This document shows, piece after piece, positions 1 through 55,360 of a stretch of 55,360 nucleotides of DNA. The translations under genes and the position numbers were made by a program. Below the pieces are notes generated by a model. That model did not search any database. It saw only the letters and a list, made by a program, of their open reading frames with translations, and was not told where the DNA came from. Each line of letters starts with the position of its first letter. Position 1 is the stretch's first letter. The DNA comes from Chloroflexota bacterium (GTDB lineage Bacteria > Chloroflexota > Limnocylindria > Limnocylindrales > CSP1-4), in the NCBI GenBank assembly GCA_003141955.1, contig PLOC01000004.1, positions 140 to 55,499 of the forward strand, in the 5' to 3' direction.

Positions 1-408
<408 letters not shown>

Positions 409-536
409 ACCTCAGCCTCGCGGCTGAATACGTCCGAGGGTTATTCCCGCTCGATCCTTACCGGATTTCCTGCCACTCTTCACTTGTTAAGGTACCCGCG
501 TTGAAGGCGCGCAACCGCGCCAGGCGCAACGCTCCA

Positions 537-565
537 ATGATGAGGGTCGACCTCATCAGTGTCAA
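537..565 (-). promoter_or_regulatory. rrn proximal promoter (P2-like)
   Basis: On the minus strand a perfect -35 TTGACA lies at 560-565. It is followed after exactly 17 nt by CATCAT at 537-542, a 4 of 6 match to the -10 consensus. It lies about 130 nt upstream of the 16S 5' end and downstream of a stronger promoter. Confidence 0.55.
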
Positions 566-632
566 GCGACACACCGGGGGACTGGCCCGTTCGCCGACGG
601 CCCAGAAGGTCGTCGGACCAGGGCGCCGCGGA

Positions 633-661
633 ATACTATCGGCCGCCGCCCCGCGTGTCAA
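633..661 (-). promoter_or_regulatory. rrn distal promoter (P1-like)
   Basis: Minus strand TTGACA at 656-661, a 17-nt spacer and TAGTAT at 633-638 (5 of 6) form a near-ideal sigma-70-type promoter pointing into the 16S gene. With the second TTGACA box 96 nt downstream this gives the tandem promoter arrangement usual for rRNA operons. Bases 409-536 are the transcribed leader, in which I see no gene. Confidence 0.75.
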
Positions 662-694
662 ACGCTGACGCCGTCCGGCCGGAGACGCCGGACC

Positions 695-880
695 CTAGAT
701 CGGGCTGCTCTCGACCAGCAGCAGGGCCACCGCCCCGGAGATCCAGCACAGCGCCGCGAGATCAAAGGAAGGCGTCACGCCGGCAGCCAGGACCGCCACG
801 AGGTAGATGATCGCGCCGACGATGCCTGCCGCGACCAGCTTCGCAAGCCGAAGCAGGATCTCGTTGATGAGCTGGCTCAT
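695..880 (-). CDS. small two-helix membrane protein (61 aa), unknown function
   Basis: The ATG at 878-880 is preceded by AGGAG at 6-nt spacing, which supports a real gene. The 61-residue product has two hydrophobic segments (about residues 12-34 and 42-57), a basic N-terminal stretch and no Cys. It lies between recR and the 16S operon. In Bacillus the same position (recR-yaaL-bofA-rrn) holds small proteins including the membrane protein BofA, so this may be a positional counterpart, but I see no BofA signature. Function unknown. Confidence 0.7.
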   Translation of the reverse strand: MSQLINEILLRLAKLVAAGIVGAIIYLVAVLAAGVTPSFDLAALCWISGAVALLLVESSPI

Positions 881-959
881 GAGGCACTCCTGGGCATGGG
901 GATGGCGATCCGGAACCGAGCCCGGCCGCTCGAGACGGAAGGTCGCGCTACGGGGTTAA

Positions 960-1577
960 TCACATCGCCCGCCGACCCTGCAGCGCTCTAATCAGGGTCA
1001 CCTCGTCGGCGTATTCGAGGTCACCGCCAACCGGCAATCCCCGCGCGATCCGGGTCACGCTGCCGACCAGCGGCTCCAGACGCTCGGCCAGGTACATTGC
1101 CGTGGCCTCTCCTTCGAGAGTGGGGTTCGTGGCGATGACGACCTCCTCGAATCGCGCGCCGGCCCGGTTCGCCTCGTCCGCGCGCTCGAGCAGTTGCCGG
1201 ATCTTGAGACGCTCGGGACCCACGCCGTCGATCGGCGAGATGGCGCCGTGAAGCACGTGGTACAGGCCCTTGAACTCGCCGGTCCGCTCCAGTGCGAGGA
1301 CATCCAGCGGCTCCTCGACGACGCACAGCCGCGCGGCGTCCCGCCCCGGGTCGGAGCAGATCGAGCAGACGGGCCGATCGCTGATGTTGAAGCAGCGCTC
1401 GCAGAAAACGACCTGCTCCCGCACCGCGATCAGGGCGGCGGCAAGGGCGCGGGCTTCGGTATCGGGGGCGCGCAGCAGGTGATACGTCAGCCGCTGGGCG
1501 GTCTTGGGTCCGATGCCGGGCAGGCGGGCGAAGGATTCGATGAGCCGCGCGACCGGCTCGATCAGAACGGCGGGCAC
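960..1577 (-). CDS. recR: recombination mediator protein RecR
   Basis: The 205-aa product has the usual length and architecture of RecR, which acts with RecF and RecO to load RecA at gapped DNA. Visible features are an N-terminal helix-hairpin-helix (LPGIGPKTAQRL, residues 19-30), a four-Cys zinc finger (C59, C62, C71, C74) and a Toprim domain beginning at VVEEPLD (about 86) with the glutamate/aspartate residues expected there. It starts 6 nt after the stop of ybaB, so the two are co-transcribed with dnaX. This dnaX-ybaB-recR order is widespread in bacteria. Confidence 0.97.
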   Translation of the reverse strand: MPAVLIEPVARLIESFARLPGIGPKTAQRLTYHLLRAPDTEARALAAALIAVREQVVFCERCFNISDRPVCSICSDPGRDAARLCVVEEPLDVLALERTGEFKGLYHVLHGAISPIDGVGPERLKIRQLLERADEANRAGARFEEVVIATNPTLEGEATAMYLAERLEPLVGSVTRIARGLPVGGDLEYADEVTLIRALQGRRAM

Positions 1578-1583
1578 TGCAGG

Positions 1584-1889
1584 CTACATCCCTGGCAGGC
1601 GGAGACCGCCGGTGACGCCCGCCGTCTTCGACGCGGCCAACTCCCGAGCGGCTCGCTGCGCGTCTGTGACGGCCGCGACGATCAGGTCCTGGAGCATCTC
1701 GACGTCCGTGGGATCGACTGCCGACGGATCGATCGTGACGCCCATGAGTTCCTGCTTGCCATTGACGACGGCCTTGACCACGCCACCCCCGGCGGTCCCT
1801 TCAACAGTGGTCACGGTGAGCTCATGGTCCAGGCGCGCCAGGTCTTGCTGCATCTGCATTGCCATCCGCTGCAGGTTGGCCATTCCCAT
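1584..1889 (-). CDS. ybaB: YbaB/EbfC family nucleoid-associated protein
   Basis: This 101-aa protein belongs to the YbaB/EbfC family of small dimeric DNA-binding proteins. Visible features are the N-terminal helix rich in Met and Gln, the segment TVEGTAGGGVVKAVVNG near residues 28-44 and the I-D-P-S motif near 53. The ATG at 1887-1889 follows AGGAGG with 7-nt spacing; a second ATG two codons in is possible. It lies between dnaX and recR, the usual context for the family. The C-terminus ends in GGLRLPGM, typical of family members. Confidence 0.93.
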   Translation of the reverse strand: MGMANLQRMAMQMQQDLARLDHELTVTTVEGTAGGGVVKAVVNGKQELMGVTIDPSAVDPTDVEMLQDLIVAAVTDAQRAARELAASKTAGVTGGLRLPGM

Positions 1890-1996
1890 TTCGTGTCCTC
1901 CTGGGATCCGCTGCGGTTCACGGGCTCCGTCTGCCGCTTCCTCCGAAGTCTGGCCGAAACCGGCCCCGGCTGCACGGCCAAAGGCGGCAGGCGAAC

Positions 1997-3613
1997 CTAA
2001 CCGACGTCGCCCACGTCGACCGCGTCGTCGCCGTAGATGCGCTTGAACTCCGACAGGAGGCGGGCGCTGTCGGGATCCTCCGGCAGCGGGGCAACCTCCA
2101 CGTTCGCCGCCACGCAGCGCACGGAGACCGGCATGCCCAGGACCCGGCTGACGCCATCCTCCAGGATGGGGCGGCGGCGGTCGGCCACGTCCTTGAAGAA
2201 GCTCTGGGTCTCCGGGAAGCCGAGAGTGACGACGTTGCCGTCGACGCCGACCGGGCGGCAGGCGACGATGAGCGGCCGCGTCGGCGGACTCTTGCTGATG
2301 ACCTCGACGATCTCGGCCCAGCGTTCCAGCAGCAGCTGGAGGGTTGGACCGGAACGGGGGCCGGGGGCGGCCGAAGGCGAAGGCTCGACCGGAGCCGAAC
2401 GGGCGGGCCGAGCCGGCCTCTCCGGCGGAGCCGGACTGGCGGGCCGAGCGGCCGACGGTGTGGACGCGACCGAAGGCGCGGGAACCGGCGCCCGAACCAC
2501 GGGACGCTCCACCGGCGCTGGCGCCGGCGCGGCGACCGCGGCCCCGGCCCCGGCGACCGCGGCCGCACCGACGGGCGCCAGCAGGGCCAGCTCAAGCTGC
2601 AGTCGAAGGCCGCCGGCACCCGGATGCGCCATGTCGATCGAGGCCAGGCGCCTGGCGGCAGCCGAGACGACGCCCGGGCCGGCGGACGCAAGCCCCGACG
2701 GCGTTCCGCGACCCAACGACGAGAGCAACGCGAGGCGCAGCCCCTCGATCGCCTGCTCCGTGAAGGCGCGCAGGTCGCGGCCCCGTTCCTCCAGCCCGTC
2801 GAGGATCTCGATGCCGGCAACGGCCTCGCCTCGGACCAGCGCCTCGAGGAAAGCCTCGACCGTCTCCTCCTCGACCAGACCCAGGACGTCGCGGACGTGG
2901 TCCGCCGTCAGCGCGCCGGCATCCGTGCCGAGCAACTGGTCGAGCATCGACTCGGCGTCGCGCATGCCCCCGGCGGCCAAGCGGGCGATCAGGTCGATGG
3001 CGTCGGGCTCGGCCGTCCGGCCGTCCGCCGCGAGAATCGTTTTCAGCTTGCCGCCGATCTCGCCCACGGTCAGCCGCCGGAAGTCGAAGCGCTGGACGCG
3101 GGAGACGACCGCCGGCCGGATCTGGGTGCTGTCGGTGGTGCAGAAGACGAAGACGACATGGTCGGGCGGCTCTTCGAGGGTCTTGAGCAGGACGTCCCAG
3201 CCCTCGCGGATCCGCTGGACCTCGTCGACGATGAAGACCTTGACGGTCAGGTCCGAGGGAGCGGTGTAGATCCGGGGCAGGAGCTCGCGCATGTCATCGA
3301 CGCGGTTGTTCGAGGCCGCGTCCATCTCGCTGACGTCCAGGGCGCGGCCGTCACGAATGGCCACGCAGGCCGGGCATTCGTCGCACGGCTCGCCGTCACG
3401 AAGGTTCGAGCAGTTGAGCGCCTTAGCCAGGATTCGCGCCATCGAAGTCTTGCCGGTCCCTCGCGGACCGACGAACAGGTAGGCATGGGCGGTCCGGCCC
3501 GAACGCACGGCGTTGCGCAGCGTCTCGACGACCGCCTGCTGGCCGACGATCTGGCCGAACGTCTGGGCGCGCCAGCGGCGATAGATGGCTAGATGCGGTG
3601 CGGTCGAACTCAC
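1997..3613 (-). CDS. dnaX: DNA polymerase III subunits gamma and tau
   Basis: This is the clamp-loader ATPase of the replicative polymerase. The AAA+ domain starts with the family box W-R-x-Q-T-F near residue 14. The Walker A motif GPRGTGKTS is at 49-57, the four zinc ligands are C68, C77, C80 and C83, and a DEVQRI Walker B-type segment is near 130. After domain III comes an Ala/Pro-rich linker of about 75 residues, then a conserved tau-type C-terminal domain. At 538 aa this is the full tau form; I saw no slippery site for programmed frameshifting. It heads dnaX-ybaB-recR. Confidence 0.97.
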   Translation of the reverse strand: MSSTAPHLAIYRRWRAQTFGQIVGQQAVVETLRNAVRSGRTAHAYLFVGPRGTGKTSMARILAKALNCSNLRDGEPCDECPACVAIRDGRALDVSEMDAASNNRVDDMRELLPRIYTAPSDLTVKVFIVDEVQRIREGWDVLLKTLEEPPDHVVFVFCTTDSTQIRPAVVSRVQRFDFRRLTVGEIGGKLKTILAADGRTAEPDAIDLIARLAAGGMRDAESMLDQLLGTDAGALTADHVRDVLGLVEEETVEAFLEALVRGEAVAGIEILDGLEERGRDLRAFTEQAIEGLRLALLSSLGRGTPSGLASAGPGVVSAAARRLASIDMAHPGAGGLRLQLELALLAPVGAAAVAGAGAAVAAPAPAPVERPVVRAPVPAPSVASTPSAARPASPAPPERPARPARSAPVEPSPSAAPGPRSGPTLQLLLERWAEIVEVISKSPPTRPLIVACRPVGVDGNVVTLGFPETQSFFKDVADRRRPILEDGVSRVLGMPVSVRCVAANVEVAPLPEDPDSARLLSEFKRIYGDDAVDVGDVG

Positions 3614-3740
3614 GACGCTCCTGCCGGCACGGGCAAGACGAGAGGCGACACGGCCGGGGTTGTCCGCCGACCGCTGATTCGAGTGCCGTGCACCCTCCGT
3701 CGATCGATCGTTCCCGTGCCCACTGCAAGAGGCAGCTCAG

Positions 3741-3957
3741 ACCAGGCCATTCCGCGGCACCCGACGATCATCGCTTAGTGCTGCTTCCTTCCGGACCTGA
3801 CACGCTTCGCGAGCCGCCGCTGCGCGGGACCCGGCCCTCAACGTCACCTGGTGCGGCGGCCTTCGAGGACGGGGACCTCGGGAGGGAATTCAGCCCTGCT
3901 GGAGCGGATTGCAGGTTACAGGGCACCGCTAGTTCCCCGCCTAGCACGGCCCGGGAA
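3741..3957 (-). ncRNA. ffs: signal recognition particle RNA, large bacterial type
   Basis: The minus strand holds the conserved SRP domain IV loop, GTCAGGTCCGGAAGGAAGCA, at about 3781-3800. Upstream is the Alu-domain hallmark of large bacterial SRP RNAs, GCGGTGCCCTGTAACCTGCA near 3910-3929, followed by GGGCTGAATTCCCT. The ends pair: CCGGGCC near 3950 with GGCCTGG at 3742-3748. It sits just upstream of dnaX, as in Bacillus. The RNA binds Ffh to target membrane and secreted proteins. The exact 5' and 3' ends are estimates from the closing helix. Confidence 0.92.
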
Positions 3958-4034
3958 TCATAGCAGCCGCGGGTGCCGGAGCCGAGCCTCGGCTTCGGGC
4001 GCCCCAGGGGGCGCCACGGAGAGATGGAAGAGGG

Positions 4035-4122
4035 TGGCGGAGAGGGAGGGATTTGAACCCTCGATGGGTTGCCCCATACCGCATTTCCAGTGCGGCGCCC
4101 TAGGCCACTAGGCGACCTCTCC
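4035..4122 (-). tRNA. tRNA-Ser(GGA)
   Basis: An 88-nt cloverleaf with acceptor strands GGAGAGG and CCTCTCC, a long variable arm typical of serine tRNAs, a TTCAAAT T-loop and an encoded CCA. The anticodon loop CTGGAAA gives anticodon GGA, reading UCC and UCU. It is 67 nt downstream of the next tRNA-Ser on the same strand. Confidence 0.95.
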
Positions 4123-4189
4123 GCGAAGACGGCCCGCGCGACGGGCAGGTCGCCGAACGGCCGGGCCGGCGACTCGGGAACCGAGAGAG

Positions 4190-4275
<86 letters not shown>

Positions 4276-4354
4276 GCGCGAGAGAATACCAGAGCCGGGC
4301 GAGCCGTCTGCCGATGGGAACGGCCGACGTGGCCGATCTCCGTGACGTCCGGAC

Positions 4355-4837
4355 TTAGCCGGCTGCCGTCCTGAGGCGCTCGGCCGAGCGCAGGCTTTCG
4401 ACCGGGCCGGCCTTGACGAAAAGCTCCTCGGCTTCCTCGCAACGGATGCCGCTCACGACCTTGAGCTTGTGCGACAACCGTGTGTCCTGGGCGAGCTGCA
4501 CCGCACCGCCTGCCGCGCCGTCGACCGAGTTGGAGACGGCGAAGACGAGCGCTTCGACGTCGCACGCCAGCAGAGCCCCGACGCACATCGGGCATGGCTC
4601 GCGGGTGACGAAGACCGTGGCGTCGGCCAGGCGGTCGCGGCCGAGCTTCCGGGCGGCCTCGCGGAGGGCGACGATCACGGCGTGGGCGGTGGGATCGTTG
4701 GTTTCCTGGACCTTGTCGTGGGCCCGGGCCACCATCGCATCGCTGACGACCGCCACGGCGCCAATCGGGGCCTTGCCCTGGTCGAGCGCGAGTTGGGCCT
4801 CGGCCAGAGCCTCTCCCATGAACAGCTCGTAGTTCAT
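4355..4837 (-). CDS. TadA-like nucleoside deaminase with altered catalytic residues
   Basis: The 160-aa protein aligns along its length with TadA, the enzyme that turns A34 of tRNA-Arg(ACG) into inosine. Zinc ligands H52 and the P81-C82-P-M-C85 motif are present. However, the invariant HAE motif reads H52-A53-V54 (codon GTG), so the catalytic proton-shuttling glutamate is replaced by valine. The residue at the position of the substrate-contacting Asn46 of E. coli TadA is D41. In this family loss of that Glu abolishes deamination, so I infer an inactive or repurposed protein. A tRNA-Arg with anticodon GCG lies at 8019-8094, which needs no inosine. The position upstream of tRNA-Ser, SRP RNA and dnaX matches that of Bacillus tadA (yaaJ). 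Confidence 0.85.
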   Translation of the reverse strand: MNYELFMGEALAEAQLALDQGKAPIGAVAVVSDAMVARAHDKVQETNDPTAHAVIVALREAARKLGRDRLADATVFVTREPCPMCVGALLACDVEALVFAVSNSVDGAAGGAVQLAQDTRLSHKLKVVSGIRCEEAEELFVKAGPVESLRSAERLRTAAG

Positions 4838-4921
4838 GGGCTGATCATACAGGCCCGCGCCGGCGGAAAGAGGCGCCTGACGCCCTTCGCCGGCCGGCCG
4901 GGGGGGCAGCCAGTCTCGCGC

Positions 4922-5824
4922 TCAGTCCCGTCCGGATTCCGGCGGGGCGACCGGCTCAGACAGCTCGCGAATCGCCCGGGCGAGGACCGACATGTCCTCG
5001 TCGCCGTGACCGCCGTCGAGCAGCCGGTCCTCCAGGGCCGCGGCGAGCATCGCCGTCGGAAGCATGACGCCAGTCTCGCTCGCCATCTCCAGCGCGATCC
5101 CGAGGTCCTTGCGGTGGAGCGCCAGGCGGAAGCCGAGCGGGTACTCGTCGTCGATCATGCGGCCGCTCCGGTTCGCCAGGACCCAGCTCTGGGCGGCGCC
5201 GCCCGATAGGGCCTCCACAAGGCGGCCCGCCTCGAGGCCCGCACGGATGCCGAGGACGATCCCCTCCGCCACGCCCAGGTAGGCCCCGCAGATGATCACC
5301 TGGTTCACGGCCTTGGCGGCCTGGCCGTTGCCGAGCGGTCCCAGGTGAGTGATCGTCCGTCCGATCACCTCCAGGACGGGCCGAGCCCGCGCCACGTCGG
5401 AGTCGGAGCCGCCGACGAAGATGGTCAGGGTGCCCAGCCGAGCGCCCTCCGAGCCGCCGGAGACCGGGGCGTCCACCATGCCCACGCCCCGTTCCGCCAG
5501 GCGGCGGCCGAACTGGCGCGTCGCCCCGGCGGAGATGGTCGAGCAGTCGAGGACGAGGGATCCGGCGGCGGCGCCCTCCGCCACTCCGGCCGGGCCGAAG
5601 AGGACGGACGCGACGTCGGGGCTGTCCGAGACGCAGACGACGATGACGTCCGAGCCGGCGGCCAGCTCCGCGGGGCTCGCCGCTTCGCGCGCGCCAAGCT
5701 CGAGGAGCGCCGCGGCACGACCCGGTGTTCTGTTCCAGACGGTGAGCGGCGCGCCCGCACGGGCCAGGTTGGCGGCCATCGATGCGCCCATGGTGCCGAG
5801 CCCGACGAACCCGATCCGTTCCAT
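4922..5824 (-). CDS. NAD(P)-dependent beta-hydroxyacid dehydrogenase (3-hydroxyisobutyrate / tartronate semialdehyde reductase family)
   Basis: The 300-aa product is a two-domain member of the 6-phosphogluconate-dehydrogenase-like family. It begins with the Rossmann motif G-L-G-T-M-G at residues 7-12, has the substrate motif DAPVSGGSEGA near 120 and the catalytic lysine in GNGQAAKAVNQ near 170. These enzymes reversibly oxidise small beta-hydroxyacids. The substrate cannot be told from sequence. The start at 5824 is chosen because AAGGAG precedes it by 6 nt and it sits directly before the Rossmann fold; the open frame extends further upstream without support. Confidence 0.85.
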   Translation of the reverse strand: MERIGFVGLGTMGASMAANLARAGAPLTVWNRTPGRAAALLELGAREAASPAELAAGSDVIVVCVSDSPDVASVLFGPAGVAEGAAAGSLVLDCSTISAGATRQFGRRLAERGVGMVDAPVSGGSEGARLGTLTIFVGGSDSDVARARPVLEVIGRTITHLGPLGNGQAAKAVNQVIICGAYLGVAEGIVLGIRAGLEAGRLVEALSGGAAQSWVLANRSGRMIDDEYPLGFRLALHRKDLGIALEMASETGVMLPTAMLAAALEDRLLDGGHGDEDMSVLARAIRELSEPVAPPESGRD

Positions 5825-5968
5825 GCTCGCTCCTTCGCCAGCTTGCATATGCCGACACCATGCTAGCGGCTGGGCCTCGGATCCTCGCCGGCGCGGTGAT
5901 GCGCGGTGATACGATGCCACCCCGGAGGCCGCCGTCCGGACGTGTCCGGAGTGGCTGACGGCGTCAAC

Positions 5969-5994
5969 GGGTCGGCGGGTCGGCGGGTCGGCGT
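5969..5994. repeat. short tandem repeat, (GGGTCGGC)n
   Basis: An 8-base unit is repeated about three times in the 266-nt gap between the divergent dehydrogenase and deacetylase genes. I see no gene or clear promoter there. Such repeats may vary between strains. Confidence 0.5.
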
Positions 5995-6090
5995 AGGAGA
6001 CGGGCGCGCGGGCCTGCTTGCCGTTCCTCGGCTCCCGGTGGAGCCGGGCACATTGCCGGCCGACCTGGCGCACACGATGGAGTCGACCAC

Positions 6091-7110
6091 TTGAATCCGG
6101 CCATCCGCTCGCGGCTCGTCGGGAGAGTGACCGACGCCCTGCTCGTATCCACGCTCGTGGCTGCCTGCGGCGCCGCAACGCCGTCCCCGTCCCCGTCCCC
6201 AAGCCCGAGCCCGAGCCCGACCACGCCGAGCGCGAGCCCGTCCGAGGCGGTCGCTTCCGTCGGACCGACGTTCACGCCGTCGCCGACACCCTCGCCGACA
6301 CCCTCGCCGACCCCATCGCCATCGCCGACTCCATTCGCGGTCGTCGCCGCCACGAGCTGCGACCCGAGCGTTGTTCCGGGCGCCGTGTACCCGCCGGCAG
6401 CGCCGTCGCCGAATGCGAAACCGGTAACGCTGCATGTCCCCATCCTCGAGTACCACCGCATCGTCCCGCCGGCCCAGGCCGGGCGGTCGGTCGCAGGGCT
6501 GACCATGACGCCCCAGGTCTTCGATGGCCAGATGGCCGCGCTGGCCAAAGCCGGGTGGCACACCATCACCCTCAGCGCCCTCGCCGACGACCTGGCAGCC
6601 AACGTGTCTCCGCCTCCTCAAACCTTCGTGATCACGATCGACGATGGCTGGTGGGACGGCTACAACTACGCCTTCAATATCCTCCTGAAGTACGGGTTCG
6701 TGGCCACCTTCTTCGTGATCGCCGACCGGATCGGGCAGCCCTCGTTCCTGGCACCGGACGAGATCCAGATCCTGGCCGCGGCGGGCAACGACATCGGCGA
6801 CCACACCGTCACTCATGCCGCATTGACGGCGGCCCAACCGAAGACGCTGACCTACGAGATCGACGCCGGGGCAGCGACGATCGCCGCGATCACCGGCCGC
6901 TGGCCCGAGACACTGGCCTATCCCCTCGGCAAGACGGACTCGCGGGTGATGGCCGCGGTTGCCGCCTGCAAGCCGCTGCGACTCGCCGTCGTGGAGGGCA
7001 GCGGCGGACCGGAGACGTGGGCCACCCGGTTCCGCGTCTCGCGCATCCAGGTCGGATCGCAGCGGCTGCCTGCCGATCTGCTCGCCCAGGTACAACGTGT
7101 CGGCCGCTGA
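6091..7110 (+). CDS. lipoprotein polysaccharide deacetylase (NodB domain)
   Basis: The start is a TTG at 6091; no in-frame ATG lies nearby. The 339-aa protein has an N-terminal hydrophobic segment ending in a lipobox, V-A-A-C (Cys near residue 27), then a long Pro/Ser/Thr linker of PSP and PTPS repeats to about residue 80. The NodB homology domain follows, with TIDDGW near 187 (metal-binding Asp) and DHTVTH near 235 (metal-binding His pair). It is predicted to be a lipid-anchored carbohydrate esterase acting on cell-envelope or exopolysaccharide N-acetyl groups. Its 3' end overlaps the next gene by 14 nt. Confidence 0.85.
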   Translation: MNPAIRSRLVGRVTDALLVSTLVAACGAATPSPSPSPSPSPSPTTPSASPSEAVASVGPTFTPSPTPSPTPSPTPSPSPTPFAVVAATSCDPSVVPGAVYPPAAPSPNAKPVTLHVPILEYHRIVPPAQAGRSVAGLTMTPQVFDGQMAALAKAGWHTITLSALADDLAANVSPPPQTFVITIDDGWWDGYNYAFNILLKYGFVATFFVIADRIGQPSFLAPDEIQILAAAGNDIGDHTVTHAALTAAQPKTLTYEIDAGAATIAAITGRWPETLAYPLGKTDSRVMAAVAACKPLRLAVVEGSGGPETWATRFRVSRIQVGSQRLPADLLAQVQRVGR

Positions 7111-7912
7111 TCGACCCCGCCGGGGCACGAGCCGGGCACGACTGCTGTGGCTCCTGGTGCTGGCGACGGCCCTGCTCGCCTTCACGCCTCCGGGGAAGCG
7201 CGCGGTCCGGCGGCTGGCGCTGTTGATTGATTCGCGCGTGGAGGGCGCCGCGGAGCCGAACGCACGCGGCTATGCGCGCTTCATCGCGCCGGTGTTTCGC
7301 AGGCTGTACGAGCGCGTGACCGACGACGCGGCAACCGAGCTAGCGGGCCGGAGGACCGGCGGCAGCGGCGAGATCGTCATCCTGGACATCGGCTGCGGAC
7401 CGGGCGACCTGGCCGCCATGCTGTCCGAACGACTGCCGGAGGCGCGGGTCGCCGGCCTCGACCTCTCGCCGGACATGGTCGAGCTGGCGAGGCGGAGGGC
7501 AACGGGCGACGGACGGCTCAGCTTCGAAGTCGGAGACGTGGCCAGCCTGCCCTTCGAATCCGGGTCGATCGACCTGGTCGTCTCGACGCTGAGCCTGCAC
7601 CACTGGCCGAACGCCGGGGCGGGTTTCGCCGAGATCGCGCGAGGGCTTCGACCGGGCAGCGCTGCCCTGATCTACGACCTTCGCCTGGTGACGCTGGGGG
7701 CCGAAACACTGCCCGACGTCGCGCGGCAGGCAGGGCTGCCGGCCTCGCGGCTGCGGCGCGAACGCCTCCGCGGCGGCCTCCTCGCCAACCTGTTCGTCCG
7801 CTTCCGCGTCGAGCGTCCGGCCGGGGAACCGGCTGCCGACGTCTCGTCTGCTGCGCGGGCAGCCGGCCATGCTAGAATCCCGGCCGCTGTGACTCCTGGA
7901 GAGGTCGCATAG
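7097..7912 (+). CDS. membrane-anchored class I SAM-dependent methyltransferase
   Basis: I choose the GTG at 7097, overlapping the deacetylase end, because the preceding AGG suits initiation and it yields an N-terminal hydrophobic anchor (LLWLLVLATALLAF). The Methyltransf_11-type domain follows: motif I LDIGCGPGDLA near residue 95, the acidic end of strand 2 in GLDLSP near 120 and motif IV STLSLHHW near 165. The substrate is unknown. The frame ends at 7912, 15 nt inside the tRNA-Ser(GCT) gene that starts at 7898, so the last codons and the tRNA 5' end share sequence. Confidence 0.75.
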   Translation: MSAADRPRRGTSRARLLWLLVLATALLAFTPPGKRAVRRLALLIDSRVEGAAEPNARGYARFIAPVFRRLYERVTDDAATELAGRRTGGSGEIVILDIGCGPGDLAAMLSERLPEARVAGLDLSPDMVELARRRATGDGRLSFEVGDVASLPFESGSIDLVVSTLSLHHWPNAGAGFAEIARGLRPGSAALIYDLRLVTLGAETLPDVARQAGLPASRLRRERLRGGLLANLFVRFRVERPAGEPAADVSSAARAAGHARIPAAVTPGEVA

Positions 7913-7990
7913 TCGGTCTAGTGCAGCGGTTTGCTAAACCGCCAGGTGGGGTAACCTGCCTCGAGGGTTCGAATCCCTCCCTCTCCGCCA
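7898..7990 (+). tRNA. tRNA-Ser(GCT)
   Basis: A 93-nt class II tRNA with acceptor GGAGAGG/CCTCTCC, long variable arm, TTCGAAT T-loop and encoded CCA. The anticodon loop TTGCTAA gives GCT, reading AGC and AGU. Its first 15 nt overlap the 3' end of the methyltransferase frame. Confidence 0.95.
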
Positions 7991-8018
7991 GTCCTCCGCT
8001 AGGGAGACACAGCCGCGC

Positions 8019-8094
8019 GCGCCCGTAGCTCAGTGGATAGAGCGTCAGGTTGCGGACCTGAAGGTCGTGGGTTCGAGTCCCGCCGGGCGCGCCA
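8019..8094 (+). tRNA. tRNA-Arg(GCG)
   Basis: A 76-nt cloverleaf with acceptor GCGCCCG/CGGGCGC, encoded CCA and anticodon stem TCAGG/CCTGA around the loop TTGCGGA, giving anticodon GCG (reads CGC, and CGU by wobble). Most bacteria instead use tRNA-Arg(ACG) whose A34 is edited to inosine by TadA. The unmodified GCG form removes the need for that edit, which fits the catalytic defect in the TadA-like protein at 4355-4837. It is 28 nt downstream of tRNA-Ser(GCT) and is followed by a terminator. Confidence 0.93.
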
Positions 8095-8110
8095 ACTCGT
8101 GAACGTGAAG

Positions 8111-8146
8111 CGACCCCGAGCAGGCCTCTCGGGGTCGTTCTGTTTT
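8111..8146 (+). terminator. intrinsic terminator after tRNA-Arg
   Basis: A perfect 10-bp stem CGACCCCGAG (8111-8120) / CTCGGGGTCG (8128-8137) with a 7-nt loop is followed by TTCTGTTTT. It ends the tRNA transcript. Confidence 0.85.
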
Positions 8147-8203
8147 CGGGCCAGCAGTCGGGCGCCGCGGCCCGCCCGCCCCGACCGCGACGTGGTCTGG
8201 GAA

Positions 8204-8449
8204 CTACCCTCGGTGGGTCAGGCGGTGGAGCAAACCAACGCCGTGGCCGGCGCGCACGGGCTCGGGAATCGCTTCCTCATGGTCCACGATCTCATCGATG
8301 GGGCCCGTCGGGATCTTCCACTCGTCCCCCGGCCCGGGATCGCCCGGCCCCACATGCAGGGTGTTCGTCGGCATCGGGACCAGCCCCACCCCTGCGTCCC
8401 CGAGGAACGCACCGGCATTCTGCTCGGCGCTTCGTTTCGGCTCGCTCAT
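8204..8449 (-). CDS. hypothetical protein, 81 aa
   Basis: The ATG at 8447-8449 is preceded by GGAGG with 8-nt spacing. The product is soluble and acidic in its second half, with a Gly/Pro-rich centre (GPGDPGPGDEW) and no recognisable domain. It lies convergent to the tRNA-Arg terminator and divergent from the aro leader. I do not recognise the family. The ribosome binding site and non-random composition argue for a real gene. Confidence 0.55.
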   Translation of the reverse strand: MSEPKRSAEQNAGAFLGDAGVGLVPMPTNTLHVGPGDPGPGDEWKIPTGPIDEIVDHEEAIPEPVRAGHGVGLLHRLTHRG

Positions 8450-8569
8450 GGACACATCCTCCACCGGAACGGGCGGACGGTTGCCGTCCGCATTCTCCGG
8501 CCTCAACGTAGCACCGCGGTCAATGATCGAACGGCCGCCGTGCCGAACGGGCGCGCAAGCCGATTCGAT

Positions 8570-8598
8570 TTGACACCGCGCTCGGGGCCCGCTACTGT
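8570..8598 (+). promoter_or_regulatory. promoter of the shikimate operon leader
   Basis: TTGACA (perfect -35) at 8570-8575, a 17-nt spacer and TACTGT at 8593-8598. Transcription would start near 8605-8612, so the leader peptide ATG at 8612 would be leaderless or almost so. Confidence 0.65.
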
Positions 8599-8611
8599 CG
8601 CGGGCACTGAC

Positions 8612-8650
8612 ATGGAACAGATCTTCTACTTTTACCGCAACCCGGCATGA
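8612..8650 (+). CDS. aro operon leader peptide (12 aa, Phe-Tyr-Phe-Tyr)
   Basis: A 12-codon frame reads [12 protein letters not shown] and stops at 8648-8650. Four consecutive aromatic codons (TTC TAC TTT TAC, 8624-8635) precede the stop, 46 nt before an intrinsic terminator and 120 nt before the DAHP synthase gene. Such a run is the classic sensor of a ribosome-mediated attenuator. Here it would read charged tRNA-Phe and tRNA-Tyr, the end products of the pathway. The function is inferred from layout. Confidence 0.75.
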
Positions 8651-8721
8651 CCGTTCCCGGAGCCTAGGCCCGGGATCGCGGGTCGTGCCGGGTGAAGCAG
8701 AGGCAGCGCCTCTGCTTTTTT
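8641..8721 (+). terminator. attenuator of the shikimate operon: pause hairpin plus intrinsic terminator
   Basis: The end of the leader peptide gene (8641-8652) pairs over 12 bp with 8681-8692, enclosing a smaller CCCGG/CCGGG hairpin. This is followed by an intrinsic terminator: stem AGCAGAGGC (8696-8704), loop AGC, then GCCTCTGC(T) and six T at 8716-8721. A ribosome on the Phe/Tyr codons or at the stop codon would change which hairpins can form. I could not identify a clear antiterminator that competes directly with the terminator stem, so the exact switching mechanism is open. Confidence 0.8.
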
Positions 8722-8771
8722 GTTGCCCGACCAGGACCCCGCGGGCAGGCCCCCACGAGGAGGACCGCCAC

Positions 8772-9848
8772 ATGATCGTAGTGATGTCCGTAGGGGCAAC
8801 CGAACAACAGGCAAATGACGTCCGCGACCTCGTCAAGGCCGCCGGGCTGACACCGCATGACAACTACGGCACGCAGCGAGTTGTGATCGCCGTTCTGGGC
8901 GACGTGGGACCGCAGAGGGACCATTTGATGAGCAAGCTGAACCTGATGCCCGGCGTCGAATCGATAACGCCCATCAGCCGCCCCTACAAGCTGGCCTCTC
9001 GGGAATCCCATCCCGAGGACACGATCATCGAAGTCCCGGGCGCCAGAATCGGCAACGGCACGCTCACGATCATGGCCGGCCCGTGCTCGGTCGAGAACCG
9101 CGACATGATGATCGCGACCGCCAGAGCCGTGGCCGCGGCCGGGGCCACGATCTTGCGTGGCGGTGCGTTCAAGCCGCGCACCAGCCCCTACGCCTTCCAG
9201 GGCCTGGGAATCGAGGGCCTGAAGTACCTGGCGGAAGCCGGCCAGGAAGCGGGCCTGCCGACGATCACCGAGGTGATGGAGCCGGGCCAGGTCGAGATCG
9301 TGGCCAGGCACGCGGACATCCTCCAGGTGGGCACCCGCAACATGCAGAACTACTCCCTGCTGACGGCCGTGGGCAAGGCCGGCAAGCCGGTCATGCTCAA
9401 GCGCGGCTACGGGGCGACGATCGAGGAGTGGCTGATGGCCGCCGAGTACATCGTCTCGTCCGGCCAGCCCAACGTCATCCTGTGCGAGCGTGGCATCCGA
9501 ACATTCGAGACATACACGCGCAACACGCTCGACCTGACGGCCGTGCCGCTCCTGCACCACCTGACGCACTTGCCGGTCATCGTCGACCCATCCCACGCCA
9601 CCGGGAAGCGCTGGCTGGTACGGCCGATGGCGATGGCCGCGGTGGCCGCCGGTGCGGACGGAATCATGGTCGAGGTTCATCCCAACCCGGATGAGGCTCT
9701 GTCCGACGGCGAGCAGTCGCTGACATTCGAACAGTTCGCGGACATGGCGAGCGCGGTCAAGAAGATCCACGAGGAGGTTCGGACCCTCATCAAGGATCCC
9801 TTCGCCATGACCGGTCCCGTCCGCGTCGACGGCGTCAGCAAGCACTGA
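8772..9848 (+). CDS. aroF: 3-deoxy-7-phosphoheptulonate (DAHP) synthase, type I-beta with regulatory domain
   Basis: Catalyses the first step of the shikimate pathway, PEP plus erythrose-4-phosphate to DAHP. The ATG at 8772 follows GAGGAGG. The 358-aa protein has an N-terminal ferredoxin-like regulatory domain of about 75 residues (starts [13 protein letters not shown]), as in the Thermotoga enzyme, which is feedback-inhibited by Phe and Tyr. The catalytic barrel follows, with MAGPCSVE near 103 (metal-binding Cys), the [12 protein letters not shown] box near 132, KRGYGAT near 215 and DPSHATGKR near 275. It is the first gene after the attenuator, so both transcription and activity probably respond to aromatic amino acids. 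Confidence 0.97.
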
Positions 9849-9852
9849 CCTC

Positions 9853-11214
9853 ATGGGAACGCCGCCGCTCCGCCGGGAGCAGTCCCGCTCTGTCCAGCCT
9901 GCCGCGCGTCTGCGCGGCGAGCCCCGGCTGCCCGGAGACAAGTCGATCTCACATCGGGCGCTGATCATGGCCGCGCTCGCCGAGGGGCGGAGTCTGATCG
10001 ACGGGGCGGGCGATGGGCGTGACGTCCAGGCCACGGCCGGAATCGTCGCCGCGCTCGGGGCGAGCGTGAAGCGGGTCCGCGAGGACGGTCTGAACGTCGA
10101 CTACGCCGTGGCCTCTCCGGGCGTGGAAGGCCTCCATGAAGCCGACGGCGTGCTCGACTGCCGCAACTCCGGGACGAGCCTGCGAGTGTGCTCCGGAGTG
10201 CTCGCGGGACTGCCCTTCTTCTCCGTCCTGGACGGCGACGCTTCATTGCGGAGCCGTCCGGTGGCCCGTATCATCGAGCCACTGCGCTCGATGGGCGCAG
10301 ACTTGCGCGCACGTCGATCCGATTCCCTTCCACCGCTGGTCGTCATCGGTCGCTCGCAGCTGCGGGCGATCGATTTTGAGACCCGCGTACCGAGCGCCCA
10401 GGTCAAGTCGGCGATCCTGCTGGCGGGCCTGCGCGCCCAGGGGCGGACGACGGTGCGCGAGGCTGTTGCCACGCGGGACCACACCGAGCGGATGCTTCGT
10501 TCGCGCGGCGTCGAGGTCCGGCGCGTGTCTGAGAATGAGTCTGGAGGCGGACCCGTGGCCTGGACGCTGGAGGGTGGAGCGTGGCTTTCCCCGCTCGACG
10601 AGCGCGTCCCGGCCGATCCCTCGGCCGCGGCCTTCTGGCTCGTCGCCGGGGCGATCCATCCGGACGCGGCCCTGACGCTCCGCGGCGTGGGTGTAAACCC
10701 TACCCGTCGGGCGGCGATCGACTTCCTGGTCCGAATGGGCGCTCGAATCGAGGAGACGGCGGTCGGCGAACCCTCCGGCGACATCGGCGAGCCGCTGGCC
10801 GATCTCACGGTCCGATCGAGCGAGCTTACGGCCATCGATCTGGGGCCGGCAGAGGTGGCCGCTGCCATCGACGAGATCCCGATCCTCTGCCTGGCCGCCA
10901 CCCAGGCGCGCGGCCGGACAACGATCCGCGGCGCCGGGGAGCTTCGAAACAAGGAATCCGACCGCATCGCGGGCATCGCCGCCGGCCTTACCGCCCTGGG
11001 AGCGCGGATCGTCGTCAGCGGTGACGACATCACCATCACCGGCCCCACGCCGCTGGCCGGTGCCGCCACGGAAACGCTCGACGATCACCGGCTGGCGATG
11101 ACCTTCGCCGTGGCCGGACTCATCGCCCGGGGAGCGACGACCATCGACCTGGCGGAGAGCGCGGCCGTCTCGTACCCGAGCTTCTTCCCCGAACTCGAAA
11201 GGCTGAGAGCATGA
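9853..11214 (+). CDS. aroA: 3-phosphoshikimate 1-carboxyvinyltransferase (EPSP synthase)
   Basis: Makes EPSP from shikimate-3-phosphate and PEP. The 453-aa sequence shows the substrate motif GDKSISHRALIMAALA near residue 28, the NSGTSLR motif (usual NAGTAxR) near 106, DEIPILCLAA near 338 and the E-L-R-N-K-E-S-D-R motif near 360. The C-terminal DDHRLAMTFA box is also present. It starts 4 nt after the aroF stop and overlaps aroE by 4 nt. The LPG-D-KS-I-SH-R start is close to the N-terminus, so the annotated start is reasonable. Confidence 0.97.
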   Translation: MGTPPLRREQSRSVQPAARLRGEPRLPGDKSISHRALIMAALAEGRSLIDGAGDGRDVQATAGIVAALGASVKRVREDGLNVDYAVASPGVEGLHEADGVLDCRNSGTSLRVCSGVLAGLPFFSVLDGDASLRSRPVARIIEPLRSMGADLRARRSDSLPPLVVIGRSQLRAIDFETRVPSAQVKSAILLAGLRAQGRTTVREAVATRDHTERMLRSRGVEVRRVSENESGGGPVAWTLEGGAWLSPLDERVPADPSAAAFWLVAGAIHPDAALTLRGVGVNPTRRAAIDFLVRMGARIEETAVGEPSGDIGEPLADLTVRSSELTAIDLGPAEVAAAIDEIPILCLAATQARGRTTIRGAGELRNKESDRIAGIAAGLTALGARIVVSGDDITITGPTPLAGAATETLDDHRLAMTFAVAGLIARGATTIDLAESAAVSYPSFFPELERLRA

Positions 11215-12116
11215 CCAACCGCGTCGTCCTGATCGGCCACCCGGTCGCCCACTCGTTCTCGGGCGGGATGCAGCAGGCTGCCTTCGATGCCCTCGAAATT
11301 GACGCCCGGTACGAGCTGTGGGACCGCCGGCCGCTCGACCTTGCCGACGCAATTGCCGAGCTGCGCGGCGACGACTTCCTGGGGGCGAACATCACGATCC
11401 CTCACAAAGAGCACGTCGTGCCGCTCGTGGACAAGCTCAGCGAGGAGGCGCAGGCCATCGGGGCCGTCAACGTGATCGCCCGCGACGGCAAGAAGCTCAT
11501 CGGCCACAACACGGACGTGGCCGGGTTCAAGTCGGCCCTCGACAAGATTGTGGGTCGCCAGAAGATGCCGCGGCACGCCATCGTCCTCGGCGCCGGCGGC
11601 GCCGCCCGAGCGGTCGTGTACGCCCTCATCACCGAGGGATTCCAGCGCGTCGTGGTCTTCAATCGCCACCTCCACCGCGCCGAGGGGATGGTTCGGCATT
11701 TCGGCCGGAGCGCCTCGCACATGGATCTGCGGGCGATGCCCTGGCACAATTCGGTCCTCGAAGCGGAGTTGGCGAAGACGAAGCTGCTGGTCAACGCCAC
11801 TTCCATCGGCACGGTCCCGACCGAGACGCCGATCCCGGCCGAGCTCCTGCCGTCCGATCTGCTGGTCATGGACCTGGTCTACAACCCGCCCCAGTCGCAG
11901 CTCCTTCGGGATGCCGCGGCGGCGCGCTGCACCACGCAGAACGGCGAGCACATGCTGCTCCAGCAGGGCGCGCGTTCATTCGAGCTGTGGACCGGCAAGG
12001 CAGCCCCGCTCGACGTCATGCAGGCGGAGCTGGATCGCGCCCGTGAACAGGGCCTTCGCCAGATGCCGATCGACTTCGGACCGGCCGGCGAGACCCGCCA
12101 GGCCGCCGGCTCGTAG
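11211..12116 (+). CDS. aroE: shikimate dehydrogenase
   Basis: Reduces 3-dehydroshikimate to shikimate with NADPH. The 301-aa protein has the substrate-binding N-terminus (GHPVAHSFSGGMQ, residues 9-21; NITIPHKE near 62 with catalytic Lys; GAVNVI near 84; GHNTDVAGF near 98) and the Rossmann motif GAGGAARAV near 126. The VNATSIG motif near 194 and the C-terminal QNGEHMLLQQGARSFELW box are complete. The start ATG overlaps the aroA stop (ATGA), indicating translational coupling. Confidence 0.97.
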   Translation: MTNRVVLIGHPVAHSFSGGMQQAAFDALEIDARYELWDRRPLDLADAIAELRGDDFLGANITIPHKEHVVPLVDKLSEEAQAIGAVNVIARDGKKLIGHNTDVAGFKSALDKIVGRQKMPRHAIVLGAGGAARAVVYALITEGFQRVVVFNRHLHRAEGMVRHFGRSASHMDLRAMPWHNSVLEAELAKTKLLVNATSIGTVPTETPIPAELLPSDLLVMDLVYNPPQSQLLRDAAAARCTTQNGEHMLLQQGARSFELWTGKAAPLDVMQAELDRAREQGLRQMPIDFGPAGETRQAAGS

Positions 12117-12131
12117 GGAGAGGGACGGGAC

Positions 12132-13400
12132 GTGGGCCGCCTCCGCTTCCTGACCGCCGGGGAGTCGCACGGCCCTGCCCTTGCCGCCACGCTGGAAGGC
12201 GTTCCCGCCGGGCTGCCCCTGACAGCGGACCAGATCGCGCTCGACCTGGCCCGGCGCCAGCGCGGCTACGGCCGGGGTGCGCGCAGCACCTCCATCGAGC
12301 AGGACCGGGCCGAGATTCTGGCCGGCGTCCGCCACGGCCTCACGATCGGGTCGCCGATCCTGCTGCTCATCCGCAATCGCGACTGGGAGAACTGGACCCA
12401 GGTGATGGCGGTCGAGCCGTTGACGGACGAGCAGGCCGCCGAGCTGGCCCGGCTCGTTGAGGCGGGCGACAAGCGCGCCGCCCCGATCACGCGGCTGCGG
12501 GCCGGGCACGCGGATCTGGCCGGGGCCACGAAATACCGCTTCGACGACGTCCGAAACGTCCTCGAGCGAGCCTCGGCGCGCGAGACGGCGGCCCGGGTCG
12601 CGGCGGGAGCGGTTGCGCGGGCGCTGCTCACCAGCCTGGACATCGACGTGTGGTCGCACACCGTCGAGGTCGGCGGAGCGGCGATGAACCCCGCGCGCGC
12701 CACTCGCACGCGCGAGGAAGCGGAGGCGAGCCCGGTGCGCTGTCTCGACCCCGAGGCGGAGACGCGCATGGTGGCCCGCGTCGACGAGGCCCGCGAGGCC
12801 AGCGACACCGTCGGCGGCGTCTTCGAGGTCGTGGCCCGGGGCGTCCCGATAGGCCTCGGCAGTCACGTCCACTGGGATCGGCGCCTGGATGGCGCCCTGG
12901 CCGGCTCCGTCATGAGCATCCCGATAGTCAAGGGCGTGGAGTTCGGCCTTGGCTTCGCGCAGACGCGGCTCTTCGGGTCGGCGGTCCAGGACGTGATCCA
13001 CGGCCGCGACGCCGACGGTGGGTGGCGGCGCGGCACGAACAACGCCGGCGGCCTGGAGGGCGGCATCTCGAACGGCCAGCCGATCGTCATCCGGGGCGCG
13101 GTGAAGCCGATCTCGACGCTCCCGCGGCCGCTCCCCTCCGCGGATCTGATCACCGGCGAGCCCGTCGAGAAGGCCCACTACGAGCGCAGCGACATCAGCG
13201 TCGTGCCGGCCGCCGGAGTCGTGGCCGAAGCCATGGTCTGCCTCACGCTCGCCGACTTCGTGCTGGACAAGTTCGGCGGCGACTCGATGGCGGAGCTGCT
13301 GGACAACGCCGCTCACTACCTGGCCCGGATCGCCGGGCGCGGTGGCGCGGACCGGCGCACTGGCGCCACGGGCGGCGCGGCGCCGGCCGAGAGCGAGTAG
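12132..13400 (+). CDS. aroC: chorismate synthase
   Basis: Converts EPSP to chorismate using reduced FMN, the last step of the common pathway. It starts with GTG at 12132; the N-terminal [13 protein letters not shown] is the family signature and directly follows. Further boxes are RRQRGYGRG near 40, the segment [13 protein letters not shown] near 140 and the R-x-D signature near 340 ([19 protein letters not shown]). The length of 422 aa is slightly above the usual because of a C-terminal Gly/Ala-rich tail. It sits 15 nt after aroE and 3 nt before aroKB. Confidence 0.97.
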
Positions 13401-13403
13401 ACC

Positions 13404-15074
13404 GTGGACCTGGTCCTCGTCGGCCTGCCCGGCAGCGGCAAGAGTGCCGTGGGCAGGCGGCTCGCTCAGCGGCACGGCGCCACCTTCGTCGACCTCGACG
13501 ACATGATCGAGCGCCGGGTCGGCCGGCCCGTGCCCGCCATCTTCGCCGACGAGGGCGAGCAAGCCTTCCGGCGCTACGAACGCGAGGCCGTCCTGTCCCT
13601 CGGCCCGGCGGACCCGGACGCCCGGCTGCGCCGCGTCATCGCCACCGGCGGCGGCGCAGTCATCGACCCGCGCAACCGCTGGCTGCTGTATCGCGGCCGC
13701 TACCCCGTCTGGCTCGACGGCCCCGCCGAGGCCCTGGGCCACCGCATCGGACGGAGCCCTAACGTCCGCCCGCTCATCTCCGGCCGCGACCCCACAGTCG
13801 CCATTCGAGAGCTTGCGGTCGCCCGCGAGCGGTTCTATTCGCCCGCCCTGCAGATCGGCGCGACGGCCCCGATCAACGCCATCGTCGGCGTCCTCGAGCA
13901 CCAGATGGCCGAGGGCCCGGCCGATTCCGTCACCCTGATGCGCGCCGAGACCGCGATCGGTCGGGTGGAGATAGGCCACGGCATCGCCTCCTCGGCCATC
14001 TCCGGCGCGCTGCGCCGGCAGCATGCCCGCCGCGCCATCCTCGTGGCCGATCCGAAGACGTGGGAAGTCGCCGGCGCCGCGATCGCCGACGCCCTGGCCG
14101 CGGACGGCTGGCCGATCGAGCGCGTGCTGCTGCCGCGCGGCGAGCATGCCAAGCGCCTCCGCGTCGTGGAGCAGGCCTGCCGCGAGCTCGCCCGTCTCCA
14201 CGTCGATCGCCGCGAAACGCTGGTCGCCATCGGCGGCGGGGCGCTCACGGACGCGGCCGGGTTCGTCGCCGCCTCGTACCTTCGCGGCGTGCCGATCGTC
14301 CAGGTTCCGACGACGCTGGTCGGTCAGATCGACGCGGCCCTGGGCGGGAAGACGGCCGTCGACCTGCCCGAGGGCAAGAACCTGGTCGGCGCCTTCCACC
14401 AGCCGGTCGCATTCGTAGCCGACGTGTCGCTCCTGGCGACGCTGCCGCCGAGACAGCTCCGAGCCGCCCTGGGCGAGGCCGTGAAGATGGGCGTCCTGGG
14501 CGACGAGCGCCTGCTGGAGCTGATCGAGGAAGACGGCGAGGCGATCGCGCAGGGCGATCGGCGGCCGTTCGAGTCGGGCGGCCTGGCCGAACTGGTCGAG
14601 CGCTGCGCCTGGGCCAAGGTCGAGGTTGTCACCGCGGACGAGCGCGAGTCGGGCCTGCGGATGACGCTCAATCTGGGCCACACCATCGGCCACGGCATCG
14701 AAGCGGCCGCGGGCTATAGCAAGATTCTCCACGGCGAGGCGGTGGCTTACGGCCTGCGAGGTGCACTCGCCATTGCCCGGGCGCTCGACATCGTGCCCCC
14801 CGAGCGCGCCGGGCGGGTCAACGCCCTGCTGGATCGGCTTGGGCTGGGCCTTACGCCGCCGCCGGTTTCGCCGGAGTCCGTCGCAGAGCACATGGCCACG
14901 GACAAGAAGCACGCTCTCGGCCGCCTGAGCTGGGTCCTGCCGACGGCGACGGGCGTCATCGTCCGCTCGGACGTGCCTGCCGAGGCGGTGGCGGCGGGCC
15001 TCGCGGCGGGCCTTCGACTCTCGCCCATCAACGCCGCCGTCGCAACCCCCGCGGAGGTTTCGGTTCGACCATGA
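13404..15074 (+). CDS. aroKB: bifunctional shikimate kinase / 3-dehydroquinate synthase (AroK-AroB fusion)
   Basis: The 556-aa frame encodes two enzymes in series. Residues 1 to about 175 are shikimate kinase, with Walker A GLPGSGKS at 7-14, the shikimate-binding DLDDMIERR near 31 and GGGAVID near 80. Residues from about 178 are 3-dehydroquinate synthase, with PRGEHAKR near 247, IGGGALTDAAGFVA near 274, PTTLVGQIDAALGGKTAVD near 299, KNLVGAF near 323 and the metal-binding histidines in NLGHTIGHGIE and HGEAVA. The start is a GTG 3 nt after aroC. The 3' end overlaps aroQ by 4 nt. It covers the second and fifth steps of the pathway. Confidence 0.96.
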   Translation: MDLVLVGLPGSGKSAVGRRLAQRHGATFVDLDDMIERRVGRPVPAIFADEGEQAFRRYEREAVLSLGPADPDARLRRVIATGGGAVIDPRNRWLLYRGRYPVWLDGPAEALGHRIGRSPNVRPLISGRDPTVAIRELAVARERFYSPALQIGATAPINAIVGVLEHQMAEGPADSVTLMRAETAIGRVEIGHGIASSAISGALRRQHARRAILVADPKTWEVAGAAIADALAADGWPIERVLLPRGEHAKRLRVVEQACRELARLHVDRRETLVAIGGGALTDAAGFVAASYLRGVPIVQVPTTLVGQIDAALGGKTAVDLPEGKNLVGAFHQPVAFVADVSLLATLPPRQLRAALGEAVKMGVLGDERLLELIEEDGEAIAQGDRRPFESGGLAELVERCAWAKVEVVTADERESGLRMTLNLGHTIGHGIEAAAGYSKILHGEAVAYGLRGALAIARALDIVPPERAGRVNALLDRLGLGLTPPPVSPESVAEHMATDKKHALGRLSWVLPTATGVIVRSDVPAEAVAAGLAAGLRLSPINAAVATPAEVSVRP

Positions 15075-15544
15075 CTCGCGTCCTCGTGCTCAACGGCCCG
15101 AACCTGAACCTGCTCGGCGCGCGCGAGCCGGAGATATACGGCAGCACGACGCTGGCCGAGATCGAGGAGCGGCTGGTTCGACGTGGCGCCGAGCTCGGCC
15201 TGACTGTCGAAACCTTCCAGTCGAACCACGAAGGCGCTCTCATCGACCGCCTTCAGCAGCGCGACTTCGATTGGGCGATCGTGAACGCCGGAGGGCTCAC
15301 CCACACCAGCGTCTCTCTGCGCGACGCCCTGCTCGGGATCGGCCGGCCGTTCGTCGAGGTCCACCTCTCCGACCCGTCCAAGCGCGAGCCGTTCCGGCAC
15401 GTCAACTTCCTGCACGACATCGCCGCGGAACGGATCGTGGGTCGGGGCGCGGCCGGCTACACCGCGGCGCTGCAGTTCATCGCCCATCGCCTGGCCACGA
15501 TCCCCAACACGGACGAGAAGGCGGGGACCGGCAGCGATGAGTGA
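15071..15544 (+). CDS. aroQ: type II 3-dehydroquinate dehydratase
   Basis: Dehydrates 3-dehydroquinate to 3-dehydroshikimate. The 157-aa protein has the family N-terminus VLNGPNLNLLGAREPEIYG (residues 5-23; Tyr22 is the expected catalytic tyrosine), FQSNHEGALID near 49, INAGG-equivalent VNAGGLTHTSVSLRDAL near 72 and VEVHLSDPSKREPFRH near 97. It overlaps aroKB by 4 nt and chorismate mutase by 8 nt. It is the type II dodecameric form, unrelated to AroD. Confidence 0.97.
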   Translation: MTRVLVLNGPNLNLLGAREPEIYGSTTLAEIEERLVRRGAELGLTVETFQSNHEGALIDRLQQRDFDWAIVNAGGLTHTSVSLRDALLGIGRPFVEVHLSDPSKREPFRHVNFLHDIAAERIVGRGAAGYTAALQFIAHRLATIPNTDEKAGTGSDE

Positions 15545-15869
15545 CGGATCGAAGGGATCGAAGGATCCCGCCGAGCCGGGCGAGCTCGACGCGCTGCGAT
15601 CTCAGATCGACCGGCTGGACGTCCAGATCGTCGGGCTGCTCAACCGTCGAGCGCGGCTCGGCCTGGAGGCGGGGCGGGCGAAGGTCCGCAGCGGCCGGCC
15701 AGTCGCGGATTCCGAGCGCGAGCGCGAGGTGCTCGTCCGAGTGGCCATGGCGAACGACGGCCCGATCCCGCAGGACGCGCTACTGGCGTTCTACCGCCAG
15801 CTGATCGACACTATCAAGCGTCTCGAGGAACTCGAAGGCATCGGGCCGGAAGGGGATTCGAATGGCTGA
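15537..15869 (+). CDS. chorismate mutase, AroQ/PheA-N type
   Basis: The 110-aa protein is a single-domain all-helical chorismate mutase that rearranges chorismate to prephenate for Phe and Tyr synthesis. Visible features are the start helix ELDALRSQIDRLDVQIVGLLNRRA (residues 17-40, with the family Arg and Asp), K50 in GRAKVRSG and the terminal helix FYRQLIDTIKRLEE. No prephenate dehydratase or dehydrogenase is attached or adjacent. It overlaps both neighbours, so it is a translationally coupled member of the aro operon. Confidence 0.9.
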   Translation: MSDGSKGSKDPAEPGELDALRSQIDRLDVQIVGLLNRRARLGLEAGRAKVRSGRPVADSEREREVLVRVAMANDGPIPQDALLAFYRQLIDTIKRLEELEGIGPEGDSNG

Positions 15870-16023
15870 GATCGAGCCCCAGAAGGGCAGGCTGCGCAGC
15901 TTCACCGTCGCCGCGCTGTTGGGCGTCTTCGTCGTGGCGGTCGTCCTCGCGGTTGCCAGCCGGCTCCTGCCGGGCCGGCTCTCGCGGCTCTTGAGGAGGC
16001 CGGGCGGCGGCGACCGCCCGTAG
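15862..16023 (+). CDS. small single-pass membrane protein, 53 aa
   Basis: The ATG at 15862 lies inside the end of the chorismate mutase gene (8-nt overlap), indicating translational coupling. The product has a charged N-terminus (MAEIEPQKGRLR), one hydrophobic helix of about 22 residues (FTVAALLGVFVVAVVLAVA) and a strongly basic Arg/Pro tail. I recognise no family. Its coupled position at the end of the aro operon suggests a real gene, but its role is unknown. Confidence 0.55.
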   Translation: MAEIEPQKGRLRSFTVAALLGVFVVAVVLAVASRLLPGRLSRLLRRPGGGDRP

Positions 16024-16104
16024 CCAGCGCGGATGATCGCCGTCGCGAGAACTTCCGGGTCACCCCGATAAGGAATTGGCATCTGCCGTCCGACACCTTG
16101 GAGG

Positions 16105-18159
16105 ATGCCTGATACCCATACTCCCGAGCGGGTCCCCCATTCGGTCTGGGCGCGGCCTCGGTTCCACCCCCGCCAGGTGCGCGGGCTGGGCCGCCGGATT
16201 GCGCCCAAGCTGGATCTTCTCGTGCTGGCCGCAACCCTCGCCGTGCTGGCGCTGAGCGTCGGCGCGCACTACCCGGCCGTTGCCGCGGTCGCTGTCGTGC
16301 TGGCCGGTCTGGTGGTCGTCCGCCAGCTGGTGACGGTCCGCCAGGTGGTGGAGATCGATCGGGCCCGTCGCAAGTCCGAGGCCCGGTTCGGCTGGCTGGT
16401 CATGAATTCATCCGATCTGATCATGGCGGTCGACGCCTCCCGCAGGATCGATTACGTGAGCCCATCCGTGGAGCGTCTGCTTGGGTCCGACGACGGCCGG
16501 CTCCTCGGCGCCCGCCTGACCGACCTTGCCCATCCGGAGGACGCCGGCGCCATCGAGGGGCTCCTGGACCGGGCGGCACGCTCGCCCGGCGAACGCGTCA
16601 GCGTCGAGTGGCGGCTCCGCCAGGGCGACGGCACGTGGCTGCCCGTCGAGACCGTGGCCACCAGCGGCGTGCTCGACGGCGACGCTCCCGGAGTCGTGCT
16701 CAACACCCGCGACCTGCAGGAGCGCAAGGCCCTCGAGCAGAAGCTGACGTTCCAGGCCTTTCACGATCCGCTGACCCGCCTGGCCAACCGAAGCCTCTTC
16801 CGCGAGCGCGTCGAGCATGCCCTCGAGCGGCGCCAGTCCGGCGACGCGGCGGTGCTGTTCATCGACCTGGACAACTTCAAGACTATCAACGACAGCCTGG
16901 GGCACGCCGCGGGCGATCACGTCCTGGTCGAGACGGCGCATCGGCTGCGCTCGACTCTGCGCGCGGAGGACACGGCGGCGCGGCTGGGCGGCGACGAGTT
17001 CGCGGTCCTGCTCGAGGACGCCGACGTGACCACTTCGGCGCGCATCGCGGAGCGCATCCGCTCCACGCTCGGAGTGCCGTTCTGGGTCATGGGCCAGGAG
17101 GTCTACATCAGCGCCAGCATCGGAATCGCGACGCGCGAGCCGGGCGACACGACCACCGAGCTGCTGCGCAACGCCGACGTGGCGATGTACACGGCCAAGA
17201 CGAAGGGCAAGGCCCGCTTCGAGATCTTCGAGGCCCGAATGCACGACGAGGTCGTGGCTCGCCTGGGCCTGGAGGCCGAGCTCCGCCGCGCCATCGACCG
17301 ACGCGAATTCGTGATCCACTACCAGCCGATCGTGAAGCTCGAGACGGGCGAGGTGATCGGGGCTGAGGCCCTGGTTCGCTGGCAGCATCCGACGCGCGGC
17401 CTGGTGCCTCCGATGGAGTTCATTCCGCTGGCGGAGGAGACGGGCCTGATCGTTCCGCTCGGCGGCTGGATCCTGCGGCAGGCCTGTCGCCAGCTGGCGG
17501 AATGGCAGCGCCTCCGCGGCGGCGGCGAACCGTTCGTCATGAACGTCAACCTGTCGTCGCGGCAACTGGTGCGCGACGCCATCGCGGACGAGGTGGCGGC
17601 GGCCGTGGACGAGTCGGGGATCCGGGCGAGCTGGCTCGTCCTGGAGGTGACGGAGACGGTCCTGATGGCGGACCCGGTGGTTGCCGCCACGGCCCTGGGA
17701 CACATCCGCGACCTGGGCGTGCGGGTGGCGTTGGACGACTTCGGCTCCGGCTACTCGTCGCTGAGCCATCTGCGTCGCTTCCCGATCGACATCGTCAAGA
17801 TCGACAAGTCGTTCGCCGACGACGTGGCGACCGGCGGGGTCGAGTCGGCGATCGCCCGGAGCATCATCGACCTGGGTCGGGCGATGCAGATCGACACGGT
17901 CGCCGAGGGGATCGAAGTCGATGAGCAGGCGGAGATGCTGCGGTCGCTGGGCTGCGAATTCGGCCAGGGCTTCTACTTCGCCAAACCGCTGGAGCCCGCG
18001 GCCTGGGAGGAGTTGCTCCAAACCGATGTGATCGGCGAGGCCGGCGGGGCCGACGGCGGCCCGGTCGATCATGGCGCGGGCAAGCGTGGCGCGAGCAGCC
18101 GTGGCGCGGGCAGCCGGCCCTCCGACACCAAACGGCGTAATCGGCGGGCCGCCGCGTAG
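16105..18159 (+). CDS. membrane PAS-GGDEF-EAL protein (c-di-GMP turnover)
   Basis: The 684-aa protein has two N-terminal transmembrane helices (about 36-53 and 57-73), a PAS domain (about 95-205), a GGDEF domain and an EAL domain. GGDEF is intact at 295-299, with the inhibitory-site motif RAED at 286-289 five residues upstream. EAL is intact at 421-423, and the later DDFGSGYSS and KIDKSF motifs are complete. It could therefore both make and break c-di-GMP. The tail is a low-complexity Gly/Ser/Arg stretch. A c-di-GMP riboswitch lies at 37130-37213. GGAGG directly abuts the ATG, poor spacing, so the true start may differ. Confidence 0.93.
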   Translation: MPDTHTPERVPHSVWARPRFHPRQVRGLGRRIAPKLDLLVLAATLAVLALSVGAHYPAVAAVAVVLAGLVVVRQLVTVRQVVEIDRARRKSEARFGWLVMNSSDLIMAVDASRRIDYVSPSVERLLGSDDGRLLGARLTDLAHPEDAGAIEGLLDRAARSPGERVSVEWRLRQGDGTWLPVETVATSGVLDGDAPGVVLNTRDLQERKALEQKLTFQAFHDPLTRLANRSLFRERVEHALERRQSGDAAVLFIDLDNFKTINDSLGHAAGDHVLVETAHRLRSTLRAEDTAARLGGDEFAVLLEDADVTTSARIAERIRSTLGVPFWVMGQEVYISASIGIATREPGDTTTELLRNADVAMYTAKTKGKARFEIFEARMHDEVVARLGLEAELRRAIDRREFVIHYQPIVKLETGEVIGAEALVRWQHPTRGLVPPMEFIPLAEETGLIVPLGGWILRQACRQLAEWQRLRGGGEPFVMNVNLSSRQLVRDAIADEVAAAVDESGIRASWLVLEVTETVLMADPVVAATALGHIRDLGVRVALDDFGSGYSSLSHLRRFPIDIVKIDKSFADDVATGGVESAIARSIIDLGRAMQIDTVAEGIEVDEQAEMLRSLGCEFGQGFYFAKPLEPAAWEELLQTDVIGEAGGADGGPVDHGAGKRGASSRGAGSRPSDTKRRNRRAAA

Positions 18160-18554
18160 CTTCGCCGGCCCCCTGCCGACCATCCGCCCGCCGAGCCGGA
18201 GCCACGATCACCCGGGGCCGCCTGTTTCTGCAAGACTCCCGCCCCATGAACGCTATGCAAGCCCATGCCGCGCGTCTCGAATCTGCGTCCGGCTTCGGGG
18301 CTCACGGGACGGCAGCTATACGCTCAAGACAGCCTTCGGACGGGCCGGCCGCAGGCCCACGACCGCCTCTTGGGGCCTCGAGAGTTCGTTCTCGGCGGCC
18401 GCCGAACCGCCCCGCGCCCCCGGCCCTCGCATAACGCCCGTGCTGCGTGAATTCTGCAGAAACCCGATCCCTGCGGCGGGGTGTGCCCCCGCCGAGCAAT
18501 CTGTGCTGCGGACTGGCACCCGCTGAAGACGGCAGACGGATCGCAGCCTCCAAC
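18160..18554. other. intergenic region between convergent genes
   Basis: No gene is supported in these 395 nt. A GC-rich hairpin, CGGCGGGG (18474-18481), loop TGTG, CCCC(C)GCCG (18486-18494), lies nearer the lipoprotein end. It may terminate one or both convergent transcripts, but it has no T run on either strand. Confidence 0.4.
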
Positions 18555-19879
18555 TCAGCCCGCGACGGGAACTCCGACATACGTGTTGCCCTGGTCGTCC
18601 ATGGTGAGCAGACCCGTTGGGCCGAATGTCGTCCACTCAAACAAGTCGTCCGGATCTGGTATGTCGCCGGACTGCGCGAGTTCATATACGGTCAAGTCGT
18701 CCCGGAACCCGTAGATCGTCGTTTCGCTCGCGTCTTCCGAGAGGATCAGAGTCTGCTGGCCGTTGGAGAGAAGCTCGTCATCGCCGCTCATGTCCACGGT
18801 CAGGATCGATTTCCACGCGTACGCCCGTCGGAAGATGCCCAGCTCGCCCCCGAGCCGCCTGGATTCGACTCGCCCGCCAACAGCAGGTGATCGTTCAGGC
18901 GATAGACATCCATCCACGCTTCAGCTCCTGGGATGGCGCCGGACAGCGTGTCGCGAGTCCATGCGCCGCCGTCGGCTGACCACCACAAGGATGGCGTCAG
19001 CAAAGTTGGCCCTTCGCCGCAACCCCCCGTCTCCGGACCATAAGTCTGGCCTGCAATGACGTAACCGTCGGCAAACGCAACGCCGTTCTCGATCCCATCG
19101 AGACCCTTGAACGCCTTTCCAGTAAGGGCTGCGTGGCGCCAGGACATGCCGTCGGTCGAAGTCCAGACACCGGCCAATCCCGTGGCGATGTAGCCCGCCG
19201 AACCGCCACTGATGTTCTGTATGCCACCCTGGGCAAAGGCCGCAGGGTCGTCAATCGACTTCCAGCTGATCCCGTCGGCAGACATCGCGACCGGCAAGTC
19301 AAAACCGCTAACGCTTCCGCACACCGTTCCTTCAAAGTCGTAAGCCAGCAGCCCAGACGGGCCCTCGACCAGGTTCATGACATCTATGCCCGAGCCGTCC
19401 CACTTGATCTGCCCGCCGGCCTTCCAGCGCAAACCGTCGGCAGAATGGGATGTATCGATGGTCGCGATCTCAGACTGACCGTCGGGAGAATCGTCCTCGG
19501 ACGTTTCCTGGAACGCCAGCCAGCCCCGGCTCCGCCCAACGACTGTCCAGCCGTTGCCGTCGGGCGCGGGTGTCGGCAGGCTGAGCGAGTTCATGGGCAC
19601 TCTCGTCCAATGGACAGAGACCCAGTCCCCCGACGGCAACGGCCCGAGGGTCGGGAGTTGCGGCGTCGCGGTGGCGATCGGGGTCGCTGACACGCCTGGC
19701 GTCCCGGATGCACTCGCCACAGATGACGAGCTCGACAGCACCGACGGTTGGGGAGATTGGGAGTCGCCAGGCGTCGCCGTTGCCGTCGTACAGGCGACCA
19801 GACTTGCCCCAACTAACAGGACAAGAGCGAAGCGTCCGAACAACCACTGCCTTGCCCTGGGCTCATCCCTCGAGTACAT
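18555..19879 (-). pseudogene. frameshifted lipoprotein with Asp-box-like repeats
   Basis: From the ATG at 19877-19879 (AGGGG upstream) the product starts with a signal peptide and lipobox (LVACTT). A Ser/Pro/Thr linker follows, then a repeat domain with several S-x-D-G-x-x-W motifs (SADGLRW, SADGISW, STDGMSW, SADGGAW), as in beta-propeller Asp-box proteins. The frame runs through SSDGRT and then ends prematurely at 18800. The sequence continues in another frame as WKSILTVDMSGDD and so on, to 18555. The shift lies at about 18815-18821, where an extra CG in ACGCGTGG would break an SSDGRTWKS repeat. It is either a recent pseudogene or a sequencing error. It is predicted to be surface exposed; ligand unknown. 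Confidence 0.75.
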
Positions 19880-20001
19880 GCGATCCCCTGGTGATGATGC
19901 TCCTCCCGCCGAACGCGGCTGAGACGGCAGCCTGGCCGGTCGAGTGATGCGCTCGGCTGCCGACATTGTGCCCGTCCTCGCTTGCGGTGCCCATCGGACA
20001 T

Positions 20002-20877
20002 TCACAAACGAGCAGTGGCGCCTCGCAGCTCCCCGACGAGGCGGGCGAGGGCCGGGACGTCGCGGCCATCGGGGCCGAGGGCGTCGACCAGGGCCGAGGC
20101 CACGATGACGCCGTCGGCGCCGGCCCGAACAAGCTTTCGGACGTGGGCGGGCCGGCTCACGCCGAAGCCGACGGCGACCGGGACCGGCGACTCGGCCTTT
20201 GCCGCCGCCACCAGGCCCCGAACCGAAGGCGGCAGCGATGCCCGCGCGCCGGTCACGCCTACGAGTGACACGCAGTACAGGAACCCGCCCGAACGCCGGG
20301 CAACGGCGACCCTCCGCCCGGGTGTGGTCGTGGGCGCGATGAGATAGACGACCGCCAGGCCCACCTCCCGAGCCACGGCCTCGAACCGCTCCCCTTCGTC
20401 CGGGGTCATGTCCGCGACGATGACGCCGGCGGCGCCGGCCTCCGCCAGCCGGGAGGCCACGGCCCGGCCGTCGCCGCCGCCCAGGATCTGGTTGGCGTAG
20501 CACATCGGGACGAGCGGCAACTCCGGCCGGGCAGCGGAGATGAAGCGCAACAATGCCACCGACCGCTCGAGCGTCGCTCCGGCCCGCAACGCGGCCGAGG
20601 TAGCCCGCTGGAGAGTGGCTCCGTCGGCGAGGGGATCGGAATACGGCAATCCCACCTCGAGCAGGTCCGCGCCCGCATCGGCGGCCGCCAGCGCCGCCGC
20701 AAGCGAGGTCTCGTGGTCGGGATAGCCGGCCACGACGTACGGGATCAGGGCCGCGCGGTTCCCGGCCGCGGCGCGCCCGAACGCGGCGGCGATGCGCCGC
20801 GCTCCGGGCGTGTCGTTGGTGCCCAAGGGCGTGGCCGCCGTGGCCGCGGCACGGTTCGCGATGGGCACGGCGCTCAT
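20002..20877 (-). CDS. trpA: tryptophan synthase alpha chain
   Basis: Cleaves indole-3-glycerol phosphate to indole and glyceraldehyde-3-phosphate, passing indole to TrpB. The 291-aa protein has the catalytic glutamate and aspartate in LLEVGLPYSDPLADG near residue 72-86. The loop PDEGERF, LIAPTTTPGRR and the phosphate-binding GFGVSRPAHV near 240 are also present. It is the last gene of the operon and overlaps the TrpCFB stop by 4 nt (ATGA). Tight coupling to the fused TrpB suits the alpha-beta complex. Confidence 0.96.
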   Translation of the reverse strand: MSAVPIANRAAATAATPLGTNDTPGARRIAAAFGRAAAGNRAALIPYVVAGYPDHETSLAAALAAADAGADLLEVGLPYSDPLADGATLQRATSAALRAGATLERSVALLRFISAARPELPLVPMCYANQILGGGDGRAVASRLAEAGAAGVIVADMTPDEGERFEAVAREVGLAVVYLIAPTTTPGRRVAVARRSGGFLYCVSLVGVTGARASLPPSVRGLVAAAKAESPVPVAVGFGVSRPAHVRKLVRAGADGVIVASALVDALGPDGRDVPALARLVGELRGATARL

Positions 20878-23873
20878 CGCCCCACCTCCTTCAAGCCGAG
20901 GGCGGCGAGGTCCTTGTCGCCGCGCCCGGAGAGCCCCAGCACTACGACGGCCTCTCGCGGCATCGGTCCGCCGCCCCTCGTGCCCTTGGCCTCCGCCACC
21001 GCCACGCGCGCCAGCACCTCGGGCAGGGCCGCCACGGCGTGCGCGGATTCCACCGCGGCCAGGATCCCTTCGGTTCGGGCGACCTGCCGGACCGCCTCGA
21101 TGGCCTCCGAATCGGTCGCGGACGAAACGATCAGCCGGCCGGCGGCCATCAGCGCCGCGAGCTGCGGGCCGATCCCCGGGTAGTCCAGCCCGGCGGAGAT
21201 CGAGACCGCCTCGATGACCTGGCCGTCGGGGTCCTGGAGCATATAGGAACGCGAGCCGTGGAGGATCCCCGGCGTGCCGCCCAGGAGCGCCGCCGCGTGC
21301 CGCCCGGTCGCGATCCCCTCCCCCGCCGCCTCAGCCACCGCCAGCCGGACGCCCGGCTCGCCGATGAACCGATTGAGCAGGCCGAGGGCGTTCGAGCCGC
21401 CTCCGACGCATGCGATCGCCATGTCGGGCAGCCGCCCTTCGACCTCGTAGAGCTGCGCCGCCGCCTCGTCGCCGATGACGCGCTGGAAGTCGCGCACGAT
21501 CATCGGGTACGGGTGCGGGCCCATGGTCGAGCCCAGGCAGTAGTGCGAGGTCTCGACGTTGGTGACCCAGTCGCGCAGGGCCTCGCTCACGGCGTCCTTG
21601 AGTGTCCCCGACCCGCCGTGGACCGGCCGAACTTCCGCGCCCAGAGCCTCCATCCGCAGCACGTTCGGGGCCTGGCGCCTGATGTCCTCCACGCCCATGT
21701 GGACGACGCATGGGATCTCGAGCAGGGCGCAGGCCGTGGCCGTCGCCACGCCGTGCATGCCCGCCCCGGTTTCGGCGATGACACGGCTCTTGCCCAGCCG
21801 GCGCGTGAGCAGAACCTGGCCCAGGGCGTTGTTGAGCTTGTGGGCGCCCGTGTGGTTGAGGTCCTCGCGCTTGAGGTAGAGCCGGATTCGGTCGGGCAGC
21901 CGATCGGCGTGCTCGCCCGCCAGCCGGCGCGCCGCCTCCAGCACTTCCGACCCGAGACGATCGGCCCGGTAGATGGGCGTGGGCCGGCCGCCGTAGTGGA
22001 ACTGCAGCTCGCGCAGCTCGGCCCAGAAACGCGGGTCGTGGCGGGTCGTGGCCCAGGCCGCCTCGAGCTGATCCAGCGCGGCGACAAGGGTCTCGGGCAC
22101 GTACCGACCGCCGAAGTCGCGATCGAGGCCCCACTTGCCGTGCTCGTCGGGTTCGAGCAGGGCCTCGGGCACCGGCGTCGGCCGGACCCGGACGTGCGGG
22201 CGGTCGAAGCGCGCGGCGCGGGCGCGCTTGACGAACAGCGCCACTCGGAGCGGATCTTTTCGCGGCCGCGAACCAGGGGCGCGGGGCGCGCGCGACCGAC
22301 CGGTCGAGCTGTTCTCGTCCACTCCGGAGCTGACGTCGACGCCGATCGCGGGCACTGCCAGGACGGCCTCCGCCACGTTCGACGGCTCGAGGCCTCCGGC
22401 CAGGATCACGGGCAGCTCGCGGGCCACGGCCGCGGCCACGCCCCGATCGATGAGCCGGCCGGTGCCACCGGCGAACGGGCCTCCGGCGGCATCGAGAATG
22501 AGGCGTTCGGTGCCGGCGGCGAGGTACGCCCCGCCTGCCTCGATTGCCTTTGCGGCCACCGAGCCGGCGTCCGCGGGGCCGGCCGCCGCGCCTGCGGCAG
22601 TACCGGCCGCGGGCTCGCCCGCGGCCGCGCTCAGCGCAACCGACGGGAGATGGAGCACCTTCCAGACGGGGCGCCCGACGAAGGCGATCGCCTCGACGGG
22701 CTCGTCGCCGGACAGCTGGACCGCGTCTGCGTCGATGGCCTCGATGGCGGCCCGTATCTCCGCCGGGGCGGCGTCGGCGGTGACGGCCACGATCCGGGGT
22801 CGCCTGCCGGCGGGCGAGGCGGCACGGACCAGCGTCGCCAGCCACGAGGCCTCGGCCAGGGTCAGGCACCGGGGCGTGCCGGGAACGAAGTTGAAGCCGA
22901 TGGCATCGGCGCCGGAACGGAGCGCCGACAGGACCCCCTCGGAATCCGTGACGCCGCAGATCTTGACCAGGGGCAGCCGCGCTTCCGCAGCCACGTCGTG
23001 TGGCACGGAACCCGCGGCCACGAAGGCACGAGCCGCAGCGGCGGGCTCGGCCGAGCGCATCAGCGCCTCCCCGATGAGGGCGGCGTCAAGCCCGACCGCC
23101 CGCCAGCAGACCAGCGTCCGGGGCTCGCTCACGCCCGATTCGCCGACCACCAGTCGGTCGTCCGGCACGAGCGGTCGCAGGCGCAAACAGTGCTCGGGGT
23201 CGACCGTGAGAGTGCGGAGATTGCGGTTGTTCAGGCCGATGAGGCGGGCATCGGTCGCGAGGGCGGCCTCGAGCTCGCGCTCGTCGTGGACCTCGACCAG
23301 CGGCTCCAGGCCGAGTTCGCGGGCGAGACCGGCGAACCGAGCCAGCCTGTGGGCCGGGAGGACGCACGCCAGGAGCAGCACGATGTCGGCGCCGGCCGAG
23401 CGCAGAACGGGCAGCTGACGCTCGTCGACGACGAACTCTTTGGCGAGGATCGGGAGGGTGACGGCCGCCCGGACGGCACGCAGGTCCGCCACCGAGCCGC
23501 CGAACCAGTGCGGCTCGCACAGCACGGAGATAGCGGTCGCTCCTCCGGATTCGTAGGCGCGGGCGAGGGCGACCGGATCGGCGTCGGCGGCAATGGCCCC
23601 GGCCGAGGGCGAGAGGCGCTTGACCTCGGCGATGAGATGCAGGCCGGGCGCGGCAAGCCGCTCGGCCACGGGCCGGACGGCGCCGCCCGGAGCGGCGGAG
23701 CAGGCCGCAGCCTCGTCGGCGAGAGAGCGGTAGCTCCGCCCGTCGAGCTCGGCGCGGACGTCGGCGAGGCGCAGGGCTGCGATGTCGGCCACGACCCCGG
23801 CCCGGGACGAGCTGGCCGTGGAGCGGCTCTGGCGCGGCGCGGCGCGGCGCGGCGTGCTGGCGAGGATCGTCAT
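20874..23873 (-). CDS. trpCFB: trifunctional TrpC-TrpF-TrpB: indoleglycerol-phosphate synthase / phosphoribosylanthranilate isomerase / tryptophan synthase beta
   Basis: One uninterrupted 999-aa frame carries three complete enzymes. Residues about 25-290 are TrpC (E83 and K85 in IAEVKRLSPSAG, K145 in AKEF, E194, NNRN near 215, GESG near 244). Residues about 301-530 are TrpF (C306 in VKICGVT, acidic D513 in GVDVSSGVD), with an Ala/Gly insertion near 415-440. A basic linker at about 530-570 leads to TrpB (GGRYVPET near 588, PLP lysine K679 in HTGAHKLNN, GGGSNA). TrpC-TrpF fusions are well known; a fusion continuing into TrpB is unusual. A GTG in the linker could act as an internal start, but no ribosome binding site is evident. 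It overlaps trpD and trpA by 4 nt each. Confidence 0.95.
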   Translation of the reverse strand: MTILASTPRRAAPRQSRSTASSSRAGVVADIAALRLADVRAELDGRSYRSLADEAAACSAAPGGAVRPVAERLAAPGLHLIAEVKRLSPSAGAIAADADPVALARAYESGGATAISVLCEPHWFGGSVADLRAVRAAVTLPILAKEFVVDERQLPVLRSAGADIVLLLACVLPAHRLARFAGLARELGLEPLVEVHDERELEAALATDARLIGLNNRNLRTLTVDPEHCLRLRPLVPDDRLVVGESGVSEPRTLVCWRAVGLDAALIGEALMRSAEPAAAARAFVAAGSVPHDVAAEARLPLVKICGVTDSEGVLSALRSGADAIGFNFVPGTPRCLTLAEASWLATLVRAASPAGRRPRIVAVTADAAPAEIRAAIEAIDADAVQLSGDEPVEAIAFVGRPVWKVLHLPSVALSAAAGEPAAGTAAGAAAGPADAGSVAAKAIEAGGAYLAAGTERLILDAAGGPFAGGTGRLIDRGVAAAVARELPVILAGGLEPSNVAEAVLAVPAIGVDVSSGVDENSSTGRSRAPRAPGSRPRKDPLRVALFVKRARAARFDRPHVRVRPTPVPEALLEPDEHGKWGLDRDFGGRYVPETLVAALDQLEAAWATTRHDPRFWAELRELQFHYGGRPTPIYRADRLGSEVLEAARRLAGEHADRLPDRIRLYLKREDLNHTGAHKLNNALGQVLLTRRLGKSRVIAETGAGMHGVATATACALLEIPCVVHMGVEDIRRQAPNVLRMEALGAEVRPVHGGSGTLKDAVSEALRDWVTNVETSHYCLGSTMGPHPYPMIVRDFQRVIGDEAAAQLYEVEGRLPDMAIACVGGGSNALGLLNRFIGEPGVRLAVAEAAGEGIATGRHAAALLGGTPGILHGSRSYMLQDPDGQVIEAVSISAGLDYPGIGPQLAALMAAGRLIVSSATDSEAIEAVRQVARTEGILAAVESAHAVAALPEVLARVAVAEAKGTRGGGPMPREAVVVLGLSGRGDKDLAALGLKEVGR

Positions 23874-24955
23874 GCCGGCGTCGCCTCCAGGCTCTGCGCG
23901 GCCGCGGCCGCAGCCGCCTCAGCAGCGGCCTTCACCGCGTCGCCGGCCGCTTTCGCGGCGCGCAGCCGCCCCAGCAGTCGAGTGGCCGCGCCGCAATCGA
24001 TCGCCTCGGCCGCTATCGGGATTCCGTCTTGCAGGTCCGTGGCCCGCCCCGCGGCCAGGAAAGCGGCCGCGGCGTTGAGCAGCACCACGTCACGTCCGGG
24101 GCCGCTCGCCCCACCCAGGATCGACTCGATCGTCGCGGCGTTCTCGGACGGAGTGCCGCCCGCCAGCGCAGAAGTGGGGGCAGCCGCCAGACCCAGATCC
24201 GCGGCCACGACTTCGCGCCGCGTAACGCCGGCGGGAGTGACGTCGTAGAGGACGCCCGACCCGTCGAGCGGCAGCTCGTCCAGGCCGGCGCCGAGGACCA
24301 CGAGCGCCCGCTCGGCGCCGAGCAGCCGCAGCACTTCGGCGATGCGGGGCGCGGCGGCAGGATCGCCAACCCCCACCACCTGCCGCCGCGCGCCGGCGGG
24401 ATTCGTGAGTGGGCCGATCAGGTTGAACGCCGTCCGCACGCCGATCTCGCGGCGTGTGGGGCCGGCGTATTTCATGGCCGGGTGGAAACCCGGGGCAAAG
24501 AGGAACGCGAAACCGTCCTCGCGCAGCGCCCGGGCCGCCTCATCGGCCCCGAGATCGGTCTGGATCCCGAGCGCTTCCAGGACATCGGCCGAGCCCGACT
24601 TCGAGGTGACAGCCCGGTTGCCGTGCTTCGCGACCGGCACCCCGGCCGAAGCCACGACCAGCGCCGCGGCCGTGGAGATGTTGAAGGTGTTGCTGGCGTC
24701 TCCGCCGGTACCGCAGGTGTCGACGGCACCTTCCGGCGCGACCACTCGCAGCGCGCGGTCGCGCATCGCCGCCGCGAAGCCGGCCAGCTCCTCGACCGTC
24801 TCGCCGCGCATCCGCAGGGCGACGAGCAACGCCGCCAGCTGGGCCGGCGTCGCCGCGCCGTCCATCACCGATCCCATCGCCTCTCGGGCCTCGTCCATGG
24901 ATAGGCGCTTGCCCTCGACGACCGCGGCCAGAGCCGCCCTTACGACTTCGCTCAT
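23870..24955 (-). CDS. trpD: anthranilate phosphoribosyltransferase
   Basis: Transfers phosphoribose from PRPP to anthranilate. The 361-aa protein shows the PRPP-binding GTGGDASNTFNIST near residue 82-95, KHGNRAVTSKSGSADVLEALG near 110, the KYAGPTRREIGVRTAFNLIGPLTNPA box near 162 and DGSGVLYDVTP near 220. The last 40 residues are Ala-rich. It overlaps trpG and trpCFB by 4 nt on each side (ATGA), so expression of the operon is translationally coupled. Confidence 0.96.
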   Translation of the reverse strand: MSEVVRAALAAVVEGKRLSMDEAREAMGSVMDGAATPAQLAALLVALRMRGETVEELAGFAAAMRDRALRVVAPEGAVDTCGTGGDASNTFNISTAAALVVASAGVPVAKHGNRAVTSKSGSADVLEALGIQTDLGADEAARALREDGFAFLFAPGFHPAMKYAGPTRREIGVRTAFNLIGPLTNPAGARRQVVGVGDPAAAPRIAEVLRLLGAERALVVLGAGLDELPLDGSGVLYDVTPAGVTRREVVAADLGLAAAPTSALAGGTPSENAATIESILGGASGPGRDVVLLNAAAAFLAAGRATDLQDGIPIAAEAIDCGAATRLLGRLRAAKAAGDAVKAAAEAAAAAAAQSLEATPA

Positions 24956-25707
24956 CGAACCATCTCCACGCGGCCCGCGACGGCCGCCACTGTCGCGTCG
25001 GCTGTTTCATTGTCCCGCTCGGCCGCTCCGTGCTCCGCGGCCGCTCCGTGCTCCCCGCCGAACCCGGCCAGGGCGAACGAGCCGCTGGCCTGGTCCAGGA
25101 GCGCGGCCTCGCCTTCGCCGGCGAGCCGCAGGAAATTGGCCAGCAGATGCGGCCCCTCGGGGGTCAGGACCGACTCCGGGTGGAACTGCACGCCCTCGAT
25201 CGGGGCGTTGAGGTGGCGAATGCCCATGATCACGTAGTCCTCCTCGGTCCGGGCCGTGACGATCACGTCGGGCGGGAGTGTCTCCGGGGCCACACTGAGG
25301 GAGTGATACCGGGCGGCCATGAACGGGCTGGGCATCCCCGCGAGCAGCCCCTTGCCGTCGTGGCGGACGCTCGATGCCTCGCCGTGGACGAGCGTCGGGG
25401 CGCGGCGGATGGTCGCCCCGAGGGCGGCGCCCATCGACTGCATTCCGAGGCACACGCCCAGCAGCGGGATCTTGCGCTCGAGAGCGACGCGGATCGCATC
25501 CATCGAGACGCCGGCGGAGTCGGGGTCTCCGGGGCCGGGCGAGACGACGATGCCGCGCAGATCGGCCGCCGGGTCGTCGGCTATGGCCTCCAGGCCGGCG
25601 CGGTCGATGGCGTCGTTGCGCAGCACGCGCACGGTTGCGCCGGCCGCCTCGAGAGCCTGGACGAGGTTGAAGGTGAACGAGTCGTAGTTGTCGATCATGA
25701 GGATCAT
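24952..25707 (-). CDS. trpG: anthranilate synthase component II (glutamine amidotransferase)
   Basis: Supplies ammonia from glutamine to TrpE. The 251-aa class I amidotransferase has MIDNYDSFTFNL at the N-terminus, SPGPGDPDSAG near 57, the nucleophile Cys in LLGVCLGMQSMG near 83 and the catalytic His in GVQFHPESVLTPEG near 180. About 45 residues beyond the usual end form an Ala/Glu-rich tail. Separate trpE and trpG genes are retained here although trpC, trpF and trpB are fused. Confidence 0.96.
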   Translation of the reverse strand: MILMIDNYDSFTFNLVQALEAAGATVRVLRNDAIDRAGLEAIADDPAADLRGIVVSPGPGDPDSAGVSMDAIRVALERKIPLLGVCLGMQSMGAALGATIRRAPTLVHGEASSVRHDGKGLLAGMPSPFMAARYHSLSVAPETLPPDVIVTARTEEDYVIMGIRHLNAPIEGVQFHPESVLTPEGPHLLANFLRLAGEGEAALLDQASGSFALAGFGGEHGAAAEHGAAERDNETADATVAAVAGRVEMVR

Positions 25708-27491
25708 CGGGAAGCCTCCTGTCGCGCCGCTGCGGCCACGGGCTGGCGGGCGGCGCCGCCACGGGACGTTGTCGTGCCACTCCCCGCCTGGCTCGAGGCC
25801 TCGGCAACGGCCATCTCGAGCGCCCCGCGAATCGCCCCGGCCTTGTGCTCGGTCTCCTCGAACTCTCGCTCCGGGACCGACCGGGCGACGATCCCCGCGC
25901 CGACGGTGAGGTGGATCAGATCGTCCTTGAGCACCGCCGAGCGGATCGTGATGGCGGTGTCGAGGTTGCCGTCGTAGCCGAGGTAGCCCACGGCCCCGCC
26001 GTACAACCCGCGCCGCTCCTTCTCCGCCTCCGCGATGAGCTGCATCGCCCGAACCTTCGGTGCGCCCGACAGCGTCCCGGCCGGGAAGATGCTGCGCAGC
26101 GCGTCGAGGGCATCGCAGCCGGGCTTCAGGCGCGCTTCCACGTGGCTTACGAGATGGAGCACGTGGCTGTAGCGCTCCACTTCCATGTACTTGGTAACGA
26201 CCACGGTGCCCGGGCTGGCCACGCGGCCCAGGTCGTTGCGGCCCAGGTCGACGAGCATCACGTGCTCGGCCCGCTCCTTGGGGTCGCGTTCCAGGGCATA
26301 GGCGAGCTGCGCGTCCTCGGCTGGGGTCGCTCCGCGCGGCCGCGTCCCGGCGATCGGGTGCGTGGTCATGCGGTCGCCCTCGACCCGAACCAGCAACTCC
26401 GGGCTCGCCCCGACGACGGAGAACTCCGGCATCCGCACGAAGAAGAGATAAGGGCTGGGGTTGATGCGGCGCAGAGAGCGATACAGCGCCACGGCGTCGA
26501 GCGGCTCGCCGGCGATGACCGGCCGCTCGAACGTCTGGCGCCGTGCGACGACTATCTGGATCGCCTCGCCCGCGGCGATGGCCTCCTTGGCCGATCGAAC
26601 GGCGGCTTCGTATTCGCCGCGCTCCAGGCTGACTTCGATCTGCCGAACGCCGGGGCCGCCTCTTCCGCTCTGGCCGCCCGGTCCATCCGCGCCGCCTGGG
26701 GCAGCGCGGCCCTCGCCCAGGCCGGCACCGTCGCCAGGCCGGGCAGAGGCCGTCCTTTGGGCGGCGTCAGCCGCACCGTCATCCGCCTCCTCCGTCTCCA
26801 TCGCATCACGCCGGCCCCGCCGGGTCAGGCTCGCCAACTCGAGATCCGTGGGCCTCCCTGTCCGCTCCAGGGCCTCGAAGACGGCCCGCTCGGCGATGGC
26901 GTAGCGGCCCTCGAGGTCCGGGGCTTCGGTGTGCAGCGAAGCGACGGCGGAGAGCGTGTGCGTCAGATGGTCGAAGACCAGGACCAGGTCCGTCTCCTGG
27001 AAAGCGGCCATCGGGGTGCCGATAGGATCGCGTGCCGGCAGCGGCACCGTGGGCTCGAACGTGGAGACGGCGTCGTAGGCGAGCGCGCCCACCGCCCCGC
27101 CCGGGAACCGCGGGATGCCTTCGCCGGGGAGGATCCGCCTCTTCGGCAGGAACTGCCGAAGCGCCGTCAGTGGGTCGGGCACCGACAGCGTCTCGATCGG
27201 AAGGTCCGGCGAGTAATCGGTCACTCCGACCGGGCGCGTCTGGATCGTGGCCCAGCCGTCGCGCACGGTCAGGAGTCGCCGCGGGCCCACGCCCATGAAG
27301 GAGTAGCGGCCCAGCCGTTCGCCGCCCTCGACGGACTCGAGCAAGAAGGCCGGGCCCCCGTCGTCGAAGCGCATGAAGGCGCCGATCGGGGTTTCGAGGT
27401 CGGCGTTTCGGGTGGCCGTCAGCAGGATCGTGTCGGCCGAGCCGGACAGCTGCCGGACCTCGCGAAGACTGAGCGGATCTGTGAGTGCCAT
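25704..27491 (-). CDS. trpE: anthranilate synthase component I
   Basis: Converts chorismate to anthranilate with TrpG. At 595 aa it is longer than typical because of a Gly/Ala/Asp-rich insertion of about 50 residues (about 235-285) between the two halves. The N-terminal domain shows LLESVEGGERLGRYSFMG near 50, where the tryptophan feedback site begins. The C-terminal chorismate-binding domain has NPSPYLFF, the HPIAGTRPRG motif near 398, DLGRNDLGRV, PAGTLSGAPKVRAMQLI and a glycine-rich GAVGYLGYDGN. It is the first structural gene after the T-box leader. Its start ATG is 153 nt downstream of the terminator T run. Confidence 0.96.
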   Translation of the reverse strand: MALTDPLSLREVRQLSGSADTILLTATRNADLETPIGAFMRFDDGGPAFLLESVEGGERLGRYSFMGVGPRRLLTVRDGWATIQTRPVGVTDYSPDLPIETLSVPDPLTALRQFLPKRRILPGEGIPRFPGGAVGALAYDAVSTFEPTVPLPARDPIGTPMAAFQETDLVLVFDHLTHTLSAVASLHTEAPDLEGRYAIAERAVFEALERTGRPTDLELASLTRRGRRDAMETEEADDGAADAAQRTASARPGDGAGLGEGRAAPGGADGPGGQSGRGGPGVRQIEVSLERGEYEAAVRSAKEAIAAGEAIQIVVARRQTFERPVIAGEPLDAVALYRSLRRINPSPYLFFVRMPEFSVVGASPELLVRVEGDRMTTHPIAGTRPRGATPAEDAQLAYALERDPKERAEHVMLVDLGRNDLGRVASPGTVVVTKYMEVERYSHVLHLVSHVEARLKPGCDALDALRSIFPAGTLSGAPKVRAMQLIAEAEKERRGLYGGAVGYLGYDGNLDTAITIRSAVLKDDLIHLTVGAGIVARSVPEREFEETEHKAGAIRGALEMAVAEASSQAGSGTTTSRGGAARQPVAAAARQEASR

Positions 27492-27644
27492 CGGTATCGC
27501 CTGTTGCCTTTCTCCGTTGTGGCGTCCGTCCGCCTGTCGCGGCGGCGGGGCCCGCGCCTTCGTCCCCTCTGCCCGCTTCCCGAGGGCCTGGCGTCGGGCA
27601 CCTCATGGTCCCGGCGGTCGGCCCCCGGAGAGTGGCGGGGAATC

Positions 27645-27957
27645 AAAACGACCTTCCGTCCAGGGACGAAAGGTCGATCCTTCCGCGGTGCCACCCACAT
27701 TCGGCGATGCCGCTCTCTTGGCCGACGGGTCGGGCTCTCGCGCTGGGTCCTGTGCGCGACTCCTGCCGATCGGTGCTGCCCTGTATCGCTGGCGCTCTGC
27801 GCCGGAGCCTACTGGCGAGCCCTGGAAGCTCGCGGTTTGGTCCGGTGGCTCACGGGGCCATTCGCTCCTGTCGCCGCCCCAGCTTCCACCAGCCGCTGGG
27901 TCTCTGTGCCGGCAACCGGGAGGTACTCGTCCCGATCATCGCCCGTATTCCCGATGT
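27645..27957 (-). promoter_or_regulatory. T-box leader (tRNA-Trp responsive) of the trp operon
   Basis: The minus-strand leader carries the invariant T-box GGGTGGCACCGCG at 27684-27696. It is followed by an intrinsic terminator (stem 27664-27676 with 27649-27660, then TTTT at 27645-27648) that overlaps the antiterminator side. Stem I elements are visible upstream: the GAGTA bulge near 27925, an AGAGAG motif near 27903 and a GCGAATGGCCCC segment whose TGG (27858-27860) is the likely specifier codon, matching tryptophan. Uncharged tRNA-Trp would stabilise the antiterminator and let transcription enter trpE. The specifier assignment rests on position and operon content. Confidence 0.92.
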
Positions 27958-27964
27958 GGCGCGG

Positions 27965-27994
27965 AGTCTACGGGCACATGCACTTCGGTGTCAA
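27965..27994 (-). promoter_or_regulatory. trp operon promoter
   Basis: Minus-strand TTGACA at 27989-27994, an 18-nt spacer and TAGACT at 27965-27970. Transcription would begin near 27957, directly before the T-box stem I. It overlaps nothing but lies only about 30 nt from the end of the flavin reductase gene, so the trp operon is separately transcribed. Confidence 0.7.
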
Positions 27995-28022
27995 CCGGGG
28001 CCGCCTGCGATCGCCGCTCGCC

Positions 28023-28979
28023 CTACCAGTACTCCTCGGTGTGGAGCGTGCCGATATCGTGGCCCTTGTCGCGGACGAAGCCGCGGGCCGCCGCCCAGGC
28101 GATGACGGTCTCGATCATGCCGGGGTTGCCGCACAGGAAGATGTCGAAGTTGTCCGGCGTCAGCGGCAGGCCCGTCTCCTCCTCGATCGCGTTCGAGGCG
28201 ATGACGTTCTGGAGATAGCCGCTCCGGCCCCGCCAGGTGACATCTTCGGCCGGTCGCGTGATCACCGGCAGGTAGTGGAAGTTGCGGCAATGTCGGGCCA
28301 GGCCGGTCAGCTCCGTCCGATAGCCGAGGTCCCACGAGAAGCGCGCGCCGTGGACCACGACAAACTTCCGCGGCCCGTTGCAGACGAGCTCGCTGCGCAG
28401 CATCGACATGTAGGGCGCCAGGCCGGTGCCTGTGCCGATCATCAGCACGTGCTTGCCCGGCGCGACCTTGTCGAGCGTGAAGACGCCGACAGCCTTGGGC
28501 CCGACGTACACCCGATCGCGGAGCTTGAGGCTGAAGAGTCGCGGCGTCAGCTCGCCGCTCAGCACCAGGGTCAGGTAGAACTCGATGTACTCGTCGGCGC
28601 GGCTCTCCGACGCGATCGAATAGGCGCGGCGGATCATCCGATCGGGGTCGGCGGCGGCGCCGGCGATGGCGGCGGCCTGGGCGTCGACGGCGGCCTGGCT
28701 CTCGGGCGTGCCGGCGACGGCGGCTAACGCGGACGCGGCCCCGGCTCCGGCGCGACGCGAATCGACGCGCGGCGAGTCGACTCGCGCCCCGGCCACGACG
28801 CTCGGCTCGGATTCGCCCTCCGCCTCTTCGACACGCAGCACGGAGGCCTTGACGCCCAGAACGACGTACTGGCCGGCCTTGAACTCGAACGGCAGCCTGT
28901 CCGGGACGACCCGCAGGATGATCAGGCCGGGGGCCACCTCCACCCGACCCGACACTGTTGCGTTGTACTCGGCCGCCAT
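28023..28979 (-). CDS. ferredoxin-NADP(+) reductase-type FAD oxidoreductase
   Basis: The 318-aa protein has the ferredoxin reductase fold: an N-terminal FAD beta-barrel with RRAYSIAS (about 117-124) for the flavin, then the pyridine-nucleotide domain with GTGTGLAPYMS (about 187-197), GARFSWDL and the terminal D-I-G-T-L-H-T-E-E-Y-W. The C-terminal aromatic Tyr-Trp end is typical of bacterial FNRs. A low-complexity Ala-rich insertion of about 60 residues (about 50-112) interrupts the barrel, an odd feature. It probably reduces ferredoxin or flavodoxin with NADPH, or the reverse. The stop is about 30 nt from the trp promoter. Confidence 0.88.
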   Translation of the reverse strand: MAAEYNATVSGRVEVAPGLIILRVVPDRLPFEFKAGQYVVLGVKASVLRVEEAEGESEPSVVAGARVDSPRVDSRRAGAGAASALAAVAGTPESQAAVDAQAAAIAGAAADPDRMIRRAYSIASESRADEYIEFYLTLVLSGELTPRLFSLKLRDRVYVGPKAVGVFTLDKVAPGKHVLMIGTGTGLAPYMSMLRSELVCNGPRKFVVVHGARFSWDLGYRTELTGLARHCRNFHYLPVITRPAEDVTWRGRSGYLQNVIASNAIEEETGLPLTPDNFDIFLCGNPGMIETVIAWAAARGFVRDKGHDIGTLHTEEYW

Positions 28980-29478
28980 GCTGACCTCCCGTTCGCCAGG
29001 TCGGTCCGGCTGCTCGCGCCTTCCCGTCGGGGAAAGGATACGAGGCCGGGCAGGAGGTGTCAGGACACCAGACTCCCAGGACCGATTCCCCGAATGGGCG
29101 CGTTCACGAGCTTGCGGCCGACGGGATAAGCTGAGCGGGAGGACACGTGCGCCGATGCCCGCGGCGCCACCGGGACCGCGCCCCGGAGGTTGGACAACCG
29201 GCCATGAGCGATGCCGAACGGAGGCCTACGAGGCAGCCAGCGGCCGAACGCGACCGACGCAGCCGGGACGGGGCGGGCGGCGGGGCCGGCGGGGCCGGCG
29301 GGGCGAGCGGCGGGGCCGCTGCGCCCCTCGGGACGAGTGAGGCCGGCGGGGCCGGTGGACCCGCCTGCACGCTGGACGGCCTGCTGGCGAAGACCGACCG
29401 GATCGACGTCTACCGCGCGCGGCTCGAGTCTGCCGGAGGCTCCACGACGTCCCGGGCTAGCCGGTCGCCTCGCCAGGA
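28980..29478. other. intergenic region with a low-complexity open frame
   Basis: A plus-strand frame from an ATG at 29204 stays open to 29701. It encodes a Gly/Ala-rich stretch followed by LDGLLAKTDRIDVYRARLES, and then runs antisense into the DUF3298 gene. The GGC-rich simple sequence at 29275-29320 keeps several frames open. The nearest GGAGG is about 14 nt from the ATG. It could be a gene remnant, but I cannot support it as a functional CDS. No RNA gene is evident. Confidence 0.3.
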
Positions 29479-30378
29479 TCAGGTCGGCGTCGGGAATCCC
29501 GCCAGACGGGCGGCCGGTCCGTCCGGTCGCATCACGCTCTTGAGGCTCGACCACGGAATCAGGACGGAGGGCATCCCGTCCGTGTACGCGCCAACCTGGA
29601 ACTCGGCGAAGGTGACCTTGAGACCGGCCGGCGTAAGGGCCCAGTTGTCGAAGTTGTCGGCCACCGCGGCCGCACCATCGTCGACGACGGTGGGGTTGTA
29701 GTCCTTGCCCAGCGACTTGCGCAGCTGCGCCTTGGATTGCTGGGAGATGATCGCCACGGCCGCCTGCGTGTCCAGGAAGATCTGATCGAAGTCAATGCGC
29801 TGGCCGCTGTTGAGCGCGTAGTTCAGGGTTTCGATGGTGGTAGACGGATGCGCCGGCGACGTGTCGTCGACCCACTTAAGCGTGAGGCTCGCGAGGTCCG
29901 GCGAAAGCATGTTGACCGTGAACGTGCCGGTGAGGTTGTTGGTCTTGCCGGGAAGCTGCTGCACGGCCGCCGGACCGTCCTCGAACGCTTGGATGCGGGT
30001 CGTGACCTCATCGACTATGTCCTGGTTCATGGCACTCGCCAGCGGGGTGGACCCGACCCGGAACTGCGGATAGCGCCAGACCACGAACCAGATGCGATCG
30101 GGATCGTGGGCGCCCTTGTAGATCGTGAGGATGACCGGCATCGTCGGGGGCAGCGAGACAGTCGCCACCGGGGAAGCGGTCGGGGAGGCCGACGCCGACG
30201 GCGCCGGGGAGGCGATCGTGGGGCTGGCGGCGGGGCTCCCGGAGGGTGCGTTCGTCGCGTCGCCCTGGGTATTCCCAAGGGTCGTCATGGCGATGGTCAC
30301 GGCCACGAGAGCCACGAGCACAAGACCGGCAAACGGGAACAGGACCTTGAATCGTCTCAGGAAGGCGTTCGACTCCAT
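29479..30378 (-). CDS. membrane-anchored DUF3298-domain protein
   Basis: The 299-aa protein has a basic N-terminus, one transmembrane helix (about 13-35), a Ser/Pro/Ala linker and a C-terminal extracytoplasmic domain of the DUF3298 (RsiV-like) type. Visible blocks are NQDIVDEVTTRIQAF near 118, SLTLKWVDDTSPAHPSTTIETLNYAL near 164 and the GQRIDFDQIF segment. In RsiV the domain binds lysozyme, but here there is no anti-sigma region, so only the fold can be proposed. A second, lipid-anchored copy of the same domain type is at 42825-43694. The gene ends 104 nt before the tRNA 3' fragment. Confidence 0.75.
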   Translation of the reverse strand: MESNAFLRRFKVLFPFAGLVLVALVAVTIAMTTLGNTQGDATNAPSGSPAASPTIASPAPSASASPTASPVATVSLPPTMPVILTIYKGAHDPDRIWFVVWRYPQFRVGSTPLASAMNQDIVDEVTTRIQAFEDGPAAVQQLPGKTNNLTGTFTVNMLSPDLASLTLKWVDDTSPAHPSTTIETLNYALNSGQRIDFDQIFLDTQAAVAIISQQSKAQLRKSLGKDYNPTVVDDGAAAVADNFDNWALTPAGLKVTFAEFQVGAYTDGMPSVLIPWSSLKSVMRPDGPAARLAGFPTPT

Positions 30379-30481
30379 GGCGCGAGTATGGACCGACAGG
30401 CGCTTTCTCCGCTTGTGGGGGCCCTTGACGCCGCCTGCGGGTGGCTACCGGCCACGCGGCCGGTCGCCGATCCAGCGAGTC

Positions 30482-30535
30482 TGGCGGAGAGGGTGAGATT
30501 CGAACTCACGGGACTCTCGTCCAGCGGTTTTCAAG
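30482..30535 (-). pseudogene. detached 3' half of tRNA-Ser (right attachment remnant)
   Basis: The minus strand reads from the anticodon loop (CTTGAAAACCGC) through a variable arm, an intact T-arm (GTGAG TTCGAAT CTCAC) to CCTCTCCGCCA, then stops. The 5' half is absent: upstream sequence shows no D-arm or acceptor strand. The first 11 nt (30525-30535) are identical to the same part of the complete tRNA-Ser(TGA) at 33699-33784, and divergence follows. This is what is left of the original tRNA 3' end after site-specific integration at the anticodon loop. Confidence 0.85.
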
Positions 30536-30629
30536 TCTGGGTCAGGGGGTTCGCGGACGGTCGCCGATGGCCGTTTTACGAGGGAATCGGCGATTTGCCG
30601 GGCCCCGAATCCGCCGATGTTCGGCCCTG

Positions 30630-30655
30630 TTGCTACCGGCTGTTGCTACCGGTAG
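30630..30655 (+). repeat. arm-type direct repeats, left end of the element
   Basis: TTGCTACCG occurs at 30630 and again 13 bp later at 30643. The same pair with the same 13-bp period occurs near the other end (33618 and 33631). The second copy runs into a perfect palindrome, CTACCGGTAG. They lie about 95 nt from the crossover core and are likely binding sites for a tyrosine recombinase. Confidence 0.65.
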
Positions 30656-30864
30656 ACGACCCAGGATTCGCGACCACGGCCCTGCGGCAAATGCCCTTGC
30701 ACATTGCCAGCCGAGGCTGTTCGAGCGACGTGGAGAGTCCATGACAGGGGGCTACCTCGCCGAGCGTGACTATGGCGGAGGGACCTTTAGCGGTAGGCGG
30801 CAGAAGAAGCCTGTCTCGCCGCTGAGGTCGTTGTCGATTCGTGCGACCGAAAGCACGACGCCCC

Positions 30865-31476
30865 CTAGCGAACGGCCCTCGCCAGAATCTGTCGCACGCC
30901 CCTCTTGGTCATAGTGACGATGCGCGGGTCGCCGATCTTGGCGATCCACTCGTCGATCGCGGCGCGGTCGAAGCCAGCTGGCAGGTCGATCTCGGGTACG
31001 CGACGAGGCTGCGCGCCTCGCGCCGCGCTGATGTACGCGAGATCAAAGATTGCTTTCTCGGACGTCGCTACGCGTCCCCGCGGCCCCTTAGCCCATCCGC
31101 CGAAGAGTTCGGCTGGGATGTGGTGGACCGCGTAGGTGCCGATCGTCGTCGTGATCCGGCGGGCACGATCGAGCGAGGCCACCGTAGTGTCGCGCGGGAT
31201 CTGATCGATCATCCCGTGAAAGTTGAGCGCGGACTGGAACGACACGTATGCAGGATGCGGCCGGGTGAGATCGCCTACGACCCAGTACGGATCCGGTGGC
31301 GTCGGCCCGATGGACCACAGGCCATGGCGAATCCTGTGCGCATGGCCGGCCTCGGCCAGGGCGCCCAGGGTACGGCTCGTCGAAGGAACGCTGCGCAACA
31401 AGGCCGCAGCCGCCTCTCGCGTCTCGACGACCGGCCCGATCCGCTCGAGGATGGTCTCGGCTTCGAGCAGGCTCAC
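30865..31476 (-). CDS. abiEi: AbiEi-family antitoxin / transcriptional regulator
   Basis: I place the start at the GTG 31474-31476, which overlaps the abiEii stop as GTGA; the frame is open further upstream. The product of about 203 aa begins with a winged-helix-like region (LRSVPSTSRTLGALAEAGHAHRIRHGLWSIG) and continues with the AbiEi C-terminal type domain (YVSFQSALNFHGMIDQIP, a GTYAVHHIPAELFGG block and ATSEKAIFDLAYI). In type IV systems AbiEi neutralises the toxin and represses its own promoter. Here it follows the toxin gene, the reverse of the usual order. Confidence 0.82.
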   Translation of the reverse strand: MSLLEAETILERIGPVVETREAAAALLRSVPSTSRTLGALAEAGHAHRIRHGLWSIGPTPPDPYWVVGDLTRPHPAYVSFQSALNFHGMIDQIPRDTTVASLDRARRITTTIGTYAVHHIPAELFGGWAKGPRGRVATSEKAIFDLAYISAARGAQPRRVPEIDLPAGFDRAAIDEWIAKIGDPRIVTMTKRGVRQILARAVR

Positions 31477-32240
31477 TTCAAGGCCTCCAGGCGCTCGACG
31501 ACCTCGAGCACCATGCTCGTCCACACGTCCGGCCGGCCGTAGATGGGCACGAATTCCTCTTCGAGGAAGTCAACCACGAGGTCGTGGTAGGAGTCGTAGG
31601 AAATGCCCATAGCCGCAACAACAGCCTTGTCGATCAAGGCTGGGTTGACCTGTCCCGGCGTAAGGGCGTTCGGGTATGCGCCCAACAGCAGATCGAGGTC
31701 GAACACGTCTCGGGGCTCGGTCTCGGAGCGGCCTGCAAGCGCGCCGATCTTCTGCCGGATCGCGGCCGGCGCTAGATAGTGCTCAGCCTTTACGACCCGG
31801 AGGCCGAGGCCGGCGCCTATGTCGGCACGAGCCTGCTCGAAGGCATGCTCGGGATCCACCGTCCCAACCCTCGACGAGAATTCGATCTTCGTGTTCAACA
31901 GGCCCGCTGGACCGCTCGCGACGAACTTCCATCGGCGGGTCGTCGAGGTCTGCTTCGGCTTCGTCGGGTCAGAGATCGACACTCCTCCGGAGCGGAGGAT
32001 CTCGCGGAACGCGCGGGCGGCCAAGGTCTTGTCGATCTGGTCCTCGACGAGGTAGAAACGCTCTACCCGCAGGTAGTCAAGATCGATGTCCTGGGACCGC
32101 CTCCGGCTGTCGAACCACAGCCGCAGGTTCGCCCCGCCCTTCACAACGTAGTCGCCAACCGGCATGTAAGAAGGCAGGACCTGGAGAAACGCCAGGTGCA
32201 CCACCTCAACCAGTTTGGCGCCTTCGGACTTCTCGCTCAT
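31473..32240 (-). CDS. abiEii: AbiEii/AbiGii-family nucleotidyltransferase toxin
   Basis: The 255-aa protein is a nucleotidyltransferase of the AbiEii family, toxins that give abortive phage infection and in characterised relatives modify tRNA 3' ends. Its core motif is KGGANLRLWFDSRRRSQDIDLD (about residues 34-55), with the G-G and D-x-D metal-binding pattern. A later K-E-H-Y block (VKAEHYLAPAAIRQKIGALAGR) and the DVFDLDLLLG motif match the family. The ATG at 32238-32240 follows an inverted-repeat promoter region. It is upstream of and overlaps abiEi. Confidence 0.88.
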   Translation of the reverse strand: MSEKSEGAKLVEVVHLAFLQVLPSYMPVGDYVVKGGANLRLWFDSRRRSQDIDLDYLRVERFYLVEDQIDKTLAARAFREILRSGGVSISDPTKPKQTSTTRRWKFVASGPAGLLNTKIEFSSRVGTVDPEHAFEQARADIGAGLGLRVVKAEHYLAPAAIRQKIGALAGRSETEPRDVFDLDLLLGAYPNALTPGQVNPALIDKAVVAAMGISYDSYHDLVVDFLEEEFVPIYGRPDVWTSMVLEVVERLEALK

Positions 32241-32248
32241 GCGCTAAC

Positions 32249-32287
32249 ACTACACGAGTGGTACTACTACAGTCAATGTCTTGTAGT
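32249..32287 (-). promoter_or_regulatory. putative AbiEi operator and promoter
   Basis: Just upstream of abiEii an inverted repeat, ACTACA (32266-32271) and TGTAGT (32282-32287), flanks a minus-strand TTGACT -35-like box. Further GTAGT/ACTAC half-sites extend to 32249. AbiEi proteins repress by binding inverted repeats in their promoter, so this is a good operator candidate. Confidence 0.5.
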
Positions 32288-32460
32288 GCTATAGGCCAGC
32301 GGCCTCCGTCCGCGCCAGCGCAGCGTTCGTGCTCGCGGCGCCGATGGCAGGCTGCCGTTTCCGAGCCTCTTGGGCCGTGAACGTGTACTGGCCCTGAGCG
32401 GGCAGCCCGAGCATCCGGTCCCGTAGGTCGCTGATAAGCAAACCGCCTGGGTCGCGGGTG

Positions 32461-32529
32461 GGCAGATTCGATGTCCGCCACTGGGCAGGTTCAGTGGCCG
32501 CGGATAGGCAGATTCAGTTGGCCATTGAC
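32461..32529. repeat. three phased 23-bp direct repeats
   Basis: Units starting GGCAG(A/G)TTC at 32461, 32484 and 32507 recur with an exact 23-bp period and share a G-(T/C)-CCG or GGCC block near position 13-17. They lie in the 349-nt gap between the AbiE promoter and the HTH gene, which holds no gene. Multiple short terminal repeats of this kind are seen at IS21-family ends; iterons or a regulator array are alternatives. Confidence 0.5.
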
Positions 32530-32589
32530 ACGCGACGGCCTCGGCATCGTTGATGCTGGTGAGGATTGCCAACTTCGAACGCGTTCCGG

Positions 32590-32805
32590 CTAGGCGGGCG
32601 GGTCGGCGGTCCACCGGAGGATGTCGGCCGGCTGGCAATCGAGCACCCGGCAGATCGAGTCCAGGGTGCCGAACCGGATGGCTCGGGCGCGCCCGTTCTT
32701 CAAAACGGCGACGTTCGCCGGGGTGATGCCGACGGCGTTGGCAAAGTCGCCCACAGACATCTTGCGTCGGGCGAGCATGACGTCGAGCTCGACGATGACG
32801 GCCAT
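32590..32805 (-). CDS. Xre/Cro-type HTH regulator (YozG-like)
   Basis: The 71-aa protein is a compact helix-turn-helix of the HTH_26 type. The recognition region is KMSVGDFANAVGITPANVAVLKNGRARAIRF, and the C-terminal LDSICRVLDCQPADILRW is the family hallmark. The start ATG (32803-32805) overlaps the stop of the DUF2975 gene by one base (TGATG). Such regulators are commonly paired with DUF2975 membrane proteins, and this pair follows that pattern. It probably regulates its own operon. Confidence 0.88.
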   Translation of the reverse strand: MAVIVELDVMLARRKMSVGDFANAVGITPANVAVLKNGRARAIRFGTLDSICRVLDCQPADILRWTADPPA

Positions 32806-33281
32806 CAAATCACCTCGTCGAGCTCGGTGTGGTCGGCGATCGCCGACTCGAGCAGGCCTCGCATGACGACCATGAGGAGCACGAACGCCAGCCCGCCGGC
32901 GACACAGGCGCCCAGGTAGTAGATCATTGGTCCGCCGCCGCCGGGGACGAAGCCGAGCATGTGAATCGAGACGCCTATGCTCAGAACCGTGGCGACCGCC
33001 GCGCAGGCCGTGATGACATCGACCCAGTGCAGGGCGCGGCGGGTGAAGATGACCCCGCCGTTGACCATGGACAGCAGCCGCCAGACGGCGAGCAGCGCCA
33101 CCTGACCGCATCCGATGAAGAGGATGCCGGCCACCGAGTACGGAACGACGAGGTAAGCGACTTCGGGGAAGATCCTCCCTTCCTCGGACGCGAACACGGG
33201 CAGGAGTACTTGTGCGAGCACGGTTCCGAGCAGGAGGACGACAAGAGGGACCCGGAGAAGCCGACTTGGTAGTGTGTTCAC
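32805..33281 (-). CDS. DUF2975 family integral membrane protein
   Basis: The 158-aa protein starts with GTG at 33281 and has four predicted transmembrane segments (about 10-30, 42-66, 86-106, 118-142). The loop VNGGVIFTRRALHWVD between helices two and three resembles the NGxxF(T/S) motif of DUF2975 proteins. It is translationally coupled to the downstream HTH regulator. The function of the family is unknown; the pairing suggests a membrane sensor or co-regulator. The 417 nt upstream (33282-33698) hold no gene apart from the arm-type repeats. Confidence 0.82.
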   Translation of the reverse strand: MNTLPSRLLRVPLVVLLLGTVLAQVLLPVFASEEGRIFPEVAYLVVPYSVAGILFIGCGQVALLAVWRLLSMVNGGVIFTRRALHWVDVITACAAVATVLSIGVSIHMLGFVPGGGGPMIYYLGACVAGGLAFVLLMVVMRGLLESAIADHTELDEVI

Positions 33282-33617
33282 CTATCGAGTGTCGATGGCT
33301 TTCGATCGGCTGTCAATAGGTTTGTCGGCATCCGGCGGCTTCACTACCAACAGGTTTCACACACCCGGTCGCGCACTTGTGGCTCGCCGCAATCCCCGCA
33401 CGCCCGAAAGGCTCAAACCGTGCGGCTGCAATCGTCGGCGGCACGCGGCCGCACAAGCGCAAGGTGCCGATCGGAGCACCGTCCCATGACGCCCGTCCCT
33501 CGGCCAGTAGTTTCGACCACACAGGCCGTACCCAATCACTGGATCGCTCTGTACGGTCTGCGGTTCGAGTCCGAGGGACGTCGCGTTCTGTTCGGCGGCG
33601 TTCGGCGTTATACGCCG

Positions 33618-33640
33618 TTGCTACCGCGGATTGCTACCGG
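33618..33640 (+). repeat. arm-type direct repeats, right end of the element
   Basis: TTGCTACCG at 33618 and 33631, period 13 bp, same orientation and spacing as the pair at 30630/30643. They lie about 105 nt from the core in the complete tRNA-Ser(TGA). Confidence 0.65.
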
Positions 33641-33698
33641 CTTCGGACAGAACAGACCGGTTTAAGCCACAAGAACGGCCATTTCACGCTCAGAACGT

Positions 33699-33784
33699 TG
33701 GCGGAGAGGCTGGGATTCGAACCCAGGGAGCTTGCGCTCTACGGTTTTCAAGACCGCCCCGTTAAACCGCTCCGGCACCTCTCC
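33699..33784 (-). tRNA. tRNA-Ser(TGA), complete, probably a host/element hybrid
   Basis: An 86-nt class II tRNA with acceptor GGAGAGG/CCTCTCC, long variable arm, TTCGAAT T-loop and CCA. Loop CTTGAAA gives anticodon TGA. The anticodon stem GCGGT/ACCGT contains a G-U pair, whereas the same 5' strand would pair perfectly with ACCGC of the detached 3' half at 30482-30535. That suggests the 3' half here came with the element. A TAGACT -10-like box lies at 33801-33806. Confidence 0.93.
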
Positions 33785-33873
33785 GCGGTAGGGCGTGGAT
33801 AGTCTACCTGCAGCCAAGTTCTACGACACCGTCGGACCCTTCGTCCTGAACACTCGGCGACAATCGAATCGAG

Positions 33874-34788
33874 TCAAGAGCCGACAGCCGCTCTCACCGG
33901 GCGCGTCCAGTGAGGCCACTCAACGATCGACCGGAAGCCCGTCCTGACGTACAGCCCCAGAGCCACGTCATTCTCCGCCTCGACACTGAGCTTGATCCGT
34001 CCGACGCCACGGTCGCGTAGCTGTGCGATACCCAGGCGAAGCAGCTCGCGACCCAGACCACGGCCCCGCCAATCCGCCAGCACGCCAACGAGCCGGACAT
34101 CGCCGACCGGGCTCGGGTCGCCCTCTTCGGGCGGTTCGACCGCCGTCCGAACGAACGCGATCGGGTCGTCGGGTCGATCGGCGGGTGAGGCCAGCGTGAT
34201 CGTCGAAGGATCGAAATCAGGTCGGGCGTGGGCTCGCGCGATCTCCGCCACAGTCCACGAAAGGGCACCGGGATGGTCGGCGAAGGAGGCGTTGAGAAGG
34301 GCCACGAAATCAGGCAGCGGCAGCCACTCGCCAAAGGGGCGCACGAGCATCCCGGTCGGAAACGCGGGCTCCGGCACGGATGTCTCTGGTGGCAGATACA
34401 TAAGCCACATGCTGGAGCGGTACGCCAAACCCATCGCCCTCGCGAACGCTTGTCCACCGCCGCTGAACGGCACGTAGAAGCGGATCAGGTCTGCACCCGC
34501 GTCGGCTGCCAGACCCAGGCCGGCCCGGAAGAGCCGCCGTCCGTGGCCTCGTCGCCGATATTCGGGATGGACGGTCAAATCGTCGAGCCGCGGACTGACG
34601 TAGCCGCACACAACGTCATCCTCGACCGATACGGCGACTCCGCCCGGCGCACCGACGATCGAGAACGCCTCGCGGTCGAGGTCGGTGGCATTGAAGCCGG
34701 GGTAGCCGTCGACCTCCAGGGCCGCCACCATGACACGCCGCAGTGCAGACTCGTCCTCGCTGCGGAAGGGCCTGACGCCAACGCTCAT
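33874..34788 (-). CDS. tandem GNAT N-acetyltransferase
   Basis: The 304-aa protein contains two acetyltransferase domains in series. The N-terminal one has the acetyl-CoA loop VHPEYRRRGHGRRLF near residue 72-86. The C-terminal one has VLADWRGRGLGRELL near 234-248 and a family-type LSVEAENDVALGLYVRTGF block. The layout resembles mycothiol synthase-like tandem GNATs, but the substrate is unknown. Its start ATG overlaps the Fic gene stop by 4 nt, so the two are one operon. It might act on the same target or confer a linked resistance; this is speculation. Confidence 0.85.
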   Translation of the reverse strand: MSVGVRPFRSEDESALRRVMVAALEVDGYPGFNATDLDREAFSIVGAPGGVAVSVEDDVVCGYVSPRLDDLTVHPEYRRRGHGRRLFRAGLGLAADAGADLIRFYVPFSGGGQAFARAMGLAYRSSMWLMYLPPETSVPEPAFPTGMLVRPFGEWLPLPDFVALLNASFADHPGALSWTVAEIARAHARPDFDPSTITLASPADRPDDPIAFVRTAVEPPEEGDPSPVGDVRLVGVLADWRGRGLGRELLRLGIAQLRDRGVGRIKLSVEAENDVALGLYVRTGFRSIVEWPHWTRPVRAAVGS

Positions 34789-35870
34789 GTACTACCTCGT
34801 GGCGCGCCTTTCGGTGGCCGCCCTACGCGCCGCGTCTTCCGGTAGTCATCCACCCATTGGCGGGTGCTCATCCAGCGTCCCGCCTCATCCTTCATCGCCC
34901 GGAGCCGCCCCCGGTCGGCCGCGGCGCGTATAGCGCGGAGTTCCAGATCGGGGCGAGTTAGAGCGGAGAGCGGAAGCAGCTTGACGGGACCGGCGAGGTT
35001 CGGGAGCAGGAACCGATCGAGGCTGTCCTTCACTGCTCGCCCCAGCATCTCCGCCAGAGGCCAGGGATCGCCAGCGTCGACCTTCCGCAGTGCCGCTAGA
35101 TAGGCCGACCTGTTTCGGTTGCGAATGATGGCCGGCGGATAGCCCTGCCGAACGAGAAGGAGGTTGAGGACGAGTCGACCGACTCGGCCGTTGCCGTCGC
35201 GGAAGGGGTGGATTCTCTCGAAGCCAGCATGAACCGACGCGAGCGCGATAAGCGGGTGGACTGCGACCTCCGGCGGACCGTTGACCAGACGGAGCCAATC
35301 GGCGACCTCGGTCGCAATGTCCGTGAACGACGGCGGCTTCATGCCACCGCTGAACGTAGCGATGTCGTGGTGGCGGAAGCTGCCAGGCCCCTCCTCCGGG
35401 TCGAGGTTGTCCGGCGGGAAGAACTCCCAGACCGGGCCGACTGTGAGTCGGTGGATGTGGCGAAGCTCGGTCAGTGTCAGGAGCGCATCGCCGGCTCCCC
35501 ACTCGGCCGGAGCTCGGCCCTGCGCGTAAACCCATTCCGCCGCCTGTGCGTAAGCCTTGACTTCCAGATACTCAACCAGCTCTTTGTTCCCAACTGGGCG
35601 TTCCTCGTCGAGCAGGACCTTGACCTGCTTCAGGGCGAGCGTATTGCCTTCGATGGCGGTCGAGTTGTGAGCTTCCTCGAACCAGATGTCCCGCCAGATC
35701 TGCTGGTTCTCGACTGGCGCGGGCAGCCCACCCGTGCGCGCGAGGTCGCTCATGCCGAGATCGACCTGGTCGAGGATGAACTGCCGGGACGGGCGGCCGC
35801 GGCCCGACTTCTGAATCACCATACGAAAAAGGATATTGTGTTGTGCGATTTGGTGCGCGCCAGTTGACAC
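34785..35870 (-). CDS. Fic/DOC family protein (AMP transferase-like, class II)
   Basis: The frame starts with GTG at 35870; an ATG at 35822 is the other candidate. The Fic core motif HPFRDGNGRVGR is complete (residues 221-232 from the GTG), so AMPylation or related NMP transfer is expected. An N-terminal inhibitory motif S-T-A-I-E-G-N (70-76) is present, the class II arrangement in which Glu blocks ATP binding. An N-terminal region and a C-terminal winged-helix-like tail (TRQWVDDYRKTRRVGRPPKG) match the common Fic-wHTH type. Coupled to the GNAT gene; next to a tRNA-borne defence element. Confidence 0.9.
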   Translation of the reverse strand: MSTGAHQIAQHNILFRMVIQKSGRGRPSRQFILDQVDLGMSDLARTGGLPAPVENQQIWRDIWFEEAHNSTAIEGNTLALKQVKVLLDEERPVGNKELVEYLEVKAYAQAAEWVYAQGRAPAEWGAGDALLTLTELRHIHRLTVGPVWEFFPPDNLDPEEGPGSFRHHDIATFSGGMKPPSFTDIATEVADWLRLVNGPPEVAVHPLIALASVHAGFERIHPFRDGNGRVGRLVLNLLLVRQGYPPAIIRNRNRSAYLAALRKVDAGDPWPLAEMLGRAVKDSLDRFLLPNLAGPVKLLPLSALTRPDLELRAIRAAADRGRLRAMKDEAGRWMSTRQWVDDYRKTRRVGRPPKGAPRGST

Positions 35871-36043
35871 AGTTTCTCGCGGCCATGCCAGCAGCCTGGC
35901 CGACCCGCCGACACGAGCACGCCGAGCTCCAGCCGTATCTCGTCCTGACCCAGGTGCGTGTCGTCGTCCAATGCTCCATCATCGTAGAGGGACGAGAGCG
36001 GCCTCAGGCAAGCCCACGCCGTTGTGGCCTCGGAGGAGTGGCG

Positions 36044-36403
36044 ATGCCGCCAGACGACATGGAAGTGGTCCGTGAGTCCGTAACGCTCGATCATCTGGCC
36101 GAGCTCGCCGAGACGGGATTCGGCAACCTGTTGAAGGCCGTCGTCGATGTCGGCCGGGGCATCATGGCCATCGGCGGTGAGATGCACGCCGACGAGGAGG
36201 CCGCCCTGTTGGGTCTCGGATCGAGCCAGACCGACTTGTGGGGTGTCAATCTCTACCCGTCGCAATACGGCCAGAGCGACTGGATCGAGTTCGACTCCAT
36301 GATCAACATTCGGCCCAGGCAGGGCAATCGATCGCGTGGCGTCGAGGACCCGGCTGCGCAGGAGAAGATCGTGGCCATCGTTGGCCGCCTGGTCAGGAGC
36401 TGA
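36044..36403 (+). CDS. DUF5674 family protein
   Basis: The ATG at 36044 follows GGAGGAG at 6-nt spacing. The 119-aa protein has the blocks typical of DUF5674: GFGNLLKAVVDVGRGIMAIGGEMHADEE, LWGVNLYP, then IEFDSMINIRPRQGNRSRGVED. The conserved His, Asp and Glu cluster suggests a metal site, but no function is known. The next gene starts 2 nt after its stop. As I recall, such genes are common in candidate-phyla-radiation genomes, so transfer is possible. Confidence 0.82.
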   Translation: MPPDDMEVVRESVTLDHLAELAETGFGNLLKAVVDVGRGIMAIGGEMHADEEAALLGLGSSQTDLWGVNLYPSQYGQSDWIEFDSMINIRPRQGNRSRGVEDPAAQEKIVAIVGRLVRS

Positions 36404-36405
36404 TA

Positions 36406-36747
36406 GTGGCTGAGCAAGTTCTCCACGCCAATCTCGCTGCCGGGCGCTGGCACACCCTGACCCTCGACGAGCAACTCGGGAACATCGGCAGCGACGTTGG
36501 TCGGGCCATCCGGGCGAAAGCGCAAAGCGACGACGTGCGCCTGCAAGGCGCGCTGGAACGGGCTTTGGAACTCTTGGACCTGACACTCACCGACGAGCGC
36601 TGGCGTGGCCCGCGGTTGCGGGAGATCGCCCGCGCGCGCGAAGTTGTCTGCGACTTCCTTGTTGGTGACAACAACTACGAGTCCAACGGCGAGTCACTCG
36701 ACGCCTACTTCTTCGCGTATGCATTGGCGGCTCGACGCGACCGATAG
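36406..36747 (+). CDS. small helical protein paired with DUF5674
   Basis: Starts with GTG at 36406, 2 nt after DUF5674. The 113-aa product is predicted to be largely helical, with the blocks RWHTLTLDEQLGNIGSDVGRAI, ALERALELLDLTLTDERW and FLVGDNNYESNGESLDAYFFAYALAAR. I have seen similar small proteins annotated only as hypothetical, often with the DEQ/ANIGSEV and GDN-Y motifs. The tight spacing suggests a functional pair, possibly a toxin-antitoxin-like or defence cassette; this is unproven. Confidence 0.7.
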   Translation: MAEQVLHANLAAGRWHTLTLDEQLGNIGSDVGRAIRAKAQSDDVRLQGALERALELLDLTLTDERWRGPRLREIARAREVVCDFLVGDNNYESNGESLDAYFFAYALAARRDR

Positions 36748-36857
36748 GCACACCATGGGCTCGCCATATGCCCTTTGGACGGCGCCAGAAGTGGGGTCAA
36801 ATGGCCCGGATTGCGGCGCGGAGGAGCCCATCGGAGCGTGATTCGGGGCAATTGGGG

Positions 36858-36900
36858 CAGCTTTCATGACCGCCGCAATAGACCGATCTGCCACCTCTCC
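36858..36900 (-). pseudogene. decayed 5' half of a tRNA-Ser(TGA)
   Basis: The minus strand from 36900 aligns without gaps to the first 43 nt of tRNA-Ser(TGA) at 33784, with 33 of 43 identical bases by my count. The acceptor strand GGAGAGG, the GCGGT anticodon stem strand and the TGA anticodon are kept; homology ends just after the anticodon loop. The flank also resembles the intact gene (CCGC before the acceptor and a TAAACT -10-like box at about 36920). This is a second tRNA break at the same point, probably from an older insertion. Confidence 0.75.
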
Positions 36901-37129
36901 GCGGTGGGCCCACGCTCAGTTTACGCAAGATCGCGCGCGCCACACGCGATCTCCAGGCGGTCCGGCGTCAGGCCAATGGGTGTCCATCTGTCGTGGCTAC
37001 GGTCGGCCCGCCGACGCCCGGTACCTTCGCCAAAGCCGTACACCCATTTGGTCCCCTCTCGGCCCCTGAGCTGGCGGTCGTAACCTCAAGTACGAACGCG
37101 CATTCGACCTGCTGCCGTTTCTGCGAATG

Positions 37130-37213
37130 CGGAGGGATCCACGAAAAGGCACACCCGCCGTGAGGCGGGGCCGCAAAGCCACGGAACTCCAGGCGAGTCA
37201 GCCGGGCTACCGA
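37130..37213 (+). promoter_or_regulatory. c-di-GMP-I (GEMM-I) riboswitch
   Basis: The aptamer core reads AAAGGCACACC, then a hairpin CGCC-GTGA-GGCG with a GNRA tetraloop, then GGGCCGCAAAGCCACGG, a short second hairpin and GCCGGGCTACCGA (ends 37213). These are the invariant blocks of class I c-di-GMP riboswitches, and the guanine that contacts the ligand (G20 equivalent) is kept. The ribosome binding site (GAGAGAGGG) follows within about 5 nt and the ATG is at 37227, with no terminator, so control of translation is likely. Bases 36901-37129 hold no other gene. Confidence 0.88.
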
Positions 37214-37226
37214 ATGAGAGAGGGTC

Positions 37227-38195
37227 ATGCCGCTTTCGAGCAGCGCCCATTCGACATCGCGCCGGAGCGATGCCGGTCCCGGGTCGAGTCGCGCCAGGCT
37301 CGGTCGCGCTGCGGTCGCGCTACTCCTTGTTGGAGGCCTCCTCTGCGCTTCCCCGTTGTCGGTCGCGGCGCAAGTCGCGCCCGCTGGGGCGCCGGCAACG
37401 GCGTCGACCGGGTCCACCGGCTCCGGCACCGCGGGGCCCTACAGCGCGGCCTCGCTCAGCTCGCAGCCGACGGTCGCCGCGGCGATTCCCTCGCTGGCGA
37501 GCACTGCCGCACCATCAGCCGCGGCCGCCACTCGAACCTTCGATCTATACGACCCGCGAGCCGAACGCTGGCAGAATCCCGACCTCAAGGCCTGCACTGC
37601 AGCCTCCACGCTGTCGATGCTGAACACCATCGCCTACTCCGGATCGGCCTCCGGGTTCGTTTGGAAGCCGACGACTTCCTATTCCACGCAGGAGTCGATC
37701 CTCGTCTTCGAGCGAGCGCACATGACGATGCTGGCCAAGTCGGCCGGCACCGATCCGCACGGCTGGCGCAACGCCCTCAACTACTTAGGCTGGGGCAGCG
37801 TCAACGCCGGCGTCTATGTCGACGCCTCGTACTCATCCTTCGATGCTGCCGCCAGGGCTGCCGTATCGGCCCTGGCCAGAACTCACAAGCCCGTTGGGAT
37901 CCTCGCCCTGTCGGGCGGTCATGCACAGTTCATCACGGGCTACAAAGTCCAGGGCGCTGATCCAAGCACCGGATCGATGACCTTCTCAGTCCTCGGCGTG
38001 TACCTGACCGACCCCTATCAGGCCGCCGGCCATCGCAACACCTGGATCACCTACGCGCAGTGGCACGCGGGCGGGACATGGGTGCGCTTCTCCCAGTATC
38101 TGCAGACCGACTCGCCGTATCGAGACCCGATCGATGGCCACATCGGCAAGAGCGAGTGGTTCGGAAAGTGGGTGATCATCGCCCCGGTCAAGTAG
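37227..38195 (+). CDS. secreted C39-like papain-fold protein under c-di-GMP control
   Basis: The 322-aa precursor has an N-terminal signal segment (hydrophobic about 27-48) and an Ala/Ser/Thr/Pro linker to about residue 100. A papain-like domain of the C39-like type follows. The probable catalytic Cys is C123 in LKACTAASTLSML and the His is H232 in ALSGGHAQFITGY. The YDP-R-A-E-R-W-Q-N-P block before the Cys and the DPYQAAGHR and WAGGTWV-like segments fit C39-like domains. It may process a surface protein or bind the wall. It is the gene directly behind the riboswitch, so c-di-GMP should set its translation. Confidence 0.75.
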   Translation: MPLSSSAHSTSRRSDAGPGSSRARLGRAAVALLLVGGLLCASPLSVAAQVAPAGAPATASTGSTGSGTAGPYSAASLSSQPTVAAAIPSLASTAAPSAAAATRTFDLYDPRAERWQNPDLKACTAASTLSMLNTIAYSGSASGFVWKPTTSYSTQESILVFERAHMTMLAKSAGTDPHGWRNALNYLGWGSVNAGVYVDASYSSFDAAARAAVSALARTHKPVGILALSGGHAQFITGYKVQGADPSTGSMTFSVLGVYLTDPYQAAGHRNTWITYAQWHAGGTWVRFSQYLQTDSPYRDPIDGHIGKSEWFGKWVIIAPVK

Positions 38196-38249
38196 CGGCT
38201 CGAGGTCCAGTCCGGCCCGCCACACAGCCAGGCCGGCGCACCAACTTGA

Positions 38250-38828
38250 GTGAATAGCAGGCATTACGTCGTGATCGATCTGCGGCAGCCAGGCATCAAG
38301 AAGGTCGTCGAGGTCGCCTCTCGCAAGGGAGTGGCCCTCGATATCCGACCCTTGCCCGGCTCCGCGCACACCGCCGATGAGGCCGCAGCGGTCCTGGATG
38401 CCGATCTCGGGCAGATGGTCAAGGCCGTGGTCTTCGTTGCCCCTCGGCCCGAGGGTCGCCTGGTGCCGATCGTCTGTCTTATCTCGGCTCGCAACCAGGT
38501 CGATCTGGCATTGCTAGCCGCGGTCACCGGCGAGGTCGCCATTCGAGCGGCCAGCGCTCAAGAGGCGCGCGAGCTGACCGGCTACTCGATCGACGCCATC
38601 GCGCCGTTCGGACACGGCCGCGAGGTGCGCGTCCTGATGGATCAGGATCTCTGCGCCTACCAGTGGATCTGGGCCGCCGCGGGCACCGAGTCGGCCGTCT
38701 TCCGGGTTGCGCCCCGGACGCTGCGGATGCTCTCCAACGCCGTCGTGGCTCCTGTCGCCACGGCCAGCTGGATGACGGCTCGCCGGGCTTTCTGGAGCGG
38801 AGCGACCACGCCCGCGCCTGCGCACTGA
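38250..38828 (+). CDS. YbaK/ProX-family aminoacyl-tRNA deacylase
   Basis: The 192-aa protein (GTG start) is a YbaK/EbsC domain, which hydrolyses misacylated tRNAs. The blocks HTADEAAAVLDADLGQMVKAVVF (about 39-61), GTESAVFRVAPRTLRML near 150 and DAIAPFGH near 110 match the family, including the conserved Lys that is essential in relatives. Substrate specificity (Cys-tRNA-Pro or other) cannot be read. It is 54 nt downstream of the secreted protein and may be in the same transcript, so its expression may also depend on the riboswitch. Confidence 0.85.
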   Translation: MNSRHYVVIDLRQPGIKKVVEVASRKGVALDIRPLPGSAHTADEAAAVLDADLGQMVKAVVFVAPRPEGRLVPIVCLISARNQVDLALLAAVTGEVAIRAASAQEARELTGYSIDAIAPFGHGREVRVLMDQDLCAYQWIWAAAGTESAVFRVAPRTLRMLSNAVVAPVATASWMTARRAFWSGATTPAPAH

Positions 38829-38871
38829 AGAGACTGCGCGACACGCGATCCCGCCGCGGCCGCGCCGAGAT

Positions 38872-40785
38872 TCAACGATCCGGAGTCTCCACCACTGACG
38901 GAGGCTCCAATCTTGGAGTCGCGTTCGCCAGATCGTCCGCCCGGGCAGCGGCTCCGACGACCGCGCCGTCGAGGTCGACCCCGCGATTCCTCCCGGTGCT
39001 CGAGAACCGAGGCGCCGGGGAAGGACGCTCCGCTGCCGACTCGTCGTGGCGGTAGAGGCCTCCTCGTTGCCAGGACGCCCAGGCGGCAACGAGCGCCATG
39101 ACGGCCGCCGCGAAGAATACGACCGCGAGTCCCTGCTGCAGCGGGGCCGCGATCAGCTGGGGGAAGAACTCCTTGCTGGTGAGGATCGCGGCCTGGGACG
39201 CCGGCAGGGCGTGCAGGACCTGCGCGGGCAGTAGCGCGGCCATGGGGTTGTAGCCCAGCAGAGCCGCGAACAGGCTGGCGACCGGCGGCAGGTGTGAGAT
39301 CTGCGACGCATCCGCAGCCGGGACGCCGTGGGCGGTGAGCCCGCCGTACAGGGCGTTCGGCAGAGACGTCGAGAGGCCCGCGATCATGAGCGAGAAGAAC
39401 ACGCCGATCGACACGACCGTGGACGAGTTCTGGAACGTGGCCCGCATGCCGGCCGCGGCGCCGCGCTGGCGGGCCGGGACGCTGTTCATGATGCCGGCCA
39501 TGTTGGGCGAGAAGAACAGGCCGCCGCCGATGCCGCTCACCAGCAGCACGCCGCCGAACTGCCAGTACTCGAAGTTGACCGGCAGCAGGATCAGGCAGAA
39601 GAAGGACACGGCGGCAATGAGCATGCCCCCGGTGGCGAACGGCCGCGCTCCGAACCGGTCGGACAGATACCCGGACAACGGCCCAAACACGAGCGAGCCG
39701 AGAGTGAGCGGCAGCATGTAGATGCCGGCCCACAGCGGCGTGTCGGCGAAGGAGTAGCCGTGCAGCGGCAGCCAGACTCCCTGCAGCCAGATCACCAGCA
39801 TGAAGGACAGCCCGCCCCGCCCGAGCCCGGAGAGGAACCCGGCCAGATTGCCGGCCGTGAAGGCTCGGATGCGGAAGAGGGCGAGATCGAAGAGCGGCTC
39901 CGCCGCCCGGCGTTCGACCCACACGAACAACCCCAGCAGTGCCACGCCGCCGACGATCATGAAGATAACGAAGGGATTGGTCCAGCCCATCGTCTGGCCG
40001 CCGTAGGGCTGGATGCCGTAGGTGATGCCGATGAGCAGCGCCGTGAGCCCGACCCCAAAGGTCAGGTTGCCGGGCCAGTCCATCTTCGCGTGCGTGACCG
40101 TACCGAGCTCTTCGAGCCGCATGTAAGCCCAGATCGTGCCGACCAGCCCGACTGGCACGCTGACGAAGAAGACCAGCCGCCAGTTGATCGCCGCCAGCAC
40201 GCCGCCCACCACGAGGCCAATGAACTGGCCGGCCAGGAAGGAGATGCCGTTGACGCCGAAGGCGAGGCCCCGCTGCTCCGGTGGGAAAGCGTCGGTCAGG
40301 ATGGCCTGCGAGTTCGCGAACAGGAACGCACCGCCGATACCCTGCACGAAGCGCATACCGATGATCCAGATCGCCCCGGCAGGTCCGGTGAACGGCGTCA
40401 CCGCGAGCAGCAGCGATCCGACGGTGAAGATCACGAAGCCGGCGTTGTACATGCGGACCCGCCCGAACATGTCGCCCAGGCGCCCGAACGCCACGACGAG
40501 CACGGCGGTCACGAGCAGGTAGCCCATCATGATCCAGAGGAGATAGCTCGTGCTGCCGGGGTCGAGCGGGTTCAGCTTGATGCCGGTGAAGATCGCGGGC
40601 AGGGAGATGATCACGATCGAGCCGTCGATCGCCGACATGAGAACGCCGAGCGTCGTGTTCGAGAGCGCTACCCACTTGTAGTTCGGGTCGTGCTTGCGAG
40701 TTCGACGCTGGCCGCCGGCCGCTGCCGCTTCGGCGCGACCCGAGGCGACCGCACCCGCTTCCCTGTCCGCCTGGTTCGAAACCAT
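38872..40785 (-). CDS. MFS drug:H+ antiporter-2 (DHA2) family transporter
   Basis: The ATG at 40783-40785 is preceded by AAGGA; the longer open frame upstream is not supported. The 637-aa protein has a hydrophilic N-terminus, about 14 transmembrane segments and DHA2 motifs: motif [14 protein letters not shown] near 97, motif C-like [16 protein letters not shown] near 175 and the duplicated motif [12 protein letters not shown]. The hydrophilic tail of about 60 residues is unusual. The substrate is unknown; multidrug or lipid-linked export is usual in this class. It is convergent with the YbaK gene. Confidence 0.88.
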
Positions 40786-41064
40786 GCACCCGTCCTTCGT
40801 GGTGGTGATAGAGGTTCGCGTCCGCGCGTCCCCCGGACTCGCAGTATCGCTGGCGGGCGCGCGGATGTGCTGGATCAGGGACCGCCCACACCCAAGGTAT
40901 CGGGCGGCGGCGGCCCGGTCGGACGCCACCGCATCAGTCCTACCCCACGCGACTGGGGGTCAGCCGATGCGGCCTCGGCTACTAGCGTCAAGTCTAGGCC
41001 AAGCTTTCGGTGATGGTGGCTCGGGCGCCCGGGCGCGCAGATCGCCCAATCTGAGCCGGCGCCC

Positions 41065-42597
41065 CTAGTGGCCGTCCTCGCGGGGTCTGGCAAGACCGGC
41101 GAGAGCCAGGGCGGCCGCGACCAGGGCGACGCCCGCGGCGACGACGAACGCCTGCGACATCCCGTGGCTGAACGCGTCGACCGCCTGCTGAGCCGCCAGC
41201 GCACCACCCGCTGGCCCGACCATCTGTGAGGCGAGGCTCTCGATCTGGCTGCCGCGACCGAGGACGACGAGCGGCTCCAGCGCATGGGCACTCGGCTGCA
41301 ACGTCGCGGGCAGGCCCAGCGTCCAGCTCGCCCAGTCGCCGCGAGCGACGGTGGCGCCGATCGAACCGAGCACGGCGACGCCGAGCGCCGTGCCGACCTG
41401 GCGGGATGTGTTCAGCATCCCGGACGCCACTCCGGACTTCGCCGCATCCGAGCTCGCCATCGCCGTCGCCGCGAGCACGGGCATCGTGAGCGCGCTCCCG
41501 GCGCCGAAGACGATGAGCCAGGGCCACATGTCGGAGTAGGGCGAGTCGGGCCTCAGGCGGGAGAGCCCGAGGATGGCAACGGCGCAGAGCGCCATTCCGA
41601 CGACGACAAATGGCCGGGCGCCGAATCGTCCACTGAAGCGGCCGGCCAGGGGCGCCACGAGGACAACCATCATCGTCAGAGGCAGAGAGCGGACGCCGGT
41701 ATCGATCGCCGAGTACCCCTGCACGTTCTGCATGAAGAGCGTCAGGAAGTAGATCACGCCGAACATCGCAAATCCGAGCGCGAGCATCAGGACGTTCGCC
41801 GTGCTGAAGCGGAGCCTCCGGAAGAAGCCGAGCGGAAGCATGGGCTCGGCCGTCGTGGCCTCGCGGACGACAAACGCGGCGAGCAACAGCACTCCGAGGG
41901 CCAGCCTCGAGAGCACATCGAACGAGGTCCAGTCGTTCGAGCTCGTCTCGATGAGACCCCACACGAACGCGAACAGGCCTGCGGTGGCGAGAGCAGTGCC
42001 CGGCAGGTCGAGGGCGCGCGTCGAGGGGTCGGTCGACTCCGGCACGACCCACGCGGCGACGAGGATGCCCACGATCCCGATTGGCACGTTGATCCAGAAG
42101 ACGCTCGACCAGCCGGCCGCGTCGACGAGGACGCCGCCCACCAGCGGCCCGATGGCGAGTCCGAAGGCCGAGGTACCCGCCCAGATGCCCAGCGCGGTCG
42201 GGAGACGATCCCGCGGAAAGGCGGCCACGATGATCGACAGCGAGAGCGGCCCCATGAGCGCCCCGCCGACGCCCTGCACGACGCGACCGGTGATGAGCTG
42301 GGCGTCGGTCTGCGCGAGCGCGCACGCCGCCGAGCTGGCCGTGAAGATCGCGAGCCCGACGAGGAACAGGCGCCGCCGCCCGAATCGATCGCCGAGCTTG
42401 CCGCCGAGCAGGGTGAGCGAGGCCAGCGCGAGCGAGAAGGCATTGACCGTCCACTCGAGGCTCTGGTCGGACGCGTTCAGGCTGCGCTGGATCGACGGCA
42501 GCGCCACCGTCACGACGGTCATGTCGAGCATGACCATGAACAGCGCAAAGACCATCGCGCCGAGGATCCACCAGTGCCGGCCGGGAGAGCGAGTCAC
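41065..42597 (-). CDS. MFS DHA2-family transporter, EmrB/QacA type
   Basis: The 510-aa protein starts with GTG at 42597 and has 14 predicted transmembrane segments. Motif D1 LDMTVVTVALPSI is at residues 24-36, motif A GGKLGDRFGRRRLF at 65-78 and motif C-type GPLVGGVLVD near 150, with a second AGRFSGRFGARPF. These define the EmrB/QacA subfamily of proton-driven exporters. It is adjacent to another DHA2 gene (280 nt apart, same strand) but the two are not close paralogues by eye. The substrate cannot be inferred. Confidence 0.9.
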   Translation of the reverse strand: MTRSPGRHWWILGAMVFALFMVMLDMTVVTVALPSIQRSLNASDQSLEWTVNAFSLALASLTLLGGKLGDRFGRRRLFLVGLAIFTASSAACALAQTDAQLITGRVVQGVGGALMGPLSLSIIVAAFPRDRLPTALGIWAGTSAFGLAIGPLVGGVLVDAAGWSSVFWINVPIGIVGILVAAWVVPESTDPSTRALDLPGTALATAGLFAFVWGLIETSSNDWTSFDVLSRLALGVLLLAAFVVREATTAEPMLPLGFFRRLRFSTANVLMLALGFAMFGVIYFLTLFMQNVQGYSAIDTGVRSLPLTMMVVLVAPLAGRFSGRFGARPFVVVGMALCAVAILGLSRLRPDSPYSDMWPWLIVFGAGSALTMPVLAATAMASSDAAKSGVASGMLNTSRQVGTALGVAVLGSIGATVARGDWASWTLGLPATLQPSAHALEPLVVLGRGSQIESLASQMVGPAGGALAAQQAVDAFSHGMSQAFVVAAGVALVAAALALAGLARPREDGH

Positions 42598-42824
42598 AGG
42601 ATCAACCTTTCTGGGGCGCGCATCGCCGTGAGGGACGGATCGGAGAGGGACCGAGGATCATCGCTCCTGGGCGACTGAGTCTCACTGTGGGCCTCCAACG
42701 CACATCACTTCGAACGCGCCGGTCGCTTCCCCGGCGAGAAGTTACCACCTACTGAGACGCAGTCGCAACAACCGGCCAGGCCGCGGCGGCGCCGCTGCCT
42801 GGCCGGCTGATCCGCGCTCCAGCC

Positions 42825-43694
42825 TTACGGCACGAACCCGTCGGCCGGGCCCGGCTTGGCGATGACGCTCGACAGGGCCGACCAGGCAATCGAGATCGTG
42901 ACCGTTCCGTCGGCCTCGCTGGCGATGACGCCCTGCGACCAGGTGAGCTCCAGGCCGCCCGGGGTGAATGCCCAGGCCCCGCCGAAGTCGGCCATCGTCG
43001 GCGATGCCGGCCAGGTCAGGGCGGCGCCGAGCTTCGCGGTCAGCAGCGTATGAGCCCGCGCCTGTATCACCGGCAGCGCCACCGCCGGGCTCGCGAAGAG
43101 ATCGGGGAACTGGATCACGGCGCCGGACGCGACGTCGAAGTTGAGGCTGCCCGCCTCCGTCGTCGGATGGGCCGCACCGGTGATGTACGTCTCGACGGTG
43201 AAGCGCAGGCTCAGCAACGAGGGTGAGGCGAAAGCGACCGAGAAGGCGCCCGCGAGCGTGCTGGGGCCGTCGCCGGAAGCGACTACAGGCAGCCCGCTGC
43301 CGTTGAACGAGACGATGTACGCGTTCACCCTGGTAGTGATGGCGTCGTTCATCGCCGTGACCGCGGCCGGCGCAACACCGGACACTACCGGCATCTGGAA
43401 CGAGACGTCCCAGCGGTTGTCCGACGCGGTTTGAGTGACGGTCGTGCTCGAGACTGTCGGCGTCGTGGCGACGGGCGTGGCCGTGGCCGTGGCGCCGGGC
43501 GTTCCCGTCGGCGGGACGGCGGACGGAGTGACGGTCGGTGCGGGCGTCGAGGGCGGCAGCGTAATGATGATGGTCTGAGGTGTGGGGCCGGCGCCCTGAC
43601 AACCGGCGATGACGAGCGCCGCGCACGCCGCCAGCAGGGTCAGCCCGCCACGACGCGCACCCCGCCGAATGATGCGACGCCCGTCAGCTTCCAT
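42825..43694 (-). CDS. lipoprotein with DUF3298-type domain
   Basis: The ATG at 43692-43694 follows GGAGGATCC and gives a 289-aa precursor. A twin-Arg-containing basic N-terminus, hydrophobic helix and lipobox V-I-A-G-C (Cys near residue 32) mark a lipoprotein. A Thr/Pro/Ala linker leads to an extracytoplasmic domain with the NDAITTRVNAYI block, LRFTVETYITGAAHPTTEAGSLNFDVASGAVIQF and FTPGGLELTW. The layout parallels the DUF3298 protein at 29479-30378, so the two are probable distant paralogues. Ligand unknown. Confidence 0.72.
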   Translation of the reverse strand: MEADGRRIIRRGARRGGLTLLAACAALVIAGCQGAGPTPQTIIITLPPSTPAPTVTPSAVPPTGTPGATATATPVATTPTVSSTTVTQTASDNRWDVSFQMPVVSGVAPAAVTAMNDAITTRVNAYIVSFNGSGLPVVASGDGPSTLAGAFSVAFASPSLLSLRFTVETYITGAAHPTTEAGSLNFDVASGAVIQFPDLFASPAVALPVIQARAHTLLTAKLGAALTWPASPTMADFGGAWAFTPGGLELTWSQGVIASEADGTVTISIAWSALSSVIAKPGPADGFVP

Positions 43695-43808
43695 GGATCC
43701 TCCCGATTCTCCCGAAACGGCTCGGCCGTCATCGGGCGTAAGAGGCGCCATCTTGGCAGAAACTGCCGCAGGCTTCATCTTTCGGCCGGATGCCCTGGCC
43801 GGGCCGCC

Positions 43809-45122
43809 CTAGCGGCCGATGCGGTCCGTGCGCATGTACTGCTGGAGCACCTCCGGGACGATCAGGCTGCCGTCCGGCTGCTGGTATGTCTCGAGGACCG
43901 CGGCGACCGTTCGAGGGAGCGCCACCCCCGAGCCGTTGAGCGTGTGCACGAGCTCTGGCTTCGCGCCGGCTTCGGGTCGGTAGCGAATCGCCATTCGGCG
44001 GGCCTGGTAGTCACGGAAGTTCGAGCACGAGCTGACTTCCAGCCAGCGCTCGACACCGGGCGCCCAGACTTCGAGGTCGTACTTCTTGGCCTGGACGAAG
44101 CCCATGTCCTTCGTCGCCATGAGCAGAACTCGATAGGCCAGGCCGAGGCGCTGGAGAATCACCTCCGCTCGACCGGTCAGCCATTCGAGCGCCTCCGCCG
44201 AAGCCTCCGGCTTCTCGAAGAAGACCATCTCGACCTTGTCGAACTGATGGACTCGCAGGATGCCACGAGTGTCCTTTCCGGCTGCGCCGGCCTCGCGGCG
44301 GAAGCAGGGCGAGTAGGCCGCGTAGCGGATCGGGAGCTGATCGGCCTCGAATATCTCATCGCGATGGAGGTTCGTGACCGGAACCTCGGCGGTCGGAACG
44401 AGGTAGAGGTCGTCGCGCGGGACGACGTACATCAGGTCTTCTTTGTCGGGGATCTGGCCGGTCCCGCGGGCGGACGCGGCGTTTACGACCGCCGGCGGCC
44501 AGATCTCGGTCATGCCGTGCTCGGCGGTGTGGACGTCGAGCATGAAGTCGATCAGGGCGCGCTGGAGGCGCGAGCCCTGGCCCGTGTAGACAGGGAACCC
44601 GGAGCCGCTGATCTTGGCGCCGCGCTCCAGGTCGAACATGTGGAGAGTTTCGGCAACCTCCCAGTGGGGACGGCGCGTCCAGGTGCCGCCCTCGGCGAGC
44701 GGCACGTCCTTGGGCAGGATCTCGCCCCAGGTTCGAACGACCCGATTGGCCGAAGCGTCGCCAACCGGCACGTCCGGGTCGGCCGGGTTCGGGATGCGCA
44801 GGAGCAGCTCCTCGAGGGCCGACTCCGTGGCGGCCAGCTCAGCGGCGATCTTCTCGATCTGGGTCCCTGCATCGGTGGAGACCTGACGGAGGGCCGCGAC
44901 CTCGGGGCCATTCGGCGCGGCGCCCTCGTGGATCGCTTCCCCGATCTTCTTTGATGCGGCGTTGCGATCGGCCTTGAGCCGATCCGAGTCGCCGAGCAGC
45001 TGGCGGCGCCTGCCCTCCAGAGCCAGGGCCTGGTCCACGATCGTCGGGTCCTCGCCCTTGTCGATCGCGCCCTGGCGGATCCGATCCGGCTCCTCGCGCA
45101 GCCTTGCCAGCCCGATGCTCAT
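43809..45122 (-). CDS. serS: seryl-tRNA synthetase
   Basis: Class II synthetase charging all the serine tRNAs of this window. The 437-aa protein begins with the coiled-coil tRNA-binding arm (about 25-105). The catalytic domain has motif 2 FRREAGAAGKDTRGILRVHQFDKVE near 272 and motif 3 NGSGVALPRTVAAVLE near 395, plus the TAEVPVTNLH block. GGAG precedes the ATG by about 10 nt. I looked for a serine T-box in the 303 nt upstream and found none. Confidence 0.97.
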   Translation of the reverse strand: MSIGLARLREEPDRIRQGAIDKGEDPTIVDQALALEGRRRQLLGDSDRLKADRNAASKKIGEAIHEGAAPNGPEVAALRQVSTDAGTQIEKIAAELAATESALEELLLRIPNPADPDVPVGDASANRVVRTWGEILPKDVPLAEGGTWTRRPHWEVAETLHMFDLERGAKISGSGFPVYTGQGSRLQRALIDFMLDVHTAEHGMTEIWPPAVVNAASARGTGQIPDKEDLMYVVPRDDLYLVPTAEVPVTNLHRDEIFEADQLPIRYAAYSPCFRREAGAAGKDTRGILRVHQFDKVEMVFFEKPEASAEALEWLTGRAEVILQRLGLAYRVLLMATKDMGFVQAKKYDLEVWAPGVERWLEVSSCSNFRDYQARRMAIRYRPEAGAKPELVHTLNGSGVALPRTVAAVLETYQQPDGSLIVPEVLQQYMRTDRIGR

Positions 45123-45425
45123 GCGTCACGTACTCCAGTGGTTTCTTCGGCGGCCCGGGCCGCGTTGCTGCTGAGTTTAGCCAGTCCGTTCGCTCTTCCG
45201 ATTCTGCTGGCGGATTCTTTCAGGTGCGCCCACCAATGCTGGCGGACGCAACCGAGCTCAGCCCCGCAGGCTTTGGCGGCGCAGAGGCTCCCCGGCCCAC
45301 GTCCGACGCAGCCCTGAACGTGTACAGGACGCCGCGCTTCCTGGCTTCCATCGGCCCAATTCTGCCGCCGGCACGCCCACCAGGAATAGACGACGGAAAC
45401 GGAGCCCGATTTGGCCCACGAGGCT
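45123..45425. other. intergenic region upstream of serS
   Basis: No gene, T-box or clear intrinsic terminator is visible in these 303 nt between serS and class I lysS. The 5' leader of serS must start here, but no convincing promoter stands out. Confidence 0.4.
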
Positions 45426-47018
45426 CTACGCGGCCACAGCCGCCGCGGCACGGAGCCGTTCGACAACGAACGCCGGCTCGAGGCTCGCCAGCAGCCAGCC
45501 GGCGCGAGGGCCGTTGGTACGGCCGAGGAAGGCCGTGTACAGGGCGCCGAAGGCACGCCCGGACGGCAGCTCCACGTCGGCGGCCACGCGGAAGATGAGA
45601 CCCTGCCAGGCGTCACCCGATCCGGGCTTCTCGGCACCGGCGGCCGACGCCAGCGCGGCGAGATAGGCGCGCTGCCCGGCGTCCAGCGCAGCCACTTCCT
45701 CCGGCATGGCGTCGTGGCGAATGACGAGGCGCGCCCGCTCGGGGGCATACGAGTCGAGCCAGGCCCGGGCAGAGGCCGTCCGCTCGGCCAGGATGGCAGC
45801 CTCGAACGCGGTGAGCGGCGCACCCTTCTCGGCCTCCATCCGCTCGGCGATGTCGACGCCGGGGATCTGCAGCAGCAGGGCGAGGTGCGCGAAGGCGGGC
45901 CGGAACGCGGCAGCCGCCGCAGCGACGTCCGACGCGGGCCCGAGCAGCGAATAGGCGAAGAGCCGCTCGTAGTCAGCCGGCAGCTCGCCCTTGACTTCAC
46001 GGCCCGCGGTGGCGGCGGCGATCCGGTCGAACTCGTCGAAGAGCCGCGGGATCGTTTCGCCCTCGGGGTCGAACTCGATCACCTGGCTCGGCCGCGGACG
46101 CAGGAAGAGGAAGCGCAGCTGTTCGGGCGGCAGGACCTCGGCGATCGTGTGCGCGGCGGCGCCCTGGCCCTTGGAGGTCGACATCTTCTTGCCGCCCACG
46201 TTGAGGAACTCGTAGGCGACGTTGCGCGGTGGCTCAATCTCGAAGACCTCGCGGCTGATGGCGTCGGAGCGGTCGCGCGATCCGCCGGCGGTGGCCAGGT
46301 CTTTGCCGCAGCCCTCGATCGTGACGCCCAGCAGGCCCCACTTGGCGGCCCATTCCAGGTTCCACGGTAGCTTGGCCCGGCCGCCCAGCGGCGAGACCCG
46401 GCCGTCGTGGCCGCAGCCGTGAGCCCACGAAACCAGATCGGGCATGCATCTGTAAGCGACCGTCACGCCGTTCCAGTCGGTGGCATACGTGGTGCCGATC
46501 TTGCCGCACTGCTCGCAGATGACCTGGATCGGCAGCCAGGTGCTGGTGCGTTCGACGTGGCTCACTCGCAGATAGATCGCCCGGACGCGATCAGCCCGGT
46601 CGAGCGCCAGCTTGACATAGGGATCCATTCGGCCGGCCGCGTATAGCTCGCTGACCCAGTAGAACTCGGGCGTGATGCCGAGCGGCTCGAAGGTCCGGAA
46701 GAAGATCTCACCGACGAAGTGGCGTGCGTAGTTGGCCGCGTTGCTCCCCTCGGGAGCCGGCACGCGCGACAGCGGCGCGCCCATGTACTTCTCGACCGCG
46801 TCGGGAGTCAGCTTCGCCTGCGAGTCCATGGCGTCCATGTCGTCGACGCCGTAGAGGAACGTCGCCTCTACTCCGGCCTGCCGCAGCGCCCGGTAGATGG
46901 CGTCGTGAAGGACGACCCCGCGCAGGCTGCCGACGTGGACGGTGCCCGAGGGCGACTTCGAATCGTTGACCACCTGGCGGCCGGAAGCCGCCGCTGCCAG
47001 CTCGTCGGCCCAGTACAC
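45426..47018 (-). CDS. lysK: class I lysyl-tRNA synthetase
   Basis: The 530-aa protein (GTG start) is the class I (archaeal-type) LysRS, unrelated to the class II LysS of most bacteria. The HIGH-type motif is PSGTVHVGS at residues 23-31 and the KMSKS-type motif KMSTSKG is at 278-284. Zinc-binding Cys pairs (C168, C171, C191, C202) lie in between. The C-terminal half is the alpha-helical cage. It starts 16 nt downstream of greA, so they are co-transcribed. Confidence 0.95.
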   Translation of the reverse strand: MYWADELAAAASGRQVVNDSKSPSGTVHVGSLRGVVLHDAIYRALRQAGVEATFLYGVDDMDAMDSQAKLTPDAVEKYMGAPLSRVPAPEGSNAANYARHFVGEIFFRTFEPLGITPEFYWVSELYAAGRMDPYVKLALDRADRVRAIYLRVSHVERTSTWLPIQVICEQCGKIGTTYATDWNGVTVAYRCMPDLVSWAHGCGHDGRVSPLGGRAKLPWNLEWAAKWGLLGVTIEGCGKDLATAGGSRDRSDAISREVFEIEPPRNVAYEFLNVGGKKMSTSKGQGAAAHTIAEVLPPEQLRFLFLRPRPSQVIEFDPEGETIPRLFDEFDRIAAATAGREVKGELPADYERLFAYSLLGPASDVAAAAAAFRPAFAHLALLLQIPGVDIAERMEAEKGAPLTAFEAAILAERTASARAWLDSYAPERARLVIRHDAMPEEVAALDAGQRAYLAALASAAGAEKPGSGDAWQGLIFRVAADVELPSGRAFGALYTAFLGRTNGPRAGWLLASLEPAFVVERLRAAAAVAA

Positions 47019-47033
47019 GGCAGCCGCCCCCGC

Positions 47034-47498
47034 TCAGTTGATTTCGATGATCTTGTACGAGAAGTCCCCTGCCGGGACATGAACGACGACCGACTCGCCC
47101 TTGTGCTTGCCCAGGAGCGCGCGACCGACCGGCGATTCGTTAGAGATCTTGCCCTCGCGCGGGCTGGCCTCAGTCGAACCGACGATCGTGAACTCTTCCT
47201 TGCCGTCTGAGCCCTCGACTTTCACGGTCGAGCCGATTTGGACATGGTCCGTGCCGTGATTGCCGTCGATGACGGTCGCGTTCTTGATCAGCGCTTCGAG
47301 ACGCTGGATCTGGCCCTCGACGAAAGCCTGCTCGTTCTTGGCGTCCTCGTACTCGGCGTTCTCCGCCAGGTCGCCGTGCTCCTTGGCGTCATGGATGCGC
47401 TGCGCGATCTCGGCGCGACGGACGTTGACCAACTGTTCGAGGTCCACTCGAAGCTTGGTCAGACCCTCTTCCGAGATGTACTGAGTCTTGTTGTTCAC
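47034..47498 (-). CDS. greA: transcription elongation factor GreA
   Basis: Rescues backtracked RNA polymerase by stimulating transcript cleavage. The 154-aa protein has the N-terminal coiled coil with the tip DLAENAEYEDAKNEQ (about 43-57), carrying the acidic pair that acts in the polymerase secondary channel. The FKBP-like C-terminal domain includes ISNESPVGRALLGKHKGE near 119-136. The start is GTG at 47498, with a clear promoter about 120 nt upstream. It heads greA-lysK. Confidence 0.96.
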   Translation of the reverse strand: MNNKTQYISEEGLTKLRVDLEQLVNVRRAEIAQRIHDAKEHGDLAENAEYEDAKNEQAFVEGQIQRLEALIKNATVIDGNHGTDHVQIGSTVKVEGSDGKEEFTIVGSTEASPREGKISNESPVGRALLGKHKGESVVVHVPAGDFSYKIIEIN

Positions 47499-47615
47499 CG
47501 CCGAAGGGGCTCCGTTCTCGTCGAATGCGACCCTGGGTCGGACCTCGAAGGGCCCGCGATAAAGGAAAAACTCCAGGCGTCACCGTCTCGGTGCCCTGAA
47601 GTTCGGCCGGCGCGT

Positions 47616-47644
47616 ATCCTAGCCGCCCCCCTCCCCCATGTCAA
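47616..47644 (-). promoter_or_regulatory. greA-lysK promoter
   Basis: Minus-strand TTGACA (perfect) at 47639-47644, a 17-nt spacer and TAGGAT at 47616-47621. Transcription would start near 47609, giving greA a leader of about 110 nt. Confidence 0.7.
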
Positions 47645-47996
47645 AGCGATAAACACCCACGCGGACCCCGGCAGTCAGGATCGGCAGGCGCGCCGGAGCG
47701 GCATGCGCAGGTCGTCTGGCCGTTCCACGGGCATTCGATCGCTGGGGCCAATCGAGTTCGTTCGAATCGGGGAGAACGTAGGTCCCGGCGGGGAAGGACC
47801 TATGAGGACTGGCAATCTGAAACGAAGCTGGCCATTCTTCGGCCATAAACCAGCAACAACACCGGCCCCGCCGCTCGGATCCTCCCTCCTCCTCCCCGAG
47901 CGCCGGGGCCGGTCCACGTCTGCGGGGGTCGGGAGCGCGCGGCCAGGGCCGGCTCGGTGCCTCCGGCCAACGCCGCAGCTGGCCGGCTCGAGGAGC
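47645..47996. other. intergenic region between argR and the greA promoter
   Basis: These 352 nt hold no supported gene. Frames are open on both strands only because of high GC. I see no ArgR-box-like palindrome that I can defend. Confidence 0.4.
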
Positions 47997-48461
47997 CTAG
48001 CTGCCGAGTTGGAGGAGCCGCCCGCGGATGCGTTGCATCGACATGCGATCGGCGAAGGCGACGAAGACAGTGTCGTCGCCGGCGATGCTGCCAACGACCT
48101 CCGGCCAGCGCGTTCGATCCAGCGCCGCCGCGATGGCGTGCGCGGAGCCGGGGAGCGTCCGTAGGACGAGCATCAGGCCCGCCTCGCGGATCTCGACCGG
48201 GAGATCGTGCAGCAGCGCACGCAGCCGCTCCTCGCCGGTGCTTTCCGCCTCGGTGACCCGGGCCGGCACGACGTAAGACTGGACCCCGTCCTGGCTGGAC
48301 TTGATGAGGCCCAGCTCCGCGACATCCCGACTGATCGTGGCCTGAGTGGCACGGAAGCCACGGTCGCGCAGGGCGGCCGCGAGCTCCTGCTGCGTGCGGA
48401 TCGGCCGCTGCCCAAGCAGATCGCGGATTTCGCGCTGCCGGAGCTGCTTCATCACCTCCAT
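47997..48461 (-). CDS. argR: arginine repressor ArgR
   Basis: The 154-aa protein has the N-terminal winged helix of ArgR/AhrC (REIRDLLGQRPIRTQQELAAALRDRGFRATQATISRDVAELGLIK, about 10-54) with the invariant ATISRD. The C-terminal trimerisation and arginine-binding domain has GSAHAIAAALD near 105 and the arginine-contacting GDDT motif in GSIAGDDTVFVAF near 124. Hexameric ArgR represses arginine biosynthesis genes with arginine as co-repressor. No arg gene lies in this window; it is downstream of uppP. Confidence 0.93.
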   Translation of the reverse strand: MEVMKQLRQREIRDLLGQRPIRTQQELAAALRDRGFRATQATISRDVAELGLIKSSQDGVQSYVVPARVTEAESTGEERLRALLHDLPVEIREAGLMLVLRTLPGSAHAIAAALDRTRWPEVVGSIAGDDTVFVAFADRMSMQRIRGRLLQLGS

Positions 48462-48509
48462 CGCACCGCCGCCCTCCCCGCCCCGTCACCTGCCGTCATC
48501 GAACCCCTC

Positions 48510-49346
48510 TCATGCGCCGTGGGGTGAGAGCAGGATGACGAAGACCGCAATCGCGGCCAGCACGCGATACACGACGAACAGAGTAACCGGCCGGCGGCGC
48601 AGGAATTCGAGCATGAAGTGGATGGCGAGCACGCCTGAGGTGGCCGCCGCGACGAAGCCGATCAGCACGAGGCGCATCTCGGGGTTCTCGCCCGCCTCAC
48701 CGGTCAGGAGCTTGCGCGCCTCCCACAGGCCGGCTCCGGCCACCACCGGCGTGGCCATCAGGAAGCTGAACCGGGCCGCAGCCTCTCGGCTCAGACCTTC
48801 GAAGAGACCTGCGGCGATGCTGACGCCGGAACGGCTGATGCCCGGAACGAGGGCCACGACCTGGGCGATGCCGATTCCGAGCGCGCCGCCGAAGGTCATC
48901 TCCTCCATCTCGCGCACCTTGCTGCCCCAGCGGTCCGCAAGCCAGAGGATCGCCGCGCCGACGCAGAGCATGGCTGCGACACGAGCAGGCTCGCGAACCC
49001 ACGACTCGATCGTGTCGGTGAGCAGCGGTCCCACGAGCACCGCGGGGATGGTGGCCACGACCAGGAGCCACGCCATCTTGCGGTCTGGATCATCGCGCAG
49101 GGAGCGGTCGCGGATACTGGCCAGCCCGGCGGGGATGAGCGTCAGCCAGTCGCGCCAGAAGTAGAGGATCAGCGCCAGGAGCGTCCCCATGTGGAGCATG
49201 ACGTCGAACGCCAGCGAGTTGATGAAGGGATCCGTCCAGCCCATCGCCCAGGGCACCAGGATCAGGTGGCCGGAGCTGGAGACGGGGATGAACTCGGTCA
49301 GACCCTGAACAAGGCCCATGATCAACGCCTGGATGGACAGGTCCAC
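48510..49346 (-). CDS. uppP: undecaprenyl-diphosphatase
   Basis: Recycles the lipid carrier for cell-wall synthesis by removing a phosphate from undecaprenyl diphosphate; also known as BacA. The 278-aa integral membrane protein (GTG start) shows the two family motifs: GLTEFIPVSSSGHL (residues 15-28, with the Glu-rich and P-G-S-R-like Ser site) and PGISRSGVSIAAGL near 168. About seven to eight helices are predicted. It lies 48 nt upstream of argR and downstream of hppA, separated from the latter by a hairpin. Confidence 0.95.
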   Translation of the reverse strand: MDLSIQALIMGLVQGLTEFIPVSSSGHLILVPWAMGWTDPFINSLAFDVMLHMGTLLALILYFWRDWLTLIPAGLASIRDRSLRDDPDRKMAWLLVVATIPAVLVGPLLTDTIESWVREPARVAAMLCVGAAILWLADRWGSKVREMEEMTFGGALGIGIAQVVALVPGISRSGVSIAAGLFEGLSREAAARFSFLMATPVVAGAGLWEARKLLTGEAGENPEMRLVLIGFVAAATSGVLAIHFMLEFLRRRPVTLFVVYRVLAAIAVFVILLSPHGA

Positions 49347-49435
49347 GCGATGTCTCCTCCGGTGCGGATGTCTTCAGGGTCCCGTAGAGAGCGGGTGGGC
49401 CGCGGGGGACGAACGCGGCACCGAATGCGCGCGGA

Positions 49436-49457
49436 CCGGCGGTCGGAAGACCGCCGG
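49436..49457 (-). terminator. hairpin after hppA, possible terminator
   Basis: A perfect 9-bp stem CCGGCGGTC / GACCGCCGG (49436-49444 and 49449-49457) with a 4-nt loop lies 18 nt past the hppA stop. There is no T run, so it may terminate weakly or stabilise the mRNA 3' end. Confidence 0.5.
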
Positions 49458-49474
49458 CCCGCGAAGTGGCTCGC

Positions 49475-51697
<2,223 letters not shown>

Positions 51698-52010
51698 GGG
51701 GGGCTAGCGACTCCTTCTCTGACGGCACGATGGAGCGCGGCGGGACGGCGCGCCTCCGGGGCTTGAAGCCCGGATCCGATAGGTGGTTGCATACTCGGGC
51801 CGGGCGGAGTGTATCAACGGCCCAAAGGGGGGGTCAAACTGCGGGAGGACCCCCTGCATATGCAGTCACCGCCGCCGAAGCGGGGCGAATGGCCCCGCCG
51901 ACTTGGGACGTATGGCCCGAGCGGCCCCACGACGTCGGCGCGCGGCCGTGAGCGGCGCCAATCCGAACGGCCGGCGAGGGCCGGCAGCGGCGGGCCACGC
52001 CGCACGACCG
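51698..52010. other. intergenic region between hppA and the surface protein
   Basis: No gene is supported in these 313 nt. A weak hppA promoter candidate on the minus strand is TTGACC at 51832-51837 with GATACA at 51810-51815 (16-nt spacer). No terminator of the surface protein gene stands out. Confidence 0.4.
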
Positions 52011-54074
52011 CTACGGCAGCCAGAGCGGGTAGGCGCCGTCCGTAGCCAGTTGCGTCAGGCCTGAGCCGTTGATTCCGATGACCCAGATGCCTCCCGAAAC
52101 CGGCGGGTTCTGCACTCCGAAGCGCCCAAAGACGATGAGCGAGCCATCGGGCGAGAAGGATGGCGAGCCGTCGCTCCAGGTCGGATCGGTGGTGAGCACG
52201 CTCGACGTCGGCGAGCTGCCCAGAAGGGCGAAGGCCACGTGAGTCGATCCGTCCGCGCTCCGCACCGTGAACGCCACGTTTCCGTTCACCGCGACCGTCA
52301 TGTCACCCGCCGCCGCGCCTATCCTCGTCGTGATCCCCCCGGTCGTGACCTGGAAGCAGGACCAGGTCGCGCCACGGTCGGGGCTGGCGACGACGTAGAA
52401 CGCGTTGTCCTGCGAATCCCAGATGGGTCGGGAATCTCCCGTAAGCGCCAGCACCACCGGCGGGTTGGCTCCGGTCATGTCGACCAGCTCGACCGCGTTG
52501 TCGACCCCACGCACGAGGAGCATCGTGTTGCCGTCCGCGGAGAAGGCCGCCCGCGGGGCCCAGGACGGCTCTCCCGGCGTGCCCGTCAGCTCGTCTCCGC
52601 GGAGCGCGACGCTGCCCAATCCGGGCGCGCCGTCCGAGGACACCTGACTGGGATCGGCCCCCGAGATGATCGGGATTCGCCAGTAGCCCTGATCGGCGCC
52701 GGTGGCGTCGCGCCGCCCCACGACGATCGCGGTCCCGTCCGGGGTGAACACGGGCGCGTAATCGAAGGAACCGGTCGGAGTGATGACGTGCATGTTGTCC
52801 CCGCTAATCGCCATCCGCTTCACCACGCCGCCGGCCGCGTACGCGATCGTGTTCCCGTCGCCGCTGACGTCGAAGCCACTGACCGGCACGAGCTCGGCCG
52901 TGACTTCGCGCTGGTTCGAACCATCGGGGTTCATCAGCCACACGTTGGCGACTCCCCCGCGGTCGGACAGATAGACGATCTGGTTCAGGGCGCTTGTCGA
53001 AGGCTCACCCGTGGTGAAGGTCCACGATTCCGCGGTGGCCGCCTGGCCGTCGGTGCGCAGGACGTCCGAGCTCATCGATGCCGTGTACGTGGTGTGGGAC
53101 GCGAGCGGGGAATCGGGAGTGAAGACCAGCACGTTGTTGCTCAGGGCAGCCGGCGCAGCGGAGAGCTGACTTGGCGATGGCGATGGGGACACGGAAGGCT
53201 GGCTGTCGTCCGGGAGCGTCACGACCTCGACCTGCCCGCTGACGGGCGGCGTCAGGTGGATGGCGTCGGCGATCGAGGAAGGGTCGATAGGGCCGTCGAA
53301 GATCACCGCTATCGGGCTTCGGACGCTGACGCCGGCGACACTTGCGGCGGGGATCAGCGCGCTGACCCTCAGACCCATCCCGATGGTCGTGAAAGTGGTC
53401 ACGTAGGGCGAGAGCGGCGTCCCATCCGTGTCGACGAACGAATCGCCGAGCTTGATCGTGTAGGTCGTCGAGAAGGACAAGGGGTTGTTGGGAACGATCG
53501 ACAGCGTCTGACCGTTCCAGGTTGCGGTGAAGGGCGCGTCCGGCACGATGGTCAGGCCATCCAGAACGTTCTGGGTGTCCATGTATCGATCGAACGTGAT
53601 CTGGATCGCCGTGTCGACCGGGACCGCCGATGCATTGGCCGCCGGCACGACCGACTCGACGGTCGGCGGCCCGATGGTCGTGAAGGTCAAGTCCTGGCTC
53701 TTGCCCTGGCTGTTGCCGGCCACATCCTGCACGCCCGCCGCCATATGGACCGTGAACGTCTGCGAGAGAGGCAGCTTGCTGGAAGGCGTGAGGATCAGCG
53801 TCAGGCCCTGCCAGTGCGGAGAGACTGCGACATTCGGGCTGATTGAGAAGGCCGCCTCGGCCGTCTGGGGCCTGACTTCCTCGCTGAACACGATGTCGAT
53901 CGACGTCAGTGGCAGGGCGAGATTGGTGCCCGTCTCAGTCGCACTCAACCTGATCTGGTAGGTGGGAGGAACTCTGTCGACCGCCGTCGCGTTGTAGAGG
54001 ACGACCGCCACCATGGCCAGGCCCGCGAGCGGCGCCAACGCTCTGATGAACCGACCGCTGCTCAGCCAGTCCAT
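52011..54074 (-). CDS. cell-surface protein with SbsA-type Ig-like domains and a TolB-like propeller
   Basis: I choose the ATG at 54072-54074 (GGAAG 10 nt upstream); upstream GTG codons are possible. The 687-aa precursor has an N-terminal membrane segment (about residues 10-30). Three successive Ig-like (Big_5/SbsA) domains of about 100 residues follow, recognisable by repeats such as PLSQTFTVHMAAGVQDVAGN, SFSTTYTIKLGDSFVDTDGTPLS and LASHTTYTASM-L-TDGQ. The C-terminal half is WD40-like/TolB-like repeats (SDRGGVANVWLMNPDGSNQREV and S-x-DG-N-T-I-A-Y segments). It is probably an exported, membrane-tethered binding protein. Divergent from lepB. Confidence 0.82.
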   Translation of the reverse strand: MDWLSSGRFIRALAPLAGLAMVAVVLYNATAVDRVPPTYQIRLSATETGTNLALPLTSIDIVFSEEVRPQTAEAAFSISPNVAVSPHWQGLTLILTPSSKLPLSQTFTVHMAAGVQDVAGNSQGKSQDLTFTTIGPPTVESVVPAANASAVPVDTAIQITFDRYMDTQNVLDGLTIVPDAPFTATWNGQTLSIVPNNPLSFSTTYTIKLGDSFVDTDGTPLSPYVTTFTTIGMGLRVSALIPAASVAGVSVRSPIAVIFDGPIDPSSIADAIHLTPPVSGQVEVVTLPDDSQPSVSPSPSPSQLSAAPAALSNNVLVFTPDSPLASHTTYTASMSSDVLRTDGQAATAESWTFTTGEPSTSALNQIVYLSDRGGVANVWLMNPDGSNQREVTAELVPVSGFDVSGDGNTIAYAAGGVVKRMAISGDNMHVITPTGSFDYAPVFTPDGTAIVVGRRDATGADQGYWRIPIISGADPSQVSSDGAPGLGSVALRGDELTGTPGEPSWAPRAAFSADGNTMLLVRGVDNAVELVDMTGANPPVVLALTGDSRPIWDSQDNAFYVVASPDRGATWSCFQVTTGGITTRIGAAAGDMTVAVNGNVAFTVRSADGSTHVAFALLGSSPTSSVLTTDPTWSDGSPSFSPDGSLIVFGRFGVQNPPVSGGIWVIGINGSGLTQLATDGAYPLWLP

Positions 54075-54116
54075 TCGGTTGTGAACTTCCACAGGGCAGG
54101 ACGATAGCACAGCCCC

Positions 54117-54122
54117 TATACT
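54117..54122 (+). promoter_or_regulatory. -10 box of lepB, leaderless-type
   Basis: TATACT (5 of 6) at 54117-54122 lies 9 nt before the GTG start at 54132, so transcription would begin at or within a few nucleotides of the start codon. No ribosome binding site is visible. No good -35 is present. Confidence 0.5.
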
Positions 54123-54131
54123 CGCGGACTT

Positions 54132-54746
54132 GTGAAGCGCCGATCGCTGGGCTGTCTCCTCGAGGTGCTCGAGACACTGCTCTTGACCCTCATCGTTTTC
54201 CTCGTGATCCAGCTGTTCGTCGCCCAGCCGTACCAGATTCAGCAGCAGTCCATGGAGAACACGCTGTTGCCGAATCAGTACGTTCTAGTGGACAAGCTGA
54301 CCCCGCGCTTCGATGACTACCACAGGGGCGATATCGTCGTCTTCAACCCGCCGCCGGGCTGGGCGAGCGACGACTTGGGGACGCCCTTCATCAAGCGTGT
54401 TATCGGCGTCGCCGGGGACACGGTCGACATCCACGATGGCTTCGTCTTTGTCAACGGTACGAAGCTCGACGAGCCCTACGTCTACGAGGGCCAGCCGACC
54501 GTGCCGAGCGATCCGAATCACCACACCTGGAAGATCGCGGCGGGGCAGCTCTTCGTCCTGGGCGATCACCGCGCCGATTCGAAAGACTCACGGGCCTTCG
54601 GCCCGATCGAAGAGTCGACCGTGATTGGGCGCGCCTGGCTGCGCTACTGGCCGTTCAACCAGTTCGGCGTCCTGCCCTCGTCCACGCAGCCCGCAGCTTC
54701 GGCGGACACTCCGGCACCGAACGCCACGCCGACCACGAAACCATGA
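54132..54746 (+). CDS. lepB: signal peptidase I
   Basis: Cleaves signal peptides from exported proteins, such as several in this window. The 204-aa protein starts with GTG, has one N-terminal transmembrane helix (about 11-30) and the Ser-Lys dyad S40 (QQSMENTL) and K88 (FIKRVIG). The further boxes RGDIVVF, GDTVDIHDGFVFVNG and FVLGDHRADSKDSRAFGPI near 138-156 are complete. The last 30 residues are a Ser/Pro/Ala/Thr tail not seen in most relatives. Confidence 0.95.
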   Translation: MKRRSLGCLLEVLETLLLTLIVFLVIQLFVAQPYQIQQQSMENTLLPNQYVLVDKLTPRFDDYHRGDIVVFNPPPGWASDDLGTPFIKRVIGVAGDTVDIHDGFVFVNGTKLDEPYVYEGQPTVPSDPNHHTWKIAAGQLFVLGDHRADSKDSRAFGPIEESTVIGRAWLRYWPFNQFGVLPSSTQPAASADTPAPNATPTTKP

Positions 54747-54783
54747 TGAGCCGGCGCGTCCCGATCGCCTGCGCCGCCACGAC

Positions 54784-55360
54784 GTGCTAGACGCGGCGGC
54801 GTTCGCCGCCGTGGCCGTCGTGTTTGGTGGCGTGGTCGCCGTGACCGCTCGCGACGGACGCATCGTCGTCCTGGGGCTGATGCTGGCGGCGGTGGCGGCA
54901 TCGCTCGTTACCTCGCCCCTGCCGAGCTCACTGGCCGTGAGCGCGCGGATCCTCGGAGCGATGCTGGCCGCGTATCTGCTCTGGGCGGCGGCCGGCTCGC
55001 GGTCGGTCGACAGCGCCGGCTCCGCCATCGGCCTGGTGGCCGAAGGAGCCGTCGCACTCGCGGCATTCGCGGTCGGCCTCGCCGTCGCGCCAGTCGACCC
55101 GCTCGCCGGGCCGGCCGAGGCGCAGGCGGCGGGCCTGTCGATGATCGCCCTGGCGGTCGTGCCGCTGGCCGGCCGCGACGTGTTCCGAATGGGCGTGGGA
55201 GTCACCCTGCTCACCCTGGGCGGCTCGCTGCTGGTCGGAGCCTGGACGGGACCCGCGTTTCCACTCGGGCAGCTGGCCATCGCCGCGCTGCTGGTGGGGA
55301 TCGCCGGAGCCACGAGCCTGCTCATTCCTTCGGCCGAGGAGGCCGCAGCAGTGGAGGCCG
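54784..55360 (+). CDS. multi-pass membrane protein, partial (cut by the window end)
   Basis: A GTG at 54784 opens a frame that continues past the end of the window for at least 192 residues. It is almost wholly hydrophobic with about five or six predicted helices (starts MLDAAAFAAVAVVFGGVVAV; later AVSARILGAMLAAYLLWAAAG and LGQLAIAALLVGIAGATSLLIP). The start lies 38 nt after the lepB stop, so they may be one transcript. I do not recognise a family. Its composition would suit a subunit of a membrane oxidoreductase or transporter, but this cannot be shown. Confidence 0.6.
   Translation, partial: MLDAAAFAAVAVVFGGVVAVTARDGRIVVLGLMLAAVAASLVTSPLPSSLAVSARILGAMLAAYLLWAAAGSRSVDSAGSAIGLVAEGAVALAAFAVGLAVAPVDPLAGPAEAQAAGLSMIALAVVPLAGRDVFRMGVGVTLLTLGGSLLVGAWTGPAFPLGQLAIAALLVGIAGATSLLIPSAEEAAAVEA

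Follow-up and report, generated by a model that had tools for sequence, protein, structure and literature searches.

Here we show that a gene in a 55,360-nucleotide stretch of a Chloroflexota assembly (hereafter the window; GCA_003141955.1, contig PLOC01000004.1) is the positional orthologue of tadA, with valine in place of the catalytic glutamate of TadA. TadA is the A34-editing enzyme of bacteria and is essential in Escherichia coli. We consider it likely that tRNA-Arg(ACG) was lost here to takeover by a G34-bearing tRNA, and that TadA was disarmed and kept with a new role. We give even chances to the more specific proposal that tadA became, clade-wide, a free-standing and conserved pseudo-deaminase whose new binding role is essential or regulatory. 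This would be ADAT3 re-invented independently, with glutamate exchanged for valine, zinc retained and anticodon reading given up, but with no active partner, and enabled by a prior A34-to-G34 takeover in tRNA-Arg. What appears to be new is the retention of a TadA lacking Glu, a parallel to ADAT3 but with no ADAT2-like partner; no earlier report of a Glu-less bacterial TadA was found among the titles and abstract openings of open-licence PMC papers.

A tadA orthologue without its catalytic glutamate

The features of the locus are the following.

4355..4837 (-), TadA orthologue lacking the catalytic Glu, 160 aa, with residues 52-54 reading HAV, assigned by homology and fold model
4715..4717 (-), GAC codon of D41, replacing the Asn common to 25/25 HAE TadAs read
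4676..4678 (-), GTG codon of V54, replacing the catalytic Glu of HAE
4190..4275 (-), tRNA-Ser(CGA), next to the tadA locus on its downstream side
4035..4122 (-), tRNA-Ser(GGA)
1997..3613 (-), dnaX (gamma/tau), conserved neighbour
1584..1889 (-), conserved neighbour, presumably ybaB-like, with relatives at the same place by tblastn
960..1577 (-), conserved neighbour, presumably recR-like, with relatives at the same place by tblastn
7898..7990 (+), tRNA-Ser(GCT), often found beside the tRNA-Arg gene
8019..8094 (+), tRNA-Arg(GCG)

The reading frame of the gene starts with ATG and ends with TAA. As the original prediction had it from the letters of the window, HAE reads HAV (V54, GTG at 4678-4676), D41 (GAC at 4717-4715) stands at the Asn46 equivalent, and the zinc ligands H52, C82 and C85 are all kept. 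The protein matches MafB19-deam (E 3.4e-25) and dCMP_cyt_deam_1 (E 4.3e-22) in Pfam, and from residue 2 onwards the NCBIfam TadA model (E 2.6e-30) with 105.4 bits, below the equivalog cut-off of 150 bits; a canonical TadA with HAE from the window's class scores 128.6 bits. Its best solved chain is 7cph_A, the tRNA adenosine deaminase of Bacillus subtilis (E 5.2e-29). A structure model built on an alignment of 75 rows, which replaced a poor 8-row model (mean pLDDT 66.3), has the TadA fold with a mean pLDDT of 89.5, and resembles the TadAs of Salmonella (Z 24.8) and B. subtilis (Foldseek E 6.8e-16). Fold, zinc ligands and gene locus are thus shared with TadA (B. subtilis 7cph, S. aureus 2b3j, E. 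coli 1z3a), as are the DPTAH and EPCxMC motifs, whereas the catalytic Glu and the C-terminal FF..R are absent, Asp replaces Asn at the base-recognition column, and the assembly has no tRNA-Arg(ACG). We infer a loss of deaminase activity, because the glutamate and the RNA-binding features are missing.

In the window the orthologue is followed by tRNA-Ser(CGA), tRNA-Ser(GGA), dnaX, ybaB and recR, and the same full order surrounds a canonical tadA in G407 (family f49) and in G058 and G146 (family f3). Among the best 80 of 501 related loci in named genomes, tRNA-Ser(CGA) was present in 58 of the 60 with at least 600 bases downstream, tRNA-Arg(GCG) in 42 of the 60 with at least 4.5 kb upstream, and tRNA-Arg(ACG) in 0/80. 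The tRNA-Arg(GCG) gene does lie less than 4 kb from the tadA orthologue, as first noted, but this closeness is old synteny and carries no weight as evidence, because the tRNA-Ser/dnaX neighbourhood also surrounds canonical tadA genes in other parts of the phylum.

Conservation and selection among relatives

The gene was read in 95 related genomes, 78 of family f1 and 17 of family f4; the record titles of the named relatives all denote MAGs or metagenome bins. None of the 95 carries Glu at column 54 (Val 88, Ile 6, Thr 1), and the 88 valines are spelled GTG (49), GTC (35), GTT (3) and GTA (1). A sequencing error at codon 54 is therefore ruled out, since valine is held in four synonymous codons and 95 genomes lack Glu. 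H52, C82, C85 and E80 are present in 95/95, D48 and T50 are likewise invariant, and some residues, among them Y3, G21, A34, S129 and G130, are more conserved in this HAV set than in HAE TadA. All 18 TadAs read in the sister family f3, an unselected sample in contrast to the 25 control TadAs, which were picked as HAE, retain HAE, and 20/20 loci read outside the class carry Glu at column 54; with the best 80 of 501 loci covered, the HAV form may occur beyond the class. Net charge ranges of the HAV and HAE groups overlap and do not separate them.

Within the genus the median dN/dS is 0.079 (range 0.016-0.156; 157 of 171 pairs used), a value with which cross-family estimates are not comparable because dS is high (161 of 3003 f1 pairs were dropped, with dS over 1.5 or saturated). 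The new or structural role that the original prediction proposed for the TadA remnant fits such purifying selection; the role itself would be a matter of binding or scaffolding, as set out below. In the gene tree all HAV rows fall on one side of a branch with support 100/99, f4 nests inside f1, and f3 groups with more distant members of the phylum; this mismatch with the kinship labels means that transfer or long-branch effects are possible.

A decaying pseudogene, drifting after loss of its tRNA substrate and with deletion pending, would account for several observations. In one member, G024, the first 34 residues are missing although the contig is long and all three frames were checked, so that the gene is not intact everywhere; no match was found in any of the 19 genomes searched of family f2 (about 1 Mb each), so that it is dispensable in some relatives, nor above background in two f3 genomes with tRNA-Arg(GCG); and the tRNA-contact features are gone. 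Against this stand the intact zinc ligands, the valine kept through synonymous change, the low dN/dS and the columns of heightened conservation, and we regard decay as highly improbable.

Column 41, whose Asn we take to be the adenine/anticodon recognition position of TadA, holds Asn in 6/95 HAV rows as against 25/25 HAE TadAs; other residues in the HAV rows include D (62), E (10), H (4) and R (3). A new catalytic Asp41 was considered and ruled out, D not being conserved there. The full zinc triad and the invariant E80, D48 and T50 would suit a protein that is still an enzyme, a zinc hydrolase using other general acid/base residues on a small molecule or another RNA; but column 41 offers no invariant new acid and the same E-to-V change accompanies the inactive site of ADAT3, as the excerpted text of PMC8216470 describes it, which leaves this reading quite unlikely.

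The C-terminal FF..R segment occurs in 0/94 HAV rows and 17/17 f3 rows, counted where the retrieved sequence reaches a stop codon. At column 123, 72 of the 95 HAV rows have R and 18 have H, the residue of 25/25 HAE TadAs. Together with the loss of Asn41, these changes weigh against a protein that binds RNA without catalysis and continues to handle tRNA, for example as a chaperone of the neighbouring tRNAs. TadA ancestry and the tRNA neighbourhood speak for such a protein, but that neighbourhood is ancestral, and we hold this explanation to be unlikely.

The tRNA set and the search for a partner

Both findings that could have overturned the original prediction, an intact tadA and a tRNA-Arg(ACG) elsewhere in the genome, were looked for and not found. 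The assembly is 95.6% complete, so absences in it are not absolute. It holds 37 tRNAs, whose Arg anticodons are GCG, TCG, CCG, TCT and CCT; ACG is not among them, and GCG at 8019-8094 (+) stands in its stead. The gene in the window is the only TadA homologue found. One weak candidate for a second (E 0.003) was rejected as antisense to a sensor-kinase-like ORF, which we take to be GAF histidine-kinase-like. One other PF00383 gene was found, and it is dCMP-deaminase-like. The claim that A34-to-I editing has been lost and the anticodon switched thus holds for the tRNA set and the missing second TadA, with the loss of activity presumed from the altered protein.

In the excerpts of PMC8216470, ADAT3/Tad3 is the inactive subunit of eukaryotic ADAT2/3, with Glu changed to Val, zinc ligands kept, the C-terminal region shortened and anticodon-reading features lost, and the window protein resembles it in all four respects. 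It differs in having no N-terminal ferredoxin-like RNA-binding domain (160 aa in all), no active ADAT2-like partner found in the assembly, and a bacterial, presumably separate origin. In ADAT3 the zinc is also capped by the C-terminal Asp. The disarmed yet kept enzyme resembles one half of the animal editing enzyme, which lost its activity but was retained.

The shared E-to-V change and the match of the window protein to ADAT3 (profile E 6.4e-18; model Z 19.9) might suggest an ADAT3-like subunit in a heterodimer with an active deaminase. An assembly with no second TadA-type protein, only a dCMP-deaminase-like PF00383 gene besides, and no A34 substrate tRNA-Arg makes this very doubtful.

Arginine decoding across the phylum

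By search patterns that miss variant tRNAs, tRNA-Arg(GCG) was found in 205 of 400 genomes of the phylum, the window's own class included. Among genomes of at least 85% completeness it is present in 36/39 of f1 and 7/7 of f4, and ACG in 0/46 of the two families together. The one f1 genome with ACG among the matches listed is G082, a 60% complete MAG in which no TadA was found; the tRNA lies on a 4.8-kb contig and may be a contaminant, a mobile gene or a true exception. In f3, a TadA with HAE was read in 14 of the 15 genomes with ACG, and the two with GCG gave no TadA match better than E 5e-10, that is, none above background. In the distant genome G338, tRNA-Arg(GCG) and (ACG) are adjacent and an intact HAE TadA is present as well, so that it is likely an intermediate of the switch; its family mate G502 has GCG, and gave no ACG in a pattern search allowing 2 mismatches and no TadA in a search at E 1e-20. 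Two ACG-bearing draft genomes, G151 and G401, yielded no TadA match, so the link between ACG and TadA is imperfect in these drafts. Viral contigs held no relative of the gene (15 pattern stretches, none confirmed), and PADLOC returned no defence-gene match for it.

The switch is supported, but the "change in the decoding system" first suggested is of a known kind, because GCG is common in the phylum and the same switch has been published for Mollicutes. There, TadA-less decoding relies on tRNA-Arg(GCG) and (UCG) (Yokobori 2013, PMC3711424, in excerpt); GCG replaces ACG and a UCG tRNA is present in both cases, whereas the Mollicutes have lost tadA and the window's assembly keeps a Glu-less tadA and has tRNA-Arg(CCG). 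A survey of Arg tRNA sets in 319 bacteria (PMC4041420) reports 19 cases in which A34 tRNA-Arg is missing and notes that high-GC genomes, on rare occasions, carry GCG in addition to ACG; neither TadA nor Chloroflexi occurs in its main text. TadA is dispensable in B. subtilis, according to an excerpt of PMC10454642.

Discussion

In the history that we favour, a G34 tRNA-Arg would have taken over CGC/CGU decoding in the ancestor of the clade, with tRNA-Arg(UCG) and (CCG) covering CGA/CGG, and tRNA-Arg(ACG), with it the standard TadA substrate, would then have been lost. Afterwards the glutamate that shuttles protons in TadA would have changed to valine, probably in a single event, and the features that bind the anticodon loop would have gone as well. 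What was retained may be a zinc-stabilised, non-deaminating TadA fold that probably forms a homodimer and has a new role in binding or scaffolding; zinc would presumably be bound in the cell. On the order of events, G338 suggests that the tRNA was gained first, whereas PMC3711424 proposes tadA mutations first for Mollicutes. The clade would no longer need a tRNA-editing enzyme, because the tRNA formerly edited carries a different letter.

Genomes of the phylum show how a cell might abandon inosine decoding: one carries both tRNAs and an intact enzyme (G338), others have G34 and yielded no enzyme (G056, G150, G502), and in f1 and f4 G34 goes with an enzyme disarmed yet conserved. The order of these events thereby becomes testable, and the Glu-less TadA would provide a counterpart in bacteria to the way in which ADAT3 arose. 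For annotators, such genes resemble TadA and should not be called active.

A TadA-like protein without its catalytic glutamate

Two genes of the window and one elsewhere in its assembly are referred to below:
4355-4837, minus strand: TadA-like ORF of 160 aa, with its TadA match over residues 2-138
8019-8094, plus strand: tRNA-Arg(GCG), from a tRNA search of the window
G000:C90:26413-26790 (locus L308): dCMP-deaminase/ComEB-like protein; apart from the TadA-like ORF, PF00383 matches nothing else in the assembly

Translation of the ORF upheld the residue changes named in the original prediction: codon 54 is GTG (4678-4676, minus strand), giving DPTAHAV instead of DPTAHAE, the usual asparagine is replaced by D41, and the zinc ligands H52, C82 and C85 are all intact. 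A structural model built from 75 sequences (mean pLDDT 89.5, pTM 0.85) had B. subtilis TadA as its top Foldseek match (E 6.8e-16, TM 0.83 by query), and VIA-align gave Z 24.8 to Salmonella TadA and Z 19.9 to mouse ADAT3.

A mutation private to the window genome was rejected, as HAV is common to the relatives' loci. Matches at E 1e-8 were present in 37 of 61 related genomes, and the gene was read in 95 genomes of two families (f1, 78; f4, 17; the HAV set). Column 54, the catalytic position, holds valine in 88, isoleucine in six, threonine in one and glutamate in none, and the zinc ligands and E80 are kept in all 95. Four synonymous valine codons are in use (GTG 49, GTC 35, GTT 3, GTA 1), and it is therefore the amino acid itself that is kept. 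All 18 TadAs read in the sister family f3 have HAE; these and seven canonical TadAs from other parts of the phylum make up the 25 HAE controls. The best 80 of 501 confirmed loci in named genomes (closest, 96% identity) carry HAV (74), HPV (4) or HAI (2); all are MAGs or bins named Chloroflexi, Chloroflexota, 'Candidatus Limnocylindrales' or, once, 'Anaerolinea sp.'. Second, less similar deaminases with HAE or HGE occur in four f1/f4 genomes (G021, G077, G057, G059) and stop short of the profile's C-terminal part. In another genome, G024, the HAV protein (L103, G024:C6:20000-30000, about 4479-4799, minus strand) is without its first 34 residues, of which no remnant was found in three frames upstream on a long contig.

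Other positions changed as well. Asn41 and His123 are present in 25/25 controls versus 6/95 and 18/95 of the HAV set; E44, also found in 25/25 controls, is R (19), Q (18), A (13) or others in the HAV set, and the C-terminal FF..R of f3 (17/17) is found in 0/94. Gained residues are Y3, G21 and A34 (94/94 rows with a letter there), S129 (92/94) and G130 (94/94). The median dN/dS within the genus was 0.079 (157 of 171 pairs); wider-group medians (f1 0.275, f4 0.193, f3 HAE 0.297) come from higher divergence and are not directly comparable with it. In an 80-row gene tree, sampling 39 of 77 f1 sequences, a branch supported at 100/99 separates the HAV rows from the rest, for which a single loss of the glutamate would be the simplest reading. 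The tree also places f4 inside f1, and f3 with other HAE rows, both contrary to kinship labels.

Locus order and copy number

The window shares its gene order with the canonical tadA loci of G407 (family f49), G058 and G146 (both f3), namely tadA, tRNA-Ser(CGA), tRNA-Ser(GGA), dnaX, ybaB and recR. The remaining HAE loci show parts of this order, with none within the stretch examined for G374, G470 and G131. Among the best 80 of the 501 named loci, tRNA-Ser(CGA) is present at 58 of the 60 HAV loci with enough downstream sequence. Most simply, then, the window gene is the lineage's own tadA and no paralogue. Its closeness to tRNA genes is thus inherited, so that the location of the nearby tRNA-Arg(GCG) stands, but not the special meaning originally attached to that proximity.

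The neighbouring dnaX (1997-3613, minus strand) holds a second family-wide oddity: its Walker-B region reads DEVQRIREGWDVLLKTLEEPP, versus DEVHML..FNALLK in others. Among 46 entries in which the motif could be located, duplicates included, 38 have DEVQ, none from an f4-type locus, and eight have DEVH (f4-type loci and G407). Separately, an ORF run at 8685-15074 (plus strand) resembles a shikimate cluster, with DAHP synthase first, followed by what we take to be aroA, aroE, aroC and an aroK-aroB fusion.

The assembly (2.80 Mb, 124 contigs, 95.6% complete) yielded no second TadA in a homology search; the sole further match (E 0.003) was rejected, lying antisense to a kinase-like ORF. L308 has HAE and a ComEB score of 71 bits, below the 219-bit cut-off. 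An RF00005 search found 37 tRNAs, whose tRNA-Arg anticodons are TCG, GCG, CCG, TCT and CCT, with ACG absent. Neither an intact tadA nor tRNA-Arg(ACG), which together would have spoken against a loss of editing, is therefore present, to the limit of this 95.6% complete draft.

tRNA-Arg anticodons in relatives and the phylum

Among genomes of the HAV families f1 and f4 at least 85% complete, the tRNA patterns detected GCG in 43/46 and ACG in 0/46. One exception, tRNA-Arg(ACG) in G082 (f1, 60% complete; L129, G082:C64, 284-358), lies on a 4.8-kb contig whose ORFs presumably resemble AbiE, and may be contamination, a mobile tRNA gene or a true exception. The 28 f3 genomes comprise 15 with ACG, two with GCG (G056 and G150, with no TadA match better than E 5e-10) and 11 with neither; TadA was read as HAE in 14 of the 15, the exception being G151. 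The f2 genomes (~1 Mb) have GCG in 10/19, ACG in 0/19 and no TadA match in 19/19. Across the phylum, own class included, strict patterns gave GCG in 205/400 genomes and ACG in 10/400; eight of these ten have a TadA-like match at E 1e-20 or better, and G151 and G401 have none at that threshold.

One genome, G338, encodes an intact HAE TadA and, at another site, a run of four tRNA genes, tRNA-Ser(TGA), tRNA-Ser(GCT), tRNA-Arg(GCG) and tRNA-Arg(ACG):
G338:C134:10000-15000 (locus L304), 2696-2849: adjoining tRNA-Arg(ACG) and tRNA-Arg(GCG)

Its family mate G502 has GCG, no ACG by pattern and no TadA at E 1e-20. G338 is possibly an intermediate of the decoding switch.

Discussion

The predicted change in the decoding system holds for the tRNA-Arg switch but not as a new kind of event. 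In published work, Mollicutes without tadA have tRNA-Arg(GCG) and (UCG) in place of ACG, with tadA mutations proposed to come first (Yokobori 2013, PMC3711424); tRNA-Arg with A34 is missing in 19/319 bacteria (PMC4041420), and tadA is dispensable in B. subtilis (PMC10454642). The switch is therefore of a known kind. ACG is also reported to correlate with tadA, and GCG to be missing from the vast majority of bacteria (PMC8007984); its frequency in this phylum is far higher than these papers would suggest for bacteria. No earlier description of a retained bacterial TadA without the glutamate was found among open-licence PMC titles and abstract starts.

ADAT3 is reported to owe its inactivity to V225 at the position of the Glu, together with a capped zinc and a short helix at the C-terminus (PMC8216470). 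From its sequence, the window protein appears to fall outside the definitions of both an active TadA and ADAT3; its anatomy seems most like the ADAT3 core, but without a partner.

Arginine codons in ten window ORFs are CGC 140, CGG 96, CGA 23, CGT 22, AGG 8 and AGA 6. Under standard wobble rules, CGC and CGU are read by G34, CGA by U34 and CGG by both U34 and C34; these tRNAs together cover CGN, and inosine is therefore not needed. A G34 tRNA may have been gained first, the A34 tRNA then lost and the enzyme freed afterwards. The protein has lost its catalytic and anticodon-reading residues but retains the fold and zinc ligands. We infer that it may form a homodimer that is stabilised by zinc, no longer catalyses deamination and has taken on a new, putative binding role.

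Follow-up and report, generated by a model that had tools for sequence, protein, structure and literature searches.

A class I c-di-GMP riboswitch that probably controls a secreted C39-like protein in a Chloroflexota bacterium

In the 55,360-nucleotide stretch of DNA analysed here (the window), from a soil-type Chloroflexota bacterium, a secreted C39-like protein with a cysteine peptidase fold is probably under the control of a canonical class I c-di-GMP riboswitch, which most likely acts at translation initiation. The parts are known and their combination is new: an ordinary riboswitch with a new target family. The genome containing the window (2.8 Mb in 124 contigs) encodes 11 EAL domains and 17 GGDEF domains, the latter from 18 matches of which two belong to a single domain. 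A GGDEF-EAL protein encoded at about 16756-17988 of the window is a likely c-di-GMP enzyme. The features of the locus, in window coordinates, are as follows.

37100-37130, + strand: 5' hairpin GCATTCG(17-nt loop)CGAATGC, seven base pairs, just 5' of the aptamer and kept in the sister genome
37136-37140, + strand: GATCC, predicted P1 extension, able to pair with GGGTC at 37222-37226 and so to cover part of the Shine-Dalgarno region
37139-37215, + strand: c-di-GMP-I aptamer, with G20 at 37148, A47 at 37175 and C92 at 37210 (Vc2 numbering, from alignments to both Rfam models)
37216-37226, + strand: leader GAGAGAGGGTC, 11 nt, purine-rich, directly 3' of the aptamer, with the likely Shine-Dalgarno sequence inside
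37227-38195, + strand: secreted C39-like (papain-fold) protein, 322 aa, with a linker to about residue 98 and a catalytic-type domain at residues 99-322
38250-38828, + strand: YbaK-like aminoacyl-tRNA editing domain protein, GTG start, 54 nt downstream of the C39-like ORF

A cmscan search of the 55-kb window identified the c-di-GMP-I (GEMM-I) aptamer at 37139-37215 on the + strand with RF03167 (61.1 bits, E 5e-12), and a whole-genome scan matched the same RNA with RF01051 (61.4 bits, E 1.5e-11); both scores exceed the gathering thresholds, 59 bits for RF03167 and 35 bits for RF01051. The whole-genome Rfam scan revealed no second convincing c-di-GMP-I aptamer, leaving this one as the sole copy. 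The original prediction of a well-formed GEMM-I aptamer a few nucleotides 5' of a ribosome binding site is therefore borne out, with 11 nt between the aptamer end and the ATG, and is refined in that the top Rfam label is the GGC variant, although the pocket is canonical. By E-value, the best family is RF03167 (c-di-GMP-I-GGC). The names of such variant families reportedly stem from the work of Weinberg et al. in 2017. This assignment is consistent with a variant riboswitch of the GGC type, which would have an altered ligand specificity and respond to a signal other than c-di-GMP. The departures of the window RNA from the common RF01051 form, namely a J1/2 shorter by one base and, around P2, ACA for AAA and GCC for GAC, also point in that direction. 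However, the two models differ at Vc2 position 47, with G in the RF03167 consensus and A in that of RF01051, and the window carries A (consensus GACGCGAA vs window GCCGCAAA). The distinguishing mark of RF03167, with the meaning of 'GGC' taken from the model consensus, is thus absent, and RF01051 describes the same RNA at 61.4 bits. We therefore did not file the aptamer under RF03167 and rejected a GGC-type ligand specificity on the base at position 47; such a variant is quite improbable here.

The positions that contact the ligand in Vc2, G20, A47 and C92 (PMC4744006), are all canonical in the RF01051 alignment of the window aptamer, and the same combination is found in nearly all aptamers of the bacterial class. 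The conserved P2 and P3 elements are kept as well, with a P3 that is short compared with the common RF01051 form. Because A47, G20 and C92 are canonical, the expected ligand of the window RNA should be c-di-GMP.

The N-terminus of the 322-aa ORF is Arg-rich and is followed by a hydrophobic, signal-peptide-like stretch, a Pro/Ser/Thr/Ala-rich linker and a 224-aa domain. No Pfam family reached its cut-off with the window protein and PF13529 did not match it; NCBIfam gave no match either, and a family-profile sequence search of solved structures gave no papain-like match. Among the homologues, 3 of 15 had weak matches to Peptidase_C39_2 (PF13529), the best with an E-value of 0.0014. Residues 96-322 were modelled by AlphaFold2 at pLDDT 93.8. 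A Foldseek search using the model returned no E-value below 0.03, with papain-like structures at the top of the list, and VIA-align ranked C39 domains first, with PCAT1 (6mpz) at Z 13.3 and 2.4 Å over 133 residues and ComA (5xe9) at Z 12.4 and 2.7 Å over 132 residues; phytochelatin synthase (2bu3) tied with ComA at 12.4. In all 40 aligned sequences, Q116, C123, H232 and D262 (numbered on the full-length protein) are unchanged; from their order in that alignment they were read as the oxyanion Gln and the catalytic Cys, His and Asp. The C39 domains of PCAT1, ComA and Pfam Peptidase_C39_2 are the best fold matches and share the Q-C-H-D order. In contrast to the PCAT1 and ComA domains, to which it is 14-16% identical over the aligned part, the window domain is secreted and stand-alone, without fusion to an ABC transporter. 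By its modelled fold and its aligned catalytic set, the protein is C39-like, and it is a member of no Pfam family; the predicted signal-peptide-bearing C39-like protein is thus supported by the confident model, the invariant residues and the N-terminus alike.

Papain folds may also be kept by proteins that are no peptidases. The domain could be a transferase, an amidase or a binding module, given that phytochelatin synthase (Z 12.4) and isopeptidases are among the structures nearest to it in fold and that a common fold says nothing on function. The top rank of the C39 domains and the invariance of the catalytic set argue against such a role, which we regard as unlikely, if not negligibly so. 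In the relatives, the domain is preceded by Pro/Thr-rich linkers or by repeat regions that look fibronectin- and PKD-like by eye, an arrangement that fits a protein secreted or displayed at the surface.

The relatives found by sequence all belong to Chloroflexi MAGs, many of them from fen soil. The sister genome G050, of the same genus, has the same arrangement, with an aptamer identical at 77 of 77 positions. Its C39-like protein is 86% identical in amino acids (dN/dS about 0.27); nucleotide divergence from the window is 12% in the ORF and much higher farther upstream. G038, also of the same genus, has an intact aptamer 10 nt before a TTG start and a homologue with ~70% identity over the domain. 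The homologue in G040 lies behind a degenerate aptamer (E 0.011 to the UAU variant) that has lost the conserved GGC and one A in GCAAAGCC, and in G051 the aptamer persists before a 29-aa remnant ORF. At L134, around positions 2535-2700, an orphan aptamer scoring 55 bits stands before a 29-aa remnant whose start resembles that of the G038 protein, and the C39-like gene has apparently been lost.

One 12-member clade (support 90/92) contains all four homologues that have an aptamer, whether intact or decayed. The tree needs two changes in aptamer presence, and a single origin of the aptamer-gene pair is conceivable. Most homologues of the C39-like protein are without a riboswitch: among 16 other homologue loci scanned, three of which are paralogues in the window genome, an aptamer at E ≤ 1 was found at the G040 locus alone. 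The window genome encodes five further relatives of the protein (on contigs C117, C38, C18, C101 and C49), three of them close (48-58% identity), and the paralogues on C117, C38 and C18 have no riboswitch at E ≤ 1. Riboswitch and gene are kept together in G050 and G038, and in decayed form in G040, but not at the other homologues and paralogues checked. The Cys/His pair is kept in the homologues under the same switch.

Since decayed aptamers occur in the genus, the window aptamer might itself be genuine but decaying or non-functional, comparable to the relics near G040 and G051. One P1 mismatch in the window, paired in the sister sequence, is compatible with decay, as is the fact that paralogues in the same genome manage without the switch. 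Against this stand the full-length, high-scoring match, the retention of every pocket base and the absence of any change in 77 nt relative to a genome whose ORF diverges by 12%. We consider a relic very unlikely and a functional aptamer the better reading.

The downstream ORF at 38250-38828 matches PF04073 (tRNA_edit) with E 3.7e-21 and 75.9 bits (gathering threshold 25.5 bits), so a YbaK-like gene is present next to the C39-like gene, as predicted, and the two ORFs are possibly co-transcribed. Among the loci examined, it lies downstream of the C39-like gene solely in the sister genome G050. YbaK was therefore rejected as part of the unit beyond the sister pair.

Compared with the common RF01051 layout, the leader is just 11 nt long and lacks a terminator. 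Terminator prediction revealed no terminator-like site on the + strand between the aptamer and the start codon, and a transcription-terminator platform was rejected on these grounds. No sigma-70 consensus promoter was found upstream, a consensus that is uninformative for this GC-rich genome. As the short leader leaves no room for a terminator and prediction gave none, control is probably exerted at the level of translation.

In ViennaRNA folds, GATCC at 37136-37140 pairs with GGGTC at 37222-37226 with a probability of 0.44-0.84 in two of three folded lengths, and the pairing is absent in the third. This 5-bp extension of P1 is weak, and the sister genome keeps only part of it (G-U pairs plus one mismatch). 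Across the aptamers of the class, pairing between the 15 nt on the 5' side and the 15 nt on the 3' side is stronger than that of shuffled flanks (mean z -0.63, SE 0.10); over the whole set, control windows gave z from -0.33 to +0.23, and in permutations between sequences, 0-2 of 300 reached the observed value. Where the leader is short, the gain in pairing peaks at the two nucleotides immediately 3' of the aptamer, often part of GGAG-like sites. The observed pairing of the Shine-Dalgarno sites, however, lies only slightly above expectation (0.64 observed, 0.53 expected). The arm CGAATG of the 5' hairpin is repeated in P1 at 37211-37216, and the 5' arm of the hairpin could pair with either copy. 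Hairpins of different sequence seem, by eye, to sit at the same place beside other aptamers of the genus.

An extended P1 that hides the Shine-Dalgarno sequence suggests an OFF switch, a direction to which we assign somewhat more than an even chance. Binding of c-di-GMP would stabilise helix P1, whose 3' strand would run into the Shine-Dalgarno region through the GATCC-GGGTC pairing, and high c-di-GMP would lower translation of the C39-like gene. The enzyme would then act outside the cell at low c-di-GMP, and its substrate might be a surface protein, an envelope component or an external peptide. The fold cannot tell the direction of control, because in longer ViennaRNA folds the Shine-Dalgarno sequence is also masked by base pairs with coding sequence. 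With an ON switch, c-di-GMP would free the Shine-Dalgarno region and the enzyme would work in the sessile state, like gbpA under Vc1 of V. cholerae, where c-di-GMP raises GbpA (PMC4744006). One fold of the leader hides GAGAGAGGGT in a hairpin that includes the first codons and that the bound aptamer might keep from forming, and other targets in the class act on polysaccharides, which would suit either direction. On the other hand, P1 abuts and partly overlaps the Shine-Dalgarno region, which is the usual OFF layout, and the flank-pairing test favours an extended P1. An ON switch is thus a serious candidate at rather less than even chances, and OFF is the direction that we retain.

The original prediction compared the locus with c-di-GMP control of surface peptidases in Clostridioides. 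In C. difficile, a class I c-di-GMP riboswitch with negative control lies before the secreted protease gene zmpI/PPEP-1 (PMC6366702), and the analogy is fair in its logic, with a class I switch before the gene of a secreted protease or protease-like protein in both cases. It does not extend to the enzyme or the mechanism: ZmpI/PPEP-1 is a zinc metallopeptidase with a terminator platform and known adhesin substrates, none of which is found at the window locus, and the functional class I switches of C. difficile act by transcription termination (PMC6366702). Vc1-gbpA of V. cholerae likewise places a class I switch before a secreted protein, but GbpA binds chitin/GlcNAc and is no peptidase, and Vc1 increases expression (PMC4744006). 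For Bacillota, transglutaminase-like putative cysteine proteases (COG1305) have been listed behind tandem c-di-GMP-I aptamers (PMC12452182). The LapD-LapG system also links c-di-GMP to an exported protein of the Cys/His/Asp protease type, through protein contact (PMC3032545); LapG, however, is a periplasmic transglutaminase-like cysteine proteinase (DUF920/BTLCP) controlled at the protein level by LapD, without RNA control.

The window gene is one case of a wider habit of the class, in which a c-di-GMP-I aptamer precedes a secreted protein. Such aptamers occur in 73 of 177 genomes of the class, and 86 of 103 read G-A-C at the three pocket positions; about nine carry G20A, a change that lets class I aptamers take c-AMP-GMP (PMC6274999). 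Among confidently chosen downstream ORFs, 53 of 61 have a strongly hydrophobic N-terminal stretch, a count that leans upward because hydrophobicity was one term in the choice of ORF. The Pfam names downstream include Peptidase_S8, GH6 with CBM2, GH5, GH16, alginate lyase, Phosphoesterase and Peptidase_MA_2. In a class-wide reading whose chances we put at about even, the c-di-GMP-I riboswitch would be a general secretome switch, with targets among exported hydrolases (C39-like, subtilase, Peptidase_MA-like, GH 5/6/16 and alginate-lyase-like), numerous small secreted proteins and two membrane microproteins of 28-36 aa; the Shine-Dalgarno region would often lie beside or inside the P1 end, and some pockets would have shifted to the G20A of c-AMP-GMP riboswitches.

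Individual loci of the class gave further observations. Subtilase-family (PF00082) proteins are encoded behind such riboswitches at L152, L097, L114 and L148, and in a genome of the same genus as the window a GH6 cellulase with CBM2 (L161:1221-3128) is preceded at ~140 nt by a partial aptamer match of 30 bits. G20A aptamers (mostly GAGCACACC) at L136, L147, L157, L142, L146 and L115 precede secreted proteins; the proteins behind G20A aptamers start MSFWDG, MAFWDG or MFWDG/MFWNG, and one has a GH16 domain and one a Phosphoesterase domain. Riboswitch-linked microproteins of 28-36 aa were seen downstream of class aptamers at L083, L084, L086, L109, L111 and others. Two types, 'MKANLARFTxALxLLASxALTxGAGMRW' and 'MKxxxRxQAFRxLLALxxxASSALVLEAGxRW', each follow 19 aptamers in 17 genomes and stand in tandem behind 9 aptamers. 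Differences by codon position among ten 29-aa copies (393/274/543) suggest that the microproteins are coding.

A literature search found no account of c-di-GMP riboswitches in Chloroflexota. With the locus described here, an exported family with a cysteine peptidase fold joins the targets of c-di-GMP riboswitches, and the class-wide target list leads to testable predictions for uncultured soil and fen Chloroflexota. Control of exported proteases by c-di-GMP is known from C. difficile and Pseudomonas via other routes, and another independent link of this sort would favour the idea of a repeated coupling of surface proteolysis to c-di-GMP by cells.
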